Assembly: GCA_034687125.1 (NCBI GenBank)
Contig: JAQGBZ010000092.1
Location: 62,001-126,000 of the forward strand
Direction of reading: 5' to 3'
Source of the DNA: Neelides folsomi
Lineage: Eukaryota > Arthropoda > Collembola > Neelipleona > Neelidae
Length of the DNA: 64,000 bases
A program made the translations under genes and the position numbers. The notes under the pieces are model-generated. The model searched no databases. It saw only the letters and a list, made by a program, of their open reading frames with translations, and had not been told where the DNA came from. The stretch's first letter is position 1. The number at the start of each line of letters is the position of its first letter. Of this stretch, positions 1 to 64,000 are shown piece after piece.

Positions 1-204
1 CAATTTTATCCCGATGGCGTAAAAGATTAAACTTCTAATTGCGCCATTGTTGCTTTATCCCTGGTAAGACAATTATTCCTCTTGGTTCATGAGTTAATTC
101 TACATTGAGGAAATATTAAATATGTAAAATCGACAAATTTACATTTAAAAAAGTTGTTTAATTTTAATATTTACGGGTGGGTTTGGTTTAATTGTAGAAT
201 TAAA

Positions 205-3200
205 ATGACGACTGGGGAGTCGGAATCTCCTTCTCCAAATACGACTCAAGAGGAGACAACAGACTCTCAAACTCCAGCAACAATTTCAACCCTCATTCCG
301 CCAATAGTTAAACATGTCAGACCGAAGAAGCCAGAAACGAGGACGATTCAAGTGGCAAACATTGCTCCACAAGCGACGAGAGAACAAATGCAAACGCTTT
401 TTAGTTATGTTGGGAAAATCGACGAAATTCGGCTGTTTCCTTCAGTGTAATAATACAGTTTAATAATTCACTTATTTAACTTTTAAATATTATTCATTAT
501 TTGGTCATATTATAATTAATGATTAAAGGAAATTTAAAGAAATATTATTTTATCTTTCAGAGATTTGGGAATGACTGTAAATTCAAAAATATGTTTTGTA
601 AAATTTTATGATACATCGAGTGTTGGAGTATCTCAACACCTTACAAATACCGTTTTCATAGATCGAGCCTTAATTGTTATACCTTTTATGGAACGTAAGT
701 TTAAAATATATACAACCTATTTAGGAATAATTCAGGAATACGGGCGTAGAGATTTTTGACTTTTTCGAAGTATATTTTAGTCAATTAAACAGTGCTGATC
801 ACGAATATGAGGTCGGGTAGTAATGCAAAATTAAAATGACCTAACCTAACCTAAAATAAAATTAATGAATAATTAGTAAAGCGGAGCGGAAGCGGAGACA
901 TGTTTTATGCATACACTTTCGATTTCATCTCCTGGAATTCGAATGAAGGAAGGAAGTGCACGGTTTAGTTTTGTCGTGGATTTAACCGAAATTCATATTC
1001 CGAATTAATCAACTTTAATTTTCAATTAAATTATTTTTTATAATTTTGCAATCTCATTAGACTTCAGATTTGTGATCTCCATATGTTAGATTGTAAGAAA
1101 GTCATCAAGATTCAAGGAGGCTTGAATCTTGCCCTTATTTAATATGGCAAATTAATTTGTAAAAAATCCTAACTGTGTTTCTTGGATATTTAGCTGAGAT
1201 CCCTGAAGAAATCGTTGCACTTGAATTACTCAACAGTGGAAGTTTACTACCAGGCATCGCAGATCCCAAATTACCACAGCACGTATCTAGCCAAGTATGT
1301 AGTTAAATATTTCAATTATTGAAGTTAATAAATGTTTGTTTGTGATTGTTTGTAAATGATTTTCAGCTTGAAGGAATTCCACCGCACCAGATGGTAGCAA
1401 CTAACGATCCAAAACTATTGGAAAATAATTTACCTCCTTATCCCAACCTCAATCCAATGCACGACAAAAGAAAAATTGAAGAAATTAGGCGAACAGTCAT
1501 GATTGCCAATTTAGACTCTGGGGTAAAACATTACACCGAAAGTTGATCTTTGTGAACTTGTAAAATTATTATGAGCATTAGCCAAATCTTATTCCAATGT
1601 TTTTTTGGTGATTGTGTACAGGTCCCGTCCCAGGACATTGTGGATTACTTTAGCAATGTCGGGGAAGTGAAATACTTCCGACTTTGTACAAGAGACAACG
1701 ATCCACTCCATTATGCTCTCATTGAATTCACGGATCAACCTGCCGTTCTGGAAGCTCTTAAACTGAACGGGACGAAGCTTGGGTCGAAGATCATCAAGTA
1801 ATTGTTTCATTCTTTCCTTTGAGTCGCAAATAAGTTTAGATTTTGTAATCATTTAATCTTTTACCCTTCGGTCTCCATTGGAGAGGGTAAGTGGTCAGTT
1901 GAGGGCGTTTCAAATATATTTCTAGACTAGGGCTAGGAGTGTAATTAAAATAACGGGTTGGAACAGGAAGTTGAAGTGGGTCTCTGTTTTTTTGGTTTTT
2001 CTGTGGTTCAGTGTGGTTCTGTTGGAGCGATTGGATCGGACCGGACCCGGGGGCCTGTGGGAAAGATCCTCTGAATAGTTTTGGTAATTATCAAGTAGAG
2101 CATAGGGGATGAAGTTCGCTGGTCGAACTCAACCAACTCAAAACAACCATTTGGAACCATGTCAATGATGATGACGTGCCTTTTTGTTTGTTCTCTCTGT
2201 GTAAAGGCAGAAACTGAGAGCCGTCTCAACCAGTCAGTTGTGAAATGACGCGTAGATGGGCAACTCCGCCATGTACCTCTAGTAATCTTCAGATAGGGAA
2301 ACCGGGCACGATCTTCGACTGTCCTCCGCAAACCAATTCCCTCACGAGACTCACAATTATTTTTACTGCAGGGTTTATCACGCTACGCAGGCCATCATCA
2401 AACCGCAAGCGAAGACTAACGAGGCTGCCCAGAAGGAAATTGAAGATGCCATGTCACGCCAAGCTCAAACCATTCTCTCTCAAGGGCTAGATGGAAAATG
2501 TAAATTCATTGAAATTACAATATTAAATATTATTGGTCTCAGACCATCCTTCCGAGTTTACTAATAATGACATCATATTTGGCAGGGTCTGGGAAAGACA
2601 AAAGAAGGAGCAGAAGTCGATCTCGTAGACGATCTATTTCTCGAACTCGAGGAAGGCTTAGGAGCAGGTCGAGAAGCAGAAGTCGAAAGAGGTCTAGAAG
2701 TCGGAGGAGATCTTCATCAAGATCAAGGAGATCCAAACGATCCAGATCTCGTTCGAGGTAATTTGGTTTATTTAATTTTTTATTACTTTTATATCATCTC
2801 TCACTTTCTGTTATTTTTAGTAATGCATGCATCCTTAGTTTTATTCTTAGATTATGGTCAAGAATTTATAAAATGAAATTATATTTTTCAGGGATCATAA
2901 AAGGAGTCGAAGTAAAAGAGACAAAAGCAAAGGAAGGCATAGGAAATCAAGAAGCAGATCCAAATCTCACACCAAAATCAAACGCTCAAGGTCCAAATCG
3001 AGAAAAGGGGAGGAAAAGGACAAGAAGAGAGTCAAAAGAGATCGTGATAAGGATGAGAAGGATAAAGAGAAAGATAAAGAGAAGGACCGGGATCGGGATA
3101 AAGAGAGGGAAAAGGACCGAGATAAGGACAGGGGGAAAGAGAAGGAAAAGCGTAGTGACAAGGAACGAGATAGGGAAAAGCGTGACAAAGATAGGGACAA

Positions 3201-3345
3201 GGACAAGAGGGAAAAGGACCGAGATAAAGATAGGAAAGAACGAGAAAGGGACAAGGAAGAGAAGGAAGAGGAAAATGGAAAAGAGTCCAAAAGGAGTCGA
3301 GACAAAGAGAGAGATCGAGAGAAAAAGAAGGAAAAGAACAAATGA
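205..3345 (+). CDS. SREK1: SREK1-like splicing regulatory RRM/SR protein
   Basis: Nuclear RNA-binding protein of the SREK1 (SFRS12/SRrp86) family, which modulates SR-protein-dependent splice-site choice. Eight coding exons keep phase: 205-446, 561-694, 1194-1294, 1367-1522, 1622-1797, 2372-2499, 2586-2757, 2892-3345, giving 520 residues (human about 508). RRM1 is split over exons 1-2 (TIQVANIAP, then KICFVKFYD and NTVFIDRALIV). RRM2 is in exons 4-6 (RTVMIANLD, HYALIEFTD). A proline/leucine linker (SGSLLPG) separates them as in the family. Exons 7-8 encode an RS domain followed by a long charged RD/KE/RE tail ending at TGA 3343. The ATG at 205 is the first methionine compatible with the family N-terminus. 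The 573-bp intron 1798-2371 is the largest. The gene converges with NDUFA7, whose stop lies about 170 bp away. Domain order matches the vertebrate protein, so the identity is strong; exon edges are inferred. Confidence 0.93.
838..853. repeat. short CCTAA-type tract in SREK1 intron
   Basis: GACCTAACCTAACCTAAAAT contains three copies of the CCTAA telomere-type unit (complement TTAGG) with one extra A/C. Similar tracts occur near 30094, 30141 and 52755. Confidence 0.6.
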
Positions 3346-3516
3346 CCCAAATTATCTCAAAATTAATTTTCCTATTTAAAACTCTCGGGAATCTTAAATA
3401 ATCAAAAAAATAATCCGATTATTATATATCATTTTTTTAATTTATTGCTACAAGAAAATTAAAGATGACGAGTTATACACATCACATCTGCTAAGCGATA
3501 ATCTTTTGATATACTT

Positions 3517-4620
3517 TTAATCCCAGCTCCAGTATTTCCCAGGTGTTACGGCCTTCTTTTCACCTTCCGTTGCCCTAAAATTGAAAAGATGATTTTAGGT
3601 TACCAAATATTGGTATCCTTGCGCTAAATTATAATAATAGTTAAAATAGACACTCGTTAGTTTTCTGAAAATTCGATCTAAATCTTACAATGTCAAAGTT
3701 GTATAAATTGCAATATTATTTTTATGTAAAAATATAAAAAGTTTGAAATTTGAAATCTTAAATGTTATTATTTTTACTTGTTTTAATTTTATATGTAATG
3801 TAATATTTATATAGAGACATCTGTTCAGTTTTTATTAAATTATAAAATCTTTAGATATATTTCTTTACATGGGAGTCGTTGATGCAGCAACGAGTTGTTT
3901 ACGAGTTGATCCAATTGCCAAAAGTTCGGCAGGCTTCGACTCCCTTCTTCCATCCCGTACATAGTAATGATTAGCTGACAACTTGTGAGCAGGGCCACCT
4001 ATGTCAATTAAGTTTTCAATTAATTACTTAATATTTCATATCTTTTTTATCTAAAATGAGAATTTCTGTATCTGTCTAACACTTATGTATGACAATATTT
4101 TAATACGTCATTCAAATAATTAGGATTCTCAATAATTCATCACATGTGAGTAAAATGGTCAATGTAAACATGTTTATATTTAAATTGGAGATAAATCTAT
4201 CCATCATGGAAAAAAATGTTAAATAAAGTCAATACAAGCTTTTACATATTTAAATTTAAATTCATTTGGACATTCAACATAATTTGAGAATTCTCTATTG
4301 TTACCTGCCCAGAATAAAACAATTTACTAATAAATAATAATGTGTAATATCGATCATTAATTTTCTACCAGGAATATTCGGGGGCGGCTGGGTCCTTGAA
4401 GCAATCCAAGGAGCAAACCTCAACGATCCTTCTTTCATTGTATGCGTTCTCTGAGAAGGAAAATCAATGTATAATAAAATGAAATGAATTGATGTATAAT
4501 ATACATAATTGGCAAACAGTAAAATTAATGGAATAATTAAAAGTAATTTACCCCGAGAAGGAAGTTTCGAAACATTTGAAGAATAGGTGTGAGATTCCTT
4601 GGCTGGAATTTATCACCCAT
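3517..4620 (-). CDS. NDUFA7: NADH dehydrogenase (complex I) subunit NDUFA7 / B14.5a
   Basis: Accessory subunit of mitochondrial respiratory complex I on the matrix side. Four minus-strand coding exons keep phase: 4620-4552, 4450-4369, 3998-3869, 3574-3517, giving 112 residues (human 113). Family hallmarks are RTQPPPNIPGGPAHKLSANH followed by YYVRDGRRES in exons 2-3, and EKKAVTPGKYW near the C-terminus. The start at 4620 begins MGDKFQPRNLTPILQMF. An in-frame acceptor-like TAG just upstream (near 4634) leaves open a further 5' exon, but no extra coding is needed to match family length. All four exons are under 140 bp, so the gene is easily missed by ORF scanning. It is divergent from the LSM12-type gene (about 985 bp between start codons) and convergent with SREK1. 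The identity rests on clear, co-linear motif matches. Confidence 0.93.
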
Positions 4621-5605
4621 TTTCTCCAATTGCCTATTTAAAAAAAGAAATTAATTGGTTATACTTAATTTAAATACTTTTAAGATATTGTTGTTGCTAT
4701 TTGGCATTTTAAATAAATTGGAATAAATAATGAGTTAAAGCTGAGGAATTAATTACCTTTGAAATTTTATTAAATTATTTTTAAACAAATGGATCCATAC
4801 AATGAGCGGTGAATTGGGCAGTATTTATCTCGTAGTAAATCCTTTCTCAATAAACCCCATATAGCTTAAATTTTTTTTAACAATATTAACTTAATAGCAA
4901 TTATGGAATTAATTAAACAGAGCTAACGAAGCCTTCTAACTTTAAGTAACGTCAGGTCTTAATTCCTATTAAATTCGAAATCGAAACCCAGTTATGAAAA
5001 CGAATGAATAAATTATAAATATTAAATATCTCAAGTATCAAAATGTCAAAATCTCTAACTTTAATTGAGCTTTAACTATTTCAAACCCAATGGAATTGAT
5101 TAACAGACATGTAAATTGTCTTTAAATATTAACGACGGGTTAAAATCTTATATAACTGACCATATTCGTCAATGAACTCAAAAACGCGATCGGCGTCGCG
5201 TTTTAGAATAAAAATAAACACTGATTATCCCCTTGGCCCTCCTAATCAATCTCATTTTAAATCTAACTATAATGGAAATCTATCTATAAATCAATTGGTA
5301 ATTGATCAATCTGTGAGATATGTTGGATGGTTTAACTCTTTCCTTGGTGAATGGCGAAACTGTCCGAAACGGCATGGTTTGGAACTGTAAAAGACTATAC
5401 ATGATGTGAAACGCCATCGTTCAATAGAAACTAGCAAATGCCGATTCACGAGATGGGGTGATTCGATGTCTCGCCCTCAACGTCATAGCTTCGAGAGGCT
5501 TCGAACTTCGATGGCCTTCCTTGCACATTGAACTCCTCCTCGGTCGAAGCCCTCAGATCTGTCTCGGGTCATTTATTTCATCCAAAGTTTATCGAAGGCA
5601 TCGTG
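4621..5605. other. intergenic stretch between divergent NDUFA7 and LSM12-type genes
   Basis: Shared upstream region of two divergently transcribed genes. The first 700 bases are AT-rich and unremarkable. From about 5400 the base composition becomes less AT-rich and probably holds the 5' UTR of the LSM12-type gene. The 72-codon open frame at 5172-5390 has no recognisable motif and was not called. No repeat was recognised. Confidence 0.5.
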
Positions 5606-8438
5606 ATGTCCAGAAAGAACAGGAAAAAGGGAAAGAAAGACAAGGAAGGGGAAGATCAGGCCAGGCCTGAAAGACCAGACCTAGGCCAGACGAACTCTGA
5701 CCAAGGCCGGACGAAGACTGACCAACGCCAGACGAAGACTGACCCAAGCCAGACGAAGACTGCCCATAAGCCAGTCGAGGAACCCCCAACTATCTTCGAC
5801 GAGAAGGTTGAGTCAGAGCCAACCCCCAAACAACCAGATGAACCACGATTATCATTCGATAACACCATTCCAATAGAAGTGTCTATCCCATACGAGATAA
5901 TATTCCCTTCAGATGCAAATTATCAATTCGAAATCTCATTTCCACAATCAGTAACGATCGACGGACGAGGGACACCAGTGGATGAAAAATTCATAGCTCA
6001 AATGTTTGCCCAAGCTCAAGGTCAACCTGGTCAATCTCAATCCAATGCTGAAAAGAAAGCTCAAATCAGAGCCCAGGCAGATAACATGTTCGCCAGAATG
6101 CGAGCCAAATCCAAGGCTCAGATCGAAAAGATGCAAACTGATCAATCGGAAGCTCAAGCCCAACTTGGAGCTCAAGCTGGAGCCAAAGCTGCAGCTCTGT
6201 CCCATGCACAAGATATGTTCGAAAAGGCCCATGCTGATGCCCAAGCTAAGGTCAAGGAATGGTTTGAAAACCACGTCAAAACACAAGATGCGCAAGACCA
6301 AGCTCGGGCCCGAGAGATGTTTGAGGTCGAGAGCAAGACACGAGATATCTATGCAACGCTATCCAAATTACAAGTGAAAGAAAGCTTTGATCAGGAAGCC
6401 AAAGCTGAAGCCGACAAGTTGTTTGCAGCCCAATCGAAGGAAAAAGAAATGTTTGTTGCTCAAGCAGTTGCTGAAGAAAAGGGTAATTACGTTCTTTTAT
6501 TAATTTCCATATTCTACTTAATTGAATTATTAGATGAGACTTTTAATCAATTATTAGATGGCATCATATTGAGCGTCTTATGGTCTTATGCAAGTTTCAA
6601 ATTTGCATTGGAAAAATAATCAATTCATTTTTTGAACTATTGGAGTAAAAATTTTACTGTAAAATCAAAAAGATCATTTTTTCATGTTTTTAAATTGATT
6701 CCCTCCCTTAATTATATGTTGTTTAGTCAAATAAATTTTCGAATTTTTTTTGCTTCTCCATAAACACAATAAGACACTCAACTCAATATGATGCATTATA
6801 ATATTTATTTTACATTAATTTATTTTATATTTACAATCAATTATTTTCTGTTTAAAATGTATTTTGAATAACATATTTATTTATTTGACTGATTAGAGTA
6901 TCTTGCTCGTGGACGGCATCGCGGTAACGGTCGCAGTGGCGGAGAATCTACGCGAGGTTTCGCGGGCAGAGGCGCTCAAAATCCTCATTATCGAGAGAAT
7001 GATTCAGATGGTGGAAATAGGGGGGAAAGAAACTCTTGGACTTACAACAGACCTGGTGAACGCGAGGCTCAACCATCTTATGGGAACCATCACTCACGAG
7101 ATTTGACTCAGAATAAAGGACCCTTTCCGAGGAACTCTGGTGGGTTCAACTACTACGGCCAAGAACCACATCCACCTGACCAAGGTCAACTCTGCACTTG
7201 TGGGGATTTTGAAAAGGGACCTGGGAAACCTGGGAGTGGGAAGTGCGATTTTGCTGGTGGGAAAGACGTGCCCGGGCCGTCGGGTGATCAGGCCTATCAC
7301 CCATACTACAACTACGTGGACGCTGGAGACTCTTGGTTTTACGCGGATGAACGCGAGGCGAGGGGAGGAGATTCATATTTGAACTTTTCCTACCCTGAGG
7401 TCAATCAGACGAGGAAGGAAGTGAGTCAGATCGAGAAGCGTCCAAGTGGTCAGTTGGATCTTGAGCGACCCAAGGCTTCCATCTCCATGGCCGACGAGAA
7501 GAGTGGGGAATTGAGCCACAAGGGGTATTTTACTGTTGGCAGTCATATCAGCTGCCGATATCAAGGAGGCGAAGTGGAGGGAGAAGTCGCCGCTTTTCAC
7601 AATACCTCACGCCTTCTTGTCATTCGTAAGAAAAATTATTTTATATATTTATTGGGAAATTATCATTTGTTTAAGATTAAATTTGTTATCATAATTTAAA
7701 TTAGAGCCTTAACGGGGTTTGTGTGTTTATTTAGGTTCTACAGCCACCAATGGCAAGCCTTCCGCTAATGACATTTATGTCATCAATGCCGATTGCGTCG
7801 AAAAACTCAGGATTCATGGACCCACGAACACGGACAATTTGAAGCCGATTGATTTTCACAAAGTAAAATTTATTTACATATCAATATTCAATCAATCAAT
7901 CTTAAAGGCCATTTGATTTATTTAATTATTCATATTTTGTTCAAATAATGTCTTTAAAGTAAATTCCTCATTTGATCCTTTTAATTTTAGCTGGATAAAA
8001 GACGTCAAAAAACTATTGGACTGAAAAAGGCAAGAATCCGGGCTCTATCAGCTGACGTTGCTCCCGAGGGAAGGAAATTGTTCCTTGCTATTACCAAAAC
8101 GTAAAATTTAAATATTTAATTTATTTCTAATTTATATGATCAATTAACTAAATAAATCGTATTTATACTTATAAGTATGTATAATAGCAATATTAATGTA
8201 TATTATTATTCAAACCTTAATCTAAATATTTTTCATAATTGTGAATTGCTAAATTTCAATTTTATTTTCTAGTATTGACGAGGTGGCTTGGGAAGGTGAA
8301 AACATCGTTGTTCTCAACGAAGTGAAGATTTCTCCTCCGTACAAAGTCGAGGACGTTGAAGGAGACAAGGAGGCCTCCGTCGTTCATGTGAAGAAGATTG
8401 TGGACAAGCACTGGAAGGAAAATCCCACGACCAACTAA
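5606..8438 (+). CDS. LSM12: LSM12 homologue with a long N-terminal low-complexity/RGG extension
   Basis: LSM12 proteins bind RNA through an Lsm fold and associate with ataxin-2/poly(A)-binding complexes; a C-terminal AD domain follows. Five exons keep phase: 5606-6482, 6897-7625, 7735-7862, 7991-8100, 8273-8438, giving 669 residues. The last ~170 residues are a complete LSM12: FTVGSHISCRY, GEVEGEVAAF, GKPSANDIYVINADCV, then the AD domain (APEGRKLFLAITKTI, NIVVLNEVKISPPYKVE). Human LSM12 has only 195 residues. Here about 500 residues precede it: a Lys-rich start (MSRKNRKKGKK), tandem Q-T-K-T-D motifs near residues 30-60, a long Ala/Gln-rich predicted helix (about 140-290), then an RGG and Gly/Tyr region (RGRHRGNGRSGG). 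An in-frame ATG at 7487 (MADEKSGELSHKGYFTVG) would give a conventional 180-residue LSM12. A second promoter or mis-joined neighbours remain possible. A poly(A) signal AATAAA lies at 8507. Confidence 0.85.
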
Positions 8439-10578
8439 AATCCCTCATCCTTCTTAAAATTAAATTTATAATTAACATTCAAAATCTAAATTGATTAGTT
8501 TCTTTTAATAAACCTAGAATTGATATAGATTGTAACATTGTTGTCTCCTCATCCGAACTGAAATAGTTTTATTTGAAGGGTAGCTGTTTGATCTTTTTAT
8601 ATATTCAATCACGAACATGCCCATTTCATTCCTCCAATATCTGCTGATGAGGGTTCCAAAGTAAGACAAAGTATTCTGTTTCACTCATTCCTAATTAAGA
8701 TTCCACTTCATTGAGAGACCCCAAAGTAGGATTGATTTATTCATCACGTGCCTTCAATTGTTATTAGCAATACGGTTGCCTAATCGTGAGTTTTGATACG
8801 ATCATTTGTAAGATTAAGAAGTACATATATAAAAAGTGAGTTCGTAATATAAAATATACATATAGGAATGGATGGTCAAAAAGGTGTGCATGCGTTTATT
8901 GAGTCCATTTCGGCACTTGGTAATATCTGTGAGAATCCTCATTTGAATGTAGGGCATTTTATAATTTAATTGTTTTCTTGCTCGTGTGAGTCCGACAGAG
9001 ATTGAAGATAGTCATTTATTATGAAATTTAGCTTGTAATTGAGAAATTTGGTTTCCCTTTGATATATTCGTCGTGCAGCGAAGGGGCGGGCACATGTTGT
9101 CTCATCAAATGACCGTCAAATTCCTTCAATTCATTTAGTTCAACATTAAGGCTTAATGCTAGTAAATAGCAATGGGAGCGAATATTGTATTCTTCTACAT
9201 ACTTGGTGTAGTCGAGGTGGTCATTCGTGTATTATTGCTTTATGGTTTAATTAGAATTTAAGCGAGTTTGTAATGCTATCCTCTTTGTAATCCTCGTATT
9301 TTTAATAGTTGGTCCAATTTCGCGGAGTTGGGACCGAAAACAATTGTGGAATTTTACGTGTGAATTTGGGAAAATGAAGGCTTGGAACGTGTGAATCATT
9401 TTCTCATGTCGGATTGCCTTCATTCTTCCACCAATTTTAATATTTACCCAGTTCATCACAAATGACCGGCTTTCTTTACCACTTTTTGTGCCTTTGAATG
9501 TACAACTGACTTTTAGACTTGATCCCGTTGTAGTTCATTACATCGCCTGTAGCATTTAGCTTACAAAAACTAAATTCACTTTTTATACAATTTCCAGTAA
9601 TGTTTGCTAAGAAATTATCGTTTTAAAATTTAGTTCGATAAGAGAACTAATGCAATTGTAATCAAATTGGCTATTTAGGATTTTAATTATGATTTCATTG
9701 CAAAATCTTTTCTATTTGATTGTTTGTAATTATCAGATTGAATATCCAACCAAATGGTTTTATTCCATTTTTTTTTAGAAATTTTCATTTGCTGGAGAAT
9801 ATTTAAAACATTTTACTATATTCATTGGGTAAATTTGACTTTAATCCAATTTCAATTCTTTGTAAGCTTCTTAATAAAAGGTGGAATTTTAAACCTATTA
9901 ATGTTTTAATTCTTTATTCTTCTCCATACATGTTGAATTGGTAAATTACTCAACGACACGTAACACCAAGCCCCTATATTAAATGAATTCCTTCACTAAA
10001 ACAATTGTTGCAATAAATAGTGCTAATCTTGATTGTGCCCGTCTTTTAATCTTCATATTACGCTTTACTAGACACCAAGTCATTAGAACTTTAATGCTCT
10101 TTATTTCCTCACAAAAGACAATTTTGCCAAATTACTAATCCACACATTGAATCTCACTAGTTTGAAATGACTTTAAGTTGCGTAACTTCCTAGTGCCTCA
10201 TAGCAAAATGACCTTTACGCATTATTAACAATTGTTCAATTACGAGTGTAATTTATTTAGGTATTTATCATTTCCAACATAGTTTGAACAAATGAGCTTA
10301 GGAATTAAATGAAATGCGTGTGGTGGGGGTGATGAAAGAAACCTCACAACTTTTTTTGTCAATGGGCCTTTAGTCGAATGAGAATGGCGGAGTGTGAGAT
10401 TTGGAAATAAATAGATGAATCATGCGGTTTGGGTCGATCAACTGAAAAAGAGCGGATACATGGATGTGAAGTACGTTTTGGCATCAATTGGGCTTTTTAA
10501 AGGAAGTTGTTCGGAACTGGAAAATTGACATTTTTCACATCTCATTCATTCAATTCTTGAACCATTGAAATGTCCAAC
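8439..10578. other. gene-free interval between LSM12-type gene and PGAP1 fragment
   Basis: AT-rich sequence of about 2.1 kb. It begins with the LSM12 3' UTR. I looked on the minus strand for the missing 3' exons of PGAP1 and recognised none. No tRNA, long repeat or convincing open frame was found. Confidence 0.5.
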
Positions 10579-10580
10579 TA

Positions 10581-11007
10581 CCGTTATTGATCGATTAAGA
10601 GCCTGGGCTCTTATTAAAAAATTAGGTTTCATGGGGGGGGGGCTCTTATTCGAGCAGAGGCTCTTATTAAATAATTTAGAAAATATTGTTCATTTATATA
10701 AATTTATTTCGTCAAATTACAACAATATTATTCTTCATCGCTGCTAGAGCCTTCATTTATAACATCAAGTTTATATGAAATTGAATATTGCTTCTTTAAT
10801 GACATTTTAATTGTTTAAATATTGGAAATAAACAATAAATTTAAATCGACATGTAATATTGACTTTTGACAGAACGCTATTATGTGCGCGGGATAGGGGG
10901 CTCTTAATAGAGCCTAGGCTCTTATTAAAAAATAGGTTTCGAGGGGGGGGGCTCTTATTCGAGCAGGGCTATTATTCGAACAGAGGCTCTTATTCGAACA
11001 ATAACGG
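10581..11007. mobile_element. Tc1/mariner-like MITE with TA target duplication
   Basis: A 427-bp element flanked by TA on both sides (10579-10580 and 11008-11009). The terminal inverted repeat is about 23 bp: CCGTTATTGATCGATTAAGA on the left against CCGTTATTGTTCGAATAAGA read inward from the right. Each end continues into an internal repeat of G-tracts and CTCTTATT motifs (10601-10670, 10907-10998). No transposase frame is present, so it is non-autonomous. Superfamily assignment rests only on the TA duplication. Confidence 0.8.
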
Positions 11008-11086
11008 TATAATATAAAAAGCCAACCAACCAAAAAATAAATATCGAAATGTTTGTAACATTGAATGTTAAATTATATTAACTTAC

Positions 11087-12267
11087 GATGTTATGGATCA
11101 TATTGAAATGCCATCGAGTGACTTTGGGTGGTACAATGAGATCCCGATCCCCACCGGCAATGCTCACCAAACTTGGCATATTCTCTGAGGTCAGAGCCTC
11201 CCATTTCTTCCAAGTGTAATAGTAAAAGAGGTCAATTTCAGGGTCAGTTTGGATAATTGGGTAAAGATGCGGAGTGGCAAAAGTCATAATCATGTCCAAC
11301 TTGGAGGAACCTTCTTCACTTACAATTGACCGAGCTATGATGCCGCCCTTAAATTTAAAAATAAATAAAATTAGATTTACATTAAATTGAAAATTATACA
11401 GTTTAAAATGATACTGTCCATTTTAAATAACCGTTATTTAAAAGTAATTACAACTTACAGCGTTATTAGAAATTTTTGAAATTTAGAAATTTACCATTGA
11501 ATGAGAAATAATGACCACTTTATGGAAATCCTCATATAAACTTTGGATCTTATCAATTGCAGCTATAGTGTATTCTCGTTGTCTTTCAAGAACGTAGCCA
11601 TACACTCCTGACAATTCCTCATTGAAGTCAATAGAGAAAAAATCAAAGTGGAAGGGAGTTCCACTGTCGAGCCATTTTCGAAGAGAGACAGATGCAACGG
11701 ACCGAACTTTAAAAGTTAATTATTTTAATGAAAAAATGTTTAATTATTAATAATTTTCAAACAGTAAAATGGATGTTATTTAAGTTACAAATACCTTGCT
11801 TGTAAGATCCGGCCGTTCCGGGTATGAATAAAACGGGTATTCCAGAAAATGAAAGCTCACGAGCAGCTTGGATATGTTTACCCTCTGCGTAGACATAAAG
11901 TCCGTACATTGGGTACTTTGAATCCATTTCATTATTGATGCTCAATTTCTAAGAAAAAATATAATATTCGAAATAAAATTAATACTGAAAAAATTGCTTT
12001 CAATTTATTAATCATTCATTTAATATGATAAAAATTGAGTAATTAAAAAATAAAATGGGGATTGAAATGACTTACAATGTATTGTGGGAATTCAAACATG
12101 TAGGTCATTTGGCATTTATTCTCTTCGACATTCTTTAAAAAATCATAAGAACCGAGAAAGAAAACTCCAAAGACTCCCATGCTGACGACGAGGACGAAGA
12201 GATTGAGGAGACGACGGAGAGCTTCTTCGCCCATTCTTGATTTCAATTTCTTTTGACCACTCAACAA
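11087..12267 (-). CDS. PGAP1: GPI inositol-deacylase PGAP1, 5' part only (3' exons not found)
   Basis: PGAP1 is an ER membrane lipase that removes the inositol acyl chain from GPI anchors. Four minus-strand exons keep phase: 12267-12076, 11948-11795, 11706-11495, 11347-11087 (273 codons). Visible features are an N-terminal membrane anchor (LLNLFVLVVSMGVFGVFFLG, residues about 19-38), YGLYVYAEGKH, PVLFIPGTAGSYKQVRS, the nucleophile elbow ISHSMGGIIARS with the catalytic Ser near residue 185, ATPHLYPI, and the Asp-containing GGDRDLIV. The last recognised exon ends at a good donor (GTAAGT), yet no downstream exon is recognisable in the 2.6 kb before LSM12, whereas the human protein is about 922 residues. 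A MITE ends 79 bp beyond the donor. All four exons are open with intact splice sites, so this is either a recently truncated gene or one whose remaining exons are too divergent to see. Confidence 0.82.
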
Positions 12268-12654
12268 TTAGTTTCAATCTGACCTGATCGCCTCCTTGGA
12301 ATACTATTCAGGACTTTATTGAAATTTTATGAAATTATTTAATTGGATCTAATTTCATGTCGGTTTATTTAGTTAAATAATGAGTGAAAAATTGGGGAAT
12401 TTCCTTCAATCAATTTCCTAAAATTAACACTTTGACTTCCCTCGAGATATATGAAATAACCAGCGTTTAGTCAAATGTAATAATCTCAATTGAGAATCGT
12501 TTCCAATTCCCATAAAGCCAGAAACTCATAATGAAAGATATGATAAAAAAGTTATATATTTACAAGTCAAATTTTATTTTTTATTTGCATTAATTGTGCT
12601 TATATTTTAAATACTAGATTAGTTTTTTTGTCTTTTATATTAATAAAAGTTCTT

Positions 12655-13730
12655 TTAGACAGACATATACGCAGAAAGGTTGCAGCATCTCATTCTGACA
12701 TTATTGAGCGCAGTTTCATCCGCTATATTAAATGATAAATGACAACATTTATTAATGATTAAAAGATTAGGATAAAACCGCAGTCAAAAGACGCATAAGT
12801 AATTAGTATAAATATGACTTAAGAATTTAGTAATAAATTAATAAAATTCACCTCTTCCATATGCCACTTCTATTTGAGTGCTTATGGCACATACAGCATA
12901 TCCATCTTCACAATGTTGCTCTTCTGTCCAAATCTGATCGTTAGCATTTGGACCATCACCCTCGACAAAGCTATCTTTACTGGAATCACAAAATATTCTT
13001 AAATTGTTGGCTGCAACGTCATCAAAAATCGCTCCTTTGAATGGCACAGCTCTTAATTGAAATCCAGTTATTTTTCCTGGAAATCATGAAAGCTTAATGG
13101 ATTTTTATTTCATTTTTTATTAAATGCTTGATTAATAGCCTTATATCGTAGCAAATAGTTAGGTAATATGTGGGGTATATGGATATTACCTGAAGGACAG
13201 AATTTGTCTCCTCCCCAAATTCCTTTACTCTCCATTCCGCTCTTAATGGAATATCTGGTGGATGATTCTCCTAACTATTATAGTAGGTATTAAATTAAAA
13301 AAGTTGAATTTTTTTTATTAATCGAGATATTCATTTTATTTTATGTAACTTTAAAAGTTATATCTGTATTTATTTTGAACAATTTTTATGAAAGCATAGG
13401 TATTTACTTTTCCACAATAAAAACGAATTCCATTAAGAGCTGTATTGTCCGAAGCTGGTCCTAGTTGCTCTTGAAAGTTCAATTGCATCCCATTGGCAAA
13501 TTCTCCAGGAGGACATGAATCCCAATAAAACCTTTGTCAGCAATATTAATATCAAATCATTATATGTGAAACCCACATTTAAAATAAAAGTTTTTATTAA
13601 ATTATTAAAATTAAAAGTTATCAAACCAGATCCCCATATTTGTGACAGGAGGAGATTCAATAACATGTTGACTTTGCACACTTATTATTGCTGAGGCTGC
13701 AAAACAAAGAAATGGCAAGAAGTTCTTCAT
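12655..13730 (-). CDS. VMO1: Vitelline membrane outer layer protein 1 (VMO1) family, secreted
   Basis: Small secreted beta-prism protein of the VMO-I family, structurally related to lectin-like folds; its exact function is unclear. Five minus-strand exons keep phase: 13730-13627, 13531-13408, 13274-13190, 13076-12852, 12722-12655, giving 201 residues (human 202). The N-terminus MKNFLPFLCFAASAIISVQS is a signal peptide. The three family repeats are visible, each with a D-x-T/A-A-L/N-N motif followed by R-x-x-C: ASDNTALNGIRFYC, FDDVAANNLRIFC, ADETALNNVRMRCC. Cysteines also lie in CPPGEFANGMQL and KFCPSGK. The last exon is only 68 bp but is needed to complete the third repeat. A TATA-like box lies about 97 bp upstream of the ATG. 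Motif order and length agree with the family. Confidence 0.92.
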
Positions 13731-13826
13731 TGTGGATGAAAATGTTATATAGGTAGTATCAACAATATACTGTGATCCAAGAAATGAAATAATTTATTTA
13801 AAAGTGGATTCTGCCTTTGGTATCTG

Positions 13827-13834
13827 CCTTTATA
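13827..13834 (-). promoter_or_regulatory. possible TATA box of VMO1
   Basis: TATAAAGG on the minus strand, about 97 bp upstream of the VMO1 start codon. No TCAGT-type initiator was seen at the expected 30 bp downstream, so this is tentative. Confidence 0.35.
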
Positions 13835-13871
13835 AATTAAAATAGCTTGAGTGGGTCGAAATCTATTACAA

Positions 13872-13903
13872 TTCGGCTTAATGTTATGTAAATGCATAAC
13901 ATT
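13872..13903. repeat. short perfect hairpin upstream of VMO1
   Basis: A 14-base stem (GGCTTAATGTTATG) with a 6-base loop (TAAATG), about 140 bp upstream of the VMO1 start codon. The rest of 13731-14612 is AT-rich with nothing else recognised. It could be an operator-like site or a transposon relic. Confidence 0.5.
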
Positions 13904-14612
13904 AAGCCAACAATAATTATCAAATTTTTGCCTACAAAGGATTATTTTATATTAAAGAAAATGTAAATATATCTTATACGCAAAATTTTTAATAGCGACT
14001 TTTGTAACATAGTTAGGTACGCATAACTGTGTATTTATATCCGTGTTAATTAATTTTATACAATACATGTTTAGACCCAATAAAACTAATCTACAAATCC
14101 TTGGAATATTTAACCAACATATTTGACACTTTTTATCATTACATCAAATATTACCTTAAAATGAAATGTTAATCATCACTCATCACAATTATAAAATGTC
14201 GTACTAAAAGAGTATTTAGCTATCTCAATTTGCTAACAGTTTATGAGATAATAAACTAATGAAGATGCAAAAATATTTTTTATTGTTTATTATCTATTTA
14301 AGAGATTTAATGAGCTGTTATGTGAAATTTTTATTTAATTTATAATTATTTTTTATGTCGTACAAAAAAGAGAAATTAATTATATTAAAAATTAAAAAAT
14401 TATGTGACAAGTGACAATGGATAAAAAATAAATGAAATTCATTAACTTGCCTATAATGCTAATTGCACTAATAAAACACTTATCATTAGCGTTAAATGTT
14501 TAAACAGTGTCAAAATAAGCTCAGAAATAAAGCTACTAACTATTATATAACTCCCCATAATAAGAAGGATTAAATACTATAAGGAAAAAATAATAAAAAG
14601 TTTCAAAAAGTT

Positions 14613-14701
14613 TCCTTCGAACCGGATTTGAACCAGTGACCTATGGATCTCTGCACAACAACTACTACAGTCCACCGCTCTACCAACTGAGCTATCGAAG
14701 G
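14613..14701 (-). tRNA. tRNA-Tyr (GTA) with an intron
   Basis: The minus strand reads CCTTCGATAGCTCAGTTGGT (acceptor and D arm), then GGACTGTAG with anticodon GTA, a short intron of roughly 16 bases after the anticodon, CCATAGGTC (anticodon stem/variable), GGTTCAAATCC (T arm) and TTCGAAGG closing the acceptor stem, with A as discriminator. Introns after the anticodon are typical of eukaryotic nuclear tRNA-Tyr genes. B-box and A-box sequences are intact, so the gene should be functional. Confidence 0.93.
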
Positions 14702-15085
14702 CCTGTTGAAATGAGCAGTGGAAAATTGGTCTATTTCTCTCTACGAAGTTTCATTCCTTCCCATTCTCCACCTCATTCTTCAAGAATTGGATCTTCGAGA
14801 TCAAAAGAAACGCTGATTGCATGAATTAACTTTCTCATTTAACTATCTCAGCTTCCATTCCCCCCTCCATCATCAGTAGTCATGAGACAATGAGATTGGG
14901 GGTGGACCAAGAAGGCGCGATCTGGACGCGGGTGGAACAACTCTTTTTATCCATGCACCACCCGGCAAAGAATTTTAACCTACTTTTTAAATAATATTTA
15001 TCATTAAGTTTGGTTGTTTGATTATCCAAATTGTTTATAAAAATCGAGAGTTAAATTAATAGTTCATTTGAATCTATTATTAGTG

Positions 15086-18000
15086 ATGGATCGATCAAGT
15101 AGTGGATGTGCTGTTATCAAACAAGAATATTTATTACCAAATGTTCCATATAATAGGGATAGGGACGATCCGGACGATAGAGATAGAAATGATGGGATTG
15201 TTGAAGGAGATGTTGAAGCAAAAGTTGATGATTTGGACCTTGATGACAAGGTCAAGGACAATGATGAACCTTCTGAAAAGAAGGCGAAATTCAATAAACC
15301 TAGAAATCGAGGCAAGTTTTTTAACAATATTTCAATAAATAATACTTTTTTTATATTTACAACTCAAATTATAATTTGATTTCATTAAAAATTATACAAT
15401 GGCAATTTTTTGATTATTGAATGAAAAGGTAAAATTGTAAGCATTCTACATTGCGCATTGTACTGCTTTTTGAGTGAAGTTCATATAATTATTTAATTTT
15501 AACTTTTACAGGGCAGAATAAGAATCGACCTAAGGTTGCAAAAATTCAGAATGAAGACAAACTTTGCCCTCATTATTACGACGGAATGTCAGAAACTTCT
15601 TGTCCGAAACTCCCTCAGTGCAAGTACATTCATGACGTTAAAAAATATTTGGGTGAGAATTCATAAGATAATAATCGAAAATCGAATCATCGACGTTAAA
15701 AAATGTTATTTGATAATAATCTAAATAATATTAGTATTGTTATTTCGGGCATTTATTTTGTTCATTAAAGTTTTATCGTTCGAATTTCAGATAAAATATC
15801 AGATACAGAAAATACCGGCAAATGCTTCAATTACATTACATATGGGAAATGCAGTCGAGGGCTCTCTTGCCTATTTTACAAAGATCATTTTGATGAAACT
15901 ACTTTGAAGAATATCATTAATGATGTTTTGTGGAGTCGGATGGCACCAGCTTATGAATCGACCCATAAAAACATTATTGAAAGAGATTCCCTTCATAAGC
16001 TTCACAAGAAGACATACGACTTTTCAAGAGTTGAGAAAATCGTGAGTCAATTAGGAAATCAAAATCAGAATTTGACAGAAGTAAAAGATTTCACAAAGAT
16101 GCGACCGGAAGAGCGGAAGAAGCTGAATTGGGAAGATAAGCTTTATTTAGCTCCACTTACAACAGTTGGGAATTTGCCATTTCGTCGACTTTGTGTTGAT
16201 TACGGTGCGGATATTACTTGTTCAGAAATGTCTTTAGCCACATCGATACTCCAAGGCAGCCTTCATGAATTTGCTCTTCAGAGACGCCAGTAAGCGACTC
16301 CAATATTTATTATGTATTTGATTCATGCATATATTGTAGTAGGAATAAATACTATTATATATATGAGAAGTGAAGATGTTTGTTCATTTAATTAATCAAC
16401 TTTATTTTAATTTTAGTTCTTCTGAAAAATTCTGGGGCATTCAATTGTGTGCGAGCAGTGGAATTAATGCGGCGAAAGCTGCAGAAGTTTTAGCAGATAT
16501 TGGAGTCGATTACGATTTTGTTGATCTTAACATGGGATGCCCATTGGATCCTATCTATCGCTCGGTTTGTTTATATATATATTAAAAAATCTTCAATTAA
16601 TTCTTACATTATTTTCCCCCTATAATTGTACTTATAGGTAAAAATTTAATTCATGTTATTAATATAATTTTAGGGTGCAGGCTCTGGTCTCATGTGTAGG
16701 ACAAAGAAATTCGAAAATGTTGTCCAATCAATGGTTAATACTCTAAACGGTGATTGTCCCAAGCCGTTTACTGTGAAAATGAGAAGTGGAATTAAAACCG
16801 ACAAAAACTTTGCCCATACTCTCATCCCATTCTGCAGGGATAACGGAGTCTCAATGGTCACTGTGAGTATTTATTCATCGATGTTTATGACTCTATCAAA
16901 ATTCACAACTGATTAAATTAAATTTAATATTTTTAAATAAAAAAGTTAAAACAAATATTCGATTGGATTATAAACTTTATTTTGCAGGTTCATGGAAGAA
17001 CACGTGAACAACGATATACGAAAACGGCCAATTGGGATTACGTTGCTGAATGTGCCAAAGTGGCGAATCCAATGCCGCTCTTTGGAAATGGGGATGTGTA
17101 CTCTTGGGAAGAATACAACGAGAAGAAAGAAGCAAGCGGAGTAGCTGGGATTATGATCGGAAGAGGAGCTTTGATTAAACCTTGGGTGTTTCAAGAAATC
17201 AAAGAACAACGAGCGATTGACATGAATTCTTCACAAAGATTGGAACTTATTCAAAAGTTTGCTAATTATGGAATTGACCATTGGGGGTCGGATACTCAAG
17301 GTTAAATGAAATATTTAAATATAAATTAATTATTATATTATTATTTTAGGTATGAAAATTTTTAATTTACTATTTATGTACTATATGTCTTTTAATAATA
17401 ACCATTTATGGTATATTTAACCCTTTGAATCGCACCATATCAAATAAACGCAAATAAACTTTCCAAATCCTGGGCTGGCCCCGAAGTGGGGCCACTATTA
17501 AATATACAAAATGCCATAGTTCTGCTTGAAAATTTAAGTTTTACTCCCATAAAATTTATTTATATTTTTTAATTTAAAGCATATTCAAAGGGTTAATATA
17601 AAATATGTAACTTTTAAATGACAGGTGTTGAAAATACACGACGTTTCATGTTGGAATGGCTTTCTTTCTTTCATCGTTATGTTCCTTATGGAATTCTTGA
17701 ACGGACTCCACATCGACTTAATGAAAGACCGCCGAGGTATAGAGGAAGAGATGAAATGGAAACTTTGCTTCATAGCTCAAATTCAGCTGATTGGGTCAAG
17801 ATCAGGTAAATAAGCTATATTCATTTTTGCATTGTTCCTTTATTTACTTTTTAATTTACACAATATATTCTCATCTTATGTTTGAAGAATTTTCCTTTTA
17901 TTTTGACCATCTTTTATTCAGTGAAATGTTTTTGGGCCGTGTTCCACCGACCTTCGCTTTTATGCCGAAGCACAAAGCTAATTCTTGGGGAGACTCTTAA
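15086..18000 (+). CDS. DUS3L: tRNA-dihydrouridine(47) synthase 3 (DUS3L), CCCH-zinc-finger type
   Basis: FMN-dependent enzyme reducing U47 of tRNAs to dihydrouridine. Eight exons keep phase: 15086-15311, 15512-15652, 15791-16289, 16417-16564, 16674-16862, 16988-17300, 17625-17805, 17922-18000, giving 591 residues. The acidic N-terminus precedes two CCCH-like fingers ([13 protein letters not shown] with QCKYIH, and [16 protein letters not shown]). The synthase barrel follows: [21 protein letters not shown], catalytic Cys in LNMGCP (residue about 330), [28 protein letters not shown] and [11 protein letters not shown]. Intron 1 uses a GC donor (GGCAAGT), because reading through to the next GT breaks the frame. 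Intron 6 contains a piggyBac-like MITE (17421-17592). A poly(A) signal AATAAA is at 18134. Confidence 0.94.
17421..17592. mobile_element. piggyBac-like MITE in DUS3L intron 6
   Basis: A 172-bp element bounded by TTAA on both sides (17417-17420 and 17593-17596), with terminal inverted repeats CCCTTTGAAT / ATTCAAAGGG. TTAA duplication plus a CCC start is the piggyBac signature. It contains no coding sequence. Confidence 0.82.
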
Positions 18001-18294
18001 ACAACTAATTTCTGTTATTAATTTCATAATTTTAATAATATTTCGACTGTTAATGACGTTCGATTGTTATAATTTATTAATGTTGTTAAAATATCTTGAT
18101 ATTTATTGTATAAATTATTTAATTTGATCACGCAATAAATTGAAAATATTTATTTAACTGAAAATTCAACATTTTGAATAATTAATTGATAAGGGATTTT
18201 TAATTTTAAGTATTTCTCCTATTTGTTGTCGAGCCCTTCCTCTTTAGCAGCTCTTATACGTTCTTTCTTCCATTCTTGTTTTGGAATCGCCGTT

Positions 18295-19490
18295 TTAAAA
18301 ATCTACTTCGTTAGTTTGGCTCAAGAAGGAATCAAAACCTTTTTCGATGATATCACAAGCTGAAAGAAGAATCCGGCCGGGACTTAGAGATCCTGATGAT
18401 TCCACTTCAAGGTTGTAGACTTTTGAAACTTCAAACAAAACAATGAAAATTTCAAATGAAAATCATAAAGTTATTTCCATAAAACCAAATTCATATAATT
18501 GTAATTTAATAAATTTCACTTTCTAAATAAACTCACATTCTTCATCAAAGGGTTTGGAATTCTCCAATGGGGGAGTAAAATACGATGGCTCCTTTGTTTC
18601 GTCGAATTTAAAAATGGTAGCTGGATTCCAACACGCATTATTGTATCCAATCCCTTTGAATGCAAGGGCTTTGATCTTTAACGACTCTCCAGCTTTCAAT
18701 TTTATAATTGGGATATCTAAATTATAAATCAACCAAAAATTTTAACGTTATTATTTATTATAAGAAGTAATAAAATAATTTTAAATGAATTTATGTAAAT
18801 ACTTAAAATATTATTAAATGTGTTCTTACCTCCATGTGCAACTTTAACCGAAGGATGGTTCGAAACTAGATCTTTAGATTGGATGAGATAGGGTTGTAAT
18901 CCTCCTTCAATGTCTAAAGTAAATTCCACACAGCAGTTAGAACAGTTACTATTCTTTTTGCTGGCACATTTGCACTCCTATAATAAAAAACAATTACATA
19001 AATAATCTTTGGAATAATAAATTGAAATTGATAAATCCATATATTTTATTTACAAAATTGTTTCAAAAAATACTTGACCTTTTTATCCAAAAAGGTATTA
19101 ACATCATTTGATAACAAAGGAATTTTTGCCAATCGGGAACACAACAAAGGCTCAATTGAAGATTTTCCCTCTTCAAACTCAATTTTCTCGATGGCCATCG
19201 TGGGGATTTTGCCCTTTGATATTCGACGCAAGGCGGCCATAAGCCTAAAAAAGACAAATTGACAAAGATCAACTAGGTTTATAGGTAGTTAATTTAATGG
19301 TTTGTTAATGTTTTGTAAATTTGACTTACTTCAGCCCAGCTCCATTGATAATCAAATTAATTGAGTTTTTGGCATCATCAAGAACAACTTTGGCCGCGTT
19401 GGAGCTACACAACATCAACTGATTATCCACGTTTGGTTCCGAAAGAACGAGGTTAACTTTAATTTCATTTTCTAATGGTTCCTCGGCCAT
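18295..19490 (-). CDS. POLR2C: RNA polymerase II subunit RPB3 homologue, divergent
   Basis: RPB3 dimerises with RPB11 to form the alpha-like assembly platform of RNA polymerase II. Five minus-strand exons keep phase: 19490-19330, 19244-19079, 18977-18830, 18716-18537, 18419-18295, giving 259 residues (human 275). The match is co-linear: AALRRISKGKIPTMAIEKIE (counterpart of the SIRRVFIAEVP motif), SRLAKIPLLSND (HRLGLIPLISDD), CSNCCVEFTLDIEG, SKDLVSN, KLKAGESLKIKALAFKGIG with WNPAT, and EVESSGSLSPGRILLSA. The N-terminal 50 residues are hardly recognisable. The zinc-site cysteines are spaced CxCx7CxxC rather than the shorter family spacing. The donor of exon 2 is ambiguous: GTCAAG at 19078, chosen for length, or GTAAAT about 24 bases further. 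It could be the true RPB3 or a fast-evolving paralogue. Confidence 0.85.
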
Positions 19491-20467
19491 TGTCTAACTC
19501 ACACTTAACTCGGCTTTGATGAAATTGGAGATTAGCTTGGGTTAATTGGAAAAATTGACAAGCTAGGAAAAAAGCTAAATGGATTAAAATATATGCAAAT
19601 ATATATGTAACAAGACAAAGACTCGCGCCTGTCTTAAATCAAAGCGGAAAATTAGCATTCGATAACATTTGCTAGCACGAAGGCTTTGGATCGTTCTTTG
19701 TCTCTCTTAATAAACAATAATAAAGAAGATAATATTCTAATATTTAATTAAAAAACAGAGTTAATAAATCCTACTAATATTTATTATCAAAATTAAAATC
19801 TAAAATAGAATTCTGTTAAGAATTGATGAGATTTTACACATACACTTTATTGTAATATTGTTGAAAGTGAATTATTTATTTCCTTTTGGTTTTTTCTTTT
19901 ATCTCTTTATTATAAATAGAAGTACTTTGTAATTAAATGCCAAATGGAATATAAAATTAAATACAATTGAAGTATACTAGAGCAATCGGGTGCTTCAGAA
20001 TTACTAATATGGCATACTACTTATTTTCTAATTATTATTATTTATTTATTAATTATAATAGATTATAATGGAGTCTTCAATAAGTCATGATCAATTCCGA
20101 TTACAATTTTTATTTTTTTTGAGTATATAAAAATACATTAATCCTTGGTAATATAAGGAAATAAAAGATTTATGATTTACTTCAAACCATAAGCAAATCA
20201 ACCAGGATATATACATTTACATGTAAATAGAATATTACAAATTCGAAAAAATAAAAATTGTAATCGGCATTGATTATTCCAATAATTGAAAATAATTTAA
20301 TAAATCACAGTAGTAAAACTTTAATCTCACTCACACTTTAATAAAAAATTACAATATCGAAAAATGTGACAATGCAAAACTAAATAAATGTAAGTAAGTA
20401 TTAATTAGTATAGCATAGCTATTGTAAATTCTTTCAATGCACAATTATAAAAATTTCCATTATCAGG
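19491..20467. other. intergenic, no gene seen
   Basis: AT-rich sequence between the RPB3 start and the first DUF4291-like gene. Only short open frames are present and no repeat was recognised. Confidence 0.5.
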
Positions 20468-21297
20468 TTAATCTCCGTAAGATTTGAGTCTTGCCAAAAT
20501 GGCTTCATCAGGATTTGCATACTTTGACGCCTTCTTTCCCACCACGACCCCCATGACAATATCCGAAAACTCTGGAGTCGACAACCTCAAGGGAAACATC
20601 AATTCTTTGTTCTCCAAAGCGTAGAGCTTCTCTCTCGGCACGCGACATTCGTCTCCTTCAAACATCTTGAGGAATCTGTTCGCAGCCTTCATGAAAGGAT
20701 CCATGTTGTGAACTTTGACAATCCAATACCGACACATATGGACCAAAAGATCTCCCCGAACAAATAAAACCAAATTCGACGGCCCAACAAAAGCTCCCAA
20801 AACGTCTCGTCCAACTTCCCAGAAATATTCCGCTTGGGCTGTTTTTTTAGTTTTCTTTCCTTTCACAGCGGCTTTGAGAAGTTCTTCAAATCCCGTCTTG
20901 GTGATGCTAAGACCCAAAATGCACTCCGAGTCGGGTTTCTTCCCCCAATTGGTTTTGTGGACAGCGGAAGCGAAAGATGTTCGAAGTTCCCATACATCAC
21001 CAAGTTTAGCATGGTTAGTTTTGAGGAAATAGGGCTGGAAGGCATGGGCGAAATAGGCAGGTTTGGATGGACAGGTCGTGTAAAGAACGATAGTCTCTTC
21101 ATCGTACGATGCCACTGTTTTTAATTAAAAAATATTTTATTAATTCTTTAATAATTAATTTAACATTTATTGATCATTTATTTATTGGATTTATTGTTTA
21201 GTAAATTGAATGGTTTGTTTTTCTTACTTATATGATTTCCATGTTTGGGTCGTTCGAGGATTGTGTCTTCAAATGGAACGAATGGAAATGGATACAT
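20468..21297 (-). CDS. uncharacterised family member A (distantly DUF4291-like)
   Basis: First of four paralogues on this strand. Two exons keep phase: 21297-21228 and 21114-20468, giving 238 residues. It starts MYPFPFVPFEDTILERPKHG, then NHIMASYDEETIVLYTTC, AYFAHAFQPYFLK, VWELRTSFASAV, NWGKK, ILGLSITKTGFEELLKAA, FWEVGRDVLGAFVGPSNLVL, LLVHMCRYWIVKVHNM and VPREKLY. The pattern YD-x-x-T-I-x-x-Y, W-x-x-R-T-S-F, W-x-K, L-x-I-T-x-x-G-F-E then W-I-x-x-V-x-x-M resembles bacterial/fungal DUF4291 in order and spacing; this is my reading and needs a profile search. There is no signal peptide or membrane segment, so it is probably cytosolic. The intron interrupts the ATG codon of IMASYDEE, the same place as in member D. 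Function unknown. Confidence 0.85.
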
Positions 21298-22505
21298 GAT
21301 TCTCGTCCCTTTACAAACACATCAATTATGAATTTATGAACAAATTAAGAGTTTAAAATTTATCAACACACTTTAAAGGGTATTCGTATTATATTATATT
21401 AACTTTATATATAGAGAATATTTAATTTATTTAGACTTTGAGCAAAAATTATATAATTATCGGCATTGAACTTGATTTTGATGTGAGATTTTTTATATTA
21501 AAAATGTTATATTAACAGAAAACAGAACACTGTTCGTTTAAGTTTCTCAATATTAGAACAGAATTTCAACTTCAATATACTAACTTAAGTAACAACTATT
21601 AAATTAAATGTTTTCACATTAAAAGGAATTGAATGCTTCCTTCCACTTTGCCAACTCGGGAGAAACTAATAGTGAGAAAGAGATGGATAGATTGGTTAGA
21701 ATTTATGTGCAATTTTCATCATTTCCTGACGAGTTGTCTGAGTCGTATCGTGTGTGTTTTGATGTTTATGACTTGTGACGTTGAGGAATAAAGGTCTCCG
21801 AAAGAGATTGGAATTTGGGTAATGAAGAAACTCGGGTGTTTACTAATATATACTTACTGTAGGTAATATTAATTTCTAAATGCTTTATAAGACTAAGAAA
21901 TATATATTATATATGTATGTATGGTATAGGCATTTGGTGTTTGTTGACATTTTGATAATGGAATGGAAATTGGCTAGCAAATCTCCATCTCATGCAATTT
22001 TTATATTGTGGTTTGTTCACTTCTTTAATGCCAATAGTGGGAGAAGGAAAGGACGATAATTAAGGAGAATGCGGATAATCAAGTCGTTAGCCACTCTGCC
22101 ATTTAACCCAACACAAGGTTAATTTTCATCGTAAAATTCTCCAAATAAGTCAATTCTTTATGAATATCGTACTTTATTTTTCCATTTCCATTTGTGACTT
22201 TCTTTTTATGACTTTTATGATACGAGAACTCCACCTTTGTTTTTATTCTTCTCAAATTGGAAAATTATCTTTTAATTGTTTTTTCTCCTTCAATTTACTA
22301 CTAATTTTTATCTATATTTCTCTTTTTGCTTTTCAGCTTAATAATTCTATGCAGCTATGCTGCTTAATACCTAATGCTATGTTTGTAAAATGTAAAACAT
22401 GGAGAATACTAAAATAGTGAAATGATAGTTAAACTAGAAAATGTTATTAACCCTAGATGAGTAAACAAAATTACCTTTTATTGCATTTATGGTTAGAGTA
22501 GGTAG
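21298..22505. other. intergenic, no gene seen
   Basis: Upstream region of member A. It is AT-rich. The 85-codon open frame at 22160-22417 is hydrophobic, low-complexity and without recognisable motifs, so it was not called. Confidence 0.45.
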
Positions 22506-22865
22506 TAGGGAAAATAATCGATAATTATCGTTATCAATTTTATCGGTAATTATCGGGTTTTTCATATATCGTTTATCGGAAATTTTTATCGATAAAAATG
22601 GTACATATGTTTTAATCGGTAAATTGTCAAATTAGCTATATAATTTCAATCAAATCTTAATATTTGAAATAGAAATATGTCTTAACTAATAAAATTATAG
22701 GAGACCAAAGTAAATGGAGAATCTCCCAATTATTAAAAAATTACATCAAAATATATCGTTAATTGTTAAATTTTTGGTATATTTTTATCTAATTATTTTT
22801 ATAAAAATTATTTTTATTTATCGTTTTTATCGATAAAAAATATTCCCGATAAATTCCCTTCCCTA
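22506..22865. mobile_element. hAT-like MITE with perfect 8-bp target duplication
   Basis: A 360-bp element flanked by perfect 8-bp duplications GTAGGTAG (22498-22505, 22866-22873). The ends are TAGGGAA... and ...TTCCCTA. Subterminal regions are rich in TATCGATAA-type motifs on both sides. There is no open frame. The 8-bp duplication supports the hAT superfamily. Confidence 0.85.
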
Positions 22866-22873
22866 GTAGGTAG

Positions 22874-24757
22874 GTTTATTATACAAGTAAAATATGTAAA
22901 TACCTAATATTGGTAATACTAGTACTTACTAATATATAATATAGAAATACTATCTTAGATCATAAATATCTAATTGCAAATTGTATTTTTGACAAATATG
23001 GAAAATATTGTAGTTATTCCTTATCTACTATTATGTAATATCTCCTTGTCCTTTAATGAATAATTGTATCCGCAATCGGGACATTAAATTTATTTCAGGG
23101 AAATGGAAACTGCATTCAAGACTAATTTATCACGCATATTGCATTTACCCATATAATTTAAAATGACAGAATTTAATGAATTGTTTAATTACTTTAAGAT
23201 TCCTTATTTGATTTACCTGTTTCTCTACAATCCAACACCATTTTCTGTTTCTTCCATTTGTCCATTTTTGTTTTTGTATATTTGATGTCTGTTAACTTAT
23301 AATTTTAAACTTTAGTTTTAACGTTAAAATTATTTTTAAAGGAGATGTTTCCAGTTCAAAAAACAAAATGTTAATAATATTTGAGTTGAGCGCCGATTTC
23401 TTGCCTCTTTGCAAATCTCTTATTGAATGAAGGATAAATAAAGTTTAAAATCAATGTGAAGGAGATGAAGAAAATCTCGTATTGTTCCAATGCATGACTT
23501 TGATTTAATCTTTTCTCCCTTCGTGACTCAATTTTTAATTTTTAGAAATAAATAAGATTTTTAAGCAAAATCTGAACTGCATAATACCAATAAAATATGG
23601 GTATTCTACACACCTAAAGAACCTATTTTTATGTGTATTTAACATGCATGTCAAGATGAAATTTTGCCAATTCAATTTGGTAGGATTAAAGTTCCCATAT
23701 TTATTAAATACCATTACATAGGAGCTATGTAAATCATTGTGGTATATTAAATTTTTGATTTATTTTTAACGTTACAAAATGCAATGCAGTATTAAAATAT
23801 ATTAAAAACAAATGCAGTAAAATATGAAATAAGCCAAAGTGCATTTTTACAATTTTGCACTGTGAGTGCTGATTGTGGACGACATTGATTTTTTACACAC
23901 CTACTATAAATGCATTTAGCATTGGTTAAATACAAATATTGTGTAAAATTTTCTATTTATTTATATAGGAATTTTTATAGAATTGATTGATGGATAGAAG
24001 ATTGGATCTTGACCTTAATCTCAACTTCCTCACAAGATTTGTGTTTTAGATGAGGAAAGGCCAGCGGTTGAAGGAAAGTTTGGACCAGAAGTTGAATTCC
24101 ACATTGCTCTTTTGCATTTTGGATAAATATGCCAATATGCCAATATATTTATTGTGTTTTTATTTTAAACTTGTAAATTGTAAATAAAAAGGAACTATAT
24201 TTTACAATACAAAAGTTAATGTAACAGTTTAGATTATTCGGCTCTTAAACTAATTTTCATTTAGCTGTCGATTGAGAATAAAGATTCTTCCTATGCGTGA
24301 GACAAAGGCTGGATTTGAACTTATTAACGCAAAAGTACAATGTACACTGTGTAGGTTTATAACCAAAATTAACCATAATAGTTAATTTTTTATTCTTTCC
24401 AAAAACCGCGAAAATGCAACTGTTTAATAAAAAGTTAAATTGTATTATTTATTTTTAAAATATAATTCAATTAATTGAACGGCACTTTAAAACATTCCCA
24501 TTAAAACAACTTTTAATGCAAATTATGACTAGAAACAAAAATGTTGATGGTTTTGATGTGCTTACATTTTTGTAAATTATGGTAAAATATCATATATTAC
24601 ATATGTAGATCGATTTTTATTACTTTTTGAAGTATTGTCGTACATTGAAATATAAATTATATTATTTAAAATAGTAAACTAATAGTAAACAATAGAAAAA
24701 TTCTTTTAAACGCAATACAATGATGAATTGAGTATCAAAATCATTAAATAAATTTCA
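22874..24757. other. intergenic, no gene seen
   Basis: About 1.9 kb of AT-rich sequence between the hAT-like MITE and the stop of family member B. There are no credible exons on either strand and no clear repeats. Confidence 0.45.
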
Positions 24758-26379
24758 TCATTTTCCATTATATTTTTTGGGGTTGTATGGATATTGCTTG
24801 GACCTATTTGTAATGTGATTTCTTACAGGAATGATTTGAATTTTCTTTTCTTCTTCTTCATCTTGATATGAATTGATCCTCTCTAAAATCTCATCATCGC
24901 GATTGTGGAATTTGCTTCCTTTCCCCTCTTGCAACAATTGATAGACAATGTCTTGGAATTTGGGTTGATCACATCTAATCCCTACCCTCATGCCGGCATC
25001 AGTAATCATATAAATTTTTTCACGTGGGACACGAAAGTTATCTTGGTGTTGTTCAACAAGGAAGTTGGAAGCGTCCTTCATCACACTTGTCACATTGTGA
25101 ACATTTAGAATTGAATATCGACAGATGTTGACAATGAGTTCCCCGCGGACAAAGAAGATGAGATTGTTGGGACCGTTGAAATTCCCAAATAATTCCCGTC
25201 CAGTTTCCCAAAAATAATCCGCATCATTGTATCCTCTTTTCCTCGCCTTTCCCCGAATGGCAGAAGCAATGAGGTCATCGAAGGTGTCTCGAGAGATTGT
25301 GAGGGCGAGGATGGAGTCATGACCTTCTTTCTTCCCCCAATTACAGGATTGAACAACGGAAGCGAAACAAGTCCGGACCTCCCAAACATCCCCCACTTTA
25401 TGACCGTTGCTCTTGAGGAAATAGGGCTGAAAGGCTTGGGAGAAATAAGCCACTTCTGACTTGCATGTGACATAGACGATGATTGTCTCTTCGTCGAACG
25501 AAGCCATGATGTAATTTCCTGAAATATTCAAAATATTCAATAAATTATCATTATTTTCATTATCAATGGAATACAAATGAGTTTTTATTTTTAAATTTTA
25601 TTTGCTATATTTTCCAATAAATACTTTTAATTTATAATTACAAAGCAAGTATTGGGGCTCACAAACCATATTTTGCACCTTCAAATATTTCCTCAAATTT
25701 TATGGAAAAACTATGGAGAAAATTGCACATTTTTAACTCTTACAAATTATAAAAATATGATATTGTAAATTATATAAAACGTTATCTTTTATTCATATAT
25801 GTATATTATATTTATTGTATAAACATAATTTATAAAATAATTGATCTTTATTAAGTGACAAAATTGATGAAATTTGGATGCGAGGGTCCACATTTACATT
25901 TAGAAAGAGGAGAAGCTTTATTAAGAAGTAATTAAAAGTATAGATAAGTGAAAGAGTTAAAAATGTGCAATTTTCTCCATAGTTTTTCCATAAAATTTGA
26001 AGAAATGTTTGAAGGTTAAAATCTGGTTTGTGAGCCCCAATAACGTTATATTTAAATTTTGGTCAAATAGCTTTATTTAGCATAGGGTTTTTTTGTTTTT
26101 CTTATTGAGTTTTTTTCTTATAAAGGAGTTTGATGAAATTACAAAATAAAACACGACAAATATAGGTTTAAGAGTATGTATATACCATAAATAGTATCGT
26201 AGTAGTGGATAGAAAGTAATACGATTGTCAATTAATGTAAATTGGCTAAGAGTCCAAGTCATAATCATTGGAAATTTAGACTTTAATTTACACTAAAAGG
26301 TTGATTACATAGATTAATTACCGTTTTGAGGACGCTCGAGCAAAGTGTCTTCATATTGAACAAAGGGAAATGGATACAT
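24758..26379 (-). CDS. uncharacterised family member B (distantly DUF4291-like)
   Basis: Paralogue of the gene at 20468-21297. Two exons keep phase: 26379-26322 and 25518-24758, giving 272 residues. Conserved blocks are MYPFPFVQYEDTLLERP, GNYIMASFDEETIIVY, AYFSQAFQPYFLKSN, VWEVRTCFASVV, NWGKKEGHDSILALTISRD, FWETGRELFGNFNGPNNLIF, ICRYSILNVHNV and VPREKIY. A charged C-terminal tail (DEEEEKKIQ, then a basic Arg/Lys/Asn-rich end) is absent from member A. The 803-bp intron 25519-26321 carries a 389-bp MITE (25652-26040), so its length is mostly transposon. The first intron sits a few bases from its position in A and D. No catalytic motif of a known enzyme class was recognised. Confidence 0.85.
25652..26040. 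mobile_element. MITE with long inverted repeats in intron of member B
   Basis: A 389-bp element starting TTGGGGCTCACAAACCA and ending TGGTTTGTGAGCCCCAA, flanked by TA at 25650-25651 and 26041-26042. The arms of about 90 bp stay largely complementary (CTATGGAGAAAATTGCACAT against ATGTGCAATTTTCTCCATAG). TA flanks suggest Tc1/mariner. No coding capacity. Confidence 0.85.
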
Positions 26380-28773
26380 TTTTTGCAGTATTATTTATAT
26401 AGTCAGAACTCACACGGAATATTTCAAACAGTTTTTACATTGAGAAATGTTGAATTTTCTTTCAATCAAAAATTGCAATGAAGTCGCTAAAATTGTTTAA
26501 TTATAATTTAATTTAAGAAATGGCTTCAAAAAATTTCATGTAGATTTCTCAAACGCTGTTATTGATAGGTCTTGTCATGTTGGAGGATTTTGAAGAAGTG
26601 GAGTTGTTTTAATGAGGAGAGAATATTTTATTGGTGGTGACGAGGAAGGAACGAATGAAAGAATGAGGAATTCCGCTTCCGATTAAGGCCAATAAATGGA
26701 AATGACGAATTTCCGATTGCTCCCATTCAAGAACTTTCATTTAACCAGGAAAGGGGGGATTATTGCCAATTAATGTATTTCTGGATTTTCAAAAACAATA
26801 AAGAGCTTTTTTAGGCCTTCTACCTCTCATTACTCCTAAAAGCCCCAAACTAATGGAGAAGTAAAGAGATGAAGTTCAATTTTATTGTTACGACTGGAAA
26901 ACTATTATACATAGTTTAATTCACTAATGCGCCAAATTTTATTTTTAGCCGAAAAGACCAACGCATTAGAAGTTATCTACATGCATGCGAAAATTAAATC
27001 AAAAGCTCCATTCAACGGTCTCCTGTTGAAATTATGGCATTATCAATTATCACACTTATTATATTAGAGACATATTTATTAATAAATCTTTCTTTATCAC
27101 CAATTCGCCAATGGTTGAGTTGAAGTTGAATGGTAAAGCTAAGTAAAATAAATTACTTTAGGTAGATAAACTATGAATAAGATATACATTATGTATATAG
27201 TATACTCACAGTATTGCCCTGTTTCAATTTAATTAAAAATCTTTGGCAATATTATTGGTTGTTTTTAAATACACATTGTTATATCTTATTTGATCTTTGA
27301 TTAAATTAGTTTTACTTCAATATTTTAATTTTCTCTTTGTTTTCAAATAATGATAATATACCGTACTATATTAATCTAACATAACATTGTCCATATAAAA
27401 TTATTGTCTTTATGGGTGATTATTTGATTGGTTTTTACTTAAATAACTTAAATAAAATATAAAAATATAAATTATATCGGTCATCTCATCTGTATGCTCG
27501 CAATCATATTAACCACCATTGTGCTTACATGTTTAAACTTGAGTTAAAACGTAATTTTATAATTATTATCCAGGGTTCAAGTATAAACTTACGCAACTTG
27601 TCTCAATTATCTCATATTATTAACATACAGTATTTATAAACTTTGAATTAAACGATAAGATAAAATACCTTATACCTTACATAAGGTACGCTGAATAAAA
27701 CTCAAAATGTAAGCTAATATTTATTATTCGAATTGGAGTTTTCTACGTCTACCAACTACCAAGACCGTATTTTTTTCTTCAACTTCTGTCCTTGTGGTTA
27801 TGCTTATTTTATGATACCAGTTTTCCCATCCAGCACCCAAAGCAAGCTATAGAGGAGTTTTGAGCGTATTGGGAGAGTTTTGGTTGTATGAAAATACATA
27901 GGATTGAGACGGATTGAGAAATAGTGAAAGGAATCTCCATTGGTATAGTTAAACCCTCCATCCATGGAGAGAAGTGAATTGAGAGATACGCACACTATCA
28001 CCTCCCACCAAATGGGAACAACAACAATCCACACGCAGTTTTGTTCAGGATCCTACTTAACTTAAAATTAAGTCATTTAAAAACATTCCTTTTTAGCATG
28101 TGTAGGAACTCATTGGTCTCCATTTCCCTCAAACAGAGCATCTTTTATTTTAGAAAAGGAACTTGAACCCGAGTTAAATCAGCTGTTGTAAACACAAATT
28201 TTATTTTTAAATCAGATTTTCCCTTTTCTTTCAACCATTTTCCTTATAATCCCCTCTTAATTTTACTCATTCCTTTATTAAACATTGGTTTGAAGACTTT
28301 TATGACTATTTTGATAAGCGTCAATATTATTTTCCCTTTAGTTTTCATTATTATTGAGATTAATCAAGAAGTGGGTATTTGAGGTCGAATGAATGTTTAT
28401 GCGAGTAAATTACTATAATAGTAAAGTTGGTTGTAAAATTCCATAAAAGGTAAGGAATTGAACATTTTTGAAATTATTAAATAAGATAGGTATCGAACAA
28501 TAAATTCATATAATAATGTAACAAGGAATTATAATTTAATACTGTATAATGTTCTAAATTGATAATTAAATATAAATATTTTTTTATTTATTTCAGAAGC
28601 TGTAAGCCTGAATTCCAATGCAAGGGTATTCAATTAACAAACTGGTCTTTTAAGTAGTCAGTTATTTCATAATATTTTTATACTATCCTATACACAGATA
28701 TTTATTTTACACGTTGATAAATAAGTCATTAGGTTCTATACCATAAGTAGTTTTTAAGTTAAATGAGGATAAA
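26380..28773. other. intergenic, no gene seen
   Basis: About 2.4 kb of AT-rich sequence between member B and the divergent SLC25A35-like gene. The minus-strand frame at 27804-28034 lacks an ATG start at its 5' end and recognisable motifs. No repeat was recognised. Confidence 0.45.
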
Positions 28774-30725
28774 ATGGAATTGATAATTGGTGGGCTTGCT
28801 TCTTCTGGAGCTGGGATTGTCACAAATCCCCTTGAAGTCATTAAGACAAGGATTCAACTTCAAGGGGAGTTGAAGGCTAAAGGGAACTATGTCGTTCACT
28901 ACAGGTAAAGTTTTTTTTGTTGATTTTACAAACAATGAACAACTTGAATATTTAATACAATTAAATAAATATATTCATTTACAATGGCCATACAGTATTT
29001 ATATCATGTATTCATTATATAATGTAAAAGAAGTTGATTGGCTTCTTTGATTTATTTAATAGGAACGTCTTCCACGCGTGTGTGACAATAGCTAAAAAAG
29101 ATGGTGTCCTGGCGTTACAAAAGGGTCTCGTCCCCGCCTTTTGGTACCAATTTGTCGTCAATGGGATCCGACTCGGCACTTACGAAATGGCCGACAATCG
29201 TACATGCACTTAATCCATAATCATTTCCTTGCAATCTTCAATTCCCTTCAATTAGACGGGCTAACGAGGACCAAGGATGGAAAAGTGTCAAGTTTGAAGG
29301 CACTGGTCGTTGGAGCTGGATCGGGCATTATTGCCAATGTCATTGGATCACCCTTCTCACTCGTAAGCTCCTTTCTTTAATTATTAGTAAACAACGAAAA
29401 TAACTATCATAAGTTTGATAAGTTAATTAAACGATTAAAAAAATATTTCAACGGTATTTAGATCAAAATTCATCTTCAATCGAAGGCCAATGAGTCTTCA
29501 ATCGCTGTCGGCTACCAGCACAATCACCAAGGAATGAACTCTGCATTTAAAGACATTTACACCAAATATGGAATTCTTGGACTTTGGCGTGGGACATCGG
29601 CAGCAGTTCCAAGACTAGCTGTTGGTTCTTCTATTCAATTACTCACTTTTGAAAAATCTTTAGGTTCGAAACTTTACTCAATTTTTTTTAAATAATTAAT
29701 TATCGTTGTTTTTCATGTCTTACTCATCATAAAAATACCTAAACCGTTTTACCAATTTTTTTATATTTGATTTTTTGGGTTTATATACGAATACTTATAT
29801 TAATAAATCAAGTTCAATATATTTTGTTCTTTAGAGTTTGTTAGGTCAAAGAAGTTATTTAATCGAGATAGTTTAATGAACGCCGTCCTCGCAAGTCTTG
29901 TATCTGGATTTTTCGTGACAGTCGCAATGGCTCCGTTTGACCTCGTTGCGACTAGATTTTACAATCAAGGGGTTGACGTAAGGGGAAAAGGTTCGACTTA
30001 TAATATACATATTTTGGGCTGAATTTCCGTTACCCACACGGTTTTTGCGGCAAATTCTGGCAATTGCCGTTTGTTGAAAAGATATATTTAGGGTAGGTTA
30101 GGTTAGATTAGTTTGATTATGAACGTTTAATTGTTGATAACTAACCTAACCTAACCTATCCTATCCTAATATGAATTAACCAGCTTTAACTTGTTGGTAA
30201 AAAATGAAAAAACCAATTCCGGCAATTTCCGGGTGCCGTTGCGGCAATTTTTGGTCTATTAAATACATGTTGTCGACGGCAATTGCCTAAATTTGCCGCA
30301 AAAACCGTGTGGGTAACGGAAATTCAGCCCATATTTTGATTGATTCTTTTGATTGATTGCCATTGATACGCATTATATTATGCACAAAGTAAAAAGTTAG
30401 TCATTGAATTGAACTTAAGATTCTGTTTATTTAAAGGACTTCTTTACAACTCCATATTTGACTGTGCTGCAAAGATTCTAAGGGAAGAAGGTGGATTGGG
30501 ATTCTTCAAAGGATGGACGGCAAATTATTTTCGATTAGGTAAAATGGAAATTTAAAGAATATTGAAAGCACAATGAAGCTGCTTATTTATAAAAAATGGA
30601 TTGTTAATAAAATTTAATTTATTTGTTTTGAAGGGCCATATACGCTGCTCAGTCTAGTTTTCTGGGATAGACTTAAACTATACCATAAAGAGTACAAGAT
30701 GGGGAAAAGTAGTAATGTCATTTAA
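28774..30725 (+). CDS. SLC25A35: Mitochondrial carrier, SLC25A34/35 type
   Basis: Six-helix mitochondrial inner-membrane carrier; the substrate of this subfamily is not firmly established. Seven exons keep phase: 28774-28904, 29063-29199, 29256-29362, 29462-29663, 29835-29990, 30437-30538, 30634-30725, giving 308 residues (human about 300). The three carrier signatures are [30 protein letters not shown] and [16 protein letters not shown]25A35-type features include [62 protein letters not shown] and [20 protein letters not shown]. Intron 2 is only 56 bp. Intron 5 carries a 314-bp hAT-like element (30016-30330). The signature Lys in the third repeat is replaced (PFDLVATR), as in the human protein to my knowledge. 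Confidence 0.93.
30016..30330. mobile_element. hAT-like foldback element in SLC25A35 intron 5
   Basis: Inverted ends GGGCTGAATTTCCGTTACCC / GGGTAACGGAAATTCAGCCC continue into about 40 bp of matching arm (ACGGTTTTTGCGGCAAATT). It is flanked by a 7-8 bp duplication CATATTTT (30008-30015; 30330-30337 if the terminal C is shared). Internally there is a small inverted pair of AGGTTAGGTTAG / CTAACCTAACCT. No coding sequence. Confidence 0.8.
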
Positions 30726-30764
30726 AATGAAAATTGCCTTGTAAAAACTATACATCCCGTTAAC

Positions 30765-31169
30765 CAGTGGCGGTCCCAGGGGGGCCCATGGACCCCCCCT
30801 TGACTTTGGAGAACGATGTAGATATAATCTAGTTATAACTGAAAAATAGAATAATGATTTAATATGTAATCTTTAAAATATTTTCTAGGGGCCTAGCTTC
30901 CCTATAGAAATGGTAATACGTTTTCAATATTTCTCGATCCCAAATGGAATTACACAATAATGGTCCCGTTGAATTTTTTTTATCTAAATTAAGAAAAAAA
31001 ATTCTCCGACGTATGGTCCTGTTGAATTTTCTATCTAAATTATGGAAAAATATTTCTCGGAAACCTATACTATTTGTTAATATTTTACAGATACTGATTT
31101 CTTTAAGCTATTATAATGCATTATTTATAACTAACAAATTTTGGACCCCCCCTTCTGGGACCGCCCCTG
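30765..31169. mobile_element. hAT-like MITE (CAGTGGCGG ends)
   Basis: A 405-bp element with ends CAGTGGCGGTCCCAG and CTGGGACCGCCCCTG, and imperfect 8-bp flanking duplication CCGTTAAC (30757-30764) / CCGTTAAT (31170-31177). C-rich subterminal tracts face each other. A 103-codon frame at 30944-31255 runs across it but has no transposase-like motif. It starts 40 bp after the SLC25A35 stop codon, so it may lie in the 3' UTR. Confidence 0.78.
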
Positions 31170-31179
31170 CCGTTAATAT

Positions 31180-31480
31180 CCAATCCACGCAGAAGGTAAA
31201 ATCTCTCAATACGCCCCAAAGTCCTATAATTGTAACACTTGATTTTTGTTTTTAGCCATGCGCTAAATACGTTCAACGATCCAAGTCACTTTCAAATATG
31301 CATTATGTACAATTTTGTAGTTAGAGTATATTTGATACTAATATACCATTTGGATCGTTGAACGTATTTAGCGCATGGCTAAAAACAAAAATCAAGTGTT
31401 TCAATTATAGGACTTTGGGGCGTATTGAGAGAACCTCAAGGGTTTTTCAATATCCCGATTTTACCTTCTGCGTGGATTGG
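31180..31480. repeat. foldback inverted-repeat element
   Basis: A 301-bp palindromic element abutting the hAT-like MITE. The left arm CCAATCCACGCAGAAGGTAA...CAACGATCCAA is matched by the right arm TTGGATCGTTG...TTACCTTCTGCGTGGATTGG. The right arm has an extra stretch of roughly 25 bases (CCTCAAGGGTTTTTC region) missing on the left. The centre lies near 31320. No clear target duplication and no coding were seen. Beyond it, 31481-32190 is AT-rich with the PRMT1 5' region. Confidence 0.8.
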
Positions 31481-32184
31481 CCCATATTCCAATGTGTGCA
31501 TTTTATATTTATTCAATACATTATTAGTTAATAGAAATATTTATCTTTACCTAAACGTACCTACCTATACATTTATTTCTGTATATAACCATTTAAAACA
31601 ATAAAAGGTAAAAATTTTATCCGTTTACCATACAACCATATTCATTGAATAGTCTAAACTCTAAATGTCAACTGAAAATAAATACCTAAATATTAAGTAG
31701 GAAGCCACGCATAAACAATTCAAAAAGGAAACGTACTATATCGGGTCAATCGGGGCCATAAAGAATTAAACTGCAGAATTTATTAATAATTAAAAATTAA
31801 CAAATTATTCTTGAATGGAAGACACAACTTGTGTCTAAATTATGGAAAACTTGTGTCTTCCGTTAATGTAATGTCCGTGTCTTTCCTTCAAATCGTCTCA
31901 AATATTACAATGCATTAACTCTAGAAGGCGCGAAAGGCAGTCACATATATTTATAATGTATTAGTAATTTACATGTGACTATAATGTATCATCCACACGA
32001 CATTTTCACGCTATGCATATAAGGATATAGAGAGAAAGTTATTAAAAGAAACGTTATCTCTCTACGTTTGATTTGAATATTTTCAACAAATCAAATGAGA
32101 GAAAAGGAAAAGTGACCGTTGAGAAGACAGATCATTTACAGTTGGCTTTTTTATTTTCCGCAATTTTTTATTTTTTATTTCTAA

Positions 32185-33769
<1,585 letters not shown>

Positions 33770-34625
33770 TTCTGATTCTGATTTTCTTGGTATTTGTAAC
33801 GATTAATTATTTTACTTCTGTGCACTTCTATGATTAACCCAATAACCCCACTATCATAATTAACTTTTAATACAGCTTATTGACTTTGTATGATTATACT
33901 TCTTGAATCGACATACCTTTTATATTTTATATACTTATTCCTCTTATATTTTAATATTTTCCCCCTTTATACAATATACATTTAATATAACATTTTCCTA
34001 TATTACCGTTCAATGCCAATTATAATACCATGTCTAACAATTACAAAACCATGTAATTGTTATAAACAAAGATTAAACAAAGATTAAACAAAGATTTTTA
34101 GTCATCCTTGGTTTGGGTTTTATATTTTATAGTTCTAATATGTATGTTATTATTAGTGCTATTTTACTGATATTCATTTGCAAGTTCAATTAATTAACTG
34201 CTTTTTTTTATATTGAAATATTAAGTCAACTTTAAACTATTAAATGTCGTCTATTTTACTTGATGATTATAACTTTAAATGAGATTATTAATTTATGTGT
34301 CATGCGTAGTTTATAGTTTGGGTGCCTGAAATTATTTTTGTTTTATTCATTCTTGGTAAAGAATTTATAGGTTTAAAAGTTTTTGTCAATACGGTTTTAT
34401 TGTTAATTATTATTAGAATTCATTACATTTAATTGTAAATGAAATTGGAAATATATGACAAACATATTATGATCATTAAAATTATTATTCATGGGCACAA
34501 CTATAGTACATACTTAAGATTATTAGAGATAAAAGTTAGATTCAAAATTAGAAAATACGTTCATCTATACTTATTTTAAGAAATTCTAATGAGAATTACA
34601 AATAAAAATTAATTTATAACAATTT
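33770..34625. other. intergenic between convergent PRMT1 and family member C
   Basis: AT-rich 3' flanks of two convergent genes. A short tandem AGATTAAACAA is repeated about three times near 34070-34095. No gene. Confidence 0.5.
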
Positions 34626-35677
34626 TCATTTTCGTCTTTTGCCTTTTTCGTTCGCTTGATCGGAGTCGTGTTGTTCGTGAACTGAGAATTTCCGTGGAAG
34701 TGAATCCATTCCTAAAGCTGTCCCAAGACCTGGTTCAATTGGATAAACCTTTTCGTGTGGAACCATGACCATTTCAAGATGATTTTCCGCAATGAATCTT
34801 TTTGCAGCTTTTGCGTAAATGTCCATATGAAAAACTTTAAAATAGTTCAATTTAAATTTATTCAATACTATAAATATATAGTTTAACTATAAATCAGCCA
34901 GATTATTACTCGATCGAGTATGATTTTATATAACGTTTATTTACTCTCAAACTTTAAAAATAATGATAATTTGAAATTGTAATTATATTAATTTAATTGA
35001 TTATTTATACACACCTTTAATTATCCAATGCCTTGAAAAATGGTTGAGAAGTTCTCCTTGGATGTAAAGAACAAGATTATTTGCCCCTACAGCTTCTCCG
35101 CAGAGATTTCTCCCCGTTTCCCAAAAGAACCCAGCTTGGCTTTTCTTCTTGTTTGATTGCGGATTGACTTGTTCCTGCACTGCTGCTTTGACCATTTCGT
35201 CGTATCCTTTCCTGTTTACAGTAAGTGCAAGAATCGACTCATGATCTCCAACAGCTCCCCATTTGGAGGCCAAAACGGCGGAATCAAAAGAGGTCCGAAT
35301 TTCCCAAACATTCCCAACCTGTTTTACATCAGAGAATAAATGGGTAAATACTAAATGAAAATTTTAATTACGTTAAACTTATTTTATATACCTTAAAACT
35401 GTTACTCTTTAGGAAAAATGGTTGAAACGCTTGTGCAAAATAAGCAATGTTGGATCGACATAAGATGTAAACTACCTGAAACCACACAGAAAAAACTCAG
35501 GTAAAGATCGAAATAATATTTAATTTTTATTATATTTATTCATTAATTAGGATTATTATTCAATTTAAATTGACTTACAATTGATTCGTTGTCATAAATT
35601 GCACAAATATGATTTCCAACTTCAGGCCTATCGGCCATTTTGTCTTCATAATGATTAAACTCAAATGGCCAACTCAT
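34626..35677 (-). CDS. uncharacterised family member C (distantly DUF4291-like)
   Basis: Third paralogue. Four exons keep phase: 35677-35579, 35475-35392, 35318-35015, 34834-34626, giving 231 residues. Conserved blocks are MSWPFEFNHYEDKMADRP, GNHICAIYDNESIVVYILC, AYFAQAFQPFFLKSN, VWEIRTSFDSAV, WGAVGDHESILALTVNRKG, FFWETGRNLCGEAVGANNLV, LLNHFSRHWIIKVFHMD and VPHEKVY. It ends in a basic tail GKRRK. It has more introns than A and B, one of them between the HWIIK and VFHMD blocks. The W-x-K lysine of the other members (NWGKK) is altered here (KWGAV). Function unknown; A-D cross-similarity is clear by eye. Confidence 0.82.
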
Positions 35678-36755
35678 TTTTAATAACTTGTTAATACCAA
35701 TTTAATCAACCAATGAACTTACTTTGTTAACAATTGAGATTTTAATTATAAATTCACTTAATATCTAATTTTTTTAAATGTGAATTTTTGCAAATAATAT
35801 ATATTTTGAAAACTAAAAATATTTCTTACTTCTCTTTGTTATATTATAATATTCCTTATTGAGACTTGGGCTGAGAATGAATGAATTGTTGAAGTTGGAA
35901 ATAGATTGTGAGCGAATATCCTTAGATTGGATGATTAATCGGACTGACGTTTGTGATGAAAATATCGTAAATTCCTTATTTATTCTCAGATTACCAGCCA
36001 CATTCACTACGTGAGAGCTGACTGAGAGAAGGAAGAAAGGTTAAAGAATTCAATGGAAGGTGACGGCTAATACCCGGGAGAAGGCTAGATGAAAACTGGT
36101 AAGAAGAAATATATCACAATTTAACCTCCAAAACTTTATGAATATTACATACCCTAAAACGTAGTTTCTGCTAATGTGTAATCAGTAATCAAGCATTGCA
36201 ATCCATGGAATATAATACTTACCCATTTCGTTTGTTTCATATGAATATGGTATACCTTATGAAGTTAGGAATTAATTTGCTTAAATACTCGCATTGACTA
36301 TATTTATCAAGCTGTACAAGGAGCATTACTTATTTGGAGTACATATTTACTAATAGATTATTTAATATAGCTTTCAATCACTTCATTTTTGTTAAATTAA
36401 ATGTTTAGATCTTAATTACAGTACCATCCTACCATGCAAGATTGCAAGCTTCATTTTGTACTTATTATTATTATTATATTTCAAATTAAGCAAACTAAAT
36501 TAATTAATTTTTTAAAATGGCACCCGCGAAGTCCAGAGACAGAGAATAAGTATATGTATTATAGAAAACTCTCTACCATATGTATGGTATTGGTTTATTG
36601 GATAGGATGGGAACTTCTAAAACTGTTATAACTTTGATAAGCATACAGGTAAAAATGTTGGATTTGATGAAGAACTTCAATAATAATGCTATGATATTGA
36701 TTTTCATTTAGCATGTTAATATGTTATGTAAAATTGTTCTTTTAGAGTAATTATA
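35678..36755. other. intergenic, no gene seen
   Basis: AT-rich upstream region of member C. The open frames at 35813-36007 and 36434-36631 lack recognisable motifs. Confidence 0.45.
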
Positions 36756-36931
36756 CTCTATTCCATTTGAGAAGATTATTGAGAATTGAATCATGTTACT
36801 TGACATGTCATTAGAAATTCAAATAAAGCAATATTATTTCCTGTAGAAATTATTTGCGGGTGACATGACATTCGATTGCCCGCTCAAGTAACATGATTCA
36901 ATTCTCAATAATCTTCTCAAATGGAATAGAG
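36756..36931. mobile_element. Tc1/mariner-like MITE, copy 1
   Basis: A 176-bp element flanked by TA (36754-36755, 36932-36933). Terminal inverted repeats of about 49 bp start CTCTATTCCATTTGAGAAGA. It differs at one position from the copy at 58311-58486, which points to recent movement or recent segmental copying. Non-coding. Confidence 0.9.
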
Positions 36932-37567
36932 TATAAGTTGAGTTTTCGACTTAAACTTACGTTTAGATTATATGGTATAAGATACCGAAGTATGTAAAAA
37001 GCTAACAAAATAAAAAGGGAAAGAAACTGTTAGCAAGTTTAATGAATGGAGATTATCATTTGCCAAAGTATTTACACGAATTTGGCTCGGTAATTTTCCT
37101 ACGATTTTTTAATATAGGCATAACTCTATTGAATAATTTTGGATTCCCATAATGTTCAAATATGATCATGTGATTCTTTAGATAATTTTGATTACTTTGT
37201 CCTGCCTCATTGCAATCTTATCGAAGTAATTGATAATTTATTAAATCAATTATAAATTTCATGTTCTATATACTTAACCATTTGCTTAATACTTAATGCC
37301 CACTATAATAAATAAGGAGCTTCTCATCTAATTAAGGATTCAGGCACATTCATTCAAAACAGTTTACATAAGATATAAGATAACAATCAGAAGAGAGGTG
37401 ACAAGAGGTCAGCATTGTTGAGAACAAAGGGAAGAAGAGGGAGAAGTGAAGGAAGGTGGACTGTTCTCATCCCTAGCCGCCCACTTGCCACTCCTCAGAT
37501 GTTCTTACGGCTCGACGCCGTGAAGAGCTCTCACTTCAGCTTACAGCTCATATTATACATTTAACAA

Positions 37568-37875
37568 TGACCCAATCCATCAACTAAGGGAAATGAGATT
37601 TTGAGTTTCCCTTTTTGCTCCCGTCTAAAATACATGGGATTTTCGCGGTTCTCAGAATGCGCACATGAGAAAATCCAAATGTCAATTTAATAAAGTAACA
37701 TTAAATTAGTATAAAAAAAGTATATTTTGGATTTTCTCATGTACGCATTTCGTACAATTAATTTAACTCTAAATTAGTCGGATATATATATCCATGTGCG
37801 CGAGATTGAGCATTTTTGGGGAACTTGCGACATTGTCGGGTTTAAAACCTTCCCTTACTTGCTGGATTGGGTCAT
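37568..37875. mobile_element. probable MITE with imperfect inverted ends
   Basis: Ends ATGACCCAATCCA and TGGATTGGGTCAT type (about 37567-37875), with the outer arms continuing CAACTAAGGGAA / TTCCCTTACTTG. An inner inverted pair GAGAAAATCCAAA / TTTGGATTTTCTC lies at about 37668 and 37728. No clear target duplication, so the boundaries are approximate. Flanking 36934-37567 and 37876-38276 hold no recognisable gene. Confidence 0.6.
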
Positions 37876-38276
37876 CTAATAATTATTTGTGATTCTTATT
37901 TATTGCAGTTATTGAGATTAATAAATTAATCTCAATTTTGATTATTTAATGCTTGTGTGAATTTATTATTCATAGCAAGTATCAATTGCATCTCTTTTTA
38001 ATGTATCCTAAAGAGCATTTACATCTTGGGAATCATCTCTTTCTCTCTATCTCTTCAGTTAGGATCTTTATTCAGTGAGGCTGTTATGTCCTAACACACT
38101 AATCATTTAAACAGGTTTTGCCTATAGCCCCAAGGAGATCAAAAGGGAATCTGCTTGTTACGTTATACCACACACTATTGAACATGAGCATTAACAAGGT
38201 TCTACAATAATCAGTTCGTTATTCATTACTGTTTTTCGATTTATAATTAAAGTTTTTTTAATGGGTGTATTATGTA

Positions 38277-39641
38277 GACCAAAAAAAGCTGGTCTTATTG
38301 CACTAATGCAGGGTCTCAACCCAACTCATTTCATCCCGCCGAGAATATCAAATTACGTCACAGTAGCTCATTGCAGTTCAGAATGCATTCAACAATATTT
38401 ACCATCAGGTTCTACAAGAAGGAATCAATATTTTTAATGTCCTTCTTCATTCTCACGTTTTAGGTTTAATTTTTTTTTAAAAAAATGTGTAAATTATTTG
38501 CTTTATAATTTCTAAATGCTATATTATTTTTATGTTAATTTTGATTTTTAAATTCTAGGAAGGAAATTGAAAGCGAGACATTTTAGAGGGAAGGAGGAAC
38601 TTGAATGATGATAACTACGATTTTGATTTTCAGCAAAATCGACCTTTACAAAAGGAAGTGATGGTTTATCCTGGAGCTCATATGATTGTCGGTGAGTTTA
38701 ACTTTTAATTTATTTTTGTAAAATCAGATTTTATTTACTTAAGTTTGAAGTTTCCGATATTTATTTATATATTTATTTTGTTAAAATTTAAAAACATTTT
38801 TATGAAGATATACAGAATGCAATTATGATTCTTCAAATAGAGGCAATGTGACAATAGGAGGAGAAAGTTAAAAAAGGCTTAAATATTTACAATTATTATT
38901 ATTCACTATTTAGCTCAAGAAATTAGTAATTTATAAAATTTAAATTGCAATTTAGGGACAAATGAAGAAATGTGCCAAGGACTGATGTGGTATTATCCGA
39001 GGAGAAAGGATTACTTAATGATATGTATGAGTAATTATCCCAATGAGCCTTTTTTTCAAGATTTTGGCATTGAGGAAGTAGATTGGTATGAAAAGCATTA
39101 AATTTATTATTTTTCTTTATTATAAATCGATATATAAATTATAGAATTCATCCATTAATATTGATACGAAATAATGATATTTGGTGAATTTTTGATTTTT
39201 AGGGATACGAGCTTTTATAATCCTATTATTACGAAGCCAGAATACATGAAAGACAAACGTGTGAGTGAAGTTCTCAATGAAGTTGAGTGGGCTAAATGGA
39301 CTGAAAGGGAAAAACTCGATTATGGAGAAAAGCTTCGTCATTCCCCACATGAAAGCCAATGCTTTTCTGAATTTAATGTTTTAAAGATTCACCAAGAAGT
39401 GGAAAATCCACATTGGGTCAGCTATCCAGAGATAGACAAGGAATACATAAAACCAGACTTTTGTCAATATGAAGTAACGACAACAGAAAGATCAACTACG
39501 AAGAAAAACCGAGGAGATTCAACGACTGAAAAAAGCGACGAAGATTCAACAACTGATAAAAGGGAAAATTCGGCACACTTGGCGAAATCAATCCCGGCTA
39601 TTTTAATGTTTATTATTTTACCTTTAAGTAGATTTGTATAA
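38277..39641 (+). pseudogene. broken 3' half of a MOXD1/DBH-like copper monooxygenase
   Basis: Exons correspond one-to-one with the last five exons of a module of the gene at 41419-48984. Similarity includes PKKAGLIAL, TVAHCSSECIQQYLP, FNVLLHSHVLG (the CuM His-x-His), DDNYDFDFQQNRPLQKEVM, ECNYDSS, TNEEMCQGLMWYYPRRK (the CuM Met) and FGIEEV. The frame is broken between YLP and FNVLL (about 38415-38430) and again before DDNYDF, where GAATGATGA interrupts the exon (about 38603-38612). Upstream exons for the signal peptide, DOMON domain and CuH site were not found. The last exon (about 39203-39641) stays open and ends with a Ser/Thr-rich stalk and a hydrophobic GPI-type tail (SIPAILMFIILPLSRFV). 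It is most likely a decayed tandem copy; expression of the last exon cannot be excluded. Confidence 0.8.
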
Positions 39642-40285
39642 AATGTGAATTCTTCAAACAAACCCGAATAACATTGATAAATGACAGCATGGAAAAATCA
39701 ATTCTCCATTTTGATAATTTTTCTTTTGCTATTCACATTCACCTGTTTTTTTCTTATTGCAAAATTTTTAAATCAAAGTTTAATCGGCACTTTTGATAAA
39801 ATTTCCATTTAATGAATCACCGAGTCAAGTGGTGTTTGTACTTTTGATTTGAATGATTATTATGTCTGAACCCTCTGATTCATTCAGCTATTCAAAAAGT
39901 AATTGATTTAAATTATAATATTAAACATTGTTAACTTTTTTTATTTATTAGCACTTGTAGCATTGTAGGTAGCATAGGCGTGCATTGCAGCGACATATAT
40001 ACTTCAGATATTTAGATATTGAATAACTAAATACGATTAAAAATATAAATAACGATAATGCATTAATTTATATAAATAAGTTAAATTATTGTATTAGTCA
40101 TTAGTTATTTAATTGTCGATAATATGCATAAAATAATCTTAATTTCTTAATAGACATAAAATAATAATTTGATAATCTAAATCAGACCAAAAAGTGAAAC
40201 TAAAAACTTAAAATGGTCATAAAACTAATGAACCTTTATATGAATTATGAATGACTACATTCACCGTACCATCAAGTCTTGGGGT
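39642..40285. other. gene-free interval
   Basis: AT-rich 3' flank of the monooxygenase relic. No exon-like or repeated structure was recognised. Confidence 0.45.
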
Positions 40286-40864
40286 CAATAGCGTAGCGTC
40301 AAGAGGGTCGTACCTCGAACCCAATTTGCACTAGATTTAATTGACTTTGACCGAATTAATTAAAAATAATCAAGTTTTAATAAGTCTCAGATATCCGAAT
40401 TCTAATTTCGTTTTATAAAATTTTCATAAAATAAATAGTTCGATTTCAAAAATATTCTTCAGACCTAAAATTCCATATAACATTTTAACCCTTGAATATC
40501 TTAAAAAAACTTCAGAACCTCTAAATTCCTTTGAAATGTCCCGATAACTATTACAGAATAATTTTTTAAAAGAAATGCTCAAGAATTATTAAAAAAAATT
40601 TGATAAAAATTGATTAAAATGGTAAAAAAAATTTTCGGAACCTTCAGGTTTTATAGTAGGGGTTAGGGGATAGGAATTTGAAATGCGATCAAATGTTGAA
40701 AATATACCTACCTGTATATATAATACATAATACCTATGGTTTGGATAGTATTACATAATGTTAAAAATTTATCTATTTTGTGAGACCCTGTACATTTTTA
40801 CTAAAATGAGGGGCCGTACCAGGCCACCCTACTCCAGGCCAGACCATCTCACGCTACGGCTCTG
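40286..40864. mobile_element. hAT-like non-autonomous element
   Basis: A 579-bp element with ends CAATAGCGTAGCGTCAAGAG and ATCTCACGCTACGGCTCTG, an imperfect inverted repeat of about 20 bp. The flanking 8-bp duplication is CTTGGGGT (40278-40285) / CTTGTGGT (40865-40872) with one mismatch. Both subterminal regions carry GGTCGTACC / GGCCGTACC motifs. It lies between the relic and the intact monooxygenase gene. No transposase frame. Confidence 0.72.
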
Positions 40865-41325
40865 CTTGTGGTCCTAATGGATTTATTAAAACCCAATGTA
40901 GTAAAACTTCATATGCATTCATTGCCAAATCATATAAATGTTTCCTGATAATTCTTTAATACTTGAAGTTGAAGTTATCGATTAATGATACAATTAAGTG
41001 AATTAGAAATATACATCCCTTTTACCCAAAAATTAGTCATCAAGTCATCAACTTACTCAAGTGGCAGTAGTGGCATATAAAACCGTATATCTAACAAATA
41101 TATTTAACAAAATACTTTAAAATCAAAAACATCAATTTTTCATTACAAAATTAATTAGTAGAGCAAAATGAGCTTCTTATGTCTTATCATTTATCATCAT
41201 GTTTGTAATATTTATTGATAAAAATTACCCTAATGGCTCTTGTTGACTCATTCCCCAACGCGTTATTTCATAATATTTAGCAACGTCAGTGAGGAAATTT
41301 AAAGCACTTTAAGATTCAACATAAA

Positions 41326-41360
41326 TATAAATTGGGAAAAATATTCAATGTCAATCAGTG
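41326..41360 (+). promoter_or_regulatory. core promoter: TATA box plus arthropod-type initiator
   Basis: TATAAA at 41326-41331 and TCAGTG at 41355-41360. The spacing from the first T of TATA to the initiator A (41357) is 31 bp, the classical distance. The predicted start site lies 62 bp before the start codon of the double monooxygenase gene. Confidence 0.65.
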
Positions 41361-41418
41361 TAAAATAATTGTCCAAATAGGATAAGAGTAAAAAATATTA
41401 AAAGGTTTAGGTTTAAAA

Positions 41419-44400
41419 ATGAAAATTGTTTTTGCTCTTTTCTTCATCATAGCATCATGTTATGGTGAAGGAAGACAAGAAACATTGGACCCGAGAGTTG
41501 TCTTAGGATGGGAAGTGAAAGGAGAAGAAATCCATTTTGACCTCTCCATGAAAGTCAGTGGATTTAATAATTATTGGTATGGGTTTGGAGTTGCTCCTAA
41601 AGGATCCATGAGGAATGCGGATATTCTCATAATGGTCAATGAAACAAATTACCAGGTAAGAAACGCTGCTTTACTACCATTTTTATTTGCAATAATAATA
41701 ATTATTATTAAATAGGATCGACACGGTCCTGAAAATGCTGCTGGAGCATTTCCTAGCATTGATGATCATCAGGATTGGATCGTATATGAAAAAATTATTC
41801 ATGAAGATTTCACAAAGTTCACATTTTCAAGAAAACTTGAAACTTGCGACGATCAAGATTATCCAATCAAGGTAATACTTTTATATTTAGATTTAATGCA
41901 AAAAATTCGATTAGAAAGCTAACTCTAATAAATTTTAAACATTAAATTGTGAAACTTATTAAAATGTAATTTAGCAATCAGACACTATAAATGTAATTTG
42001 GGCATTCGGGGAATACAAAAATGAAGGTGGTGTGGAAGTCTTTTCAAAACATTTAAATGAAAATAGAGGAACCAAATCAATGAATCTGTTGGATAAACCA
42101 AATCCTCCAATTGACTTAGCTGAGTAATACAAAATATAAAGATATTGAATGTTATTGTATGCTATTAGTATGTTTGAAATTTGAGGCAATTTAAAAAATT
42201 AATGGTAAAAGTATTAATTTGACTTTCAATTTATAATTTTTGTAATTTTATAGATTTGAAATGTGGCCTGTTCGAGTTCGAGACAAACTTCCAGCTAAAC
42301 CCACGAGTTATTGGTGCACAATTCATAAAAAAACGTTCGCAAATAAAAGCCATCTAATTGGGGTGAATCCTCTAACTACTTTTAAACAATATATTCTTAA
42401 ACAAATTTCTTACTTTATTATACTTCGTTTTAAATAATAATGCTTTATAATACTTTATTATTTATTAGTTAAAACTTTTAAAAGTGTATAATTCTTTATT
42501 GTGAAAAAAATGTGTAAAATACGTAATTTTTAGTTTGATGCGTACATTCCGGATGAAGTGGCCCGACGTCACACTCATCATTTCGTTGTCAACAAATGCA
42601 CTCCACCGAGAGGACAAGAAATGGATTATTTTGAACAATTTTTGGATTTGCCAGGAGGAGATTGCGGTTCTGAAACCCATATGCCTTATTTTATTTATTG
42701 CCAAACTTTCATTTATGTTTGGGCCGTTGGTGGAAAAGTTTGTAAATATTATAAATAATTAAAATTATAAGTAATCAATTTAATTAACTAACATGTAATG
42801 GAATATTAGCATTAGCTTTAAATCATAAACTAAGGATTTTTTATAACAGGTAACATATTTAATATTTGCATTGGCTGATTTAGATGATGCTTCTTCCTGA
42901 AGATATGGGCCTGGCAGTAGGAGACCAAGGAGAAGATGAATATTTGGTTTTCCAAATCCATTACGATAATCCTGATATGTTACCAGGAATCGTTTATGAA
43001 ACTGGATTAGATATCTATTACACAGAGGAACTTAGGTTTGGATTTTTCGATATAGCAATATAAAAAAGATTGATATTCAAGGATATAAATAAATTATGTA
43101 TTCAATCATCTCATTAGAGAAAAGGAAGTGGGGATAATGTCTGTAATGCATGACGTGTCAATGGGTCATTTAATTGCTCCTGAAGTAAAGTCATGGACAA
43201 CGGTTGGGCATTGTGATCCAAAATGCACTCGAGAACATTTGCCAGAAACCGGAATTACAATCTTCAATGCATTCCTTCACTCACATTTGAGAGGTGTTTA
43301 TAATTTAATAAAATATTAAAATCATTTAAAAATTTATTTTATATATGTAACATATTATGAAAATACATTATTAAATTATTTCAATTGATTCCTCCTAACT
43401 TAATATACTTAATATTTTTATCGATATTTAGGCCGACAAATTAAAGTTCACCACTATCGTGGAGATGTGGAGCTCCCATGGTTGGCATATGATGACAATT
43501 ACGATTTTGATTTCCAACAAAATCGCCCACTTCCAAATGAAATTCAATTGATGCCTGGAGATCAATTGGCAGTCGGTATGAAATGATAATACTTTACATT
43601 TGTTATTATCAACAAGTAAACGAATTTAAAATATAATTCATTGTAGAATGCACTTATGACACAATAGGCAAAAAGGAAGTAACAATTGGAGGCGAAGGTA
43701 TTCTCTTTTAATAACAACAAACTTGATCAAAATGTACAATATTACCTACAATTAATATACATAAAAACCTAAATGAATTTACAACAACTTAAATGATTAA
43801 TTATTATTTATAATATTTTTATATCATTATAATATTTTTATTTTGATGCAATAGGAACTTATGAGGAAATGTGTCAAGCCCTCATTTGGTATTATCCAAA
43901 GAAAAGAGGAGATCTACATGTTTGCGGAAGCACTTTCTATCCATTTGAGAGGATTTATAGAGATAGATTTGGAATTCAGGAATTTGTGTAATTAAATAAA
44001 TATTTGATGATTTAATTAAAAAATAATCCTCATTATCAGGGCTGTGAAGTTTAGGTATGAAAATCGAGAAGATGTGTATGTAAATATGTATGAGATTTTT
44101 CGAGAATTTTAGCAGTTTATATCAATTATACATCTTTCAAGTTTTCAGTAGTAAAAGACATTCGATTTGGAGCTAGGACAGATTTATGCATAGAGAAACT
44201 CCTTTCAACATCGACAGATGTTAAAAGGAGTAACTCGATTAGGATCAGACAAATTACATTGAAAATTGACTCCAGATATTTTAGAATATTATTTCCAAAT
44301 CAGAGTTCTTTTGAAAAACTTTTATTAAATTTCTCCAATACAGCAAATCCAAAGGCAATTTAAGATAAGGATATTTATGTACTCTCGTTAGAAAGTTAGC

Positions 44401-47400
44401 TCTTGAGTTCCCGCCTTTTAGAACATCATTTAGATAACCCTAATTTAAACCTATCCCAATTAAAACTAATGTTAAACTAAATGCTGTTCTAAAAGCGGGA
44501 ACTCAAGTGCTAACTTTCAAACGAGAGTAGTTTTCAAATTTTTACATGTAGTGAGCACCTTAAGAGAGAAAAGGTAGAAATCGATCACTAATTGTTTCTT
44601 TAAAACATCAAATATTCCATAAAAATTAATATTTATTATAATTCTACTATAATTTAATTAAATAAACTATATATTGTTCCTAAAAGTTGGAAAATATATA
44701 TGAAAACATATATTTATTTAGCGAATATGTACGAATATGTATGAATATGTAAAATATGTATGAAAAACTGTGTTTTTGAGGTCTATGAGATCGTGTACAG
44801 CCAAAACCATCGCCTTCGATTTTAAGGAATAAAAAATATGTATGCACCTAAACTTCACAGCCCTGCTTATTATGAAAAAATTATATCAGATTTATATTTT
44901 TAGTTATGCCCTAAACTGAAAAGTTTAATGCTAATTTTGATTTTCAATTAAAGGGAAAATCCCGATGACTATTACAATCCAATTGTCCTTAAGCCCGAAA
45001 ACATGACCAATAAAAGATATATTGAAATTCTAAACGAACATGATTGGGCTGCTTGGACTGACCAAGACAAGAAGGATTTTGAAAATGAATTGAGATATGA
45101 ACCCCATGCTACGCAATGCTTCATCAATTACGAAAACACTGAACAAGAAAGATTTAGAAAATTCTATGGAAAGACCTATCAAGAAATCGAGGACTGGATT
45201 ACATACCCAAAAATTGAAAAGTCGTACGTGCCCCCAAATGTATGCAAAGCTGAAGAAGAAACCGGAAATCGTCAAGAAGAGGAATTGGATCCAAGAGTCA
45301 TTTTGGGTTGGGAAGTCGTTGGAAACGAAATTCGTTTTGATATTTCAATGAATGTCACTGGATTTAATAATTATTGGTATGGATTTGGAGTTTCTTCAAA
45401 GGGAACAATGAGGAATGCGGATATCATCACAATCGTTGACGTAGACAATTATCAAGTGAGGAATTTTATAATGAAAATTTAATTTACATTATATTAAAAA
45501 ATAGTTTGTTAATTTACATTTAATGAATAGGATCGACATGGTCCTATCAATTCAAATGGAGCATTCCCCAATATCGATCAACATCCAGATTGGGTTGTTA
45601 ATGAAAAAACTGTTGAAGGAGAATTCACTAAGTTCAAATTCTCACGAAAACTTGATACATGCGACGATGAAGATTACCCAATTACTGTATGTAAACAATG
45701 TTGAAAAAATTGATTACAAATTATTTAATTAACCTCTACAAAATATTAAAAGGCTTAACATTGTGATATTATCAACAATACATTTGTTATAAATTTTATT
45801 TAATTAATTTTAGGCGTCTGATACTTTAAATGTTATTTGGGCATTTGGGGAATACAAAAACGGCAACGGAGTGGAAACATTTTCGATACATTTGCCCCAA
45901 AACAAAGGAACACGATCGATGAATCTTCTTGATAAACCAAATCCTCCTATTGATTTATCGGAGTGAGTAAAATGTCATTTTTTAATTGGAATTGTTATTG
46001 TGAAATTATTCGCATTTGTACTAAATTACAAATTTTATATGAAATATATGATTAATCATTTTAGATATTATATGTGGCCAATTCGAGTGAAAGATGAAGT
46101 CCCAGCTCAAGTTACAAGTTACTATTGCACAATTCACAAAAAAACGTTTGAAGGAAAGCATCATATTATTGGGGTAAATACCCGCTTACTATTTTAATTA
46201 ATTGATACTTTGTGAATTAAAAAGTATTTCATTTTTCTTATAGTTTGATGCTTACATTCCCGATGATCTAGCAAGGCGTCACACACATCATTTCGTTGTA
46301 ACTAAATGCGTCCCACCCAGAGGAGAAGGAATGGATTATTTTGAACAATTTATTGGCCAACCTGGAGGAGATTGCAATGAACATGAACAAATGTTATACC
46401 ATGCTCATTGCAATTCATTTGTTTATGTTTGGGCCGTTGGTGGGAAAGTAAGTTGAAATATTTTTATTACTTACATTTATTATATGATAAATTTTATTAT
46501 ACATACTATAGTTGGAATTGAATTTAGTTTTTTATTCGTGTTTATTCGTGACCAACAGTTTTTATTTAAAATTTTCAGATGTTGCTACTTCCTGAAGATA
46601 TGGGACTTCCAGTTGGAGAAGATAACGCAGATGAATATTTGGTATTCCAAATTCATTATGACAATCCTACATCTACTCCTGGAATTCAATATGAAACTGG
46701 ATTAAATGTTTATTATTCTAATGTGACAAGGTTATTAATTATTGTAATTTATCCTTTATAATGGATATGGGACCTGTTGGGAAAAAACGGGGTCCTAATA
46801 TTTATTAATTTAAGTTTCTAGAAAATTATGAATTTTAATTTATTTGAACTTCAATTAAAATTATAGTTACTAGAGGAATTCATCAAATTTTTTGTAAAGT
46901 TGAATTGAACTTTTTTGAAACGCTGGATAATTTCCAACGGAATAATCTACCCAATCTGATTTGTTGAGCTGTCTTTTTGAGAAAATTATATTCGGAAGAT
47001 GTTTAATTCTTTTAACTTGGAAGAGTAAATTAAAAAAAGAATAGTGGAAATGAGAAAATGCTTAAATGTCCCTTCAAAATTATTCACAAAACATAACGGT
47101 TGATAAACTAAGATCGATATCTTATATCGTTTTAACGTTATATTAGTCAATGTAGTATTTCCCCTATTTGTTGAAATATTTGATGTATCGTTTATTTTTA
47201 CTGAAGATCAAATAAATTAAAATTCATAGTTCTCTAGAAACTTAAATTAATAAATACTAGGACCCCGTTTTTTCCCAACAGGTCCCATATGTATTCTTCC
47301 TATTGAGAATTTGTCTCAGAATGTAAAAAATTATAATTTTATAACGCATCAATTAAGATATATTGTTTTGTAGAGAGAAAGACGTGGGAATGATGGTCGT

Positions 47401-48984
47401 TAGTCATGATGTGTCAATGGGTCATTTAATTGTACCTGAAGCAGAATCTTGGACTACTTCTGGACACTGTGATTCAAAATGCAGTGAAGCGCATTTGCCA
47501 CAAGACGGAGTTACCATCTTTAACGTTTTCCTTCATTCTCATTTAAGAGGTCAAAAAATTTCGCATATTTAATAACATTTACTGTATACATAATTAAGTT
47601 ATTAAGATTTATCCCTATTTGAAATTAAAGGTAGGAAATTAAAGCTTCGTCATTTTCGTGGAGAAGCCGAACATCCCTGGATCGCACACGACGACAATTA
47701 TGATTTTAATTTCCAGCAAAATCGGCCGCTTCAAAATGAAATCAAGTTTATGCCAGGGGATCATTTGACAACTGGTATGAAAGAATTGGTCAATGACTTT
47801 TCACCTTAAAATATGATCCTAAGTGTAAGCAATTCATAATAAGTACCATATATTAAATAATTTTTAATGTTTGATTAGAATGTACTTTTGATACCATTGG
47901 AAAGAAGGAAGTAACAATTGGAGGAGAAGGTATTTAAAAATTAGAGATAAAATTTTAAATTAAATTACTACATTTTTAAATAAACTACAATACTACAACT
48001 GAAATAGTCCTCTTACTTTCCCTATCTAATCTAATCTTGACTATATTACCTACTTATATTATTTATTAAAGGCACTCATGAAGAAATGTGTCAAGCACTC
48101 ATTTGGTATTATCCAAGAAAAAGAGGAGATCTCCACGTTTGCAGCAGCACGTTTTACCCATTTGAAAAAATTTATAAAGATCGATTTTTAATTGAAGAAT
48201 TTAACTGGTAAATTGACTAATATTAACATTATTTATTATGATTAAACGAATAATTAATTTTAAATTATTTTTATGTGTATTATATTTTATGTAAATTAAA
48301 ATCAAATAATACACATAACAATTAAATATTAACATTATTCTACAAAAATATTATTTTTGGATATTATTTAATCATAATAAATAATGTTAATATTTAATTG
48401 TTATGTGTATTATTTGATTTTAATTTACATAAAATATAATACACATAAAATTAACATAAAATTAATTATTCGTGAATTTGTAATGAAAATAGATTTTATT
48501 AAATAGGACGTCACTGGACTCTTATTACAATCCTACAGTAATCTTGCCTAAAATTTGGGAAGGTATGAGATACAGCGAAGTACTGAACAAACACGATTGG
48601 GATTCTTGGACTAAAGAGAAAAAGAAGGAGTTTGAAGATCAATTGAGATATGAACCCCACGCTTCCCAATGCTACACCAACGATGACAATTCAGACCCAG
48701 AGATATTCAGGAAATTCAATGGGAAAAATGACGAAGAGATTGTTTGGGTGACATATCCGAAAATCGAGAAAGAATATGTCAAGCCAGACATTTGTGCTAT
48801 TGAAGATGGAGAGACAACGACTAACAGTGATGTTTCAACGACAAACGAAGATTCAACGACTAACAGTGATGTTTCAACGACAAACGAAGATTCAACTACT
48901 GAAAAGGGAGGGAATTTGGCTCCTGAAAAATCAATTCCTGTCGTATTAACGCTTATTCTTCTAACCTTCATTAATTTCCTTTAA
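41419..48984 (+). CDS. Double-module MOXD1/DBH-like copper monooxygenase, secreted, probably GPI-anchored
   Basis: Copper type II ascorbate-dependent monooxygenase with two complete modules in one frame, 1,255 residues in 21 exons: 41419-41655, 41716-41871, 41975-42123, 42254-42362, 42534-42737, 42884-43035, 43118-43293, 43432-43575, 43647-43697, 43855-43987, 44954-45455, 45531-45686, 45814-45962, 46065-46173, 46244-46447, 46579-46730, 47374-47549, 47631-47774, 47879-47929, 48072-48207, 48507-48984. It starts with a signal peptide (MKIVFALFFIIASCYG). Each module has a DOMON domain (LDPRVxLGWEV...NNYWYGFGV), a CuH pair HTHHFVV (His about 232-233; 823-824), CuM His-x-His in LHSHLRG (about 390/392; 981/983) and Met in EEMCQALIWYYP (about 465; 1056). 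Exon 11 joins the tail of module 1 (to about residue 600) to the start of module 2 without a stop or signal peptide. The C-terminus has a Thr/Ser-rich repeated stalk and a hydrophobic tail. Paralogous exon lengths are identical except one. Confidence 0.92.
44037..44865. mobile_element. hAT-like element in the inter-module intron
   Basis: An 829-bp element inside intron 43988-44953. Terminal inverted repeats are CAGGGCTGTGAAGTTTAGGT / ACCTAAACTTCACAGCCCTG. The 8-bp flanks CTCATTAT (44029-44036) and CTTATTAT (44866-44873) differ at one base. It contains a second MITE (44382-44527) and no transposase frame. Without it the intron would be about 130 bp, like the others. Confidence 0.88.
44382..44527. 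mobile_element. MITE nested in the hAT-like element
   Basis: A 146-bp element flanked by TA (44380-44381, 44528-44529). Inverted ends CTCTCGTTAGAAAGTTAGC / CTAACTTTCAAACGAGAG continue through GAGTTCCCGC..TTTAGAACA / TGTTCTAAAAGCGGGAACTC. It inserted after the outer element and is non-coding. Confidence 0.85.
46768..47287. mobile_element. long-TIR MITE in module-2 intron
   Basis: A 520-bp element in intron 46731-47373, flanked by TA on both sides. Ends TGGGACCTGTTGGGAAAAAA / TTTTTTCCCAACAGGTCCCA; the complementary arms run about 90 bp (to AATTTTAATTTATTTGA). The equivalent intron of module 1 is only 82 bp. Non-coding. Confidence 0.87.
48269..48450. repeat. perfect 70-bp inverted repeat in the last intron of the monooxygenase gene
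   Basis: Arms 48269-48338 and 48381-48450 are exact reverse complements by my base-by-base comparison, with a 42-base spacer. Outside, CGAATAATTAATTTT (about 48247) pairs again with AAAATTAATTATTCG (about 48459). A second overlapping pair (about 48222-48246 with 48368-48392) allows an alternative fold. The intron transcript could form a long hairpin. No target duplication was found. Confidence 0.85.
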
Positions 48985-49448
48985 AGTTTACGTAAACTAA
49001 ATTGAACCCTAGTAAATAAATTCAATTTCTTGAAATGTAAAAATGTATTTTTTCATTAATTTTTAATAATCTATAACATTATAAAATCGATTCCTTTTTA
49101 ATGTTTAGACATTTTTAAAATCCATGGAAACAAAAAATGAACAAAGTGGAAACAAAAAATACTGCCGTGTCCTAATCCTTATAGATTTAGTACACTCAAA
49201 AAATTCGAAAATTGTACGGGTTATTACATCGTTTATAATAGAATTTTAAAATCTTTTAAATGAAACTTGATATTCAACTTTCGTAGATGATTCGTTAAAA
49301 AAGTTTTCTTTATTCATTTCATAATATGATAACAGTTTAAAGATTCCTAAATGCTAATACGCATCAACTAACTATATTTCCAATTAGCTAATTAACTAAA
49401 ATTACCTAAGTTTATATTAAAAATTCTTAACAATAATTACAGAAAATT
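48985..49448. other. intergenic between convergent genes
   Basis: AT-rich 3' flanks of the monooxygenase and family member D. The phrase GGAAACAAAAAAT is repeated twice (about 49129 and 49150). No gene. Confidence 0.5.
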
Positions 49449-50510
49449 TTATTTGTTCGTGTTTTGAAGTTGTGCACTTGCTTCAATGAGCTCTTTAATA
49501 CTTTCCTCATCGTCAAACTCATCATCATCGAAATCAAAAGGTTCATCGGCCCTCACTTCATTATCAGCATAAGTGTAAGCGACGTATTCTTTTTTCTGTC
49601 TACTAGCCAGCAAATGATCCATGTCAGAATCTTCAAATCCCAATGGTTGAAGCCCCAAACCTCGTCTGTAGCCCGGTTCCAAATTGTAAGGACGTTCATA
49701 TGGAACCATGATCAATTCTGGATGTTTTTCTCGAATGAATTCCTTTGCAGCTTTGACGAAGACAGTCATGTGAACGGCCTTTTGAACCCAATATTTGCAC
49801 ATGTGGTTTAATAATTCCCCACGGATCCGAAGAACAAAATGATTTGGGCCAACGAAGGTTCCGAAAAGATCTTTTCCCTTTTCCCATGAAAATCCGGCTT
49901 CACTTGGAGTATTTTGTTGTTGGCGTTGAGGAGTTGGACGTTGAAGAAGAGCTGCTTTCAAAAGCTCTTCGAATCCAAATCGGCAAATCGAAACGGCCAG
50001 AATAGCTTCATTTTCACCTTTTTTACCCCAACGAGATGCGATGACTGCCGATGAGAAGGACTAAGAATTTAATTGATCATATTTTATATTTTACACTGTG
50101 GATTAACTAACATTTATTCAGTTGGAGGTTACAATGAGATTTTGTAAATCTTATATTCTAATAATGTTATATAATTAAATTTATTCACCGTTCTGAGCTC
50201 CCAACTTTTCCCAATTTTAAAATGATTGCTTTTGAGAAATCCTGGCTGATAAGATTGGGCAAAATGAGCGACGTTTGCACGGCAAAGAGTGTAGAGAACA
50301 ACTGTTTTTTCTTCATATGATGCCACTGTAAGATTTATAAGTTTTTATAAACTGATAAACTTTGTTTAAGAAATGAGCTCTTGATTTGATCAATACAATG
50401 TTAAAATATTATTAAGTAATGCGTTGATCACACTTACTGATATGATTTCCACAATCTGGTCTTTCTATGAGAGATTCCTCATATGAGGAAAACGCAAATG
50501 GCCACGTCAT
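49449..50510 (-). CDS. uncharacterised family member D (distantly DUF4291-like)
   Basis: Fourth paralogue. Three exons keep phase: 50510-50438, 50325-50189, 50060-49449, giving 273 residues. Conserved blocks are MTWPFAFSSYEESLIERP, GNHIMASYEEKTVVLYTLC, AHFAQSYQPGFLKSN, WELRTSFSSAV, RWGKKGENEAILAVSICRFG, FSWEKGKDLFGTFVGPNHFV, LLNHMCKYWVQKAVHM and VPYERPY. It has a Gln/Pro/Thr-rich insert (RPTPQRQQQ) and an acidic C-terminal extension (DFDDDEFDDEESIKELIE) that the others lack. The first intron splits the ATG codon before ASY exactly as in member A, strong evidence of common ancestry. The acidic tail contrasts with the basic tail of B and C, suggesting diverged partners. Function unknown. Confidence 0.85.
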
Positions 50511-51280
50511 GTTTAAAATATAAAATAATCCCCTTTTAATAAAATATAATGTTTATATATATAATATTATTAAATTATTAACTTCCTAAATAAATAATAA
50601 TATTAAATTATTAACTTCCTAAAATAAATAATATTTGAGTGTATAAACTTAATTTAATTGTAAAAAGATAAATTAAATCAACTTTTAAATGGTTCGGAAT
50701 TGGAGGAAATGCCTGAAGGAAATCTTAAAGAGAATTGAGTTTGTAAAGAAGCAAACTTTCCTTTTTATACCAACTTGAATACTTTTCTTGGCAATTAATT
50801 GATTTCTAGGAACCTTTCTTTCCTAATCTTTGGAGGTTATCGCAAAAATTTATATTTCATCTCATCAAACAAATACCTTAAATACCATTCATTCTCTATG
50901 AATTTTAATAAATAACATACAAAATTTTTCTAGTATAATTAAACGTTTAATAATTTAATACAGAAAAAAATTCACTAACCGGAATATATAAATCTGGAAA
51001 ATGTATTTTATACTATAAATTCTAAATTCTAAATAATAAATCTTATTTATATAATTTAATAAATTAGCACCATCAACAACTAGTGCCAATAAAACATAAA
51101 CATATTAATAATTTTTAAAACTAAAAGTGTGTTTATTTTGATTGGAATAAACATGAATATAATAAATAAATTCTGAATTAATATTAGTATTCGATTAGAT
51201 CTTAAAGGTCAACAGGTAACAATTGAACTTGTAAAAATAAGTCAAGGAGTTGAAAATAAAGAGTTAAAAGTCAATGAGTC
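50511..51280. other. intergenic, no gene seen
   Basis: AT-rich. A near-direct repeat AAATAATAATATTAAATTATTAACTTCCTAAA-type phrase occurs twice at about 50560-50625. Nothing coding was recognised. Confidence 0.5.
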
Positions 51281-52469
51281 TTAAATGGCGAGATCTTTCT
51301 CCAGATTCTTTTTCATGGTAATGACATTCATGGAAGATGGAAGAATGATTTGGCCATTTGATTTTTCTTTCATCTGTAGACCTTTGTTTCCTTTCATGGC
51401 CAAATCCTTCAAATCTCGATTTTCTTCATTATACTCTCTCTCATCATTTTGGCCATTGATTTTGTCACTGATAATGGATGAATTTGTTGAATGAGGAATT
51501 GAATTTTTCTTTAACTTCATTATTCCATTTTTAATTTTTGGCCTTTTCTTTGTTAATTTTGACTTTGGGGTTCTCTGCTTTGGGGATATTTTTTGTCTTA
51601 GGGCTTCCTTTACCTCTTCATAGTTGCACGAACTAAATGAGATGAATGCATTTGCTCTCAACTTAGGGTCACTAAAACATTAAAAACAATATAAGCTAAA
51701 GTTTTTCTATAATATTTAGTGGCGGTCTAAATTTAGAATAAAAGTTAATGGTGAAATACGCTATGATTTTCTGCAATGTCATTTCGCTCAAAATCTCTGG
51801 AGAATGTTTAATCATTGTTTCAACTTCGTTTTCATCCAAATTAACAACTTTGATTTCTTTCGCTTCCTTTTCTTCTTTTTCTTGGACATTCGGAGCTTTT
51901 TCTTCTTCCGCCGTGTTGTTGTTGTCGTCATCATTGAGAAGATTCCACCCTTCGGGAGAAATGATTTCAAAATCTTCATCCAAGGCTTTTTCAAAAATAA
52001 TAACATTTAGATAAAATGCCCAATGATGGATACTTATCTAGTGTATCATATAAAATTTAATATAAATAGGTGAATTACATTTAATGATTTTGAGTCCAAG
52101 TTGACGAACATCCTGATCGACTTTGTTAATTGCGCTTCCTTTCCTCCCGTATTTCGTAATCATCATATTTCGGAGTTTCTCAGCTCGGATATTTATTTCC
52201 TCGTAAATGATTTCTGCCGTTTTGTACATTTTTTTGATCGTTGAGATTTGATTAACACAGGCCTCGCAGAAATGGTTTAACAAAACGGCATTTTCTAAAT
52301 AACTTGGAACAGAGAAAAGATTAATGAAATAATCTCCTACTTTTTCCGAAGATTGGTGAATAGGAAGATTAAAGACTTTTTTGTCCACACGGACAGTGAA
52401 CTTTGTCAGACCGCTCGCCACAATATTCTCTCCGTGTTTTAAACAAAATAGGCAAGTATTGAAAGTCAT
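51281..52469 (-). CDS. ZAD-like zinc-binding N-terminus protein, paralogue 1
   Basis: Three exons keep phase: 52469-52079, 51985-51760, 51671-51281, giving 335 residues. The N-terminal ~75 residues have CLFC (Cys 6, 9) and CEAC (Cys 68, 71), a pairing like the ZAD domain of arthropod zinc-finger proteins (protein-protein contact, dimerisation). No C2H2 fingers follow. Instead there is an acidic middle (DEDFEIISPEGW, NTAEEEKAPNVQEKEEKEA), then a shared C-terminal block DPKLRANAFISFSSCNYEEV and a Lys-rich tail (KLTKKRPKIKNGIMKLKK) suggesting nuclear or nucleic-acid association. The gene at 58585-60267 is its paralogue, with the same start (MT-Y/F-N), CxxC pairs, IIK-x-L-D/E junction and DPKL block. 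Exact function is not recognised. Confidence 0.78.
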
Positions 52470-54192
52470 TTCGAATAAATTAATTAAGCTTATCGTTCTT
52501 TTTAAGTTTAAATTCAGTACAAAATTTAAAAGCGCAAAAAAATTCAGGATGTAACAGGCCGTGACTTTTCCTATGAATTCCTTTTTAACGATATTTAGTC
52601 AACTTAAACATATGGAAGGCGTTATTTAGAATTAACTAAATCGCTCTTACACACTAAATACCAATAAACTAAAACACGTAATTTAATCATAAGTAAACGT
52701 TTGACCTTAAACAACCTTTGTATTTGTAATTAATATCTTATAAATAAATCAGGCTTAACCTAACCTAACCAAGCCTAGTTAAATTATCATTTATTAAATT
52801 ATTAAAAAATTTTGTAATATTTTCAATATTTTCTACAAGAATTTATTAAGAATTTTCATTAACGCTAGATTATTTCATAGTTATTATAATTAATTCAAAC
52901 AAAGTGAAAATATAAATCAAACGTTGTAATTAACCTTTGCTTGAGATATATGATGAGTGATGAGCTTTCTCACTCACATTCAGAAAGCTAATTCAAGACT
53001 CTTCAAGTTTGGTTTAATTAACAATATAAAATTAACATACAATTATTCTTAGTACATTTAAATTGTGGTTGTTTTTAATGTGCCGTGCGAATCATTAAAT
53101 GACATTTGAATTGTTTGTGTAATGAGCAAGGCCCTCTTCTCCTACGAAAACTCTGTCAAGTGAAGGTGAAGGATGAAGTGAATGGGAGAAAATCAGGGAA
53201 GTAAATGAAGAGTAGGACGAGGTCGGCGAGTTGAATTTTTTATTGACCATTCCCTTACACAAAATTCACACCAACTTTGTACAAATGAAATTGAACTCTT
53301 TATATTAAACATGCAACTTTAATTAAGCTAAATGCTATTTCATAATACATGTATATAGTATGCCTAGGACATATTATTTCATGTTAATAAAATAGTAATT
53401 TAATCTAGTTAATCATATTTTAGCATTTAACATTCAATGTGATTTTTGAACTCCATAACTTGTCTCATATTTTTAATTTAAATTAAAACATAATTTGTAC
53501 GATAAAGGACGAAATGTTTATAAATCAATGAAGTTTTAGCATTTAATCTAGGATATCATAATTAAAGTGATTTTGGCATCACTGCACATTATCAATTAAT
53601 CATTAAAAATAAATAATATTTATTAAATAATACATTGTTAGGTATTATATACCTAACAATGTAATTTTCAAAATATTTCATGTGCTTATATTATAATTTT
53701 ATAACGATTCCAATATCAATGTATTAAGTATTATCATATAGTAATTCATGTTTACAAAAAGGAAATAATAAAATCCTTCATGTACAAATGCCATAATGTC
53801 AACACACTCTTCAATCACTGTTGGAAGTTAATGTTTATTATTGTGAGCAGTATGTTAGAATGTGTAATTAGGTTAAAGTAATACATAGTCGAGTATAGTT
53901 AAATGTTAAAATTATAATAATATTCACATCCAGTATAATTATAGCACTTATATATCATGTAAATTTACTCGAGTACATAATATAATACATACATAGTTGC
54001 ATGCAACAGGTTGTGCTAAAATTGACAATAACATTATAGTTGGTAAAAAGGGGGAATTAATTCGCGTTGTCCGCAAAGAGTTCCCAATGCCTTTGTGAAG
54101 GAAGGAGTGATGAGCGTGAAGTGAGTGAGTGAGTGAGGAACCTCGTGGAAAGTTGTCAGTCTGCTAGCGGCCGTCCCAGAGGAATCCTCATC
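52470..54192. other. upstream region of divergent genes, no gene seen
   Basis: About 1.7 kb between the ZAD-like gene (-) and the SLC5 symporter (+). It is AT-rich, with a short CTTAACCTAACCTAACC tract near 52752. A GTGA tandem (about 54112-54138) lies just upstream of the symporter start, in its presumed 5' UTR. An inverted pair TAATACATTGTTAGGTATTA / TATACCTAACAATGTAAT is near 53630-53662. Confidence 0.5.
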
Positions 54193-57100
54193 ATGGACGA
54201 AGTGGGCAATTACTTCGGGATCATTGATTACGTCGTTCTCGGAGGCACTTTGATCATTTCACTCCTCATTGGACTCTTCTTTGCAGCATGTGAGAAACAA
54301 GACAATGAAGCTCTTTTGGTCGGTGGTCGGTCAATGGGCACTTGGTCTGTGGCGACGTCACTGATGGTCACTTTCTTCTCGGCTATTGCCATACTTGGTA
54401 AGATTGGAAATCTACAAGATTGGAACAAACAAAAGAAAAAGGCACAACTGTATAATAAAAATATTCATAAATTTTTTAAATTTTAATTGTTCTTCGGCGC
54501 AGGATATCCCGCAGAGATTTATGCTCATGGAATTCAAATCATTTTGTTTACTACTATTGGAAGTATTGGGGTAGCATGTTCGGCATTGGTTTTCGTACCT
54601 TATTTTTACAATATGAAGCTCACTTCTATTTATGAAGTAATGATATTATTAATTTTAATATTTGTGTGGAATATTATAATATGATTACATAAAATAATAG
54701 TTTGCTTTTATATGAATTTTTGAGTATTTAGAGGTTCGTTTTGAGTCGTTGTTGGTTCGCCAAATTTCCTCCTTCATCTTCATTGTGAAGATTTTGTGTA
54801 TCAGTGGGATTGTTTTGTTTGCTCCGTCCATCGCCCTTGAAACATTCCTTGGATTCCCAGTTTGGCTTTCCATTTTAGCTATTGGACTCTGTGGAACGTT
54901 GTACACCTCAGTTGTAAGGAAAATGTTCATTTAATTCACAATTCCCAAAGACAATTCTCCTGGGATATTCATTATGAAATTTTAATGTTCTGGATTCTGG
55001 ATTTGATTGCAGGGAGGACTCAAAGCAGGTTTGTTCGGACTTTTTTTAATTGTTTTTTTCATAATGATATATCATTAATTATTGTCTTATTGTAATAGTT
55101 GATTTATATTTCCTTCACGCACTGACTCTTCATTAAAATACATAAATACCTATGTGGTAATTGTAATTTAGATAAGTGCAGGGCCTATTTTTGGTCAGAT
55201 TAAACATTGCTAAATGCTTTAAATATGTTGTTTAAGTAGCTTAATAATATAATTAGCTTTTAGGTATACAGAGTACATATTTATATGTTGGTAATATGTA
55301 AAATATCATTTTTGTATTATTAGGATTTATTATGTAACAATTTACTTTGCAAAGAATTTCAATTAAACTATAAATATAGTCATTTATTATGTCATACAAT
55401 TGGAGTATTAAAAGTGTATTAAATGTTTGGTTGTTAATATTTGTTTTTTTAGTTGTATGGACGGATGTATTTCAATTTTTCATGATTGTCGGCGGAATGT
55501 TGACGATTGTCGTGAAAGGATTTTATTCGGCCGGCGGTGTTGTCCAATCATTCAAAATTGCTAACGAACACGGAAGGCTCAACGTGTTTGAGTGAGCTCA
55601 TTAATTCCCTTTATTACTATAAATGACAAAGCAAAAATATTTATCCCCTATATGAATTGCTTCAAATGGAGTGATATCATATAATATCATGTATTATATT
55701 ATGTATGTATTATTATTGTATAATTGATCCTTATCAAATTATCGTATGCATTTTACATACTGGCAATTGATACTTTCAATAGATGGTAAAGATAATTAAG
55801 TAAAGACTTAACCATTGTTCCCACGTTTCTTTTATTGGAACATTTATTATTACTTATTACCTGTTGGGCAATAGATTGTAAATGAATGGCAGGGGGTCTT
55901 ATTTTAATGAACTGTCAAATAATTTATTCTCTTCGCATCTCACAGTTTCACATTTGACCCGTTTATGAGACACAATTTCTACAATTTCCTGATTGGATGC
56001 AGCTTCTATGGATTTGTCCTAGGTGGAACTCACCAAGCTCAAGTTCAAAGATATTCGAGTCTCCCAAATGTCAAAGAAGCCATTAAGTAAATGTTTAATT
56101 AAATTAAATCAAAATTATTACAATTTAAATAATAGATCCGAATAAGTAAATACTTCTTGTATTGCATCTTAAACTTGTTAAACATACAAAAATATTCTTT
56201 AAGTATAATGTTTAACATTAACTAAAATTATAATTTTTCTAGAGCTGTTCTCATCAGCATCCCAATGAACTTTTTCGTCTTCTCATTAACGATGCTCGCA
56301 GGGATTTCTATTTTTGCAACATATGCTCATTGTGATCCAATTAAATTGGGAGAAATCAAGAAAGCGGATCAAATCATTCCATATTTTGTTGTAAATGAAT
56401 TGAGCTCCATTCCTGGAATGATGGGGTTGTTTACTTCTTGCATTTTTAGTGCAGTTTTGAGGTAAAACTTTTTCATTTTGGTATTATATGATATTTAGTT
56501 ACTGATATTTGATTTAATATTTATAAAGGTAAAATTGTTTAATGTTGATTATTTTAGCACGTTTTCATCAATTTTAAATTCACTAGTCGCAGTGACATGG
56601 AAAGATTTTTTCTCTCATGTTCCCTTTTTCGCAAAAAGAGGAGAAAAGACAAAAGCAAACATTTCAAAAATGATTGGTAAGTTTTTATAATTTTATATAA
56701 AAGCTATTTTGATAAATAATATATAGAGATTTTTCATTTAAAATGCAACTTTTTGCATAGGAATTTGTTATGGACTTATAAGCATCTCAATTGCATTCCT
56801 CGCCCAAAATTTGGGCCCAGTTTTAACTGCAACGTTGAAGGCAGCTGGAGCGGCTGCTGGACCACTTGGGTCAATTTTTATTATGGGATTATTTATGCCT
56901 TGTGTTAATAAAACTGTAAGGAAATCGCAAGCTTGTATATAAAAATTATCATTTTTAAATTGTCTATCTATGAAGTCTATAAAATCCTTTAATTTAATAA
57001 GGGAGCTGTAATGGGGATGCTCTGTGGGTTAATTTCAATGGCAGTCCTTGCTGGGAAATCTTTTTTTGTGAAAAAAATGAAACAAGGATTTTTACCAACT

Positions 57101-57640
57101 TTGATCGATCAATGTCCAAGAGATAATAATATTTCATTTTTTACCACCACACTACCTGAATCACTCAACGCCACTTTAGAAGGAGAAATAATGTAATTAA
57201 ATTATTTCTTAATTGTTTAGCTCTCTCACTGCTTCTAATGATAATAAATAATCATTTAATTATAATGGGTATTGTAATGCCTTTTGTTATCTTATTGGTT
57301 CAATTTTATTGATTTTTATTAGAGAATGGCCTGAGAAAATATTCCATGTTTCCTATCTCCTCTATCCTGCCATTGGGACGATTATTACGATTTTCTTTGG
57401 TCTCCTCTTCAGCTGCCTTTCTGGGGGTAAATTTTTCTAATTGTACCAAAAATAATATAAAGATGAAAAATGTGTCGTTATTATGTAATTTTGTTATTCT
57501 ATATAGGAGTTTGCAATCGAAAGAAAGTGAAAGAGGAACATTTGCATCATTGGATCAGAAGTGAAAAGGCTTCGTTTGAATATGATTTTGAGCGGAATAA
57601 CAATTTAAGAATGGTGAAGTTCTTCAAAGAAAGGGAATAA
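54193..57640 (+). CDS. Sodium:solute symporter of the SLC5 family (SLC5A8/SLC5A6-like)
   Basis: Plasma-membrane Na+-coupled transporter; vertebrate relatives carry monocarboxylates, biotin/pantothenate or iodide. Twelve exons keep phase: 54193-54397, 54503-54636, 54725-54913, 55013-55028, 55453-55591, 55946-56086, 56243-56461, 56558-56676, 56761-56915, 57002-57192, 57323-57426, 57507-57640, giving 581 residues. Family features are IDYVVLGGTLIISLLIGLFF, LLVGGRSMG, VTFFSAIAILGYPAEIYAHG, TSIYEYLEVRF, GGLKAVVWTDVFQFFMIVGG, FDPFMRHNFYNF, QVQRYSSLPNVKEAIK, IIPYFVVNELSSIPGMMGLF and ILNSLVAVTWKDF. Exon 4 is a 16-nt micro-exon (GGLKA); skipping it shifts the frame. An in-frame non-ATG extension upstream is not needed. 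The substrate cannot be assigned from sequence reading. Confidence 0.92.
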
Positions 57641-58310
57641 TTGTGATACTTTGTGATACAAAATTTTGATATTAAATTAATGAGTGCAGTATGATTGACG
57701 AATAATGAGATTTATTTTTAATAAAATCCAAAAAAATTACAGCGAGTTTAGTCTTTCAATTTTTAAATATCTCTCAATACTTGTTTGAAGTATTTAAAAT
57801 ATAGTAAAGTAATAAGTCTATTTTACTAATAGGCAACTTAATTGTAAGTATAACTGAAAATATCTTTACAGATAAATAAACAGGATTGTATAATTGACAA
57901 AAAGTAGTCAATTTCATTCACAGATTTACATAAAGTACAAAATGTATTAAAATCAGAAAATAATACATTTCGGCTCAATATTAACTAGAGAGCTGATATA
58001 ATATAGAAAAATACCAATATGGTATTTGAATACAATCAGAAATTACAATAAAACTATTGTCGAAAAAACTTAAACAATTTCTAAAACTTTGCTTATACAA
58101 ATAATTATACAATATTACATACTGATTAGATCTGTTATTCACATATAAATAAGTTTGTATTATTAATTAAAATGTGAATTTGTATTTGATAAGATCATTC
58201 TGGTTTACAGGTAACATGAACTTGTAAAAAATATGTGAAATGAAAGAGGGAATTAACTTTAAATAACGAGATCCTTCTCAAGAAATATTCATAATAACAC
58301 ATTCACCATA
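57641..58310. other. intergenic between convergent genes
   Basis: AT-rich 3' flanks of the symporter (+) and the second ZAD-like gene (-). Nothing was recognised before the MITE at 58311. Confidence 0.5.
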
Positions 58311-58486
58311 CTCTATTCCATTTGAGAAGATTATTGAGAATTGAATCATGTTACTTGACATGTCATTAGAAATTCAAATAAAGCAATATTATTTCCTGTA
58401 GAAATTATTTGCGGGTGACATGACATTCGATTGCCCGCTCAAGTAACATGATTCAATTCTCAATAAACTTCTCAAATGGAATAGAG
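58311..58486. mobile_element. Tc1/mariner-like MITE, copy 2
   Basis: A 176-bp element flanked by TA (58309-58310, 58487-58488), identical to 36756-36931 except for one T/A change in the right inverted repeat. It sits 98 bp beyond the stop codon of the ZAD-like gene, probably within or next to its 3' UTR. Confidence 0.9.
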
Positions 58487-58584
58487 TATAATCACTAAAG
58501 ATGAAATCATTAAAAATTGACAAGTTGATTTTCCTTCACCTGTAGACAATCGATCTCATTGTGGCCTAAACCCTCCAATTCTTC

Positions 58585-60267
58585 TTAGGAAAATAACGGT
58601 ATGGTCGAATGAATTCGAGTTTCCGCGAGTTTATTTATTCGGGGCTTTGAAAGTTTTGACTTTGTCACTTTCGTCCCAGGGATTTCTTTCTTTTCAGCCA
58701 TTTTTCCTTTTAAGGCTGCCATTATCGTTCCGTAATTGCATGGCTTCAATGAGACAAATGCTTTCATGCTTAATTTCGGATCACTAAAATAAAAAATTAT
58801 TATAATTCAAAATTGAACGATAATTTCAATGATTTGTCTGATTAATAAATAGTGAAAAATTAATTCTACGCACATCTTAATTTTCTTCAAAGTCTTAATG
58901 CTCAACGGTAAAGTTCTCTTAGGAGGAGAAACGATCTTTTCTGAGTCGCCTTCTAAAGTGATAACTTCAATTTCTTTAAGTTTTTCTTTGACTTTTGAAA
59001 TATTTTCGTCCACCACTTTGATAACGTTTGTGTCCCCAGAGAGAAGATTCTCTTTTTTTGGTTTCTCTCTTACTGGAATCTTTCCTTTATAAGTTTTCTT
59101 TTCTTTTTCCAGTGCTAAATTATAAAAAAACATTGTTTTAATTTATTAACTTGAAATTAACAAATATTAGAAAGGAAGTACTAAAAATAGTGATGAATGA
59201 AGTGATAAACATTTTGACAAATAACTAAATTGTAAAATTTAAGTAATTTACGTTTAATGATCTTGGTTTCGGGTTCACACTTGATCATTTTTGGTGGAAT
59301 CACTTGTTTAACGACAGCCTTCCTCTTTCTATCATTATCAACTTGCTTCTCTGCATTACTGTTCATTTTTTTAGCAATAAGTTCAGCCGCTTTGGCCAAT
59401 GTTGATGTTGATACAGTATTGTTTTCGCAACTTTTTATTTGGATTTTGGAATCGACTTTTGTGCCAATGAAATTGATGCACGTGAATTCTTGTTGGTGAG
59501 GAGTTCCTCCGGGATTCGGCTTTAAAATCATCAAACGGAGAATGTCTTTGTCAACGAATGTCATAACCCCAGTTGAATTCAATGTAGGCAATGAGAGTTC
59601 GCCACACAAAATCTCACCAATATCTAAAGAAAGATAAATAATAATTTTATAAAACATGTAAAATTAAATAATATTCAATATCTTAAAATATTATATCAAC
59701 CATTTAATTTCTTATATATACAAATAATTTTATAAGAAACATTATTGAAATTTTTAATTTTACCAATTAAAACGGCAAGTCGAATCGTCGCCAAATTGTC
59801 ATTTTCCTTCTTTGTCTCGTCAGAATGTATATAATCCATATCGCTTTGTGTGGCACTCCGAAGAATTTTGTGTTTCAATGCAGCAATTCGACTTTCATTT
59901 ATTTTCCTTAATTCCTTAGGAAGATACTGAAGAAAAGTGATACAGAATTGACAAAAATAACCATTTTCTACATAATGGAACAGTAAAGGTGACATGCCGA
60001 GGAACTTGGCCAGAGTTGAACCAACAGTATCACTTGTCTCAATTTTCCCTTTGGAAGTTTTCTTGACCCCTCGTGAAATGGCCCACCTACCACTCTTAAG
60101 CTCAACGGATTTATAACAAATTAAACAATTGTACCTGAAATGGATAAAAACACATTTTTAAATACATTCCAATACTTAACTTGCAGTTGGCACACTCCGC
60201 AATTAAATAATTTAGTTAATTTAAATGTGATAATATAATGATGCCCAATTTGTTTAAATTACGTCAT
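58585..60267 (-). CDS. ZAD-like zinc-binding N-terminus protein, paralogue 2
   Basis: Five exons keep phase: 60267-60263, 60134-59764, 59623-59252, 59114-58874, 58783-58585, giving 395 residues. The first coding exon contributes only ATG AC; joined to exon 2 it reads MTYNCLICYK, matching MTFNTCLFCLK of the gene at 51281-52469. Cys 5/8 and Cys 63/66 (FCQFC) form the ZAD-like pair. A middle region (GELSLPTLNSTGVMTFVDKD, CINFIGTKVDSKI) absent from the paralogue follows, then a Lys/Glu-rich part and the shared C-terminal block DPKLSMKAFVSLKPCNYGTI. A MITE lies just downstream. The relationship of the two genes is clear at both ends; the 5-nt exon is inferred from phase and homology. Confidence 0.72.
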
Positions 60268-61887
60268 TTTGAAGCAGGTTCAACAGAAATCCTTCGTAGT
60301 CCGCGGAAAAACGTGAGATCAACGAAAGTCAACTTGAGCTGAGGAGTTTCAAACATGATGTAAAAACAAATTCGTTTCAAAAGATATGAAATGAATAGTT
60401 GAATTCGTTTGGAGCGTGAGCGTATGCGTATTAATTAAAATCAACTTACATCATATTATCACCAATGTCAGGACACCGCCATGAGGCTTTTTGGAGTTAT
60501 AAATACTCGATGGGTAATTTCATATTTAATAAAGAAAGACACGTCTGAATTGGTCCGATATCGGATAATCTCTCTACCCGGTAGATTGTTAAAGAACAGG
60601 AGTGGAGGGAAAGAAAACAAAACGCTTTATGACTTTGACTTTATGTGAGGATCAATGAGACTTTTCGTTTTCTGTGCACATGTTAAGTTTGGATCTTCGG
60701 TTTTCCGCTCTCAATTCCTATCTTTTTCCTTTTGACAACAACGTTTCGCTCAATTCCCCCATTGAAGTTCGTACTCTTATCAATAAAATTATCAATGCTA
60801 TCATCACCATTATTTATGCATTATTTCAATATCATTTCATGATAATTATAAATAGTTAATAAGATTCTATTTATTAGTAGTAAGTATACAGTGAACTAAC
60901 ATTTGATTATATTTAATAACCTCCTTTAGCATATACCATATGCTTTTGAGAACATTATTTAATTTGAGCATAAGTATGTTACATATAATATTTTTTCAGA
61001 CATAAATACATACCTAGATTCAATAGATATACCTTAATTACCTAGATTAGACATAAAGATTCATTTTTAATTATCTTGCATGTGTTAATCATCTAACAAT
61101 TATATGAATTTTAGCCTTGTTATAATTATTATTAATAAATGATAAATATTAGAATAGCATTTGAAAATAAACGCATAATTTATATTATTTATCTTAACTC
61201 TTCAATCCGTATTTATTTGCATTTTTGAAAATAAGTCCTCTACAATACCTATTTCTTAAAAAGTAATACGTGTTTACAAATTTGAACCTGGTTTGGAACT
61301 TGTAATATACATAGAAGAAGATTTGAACGATCGTGAATTTGAAAACATGAAAACATTCAAATCGATTTTTTAATTGGGTGAGCATTGGGAGTTTGTGAGT
61401 CCTGCTCAAGGTGAAGTTAGATAAACATTCCTCAGGTAAACTCTCAAATTAGGGCAACCTTATCCAAATAAACAGATGTGGAAGAACATTAAAAAAGTTT
61501 CTAGTTCTTAAATCCTCTATATGACCTAACAATACGAGTATGAATTTGATGTAAATTCAAAAGAATATACACGTATGATGTACATAATAATACGAAATCC
61601 GTATTATAAATTAATACGGAAGTGGTTTACTAACATTAACAATAAGTAACTTTTATGTTTAATAATTTAATCATTAGAATTTATCGTGAAAACAAAAATC
61701 AAGAAAACTGAAATTTTTTCAGGTCATAAAAGATTTATGAAGTATGCAAGATGGTCGTATAGTTCCGTATCAAGATCCATGCATCTGAAAATAATTCACT
61801 TGATATAATTAAACCATTTTAAACGATCAGCTCGCTCTTACATTTAGTATTTGATCTATGAAATAATTTACAGGAATCCAAATGATT
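60268..61887. other. intergenic, no gene seen
   Basis: About 1.6 kb, AT-rich. It includes the 5' flank of ZAD-like paralogue 2. The 61-codon frame at 60674-60859 and the 71-codon minus frame at 61194-61409 are without motifs and not called. Confidence 0.45.
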
Positions 61888-62984
61888 TTATGTGACAGTA
61901 AAATGATAAAAATGAGGAATTGAGTGTTCAGACCTCATAAGGGCCTTCATAAGTAAAACCAACACGTTTTTCGCCAACTTTTCAAAACCTTTCTCTTTCG
62001 AAGGATCCAAAATTCTCGGGTCGAGGATTGACATTTTGAGTTCTTCAATTTGTTCCAAAACTATAAAAAGATAATGAAGATAGATCAATTAAATATTTTT
62101 AAAAGAATATTAAATACAAGTTCTTTGCTATTTAATTCATAGAAAATGATAGCCATATCATTTATCCCAAAATTTGTAAATATTAAGAAAAACTCATTTA
62201 GATTACTGTATTTTTTCTCTTCAGATGAAATAAATGAATGAGTTGTGGTAAACGTAGTGTTCGAAATTGAACTGGTGAAAGTCGTAGTGATTGTTGTAGT
62301 AGGAAGAGGATCATCATGCGAAACAACAACGTCTTCAATTTCACATCTATTTCAGAAAATTATACATTTTAACTAATCTAACTAACATTAAAAGTGATTT
62401 AAAGGTTACTTACGCTTCTATAATATTGAAAACATCATAGGCATAATCAACAGCATAAGTCAAATATTCATAAAATGGGAATTCTTTATGTCCAAAGATA
62501 TTTTTCTGTCTGTGGGCTTCCTCTTGAATCCATTGAATGAACACTTTGCGGAATTCCTGGTCATTGAACAATTCTGCTTTTGAAACATTGCGATCTAAAC
62601 AATTTACATCGCCAGTTAATTAAAGTTTTATTGTATTCAAAATTTAATTGTATTCTTAAAGTTTATAATAAATATACCATTAATGTAATTATGTATAGGT
62701 ATGTAATATATACTTATTATCTTACACTTACTAGAATATTCATTTATCGTACGATTCAAAACTCCAAAAATTGTTCCATAATTGATGAGAAAATGTGCAA
62801 AATTATTTTTTGATCCTTCTTTCTCTTCCACTTTCATTTCTTCCCTTTTCCTTTCACTAATTCTTTTCTCGCCATTTTTAACTACTCGATTTTCCAAATA
62901 GGAACTTCCTCTTTCTAAACAATTCCCCTCAGCTATCAAACAAATAACTGTAAGCAGTCCAGATGAAAAAACTATTAAATTCAT
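61888..62984 (-). CDS. unrecognised secreted protein
   Basis: Four exons keep phase: 62984-62732, 62594-62414, 62346-62207, 62060-61888, giving 248 residues. The N-terminus MNLIVFSSGLLTVICLIAEG is a signal peptide. It is followed by a highly charged Arg/Lys/Glu stretch (KRISERKREEMKVEEKEG), an aromatic central block (FIQWIQEEAHRQKN, FPFYEYLTYAVDYAYDVFNI), a single Cys (CEIEDVV), a Thr/Ser-rich mucin-like stretch (PTTTITTTFTSSISNTTFTT) and a helical C-terminus (LEQIEELKMSILDPRILD, LAKNVLVLLMKALM). Two donors are possible for exon 3: GTAATC at 62206, used here, keeps the frame, whereas GTATTT at 62117 does not. I do not recognise the family. The Thr-rich stretch suggests O-glycosylation. Confidence 0.62.
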
Positions 62985-63300
62985 AGTTAAAATTTATAGT
63001 TAAAGTAAATCTACAGAATTTAGTAAATCAGTAAGAGGTGTTGAAATGAACTTCTCTCTCCGGTCCCTTTAGTTAAAATAACCTCTCCTTTATTATCACC
63101 TTTCTTTATCTACCTTATTCAACCCTTAAACCTTTAAGGCCCATTATTACAAGAAAATTCTTATTTATCCTATTTATTAAGAATAAAAGCTATTAAGTAT
63201 TTTAAAGCTTGTGGATTGAACTGGAGCATCAAATGTCATTTCCAAATGAGCCATGGACTCCTACAGAGCGGAGTGGAGAAAAAATTGAAATTATAGTGGA

Positions 63301-63525
63301 TTACAATTTTGACGGGTTGACAGGAGGGCCATGTTTCAGTCGAAAGGCAAAGAAATTAATAGCTCCCAAAATAAATAGCCAAGAAACCACTTCGGAACTC
63401 CAAACTCTCCTCATGGATTCGAAGCTCAAACTCTCAATGTAATTTTGTAATTTGGGCACTTGCTCATAAATGTTGACATCGAGTACATAAGGCGAAGATA
63501 CGCAGAACATCATAAATAAATACAT
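63301..63525 (-). CDS. possible small membrane/secreted ORF (weak)
   Basis: A 74-codon ATG-initiated frame with a short hydrophobic start (MYLFMMFCVSSPYVLDV) and a possible membrane segment (VVSWLFILGAINFFAF). No homologue is recognised. An antisense frame of similar length (63209-63442, +) overlaps it, so chance openness is a real alternative. The rest of 62985-64000 holds no recognisable gene. Confidence 0.2.
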   Translation of the reverse strand: MYLFMMFCVSSPYVLDVNIYEQVPKLQNYIESLSFESMRRVWSSEVVSWLFILGAINFFAFRLKHGPPVNPSKL

Positions 63526-64000
63526 TATGTATGTGAACCAAAAACTTAAAATTAATATACAAGACTCTTGTATATTAATAAGAGTGTAAATAAATACATT
63601 CTTGGTAAATACTCAAGGTTTTTATACTATAAACATAATTATAGTAAAAGACTAGTTTATAATAAATCTATTTATTCAATGAGAAATACATTGAGGAAAT
63701 AAATGCATTAATGGTTGTTGTCAATTCCCATCCACTCACTACAGAACATGTGTAAATGTGTAAAGTGACTTTAAGCTTAAAGCACTTTAAAAGTGTGAAA
63801 CAGTTTGTTCCTCTCAACTTTTCAAAAAAATGAATGACAGATGAAAGCTTCTTATACCAAACGTATTTTTACTTAACAACTCTTAAACCTTTAAGGCAAA
63901 TACTTTTGCTTAAACCCTCCTTAATAACAATAAGGTACATTTGACATTCGAAAAATAAATTCTCATTTAAACGTTAACAAACCATTAATTAGTTCAAAGG

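Follow-up and report, generated by a model that had tools for sequence, protein, structure and literature searches.

A springtail gene encoding two complete DOMON/copper monooxygenase modules in one frame, probably fused from tandem neighbors

Background

Monooxygenases of the MOXD1/DBH-like class normally carry one DOMON domain and one two-copper core per chain. A locus in the springtail Neelides folsomi has two of each in a single reading frame, which raises the questions of whether it is one gene in practice, how two enzyme copies came to share a chain, and what such a chain might do. We know of no substrate for MOXD1-type enzymes. From this point on, the window refers to the whole stretch of 64,000 nucleotides that was analyzed (positions 62001-126000 of its contig). 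Genome-wide searches covered 75.1 Mb in 840 contigs. The arthropod nature of this genome is reflected in 28 overlapping hits of a (TTAGG)5 pattern in 6 contigs, 39 matches to the cuticle-protein family Chitin_bind_4, and a COX1 free of stops across the 471 residues translated with mitochondrial code 5. Two weak PBP_GOBP matches, three weak 7tm_6 matches and one NRPS condensation match under the cut-off did not point to any particular order.

Results and discussion

One gene with two modules

The splice model, rebuilt from the window sequence, describes a gene of 21 exons with a 3,768-bp coding sequence (Table 1). All 20 introns are of the GT-AG type, and the only stop is the terminal one. Together with the Pfam matches given below, this model bears out the original prediction, made from the DNA without database searches, of a single gene with two DOMON/copper monooxygenase modules in frame and a product of 1,255 residues.

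Table 1. Coordinates of the bimodular gene, its parts and the neighboring relic (positions in the window)
Feature	Position	Strand	Evidence
Third-copy relic, 5'-truncated and frameshifted, with its own GPI-type tail	38276..39641	+	Similarity; two frameshifts in splice model; tree
Complete coding region, bimodular DOMON/copper monooxygenase gene	41419..48984	+	20/20 GT-AG introns, length a multiple of 3, terminal stop only
Signal peptide, about residues 1-17	41419..41469	+	Sequence, hydropathy peak 3.5; predicted cleavage site
Module 1, exons 1 to 11 (part): DOMON, two-copper core and C-terminal region, up to Cys601	41485..45245	+	Splice model, Pfam, ligands H232 H233 H311 H390 H392 M465
Intron 10, 966 bp, with inverted-repeat insertion (arms 44027-44056 / 44846-44875)	43988..44953	+	Splice model, repeat scan
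Exon 11, fusion exon: module 1 tail, linker and module 2 DOMON start	44954..45455	+	Single open frame; full exon has one match in genome
13-residue linker KAEEETGNRQEEE	45246..45284	+	Splice model, frame reading; RQEE part like N-terminus of paralog L046 (RQEEQLD)
Module 2, exon 11 (part) to last exon: DOMON, two-copper core and C-terminal region, up to Cys1193	45285..48795	+	Splice model, Pfam, ligands H824 H825 H903 H982 H984 M1057
643-bp intron with inverted-repeat element (arms 46760-46870 / 47185-47295, 111 nt, 89%)	46731..47373	+	Splice model, repeat scan
Ser/Thr-rich stalk and hydrophobic GPI-type tail	48796..48981	+	Sequence; putative GPI assignment

The repeated internal exons of module 1 measure 156, 149, 109, 204, 152, 176, 144, 51 and 133 bp. 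In module 2, eight of the nine have the same lengths and the last has 136 bp instead of 133, exactly the pattern that had been predicted. Because single-module paralogs share part of this pattern (109 and 204 bp in L046; 144 bp in L044, L045, L047, L048 and L050; 152 bp in L044 and L049), the equal lengths represent the layout of the ancestral gene and are not peculiar to modules 1 and 2. A comparison of the module 1 introns with those of module 2 revealed no clear similarity except for short AT-rich matches. MITE-like inverted-repeat elements occur in three introns (44027-44875, 46760-47295 and 48218-48501) and make up much of their length.

Both modules look intact

DOMON, Cu2_monooxygen and Cu2_monoox_C are each matched by Pfam in two stretches of the protein, above the cut-off of each family. 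The two modules are 68% identical (400 of 584 residues). All six copper ligands occur in both (Table 1), such that the three CuH and three CuM ligands of the MOXD1/DBH-like class are present in each module. These correspond to H262, H263 and H333, and to H412, H414 and M487, in DBH, whose ligand numbering and disulfides were taken for comparison from part of the published structural report (PMC4846438). The same 12 cysteines are found in both modules at equal places in the alignment. Judged by these residues, both modules look intact.

Divergence between the modules, as calculated by the NG86 (Nei-Gojobori) method over 578 codons, is 0.20 for dN and 1.39 for dS, giving a ratio of about 0.14 that is rough and an average of both modules, as dS is near saturation and infinite in one of six windows of the comparison. 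Near-saturated dS together with low dN/dS indicates that the duplication is old and that both halves have been under constraint. Of 42 columns that are invariant in 13 homologs from the same genome, 38 are kept in each module; for the 90 that are invariant in the seven same-subfamily paralogs, the counts are 79 in module 1 and 77 in module 2.

Of these 90 family-conserved columns, 16 are altered in at least one module, eight of them in one module only (three in module 1 and five in module 2). Examples, in module 1 numbering, are P296A and R401H on the module 1 side and T373S and L409H on that of module 2. Such one-sided changes suggest that one module may have undergone a shift in activity. 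They would also fit a scheme in which a single module is catalytic and the other has become a structural or regulatory partner, a reading that we find decidedly unlikely given that each module retains all six copper ligands, the shared set of 12 cysteines and 38 of the 42 invariant columns, and that dN is well below dS in the five of six windows with finite dS. Of the changes that can be polarized, 23 fall to module 1 and 13 to module 2, 137 more being unassignable, and this difference suggests that module 1 may have changed somewhat more.

Relationship to known enzymes and to paralogs

Each module shares its domain set, copper ligands and cysteines with MOXD1 and the DBH-like monooxygenases, as well as the signal peptide that opens the chain. 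The difference lies in number, with two full sets per chain here, whereas one core each is found in the seven same-subfamily paralogs that were modeled (L044-L050, at 38-43% identity). DBH (PDB 4zel) is the top solved-structure match for both modules, at 189 bits for module 1 and 171 bits for module 2. Another gene in the genome, L051, is of the DBH type and scores 384.5 bits against the same structure, which implies that the bimodular gene is not the closest DBH relative that this genome contains. The PHM core of PAM gives a weaker match, which reflects the shared two-copper core and includes no DOMON. PAM is a copper monooxygenase that likewise shares its chain with a second enzyme, but that enzyme is an unrelated lyase, whereas the second unit here is a copy of the first.

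The genome contains at least 45 Cu2_monoox_C matches and at least 78 matches to module 2, the bimodular gene and the relic described below included. Eighteen paralog regions, of about 4-6 kb each, were compared by counting three pieces of the core. Each piece occurs exactly once in 13 of the 18 regions; L060 has two of them once, L053 has one of them once, and L052, L056 and L057 have none. In the window, the same pieces occur two, three and three times, belonging to the two modules and the relic. No second bimodular gene was seen in these fetched stretches, all 13 whole-core regions having a single core. In addition to L044-L050, the subfamily includes a partial eighth member, L053, near L049. 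L054, L055 and L059 form a separate clade, while L058 and L061 fall outside the subfamily with an unsettled placement. The splice model of L046 holds one stop, which may be a model error, and the C-terminal ends of several paralog models are unreliable. Broad search terms applied to part of the literature returned no bimodular MOXD1 or DBH in titles or the opening lines of abstracts; earlier records may exist.

A relic third copy beside the fused pair

About 1.8 kb upstream of the bimodular gene, and absent from the original prediction, is what is left of a third copy, its 3' part. The last exon of this relic is readable and ends in a stalk and hydrophobic tail of its own, while its 5' exons have no match within the 64-kb window. 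Two trees were computed, both with the 13 paralog regions and neither with L052, L056 and L057 (PHM-like, low score) or the partial L060. In the 15-row tree, which omits the relic, modules 1 and 2 are sisters with support of 100/100 and branch lengths of 0.27 and 0.21. In the 17-row tree, to which L053 and the relic were added, the two modules again pair (94/96) and the relic is sister to the pair (98/97). The presence of the relic beside the fused pair, in conjunction with its sister position, implies that three or more copies once stood in tandem here and that the unfused form had a GPI-type tail. Such tails end both the relic and module 2, as expected for the unfused gene.

The fusion exon

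Exon 11, in which one module passes into the next, has the boundaries that had been predicted, with an acceptor ending in ttaaag and a donor starting with gtgagg. No stops interrupt its coding frame, whereas the other two frames contain 17 and 6. The DNA separating the modules consists of this exon only, with no intergenic DNA. Similarity at the DNA level between exon 11 and exon 1 starts at 45284 (equivalent to 41484), where the DOMON starts. Just ahead of this point is the sequence GNRQEEE, which resembles the mature start of module 1 (GEGRQET) as well as the start of paralog L046 (RQEEQLD). From the other direction, protein similarity between the C-terminal part of module 1 and its module 2 counterpart extends through the final cysteine. 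In copy 1, in other words, the break falls past the final cysteine within the last exon, and in copy 2 it falls past the signal peptide within the first exon. Two full copies would have between these points a Ser/Thr stalk and GPI signal, a stop, intergenic DNA and a promoter, and then a start codon and a signal peptide, all missing at the junction. The full exon has one match in the genome; beyond it, parts of the exon match only within the gene itself, at its exon 1 (79%) and its last exon (75%). Viral contigs scanned with exon 11 contained no relative.

The joining of the modules had been attributed to unequal crossover. An in-frame fusion of neighboring copies is upheld by the junction, but unequal crossover in the form proposed is not, since no homology links the two breakpoints. 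We infer instead that the fusing event was a deletion between tandem neighbors, which is simpler; unequal crossover may have been the source of the tandem array itself. The relic is a sign that several copies once stood side by side at this locus, a setting in which an assembly could conceivably join two gene copies by mistake. Such an artifact is extremely improbable here. The join preserves the frame inside an exon of 502 bp and sits past the last cysteine of one module and ahead of the next one's mature start, and the copies that it connects are only about 73% identical in coding DNA.

One chain or two

A single signal peptide opens module 1 (a 9-residue hydropathy peak of 3.5 at 41419) and a single tail, putatively of the GPI type by sequence, closes module 2, in agreement with the original prediction. 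By sequence, the chain has an N-terminal signal peptide and a C-terminal tail of small residues followed by a hydrophobic stretch, which makes it a candidate GPI-anchored protein. It had also been claimed that no stop, promoter or signal peptide lies between the modules. The claim stands for the stop, as the frame is open, and probably for the signal peptide, as the alternatives to the rebuilt model offer only weak candidates.

These alternatives matter because the locus could be two genes in practice, if alternative transcription or splicing used exon 11 differently and gave separate module 1 and module 2 proteins. Intron 10 is long, its inverted-repeat insertion could hold a promoter, and 42 combinations of ATG, donor and acceptor in 43600-45284 provide weak alternative first exons for exon 11. 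The best of them, which uses the donor GTTATG, reaches a hydropathy of 2.0, however, compared with 3.5 in the real signal peptide. The ATG at 45003, which is the only in-frame one in exon 11 ahead of DOMON 2, yields no signal peptide, and module 1 by itself would have neither stop nor tail unless it were spliced differently. From the weakness of these candidates, secretion of module 2 on its own appears unlikely, and we consider the division into two genes quite improbable.

A single chain might instead be a precursor, cut in the linker to release two free single-module enzymes, one soluble and the other GPI-anchored. The linker is short and polar, as might suit such processing, but by direct reading it has no dibasic site, and it resembles the leftover native ends of both copies and not an added cleavage site; this alternative is also unlikely.

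The reading that we consider likely is that a tandem pair of MOXD1-like genes was fused by an in-frame deletion, and that its product is a single chain, secreted and probably GPI-anchored, in which two DOMON domains and two intact two-copper cores stand in series. Of this, the DNA itself displays an uninterrupted frame, both sets of domains with their ligands and cysteines, low dN/dS between the modules, one signal peptide and one tail, and the adjoining relic. The process would have started from a tandem pair of such genes in an arthropod. In the upstream copy the deletion would have begun just past the codon for the last cysteine, and in the downstream copy it would have ended just past the signal-peptide codons, with the reading frame preserved across it. 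The whole chain would then be made, secreted and probably GPI-anchored. Each core would be expected to bind two coppers and to hydroxylate with ascorbate, as in DBH and PHM, and at the cell surface the tethered modules would stay together, forming an intramolecular pseudo-dimer. A secreted, GPI-anchored chain with four copper sites would be the parsimonious reading of the gene.

Possible functions of a tethered pair

DBH acts as a dimer or tetramer, with interchain C528/C530 disulfides in its C-terminal helical domain, and the crystal dimer of the human enzyme is asymmetric, having one core open and one closed (PMC4846438, in part). No Cys that could be a counterpart of C528/C530 lies within Cys483-Cys559 of module 1 or Cys1075-Cys1152 of module 2, the segments presumed to be equivalent. 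This cysteine comparison covers modules 1 and 2, as the L051 model stops before the corresponding segment. Lack of a counterpart for the interchain cysteines means that a DBH-like dimer is not assured. It also means that the peptide tether could supply the missing link, and a covalent dimer is plausible. We suggest that, if MOXD1-type enzymes pair at all, the tether, with a linker of only 13 residues, may replace the disulfide link of DBH.

Carried further, this would make the product an obligate two-headed monooxygenase, in which fusion has replaced a disulfide-linked homodimer. The diverged cores of the resulting tethered heterodimer would either act on two substrates one after the other or form an asymmetric pair, one open and one closed like the crystal dimer of DBH. 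We regard this extension as rather unlikely. A natural pair in a single chain would offer a test of cooperation between the halves, as each site could be disabled separately. The locus is also a clean catch of a fusion between tandem neighbors, with a relic third copy and its own tail alongside, although as a gene-family event the fusion is otherwise ordinary.

As to the wider family, a springtail study, in part, counts DBH-like monooxygenases/cytochrome P450s with the larger of the expanded families in which members respond to stress (PMC5490193), and part of a report on Artemia includes a putative DBH-like monooxygenase among anoxia-responsive genes (PMC8406910).

Other features of the window

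A match to dihydrouridine synthase at 15904-16293 (+) scores 18.8 bits, below the cut-off of 20.4, and an LSM12 LSM-domain match is found at 7103-7699 (+) with 40.3 bits. A protein at 49449-49961 (-), which has no Pfam match, is similar by eye to a pair of DUF4291 proteins encoded at 20468-21115 (-) and 24758-25576 (-), which score 48.3 and 49.6 bits against a cut-off of 27.
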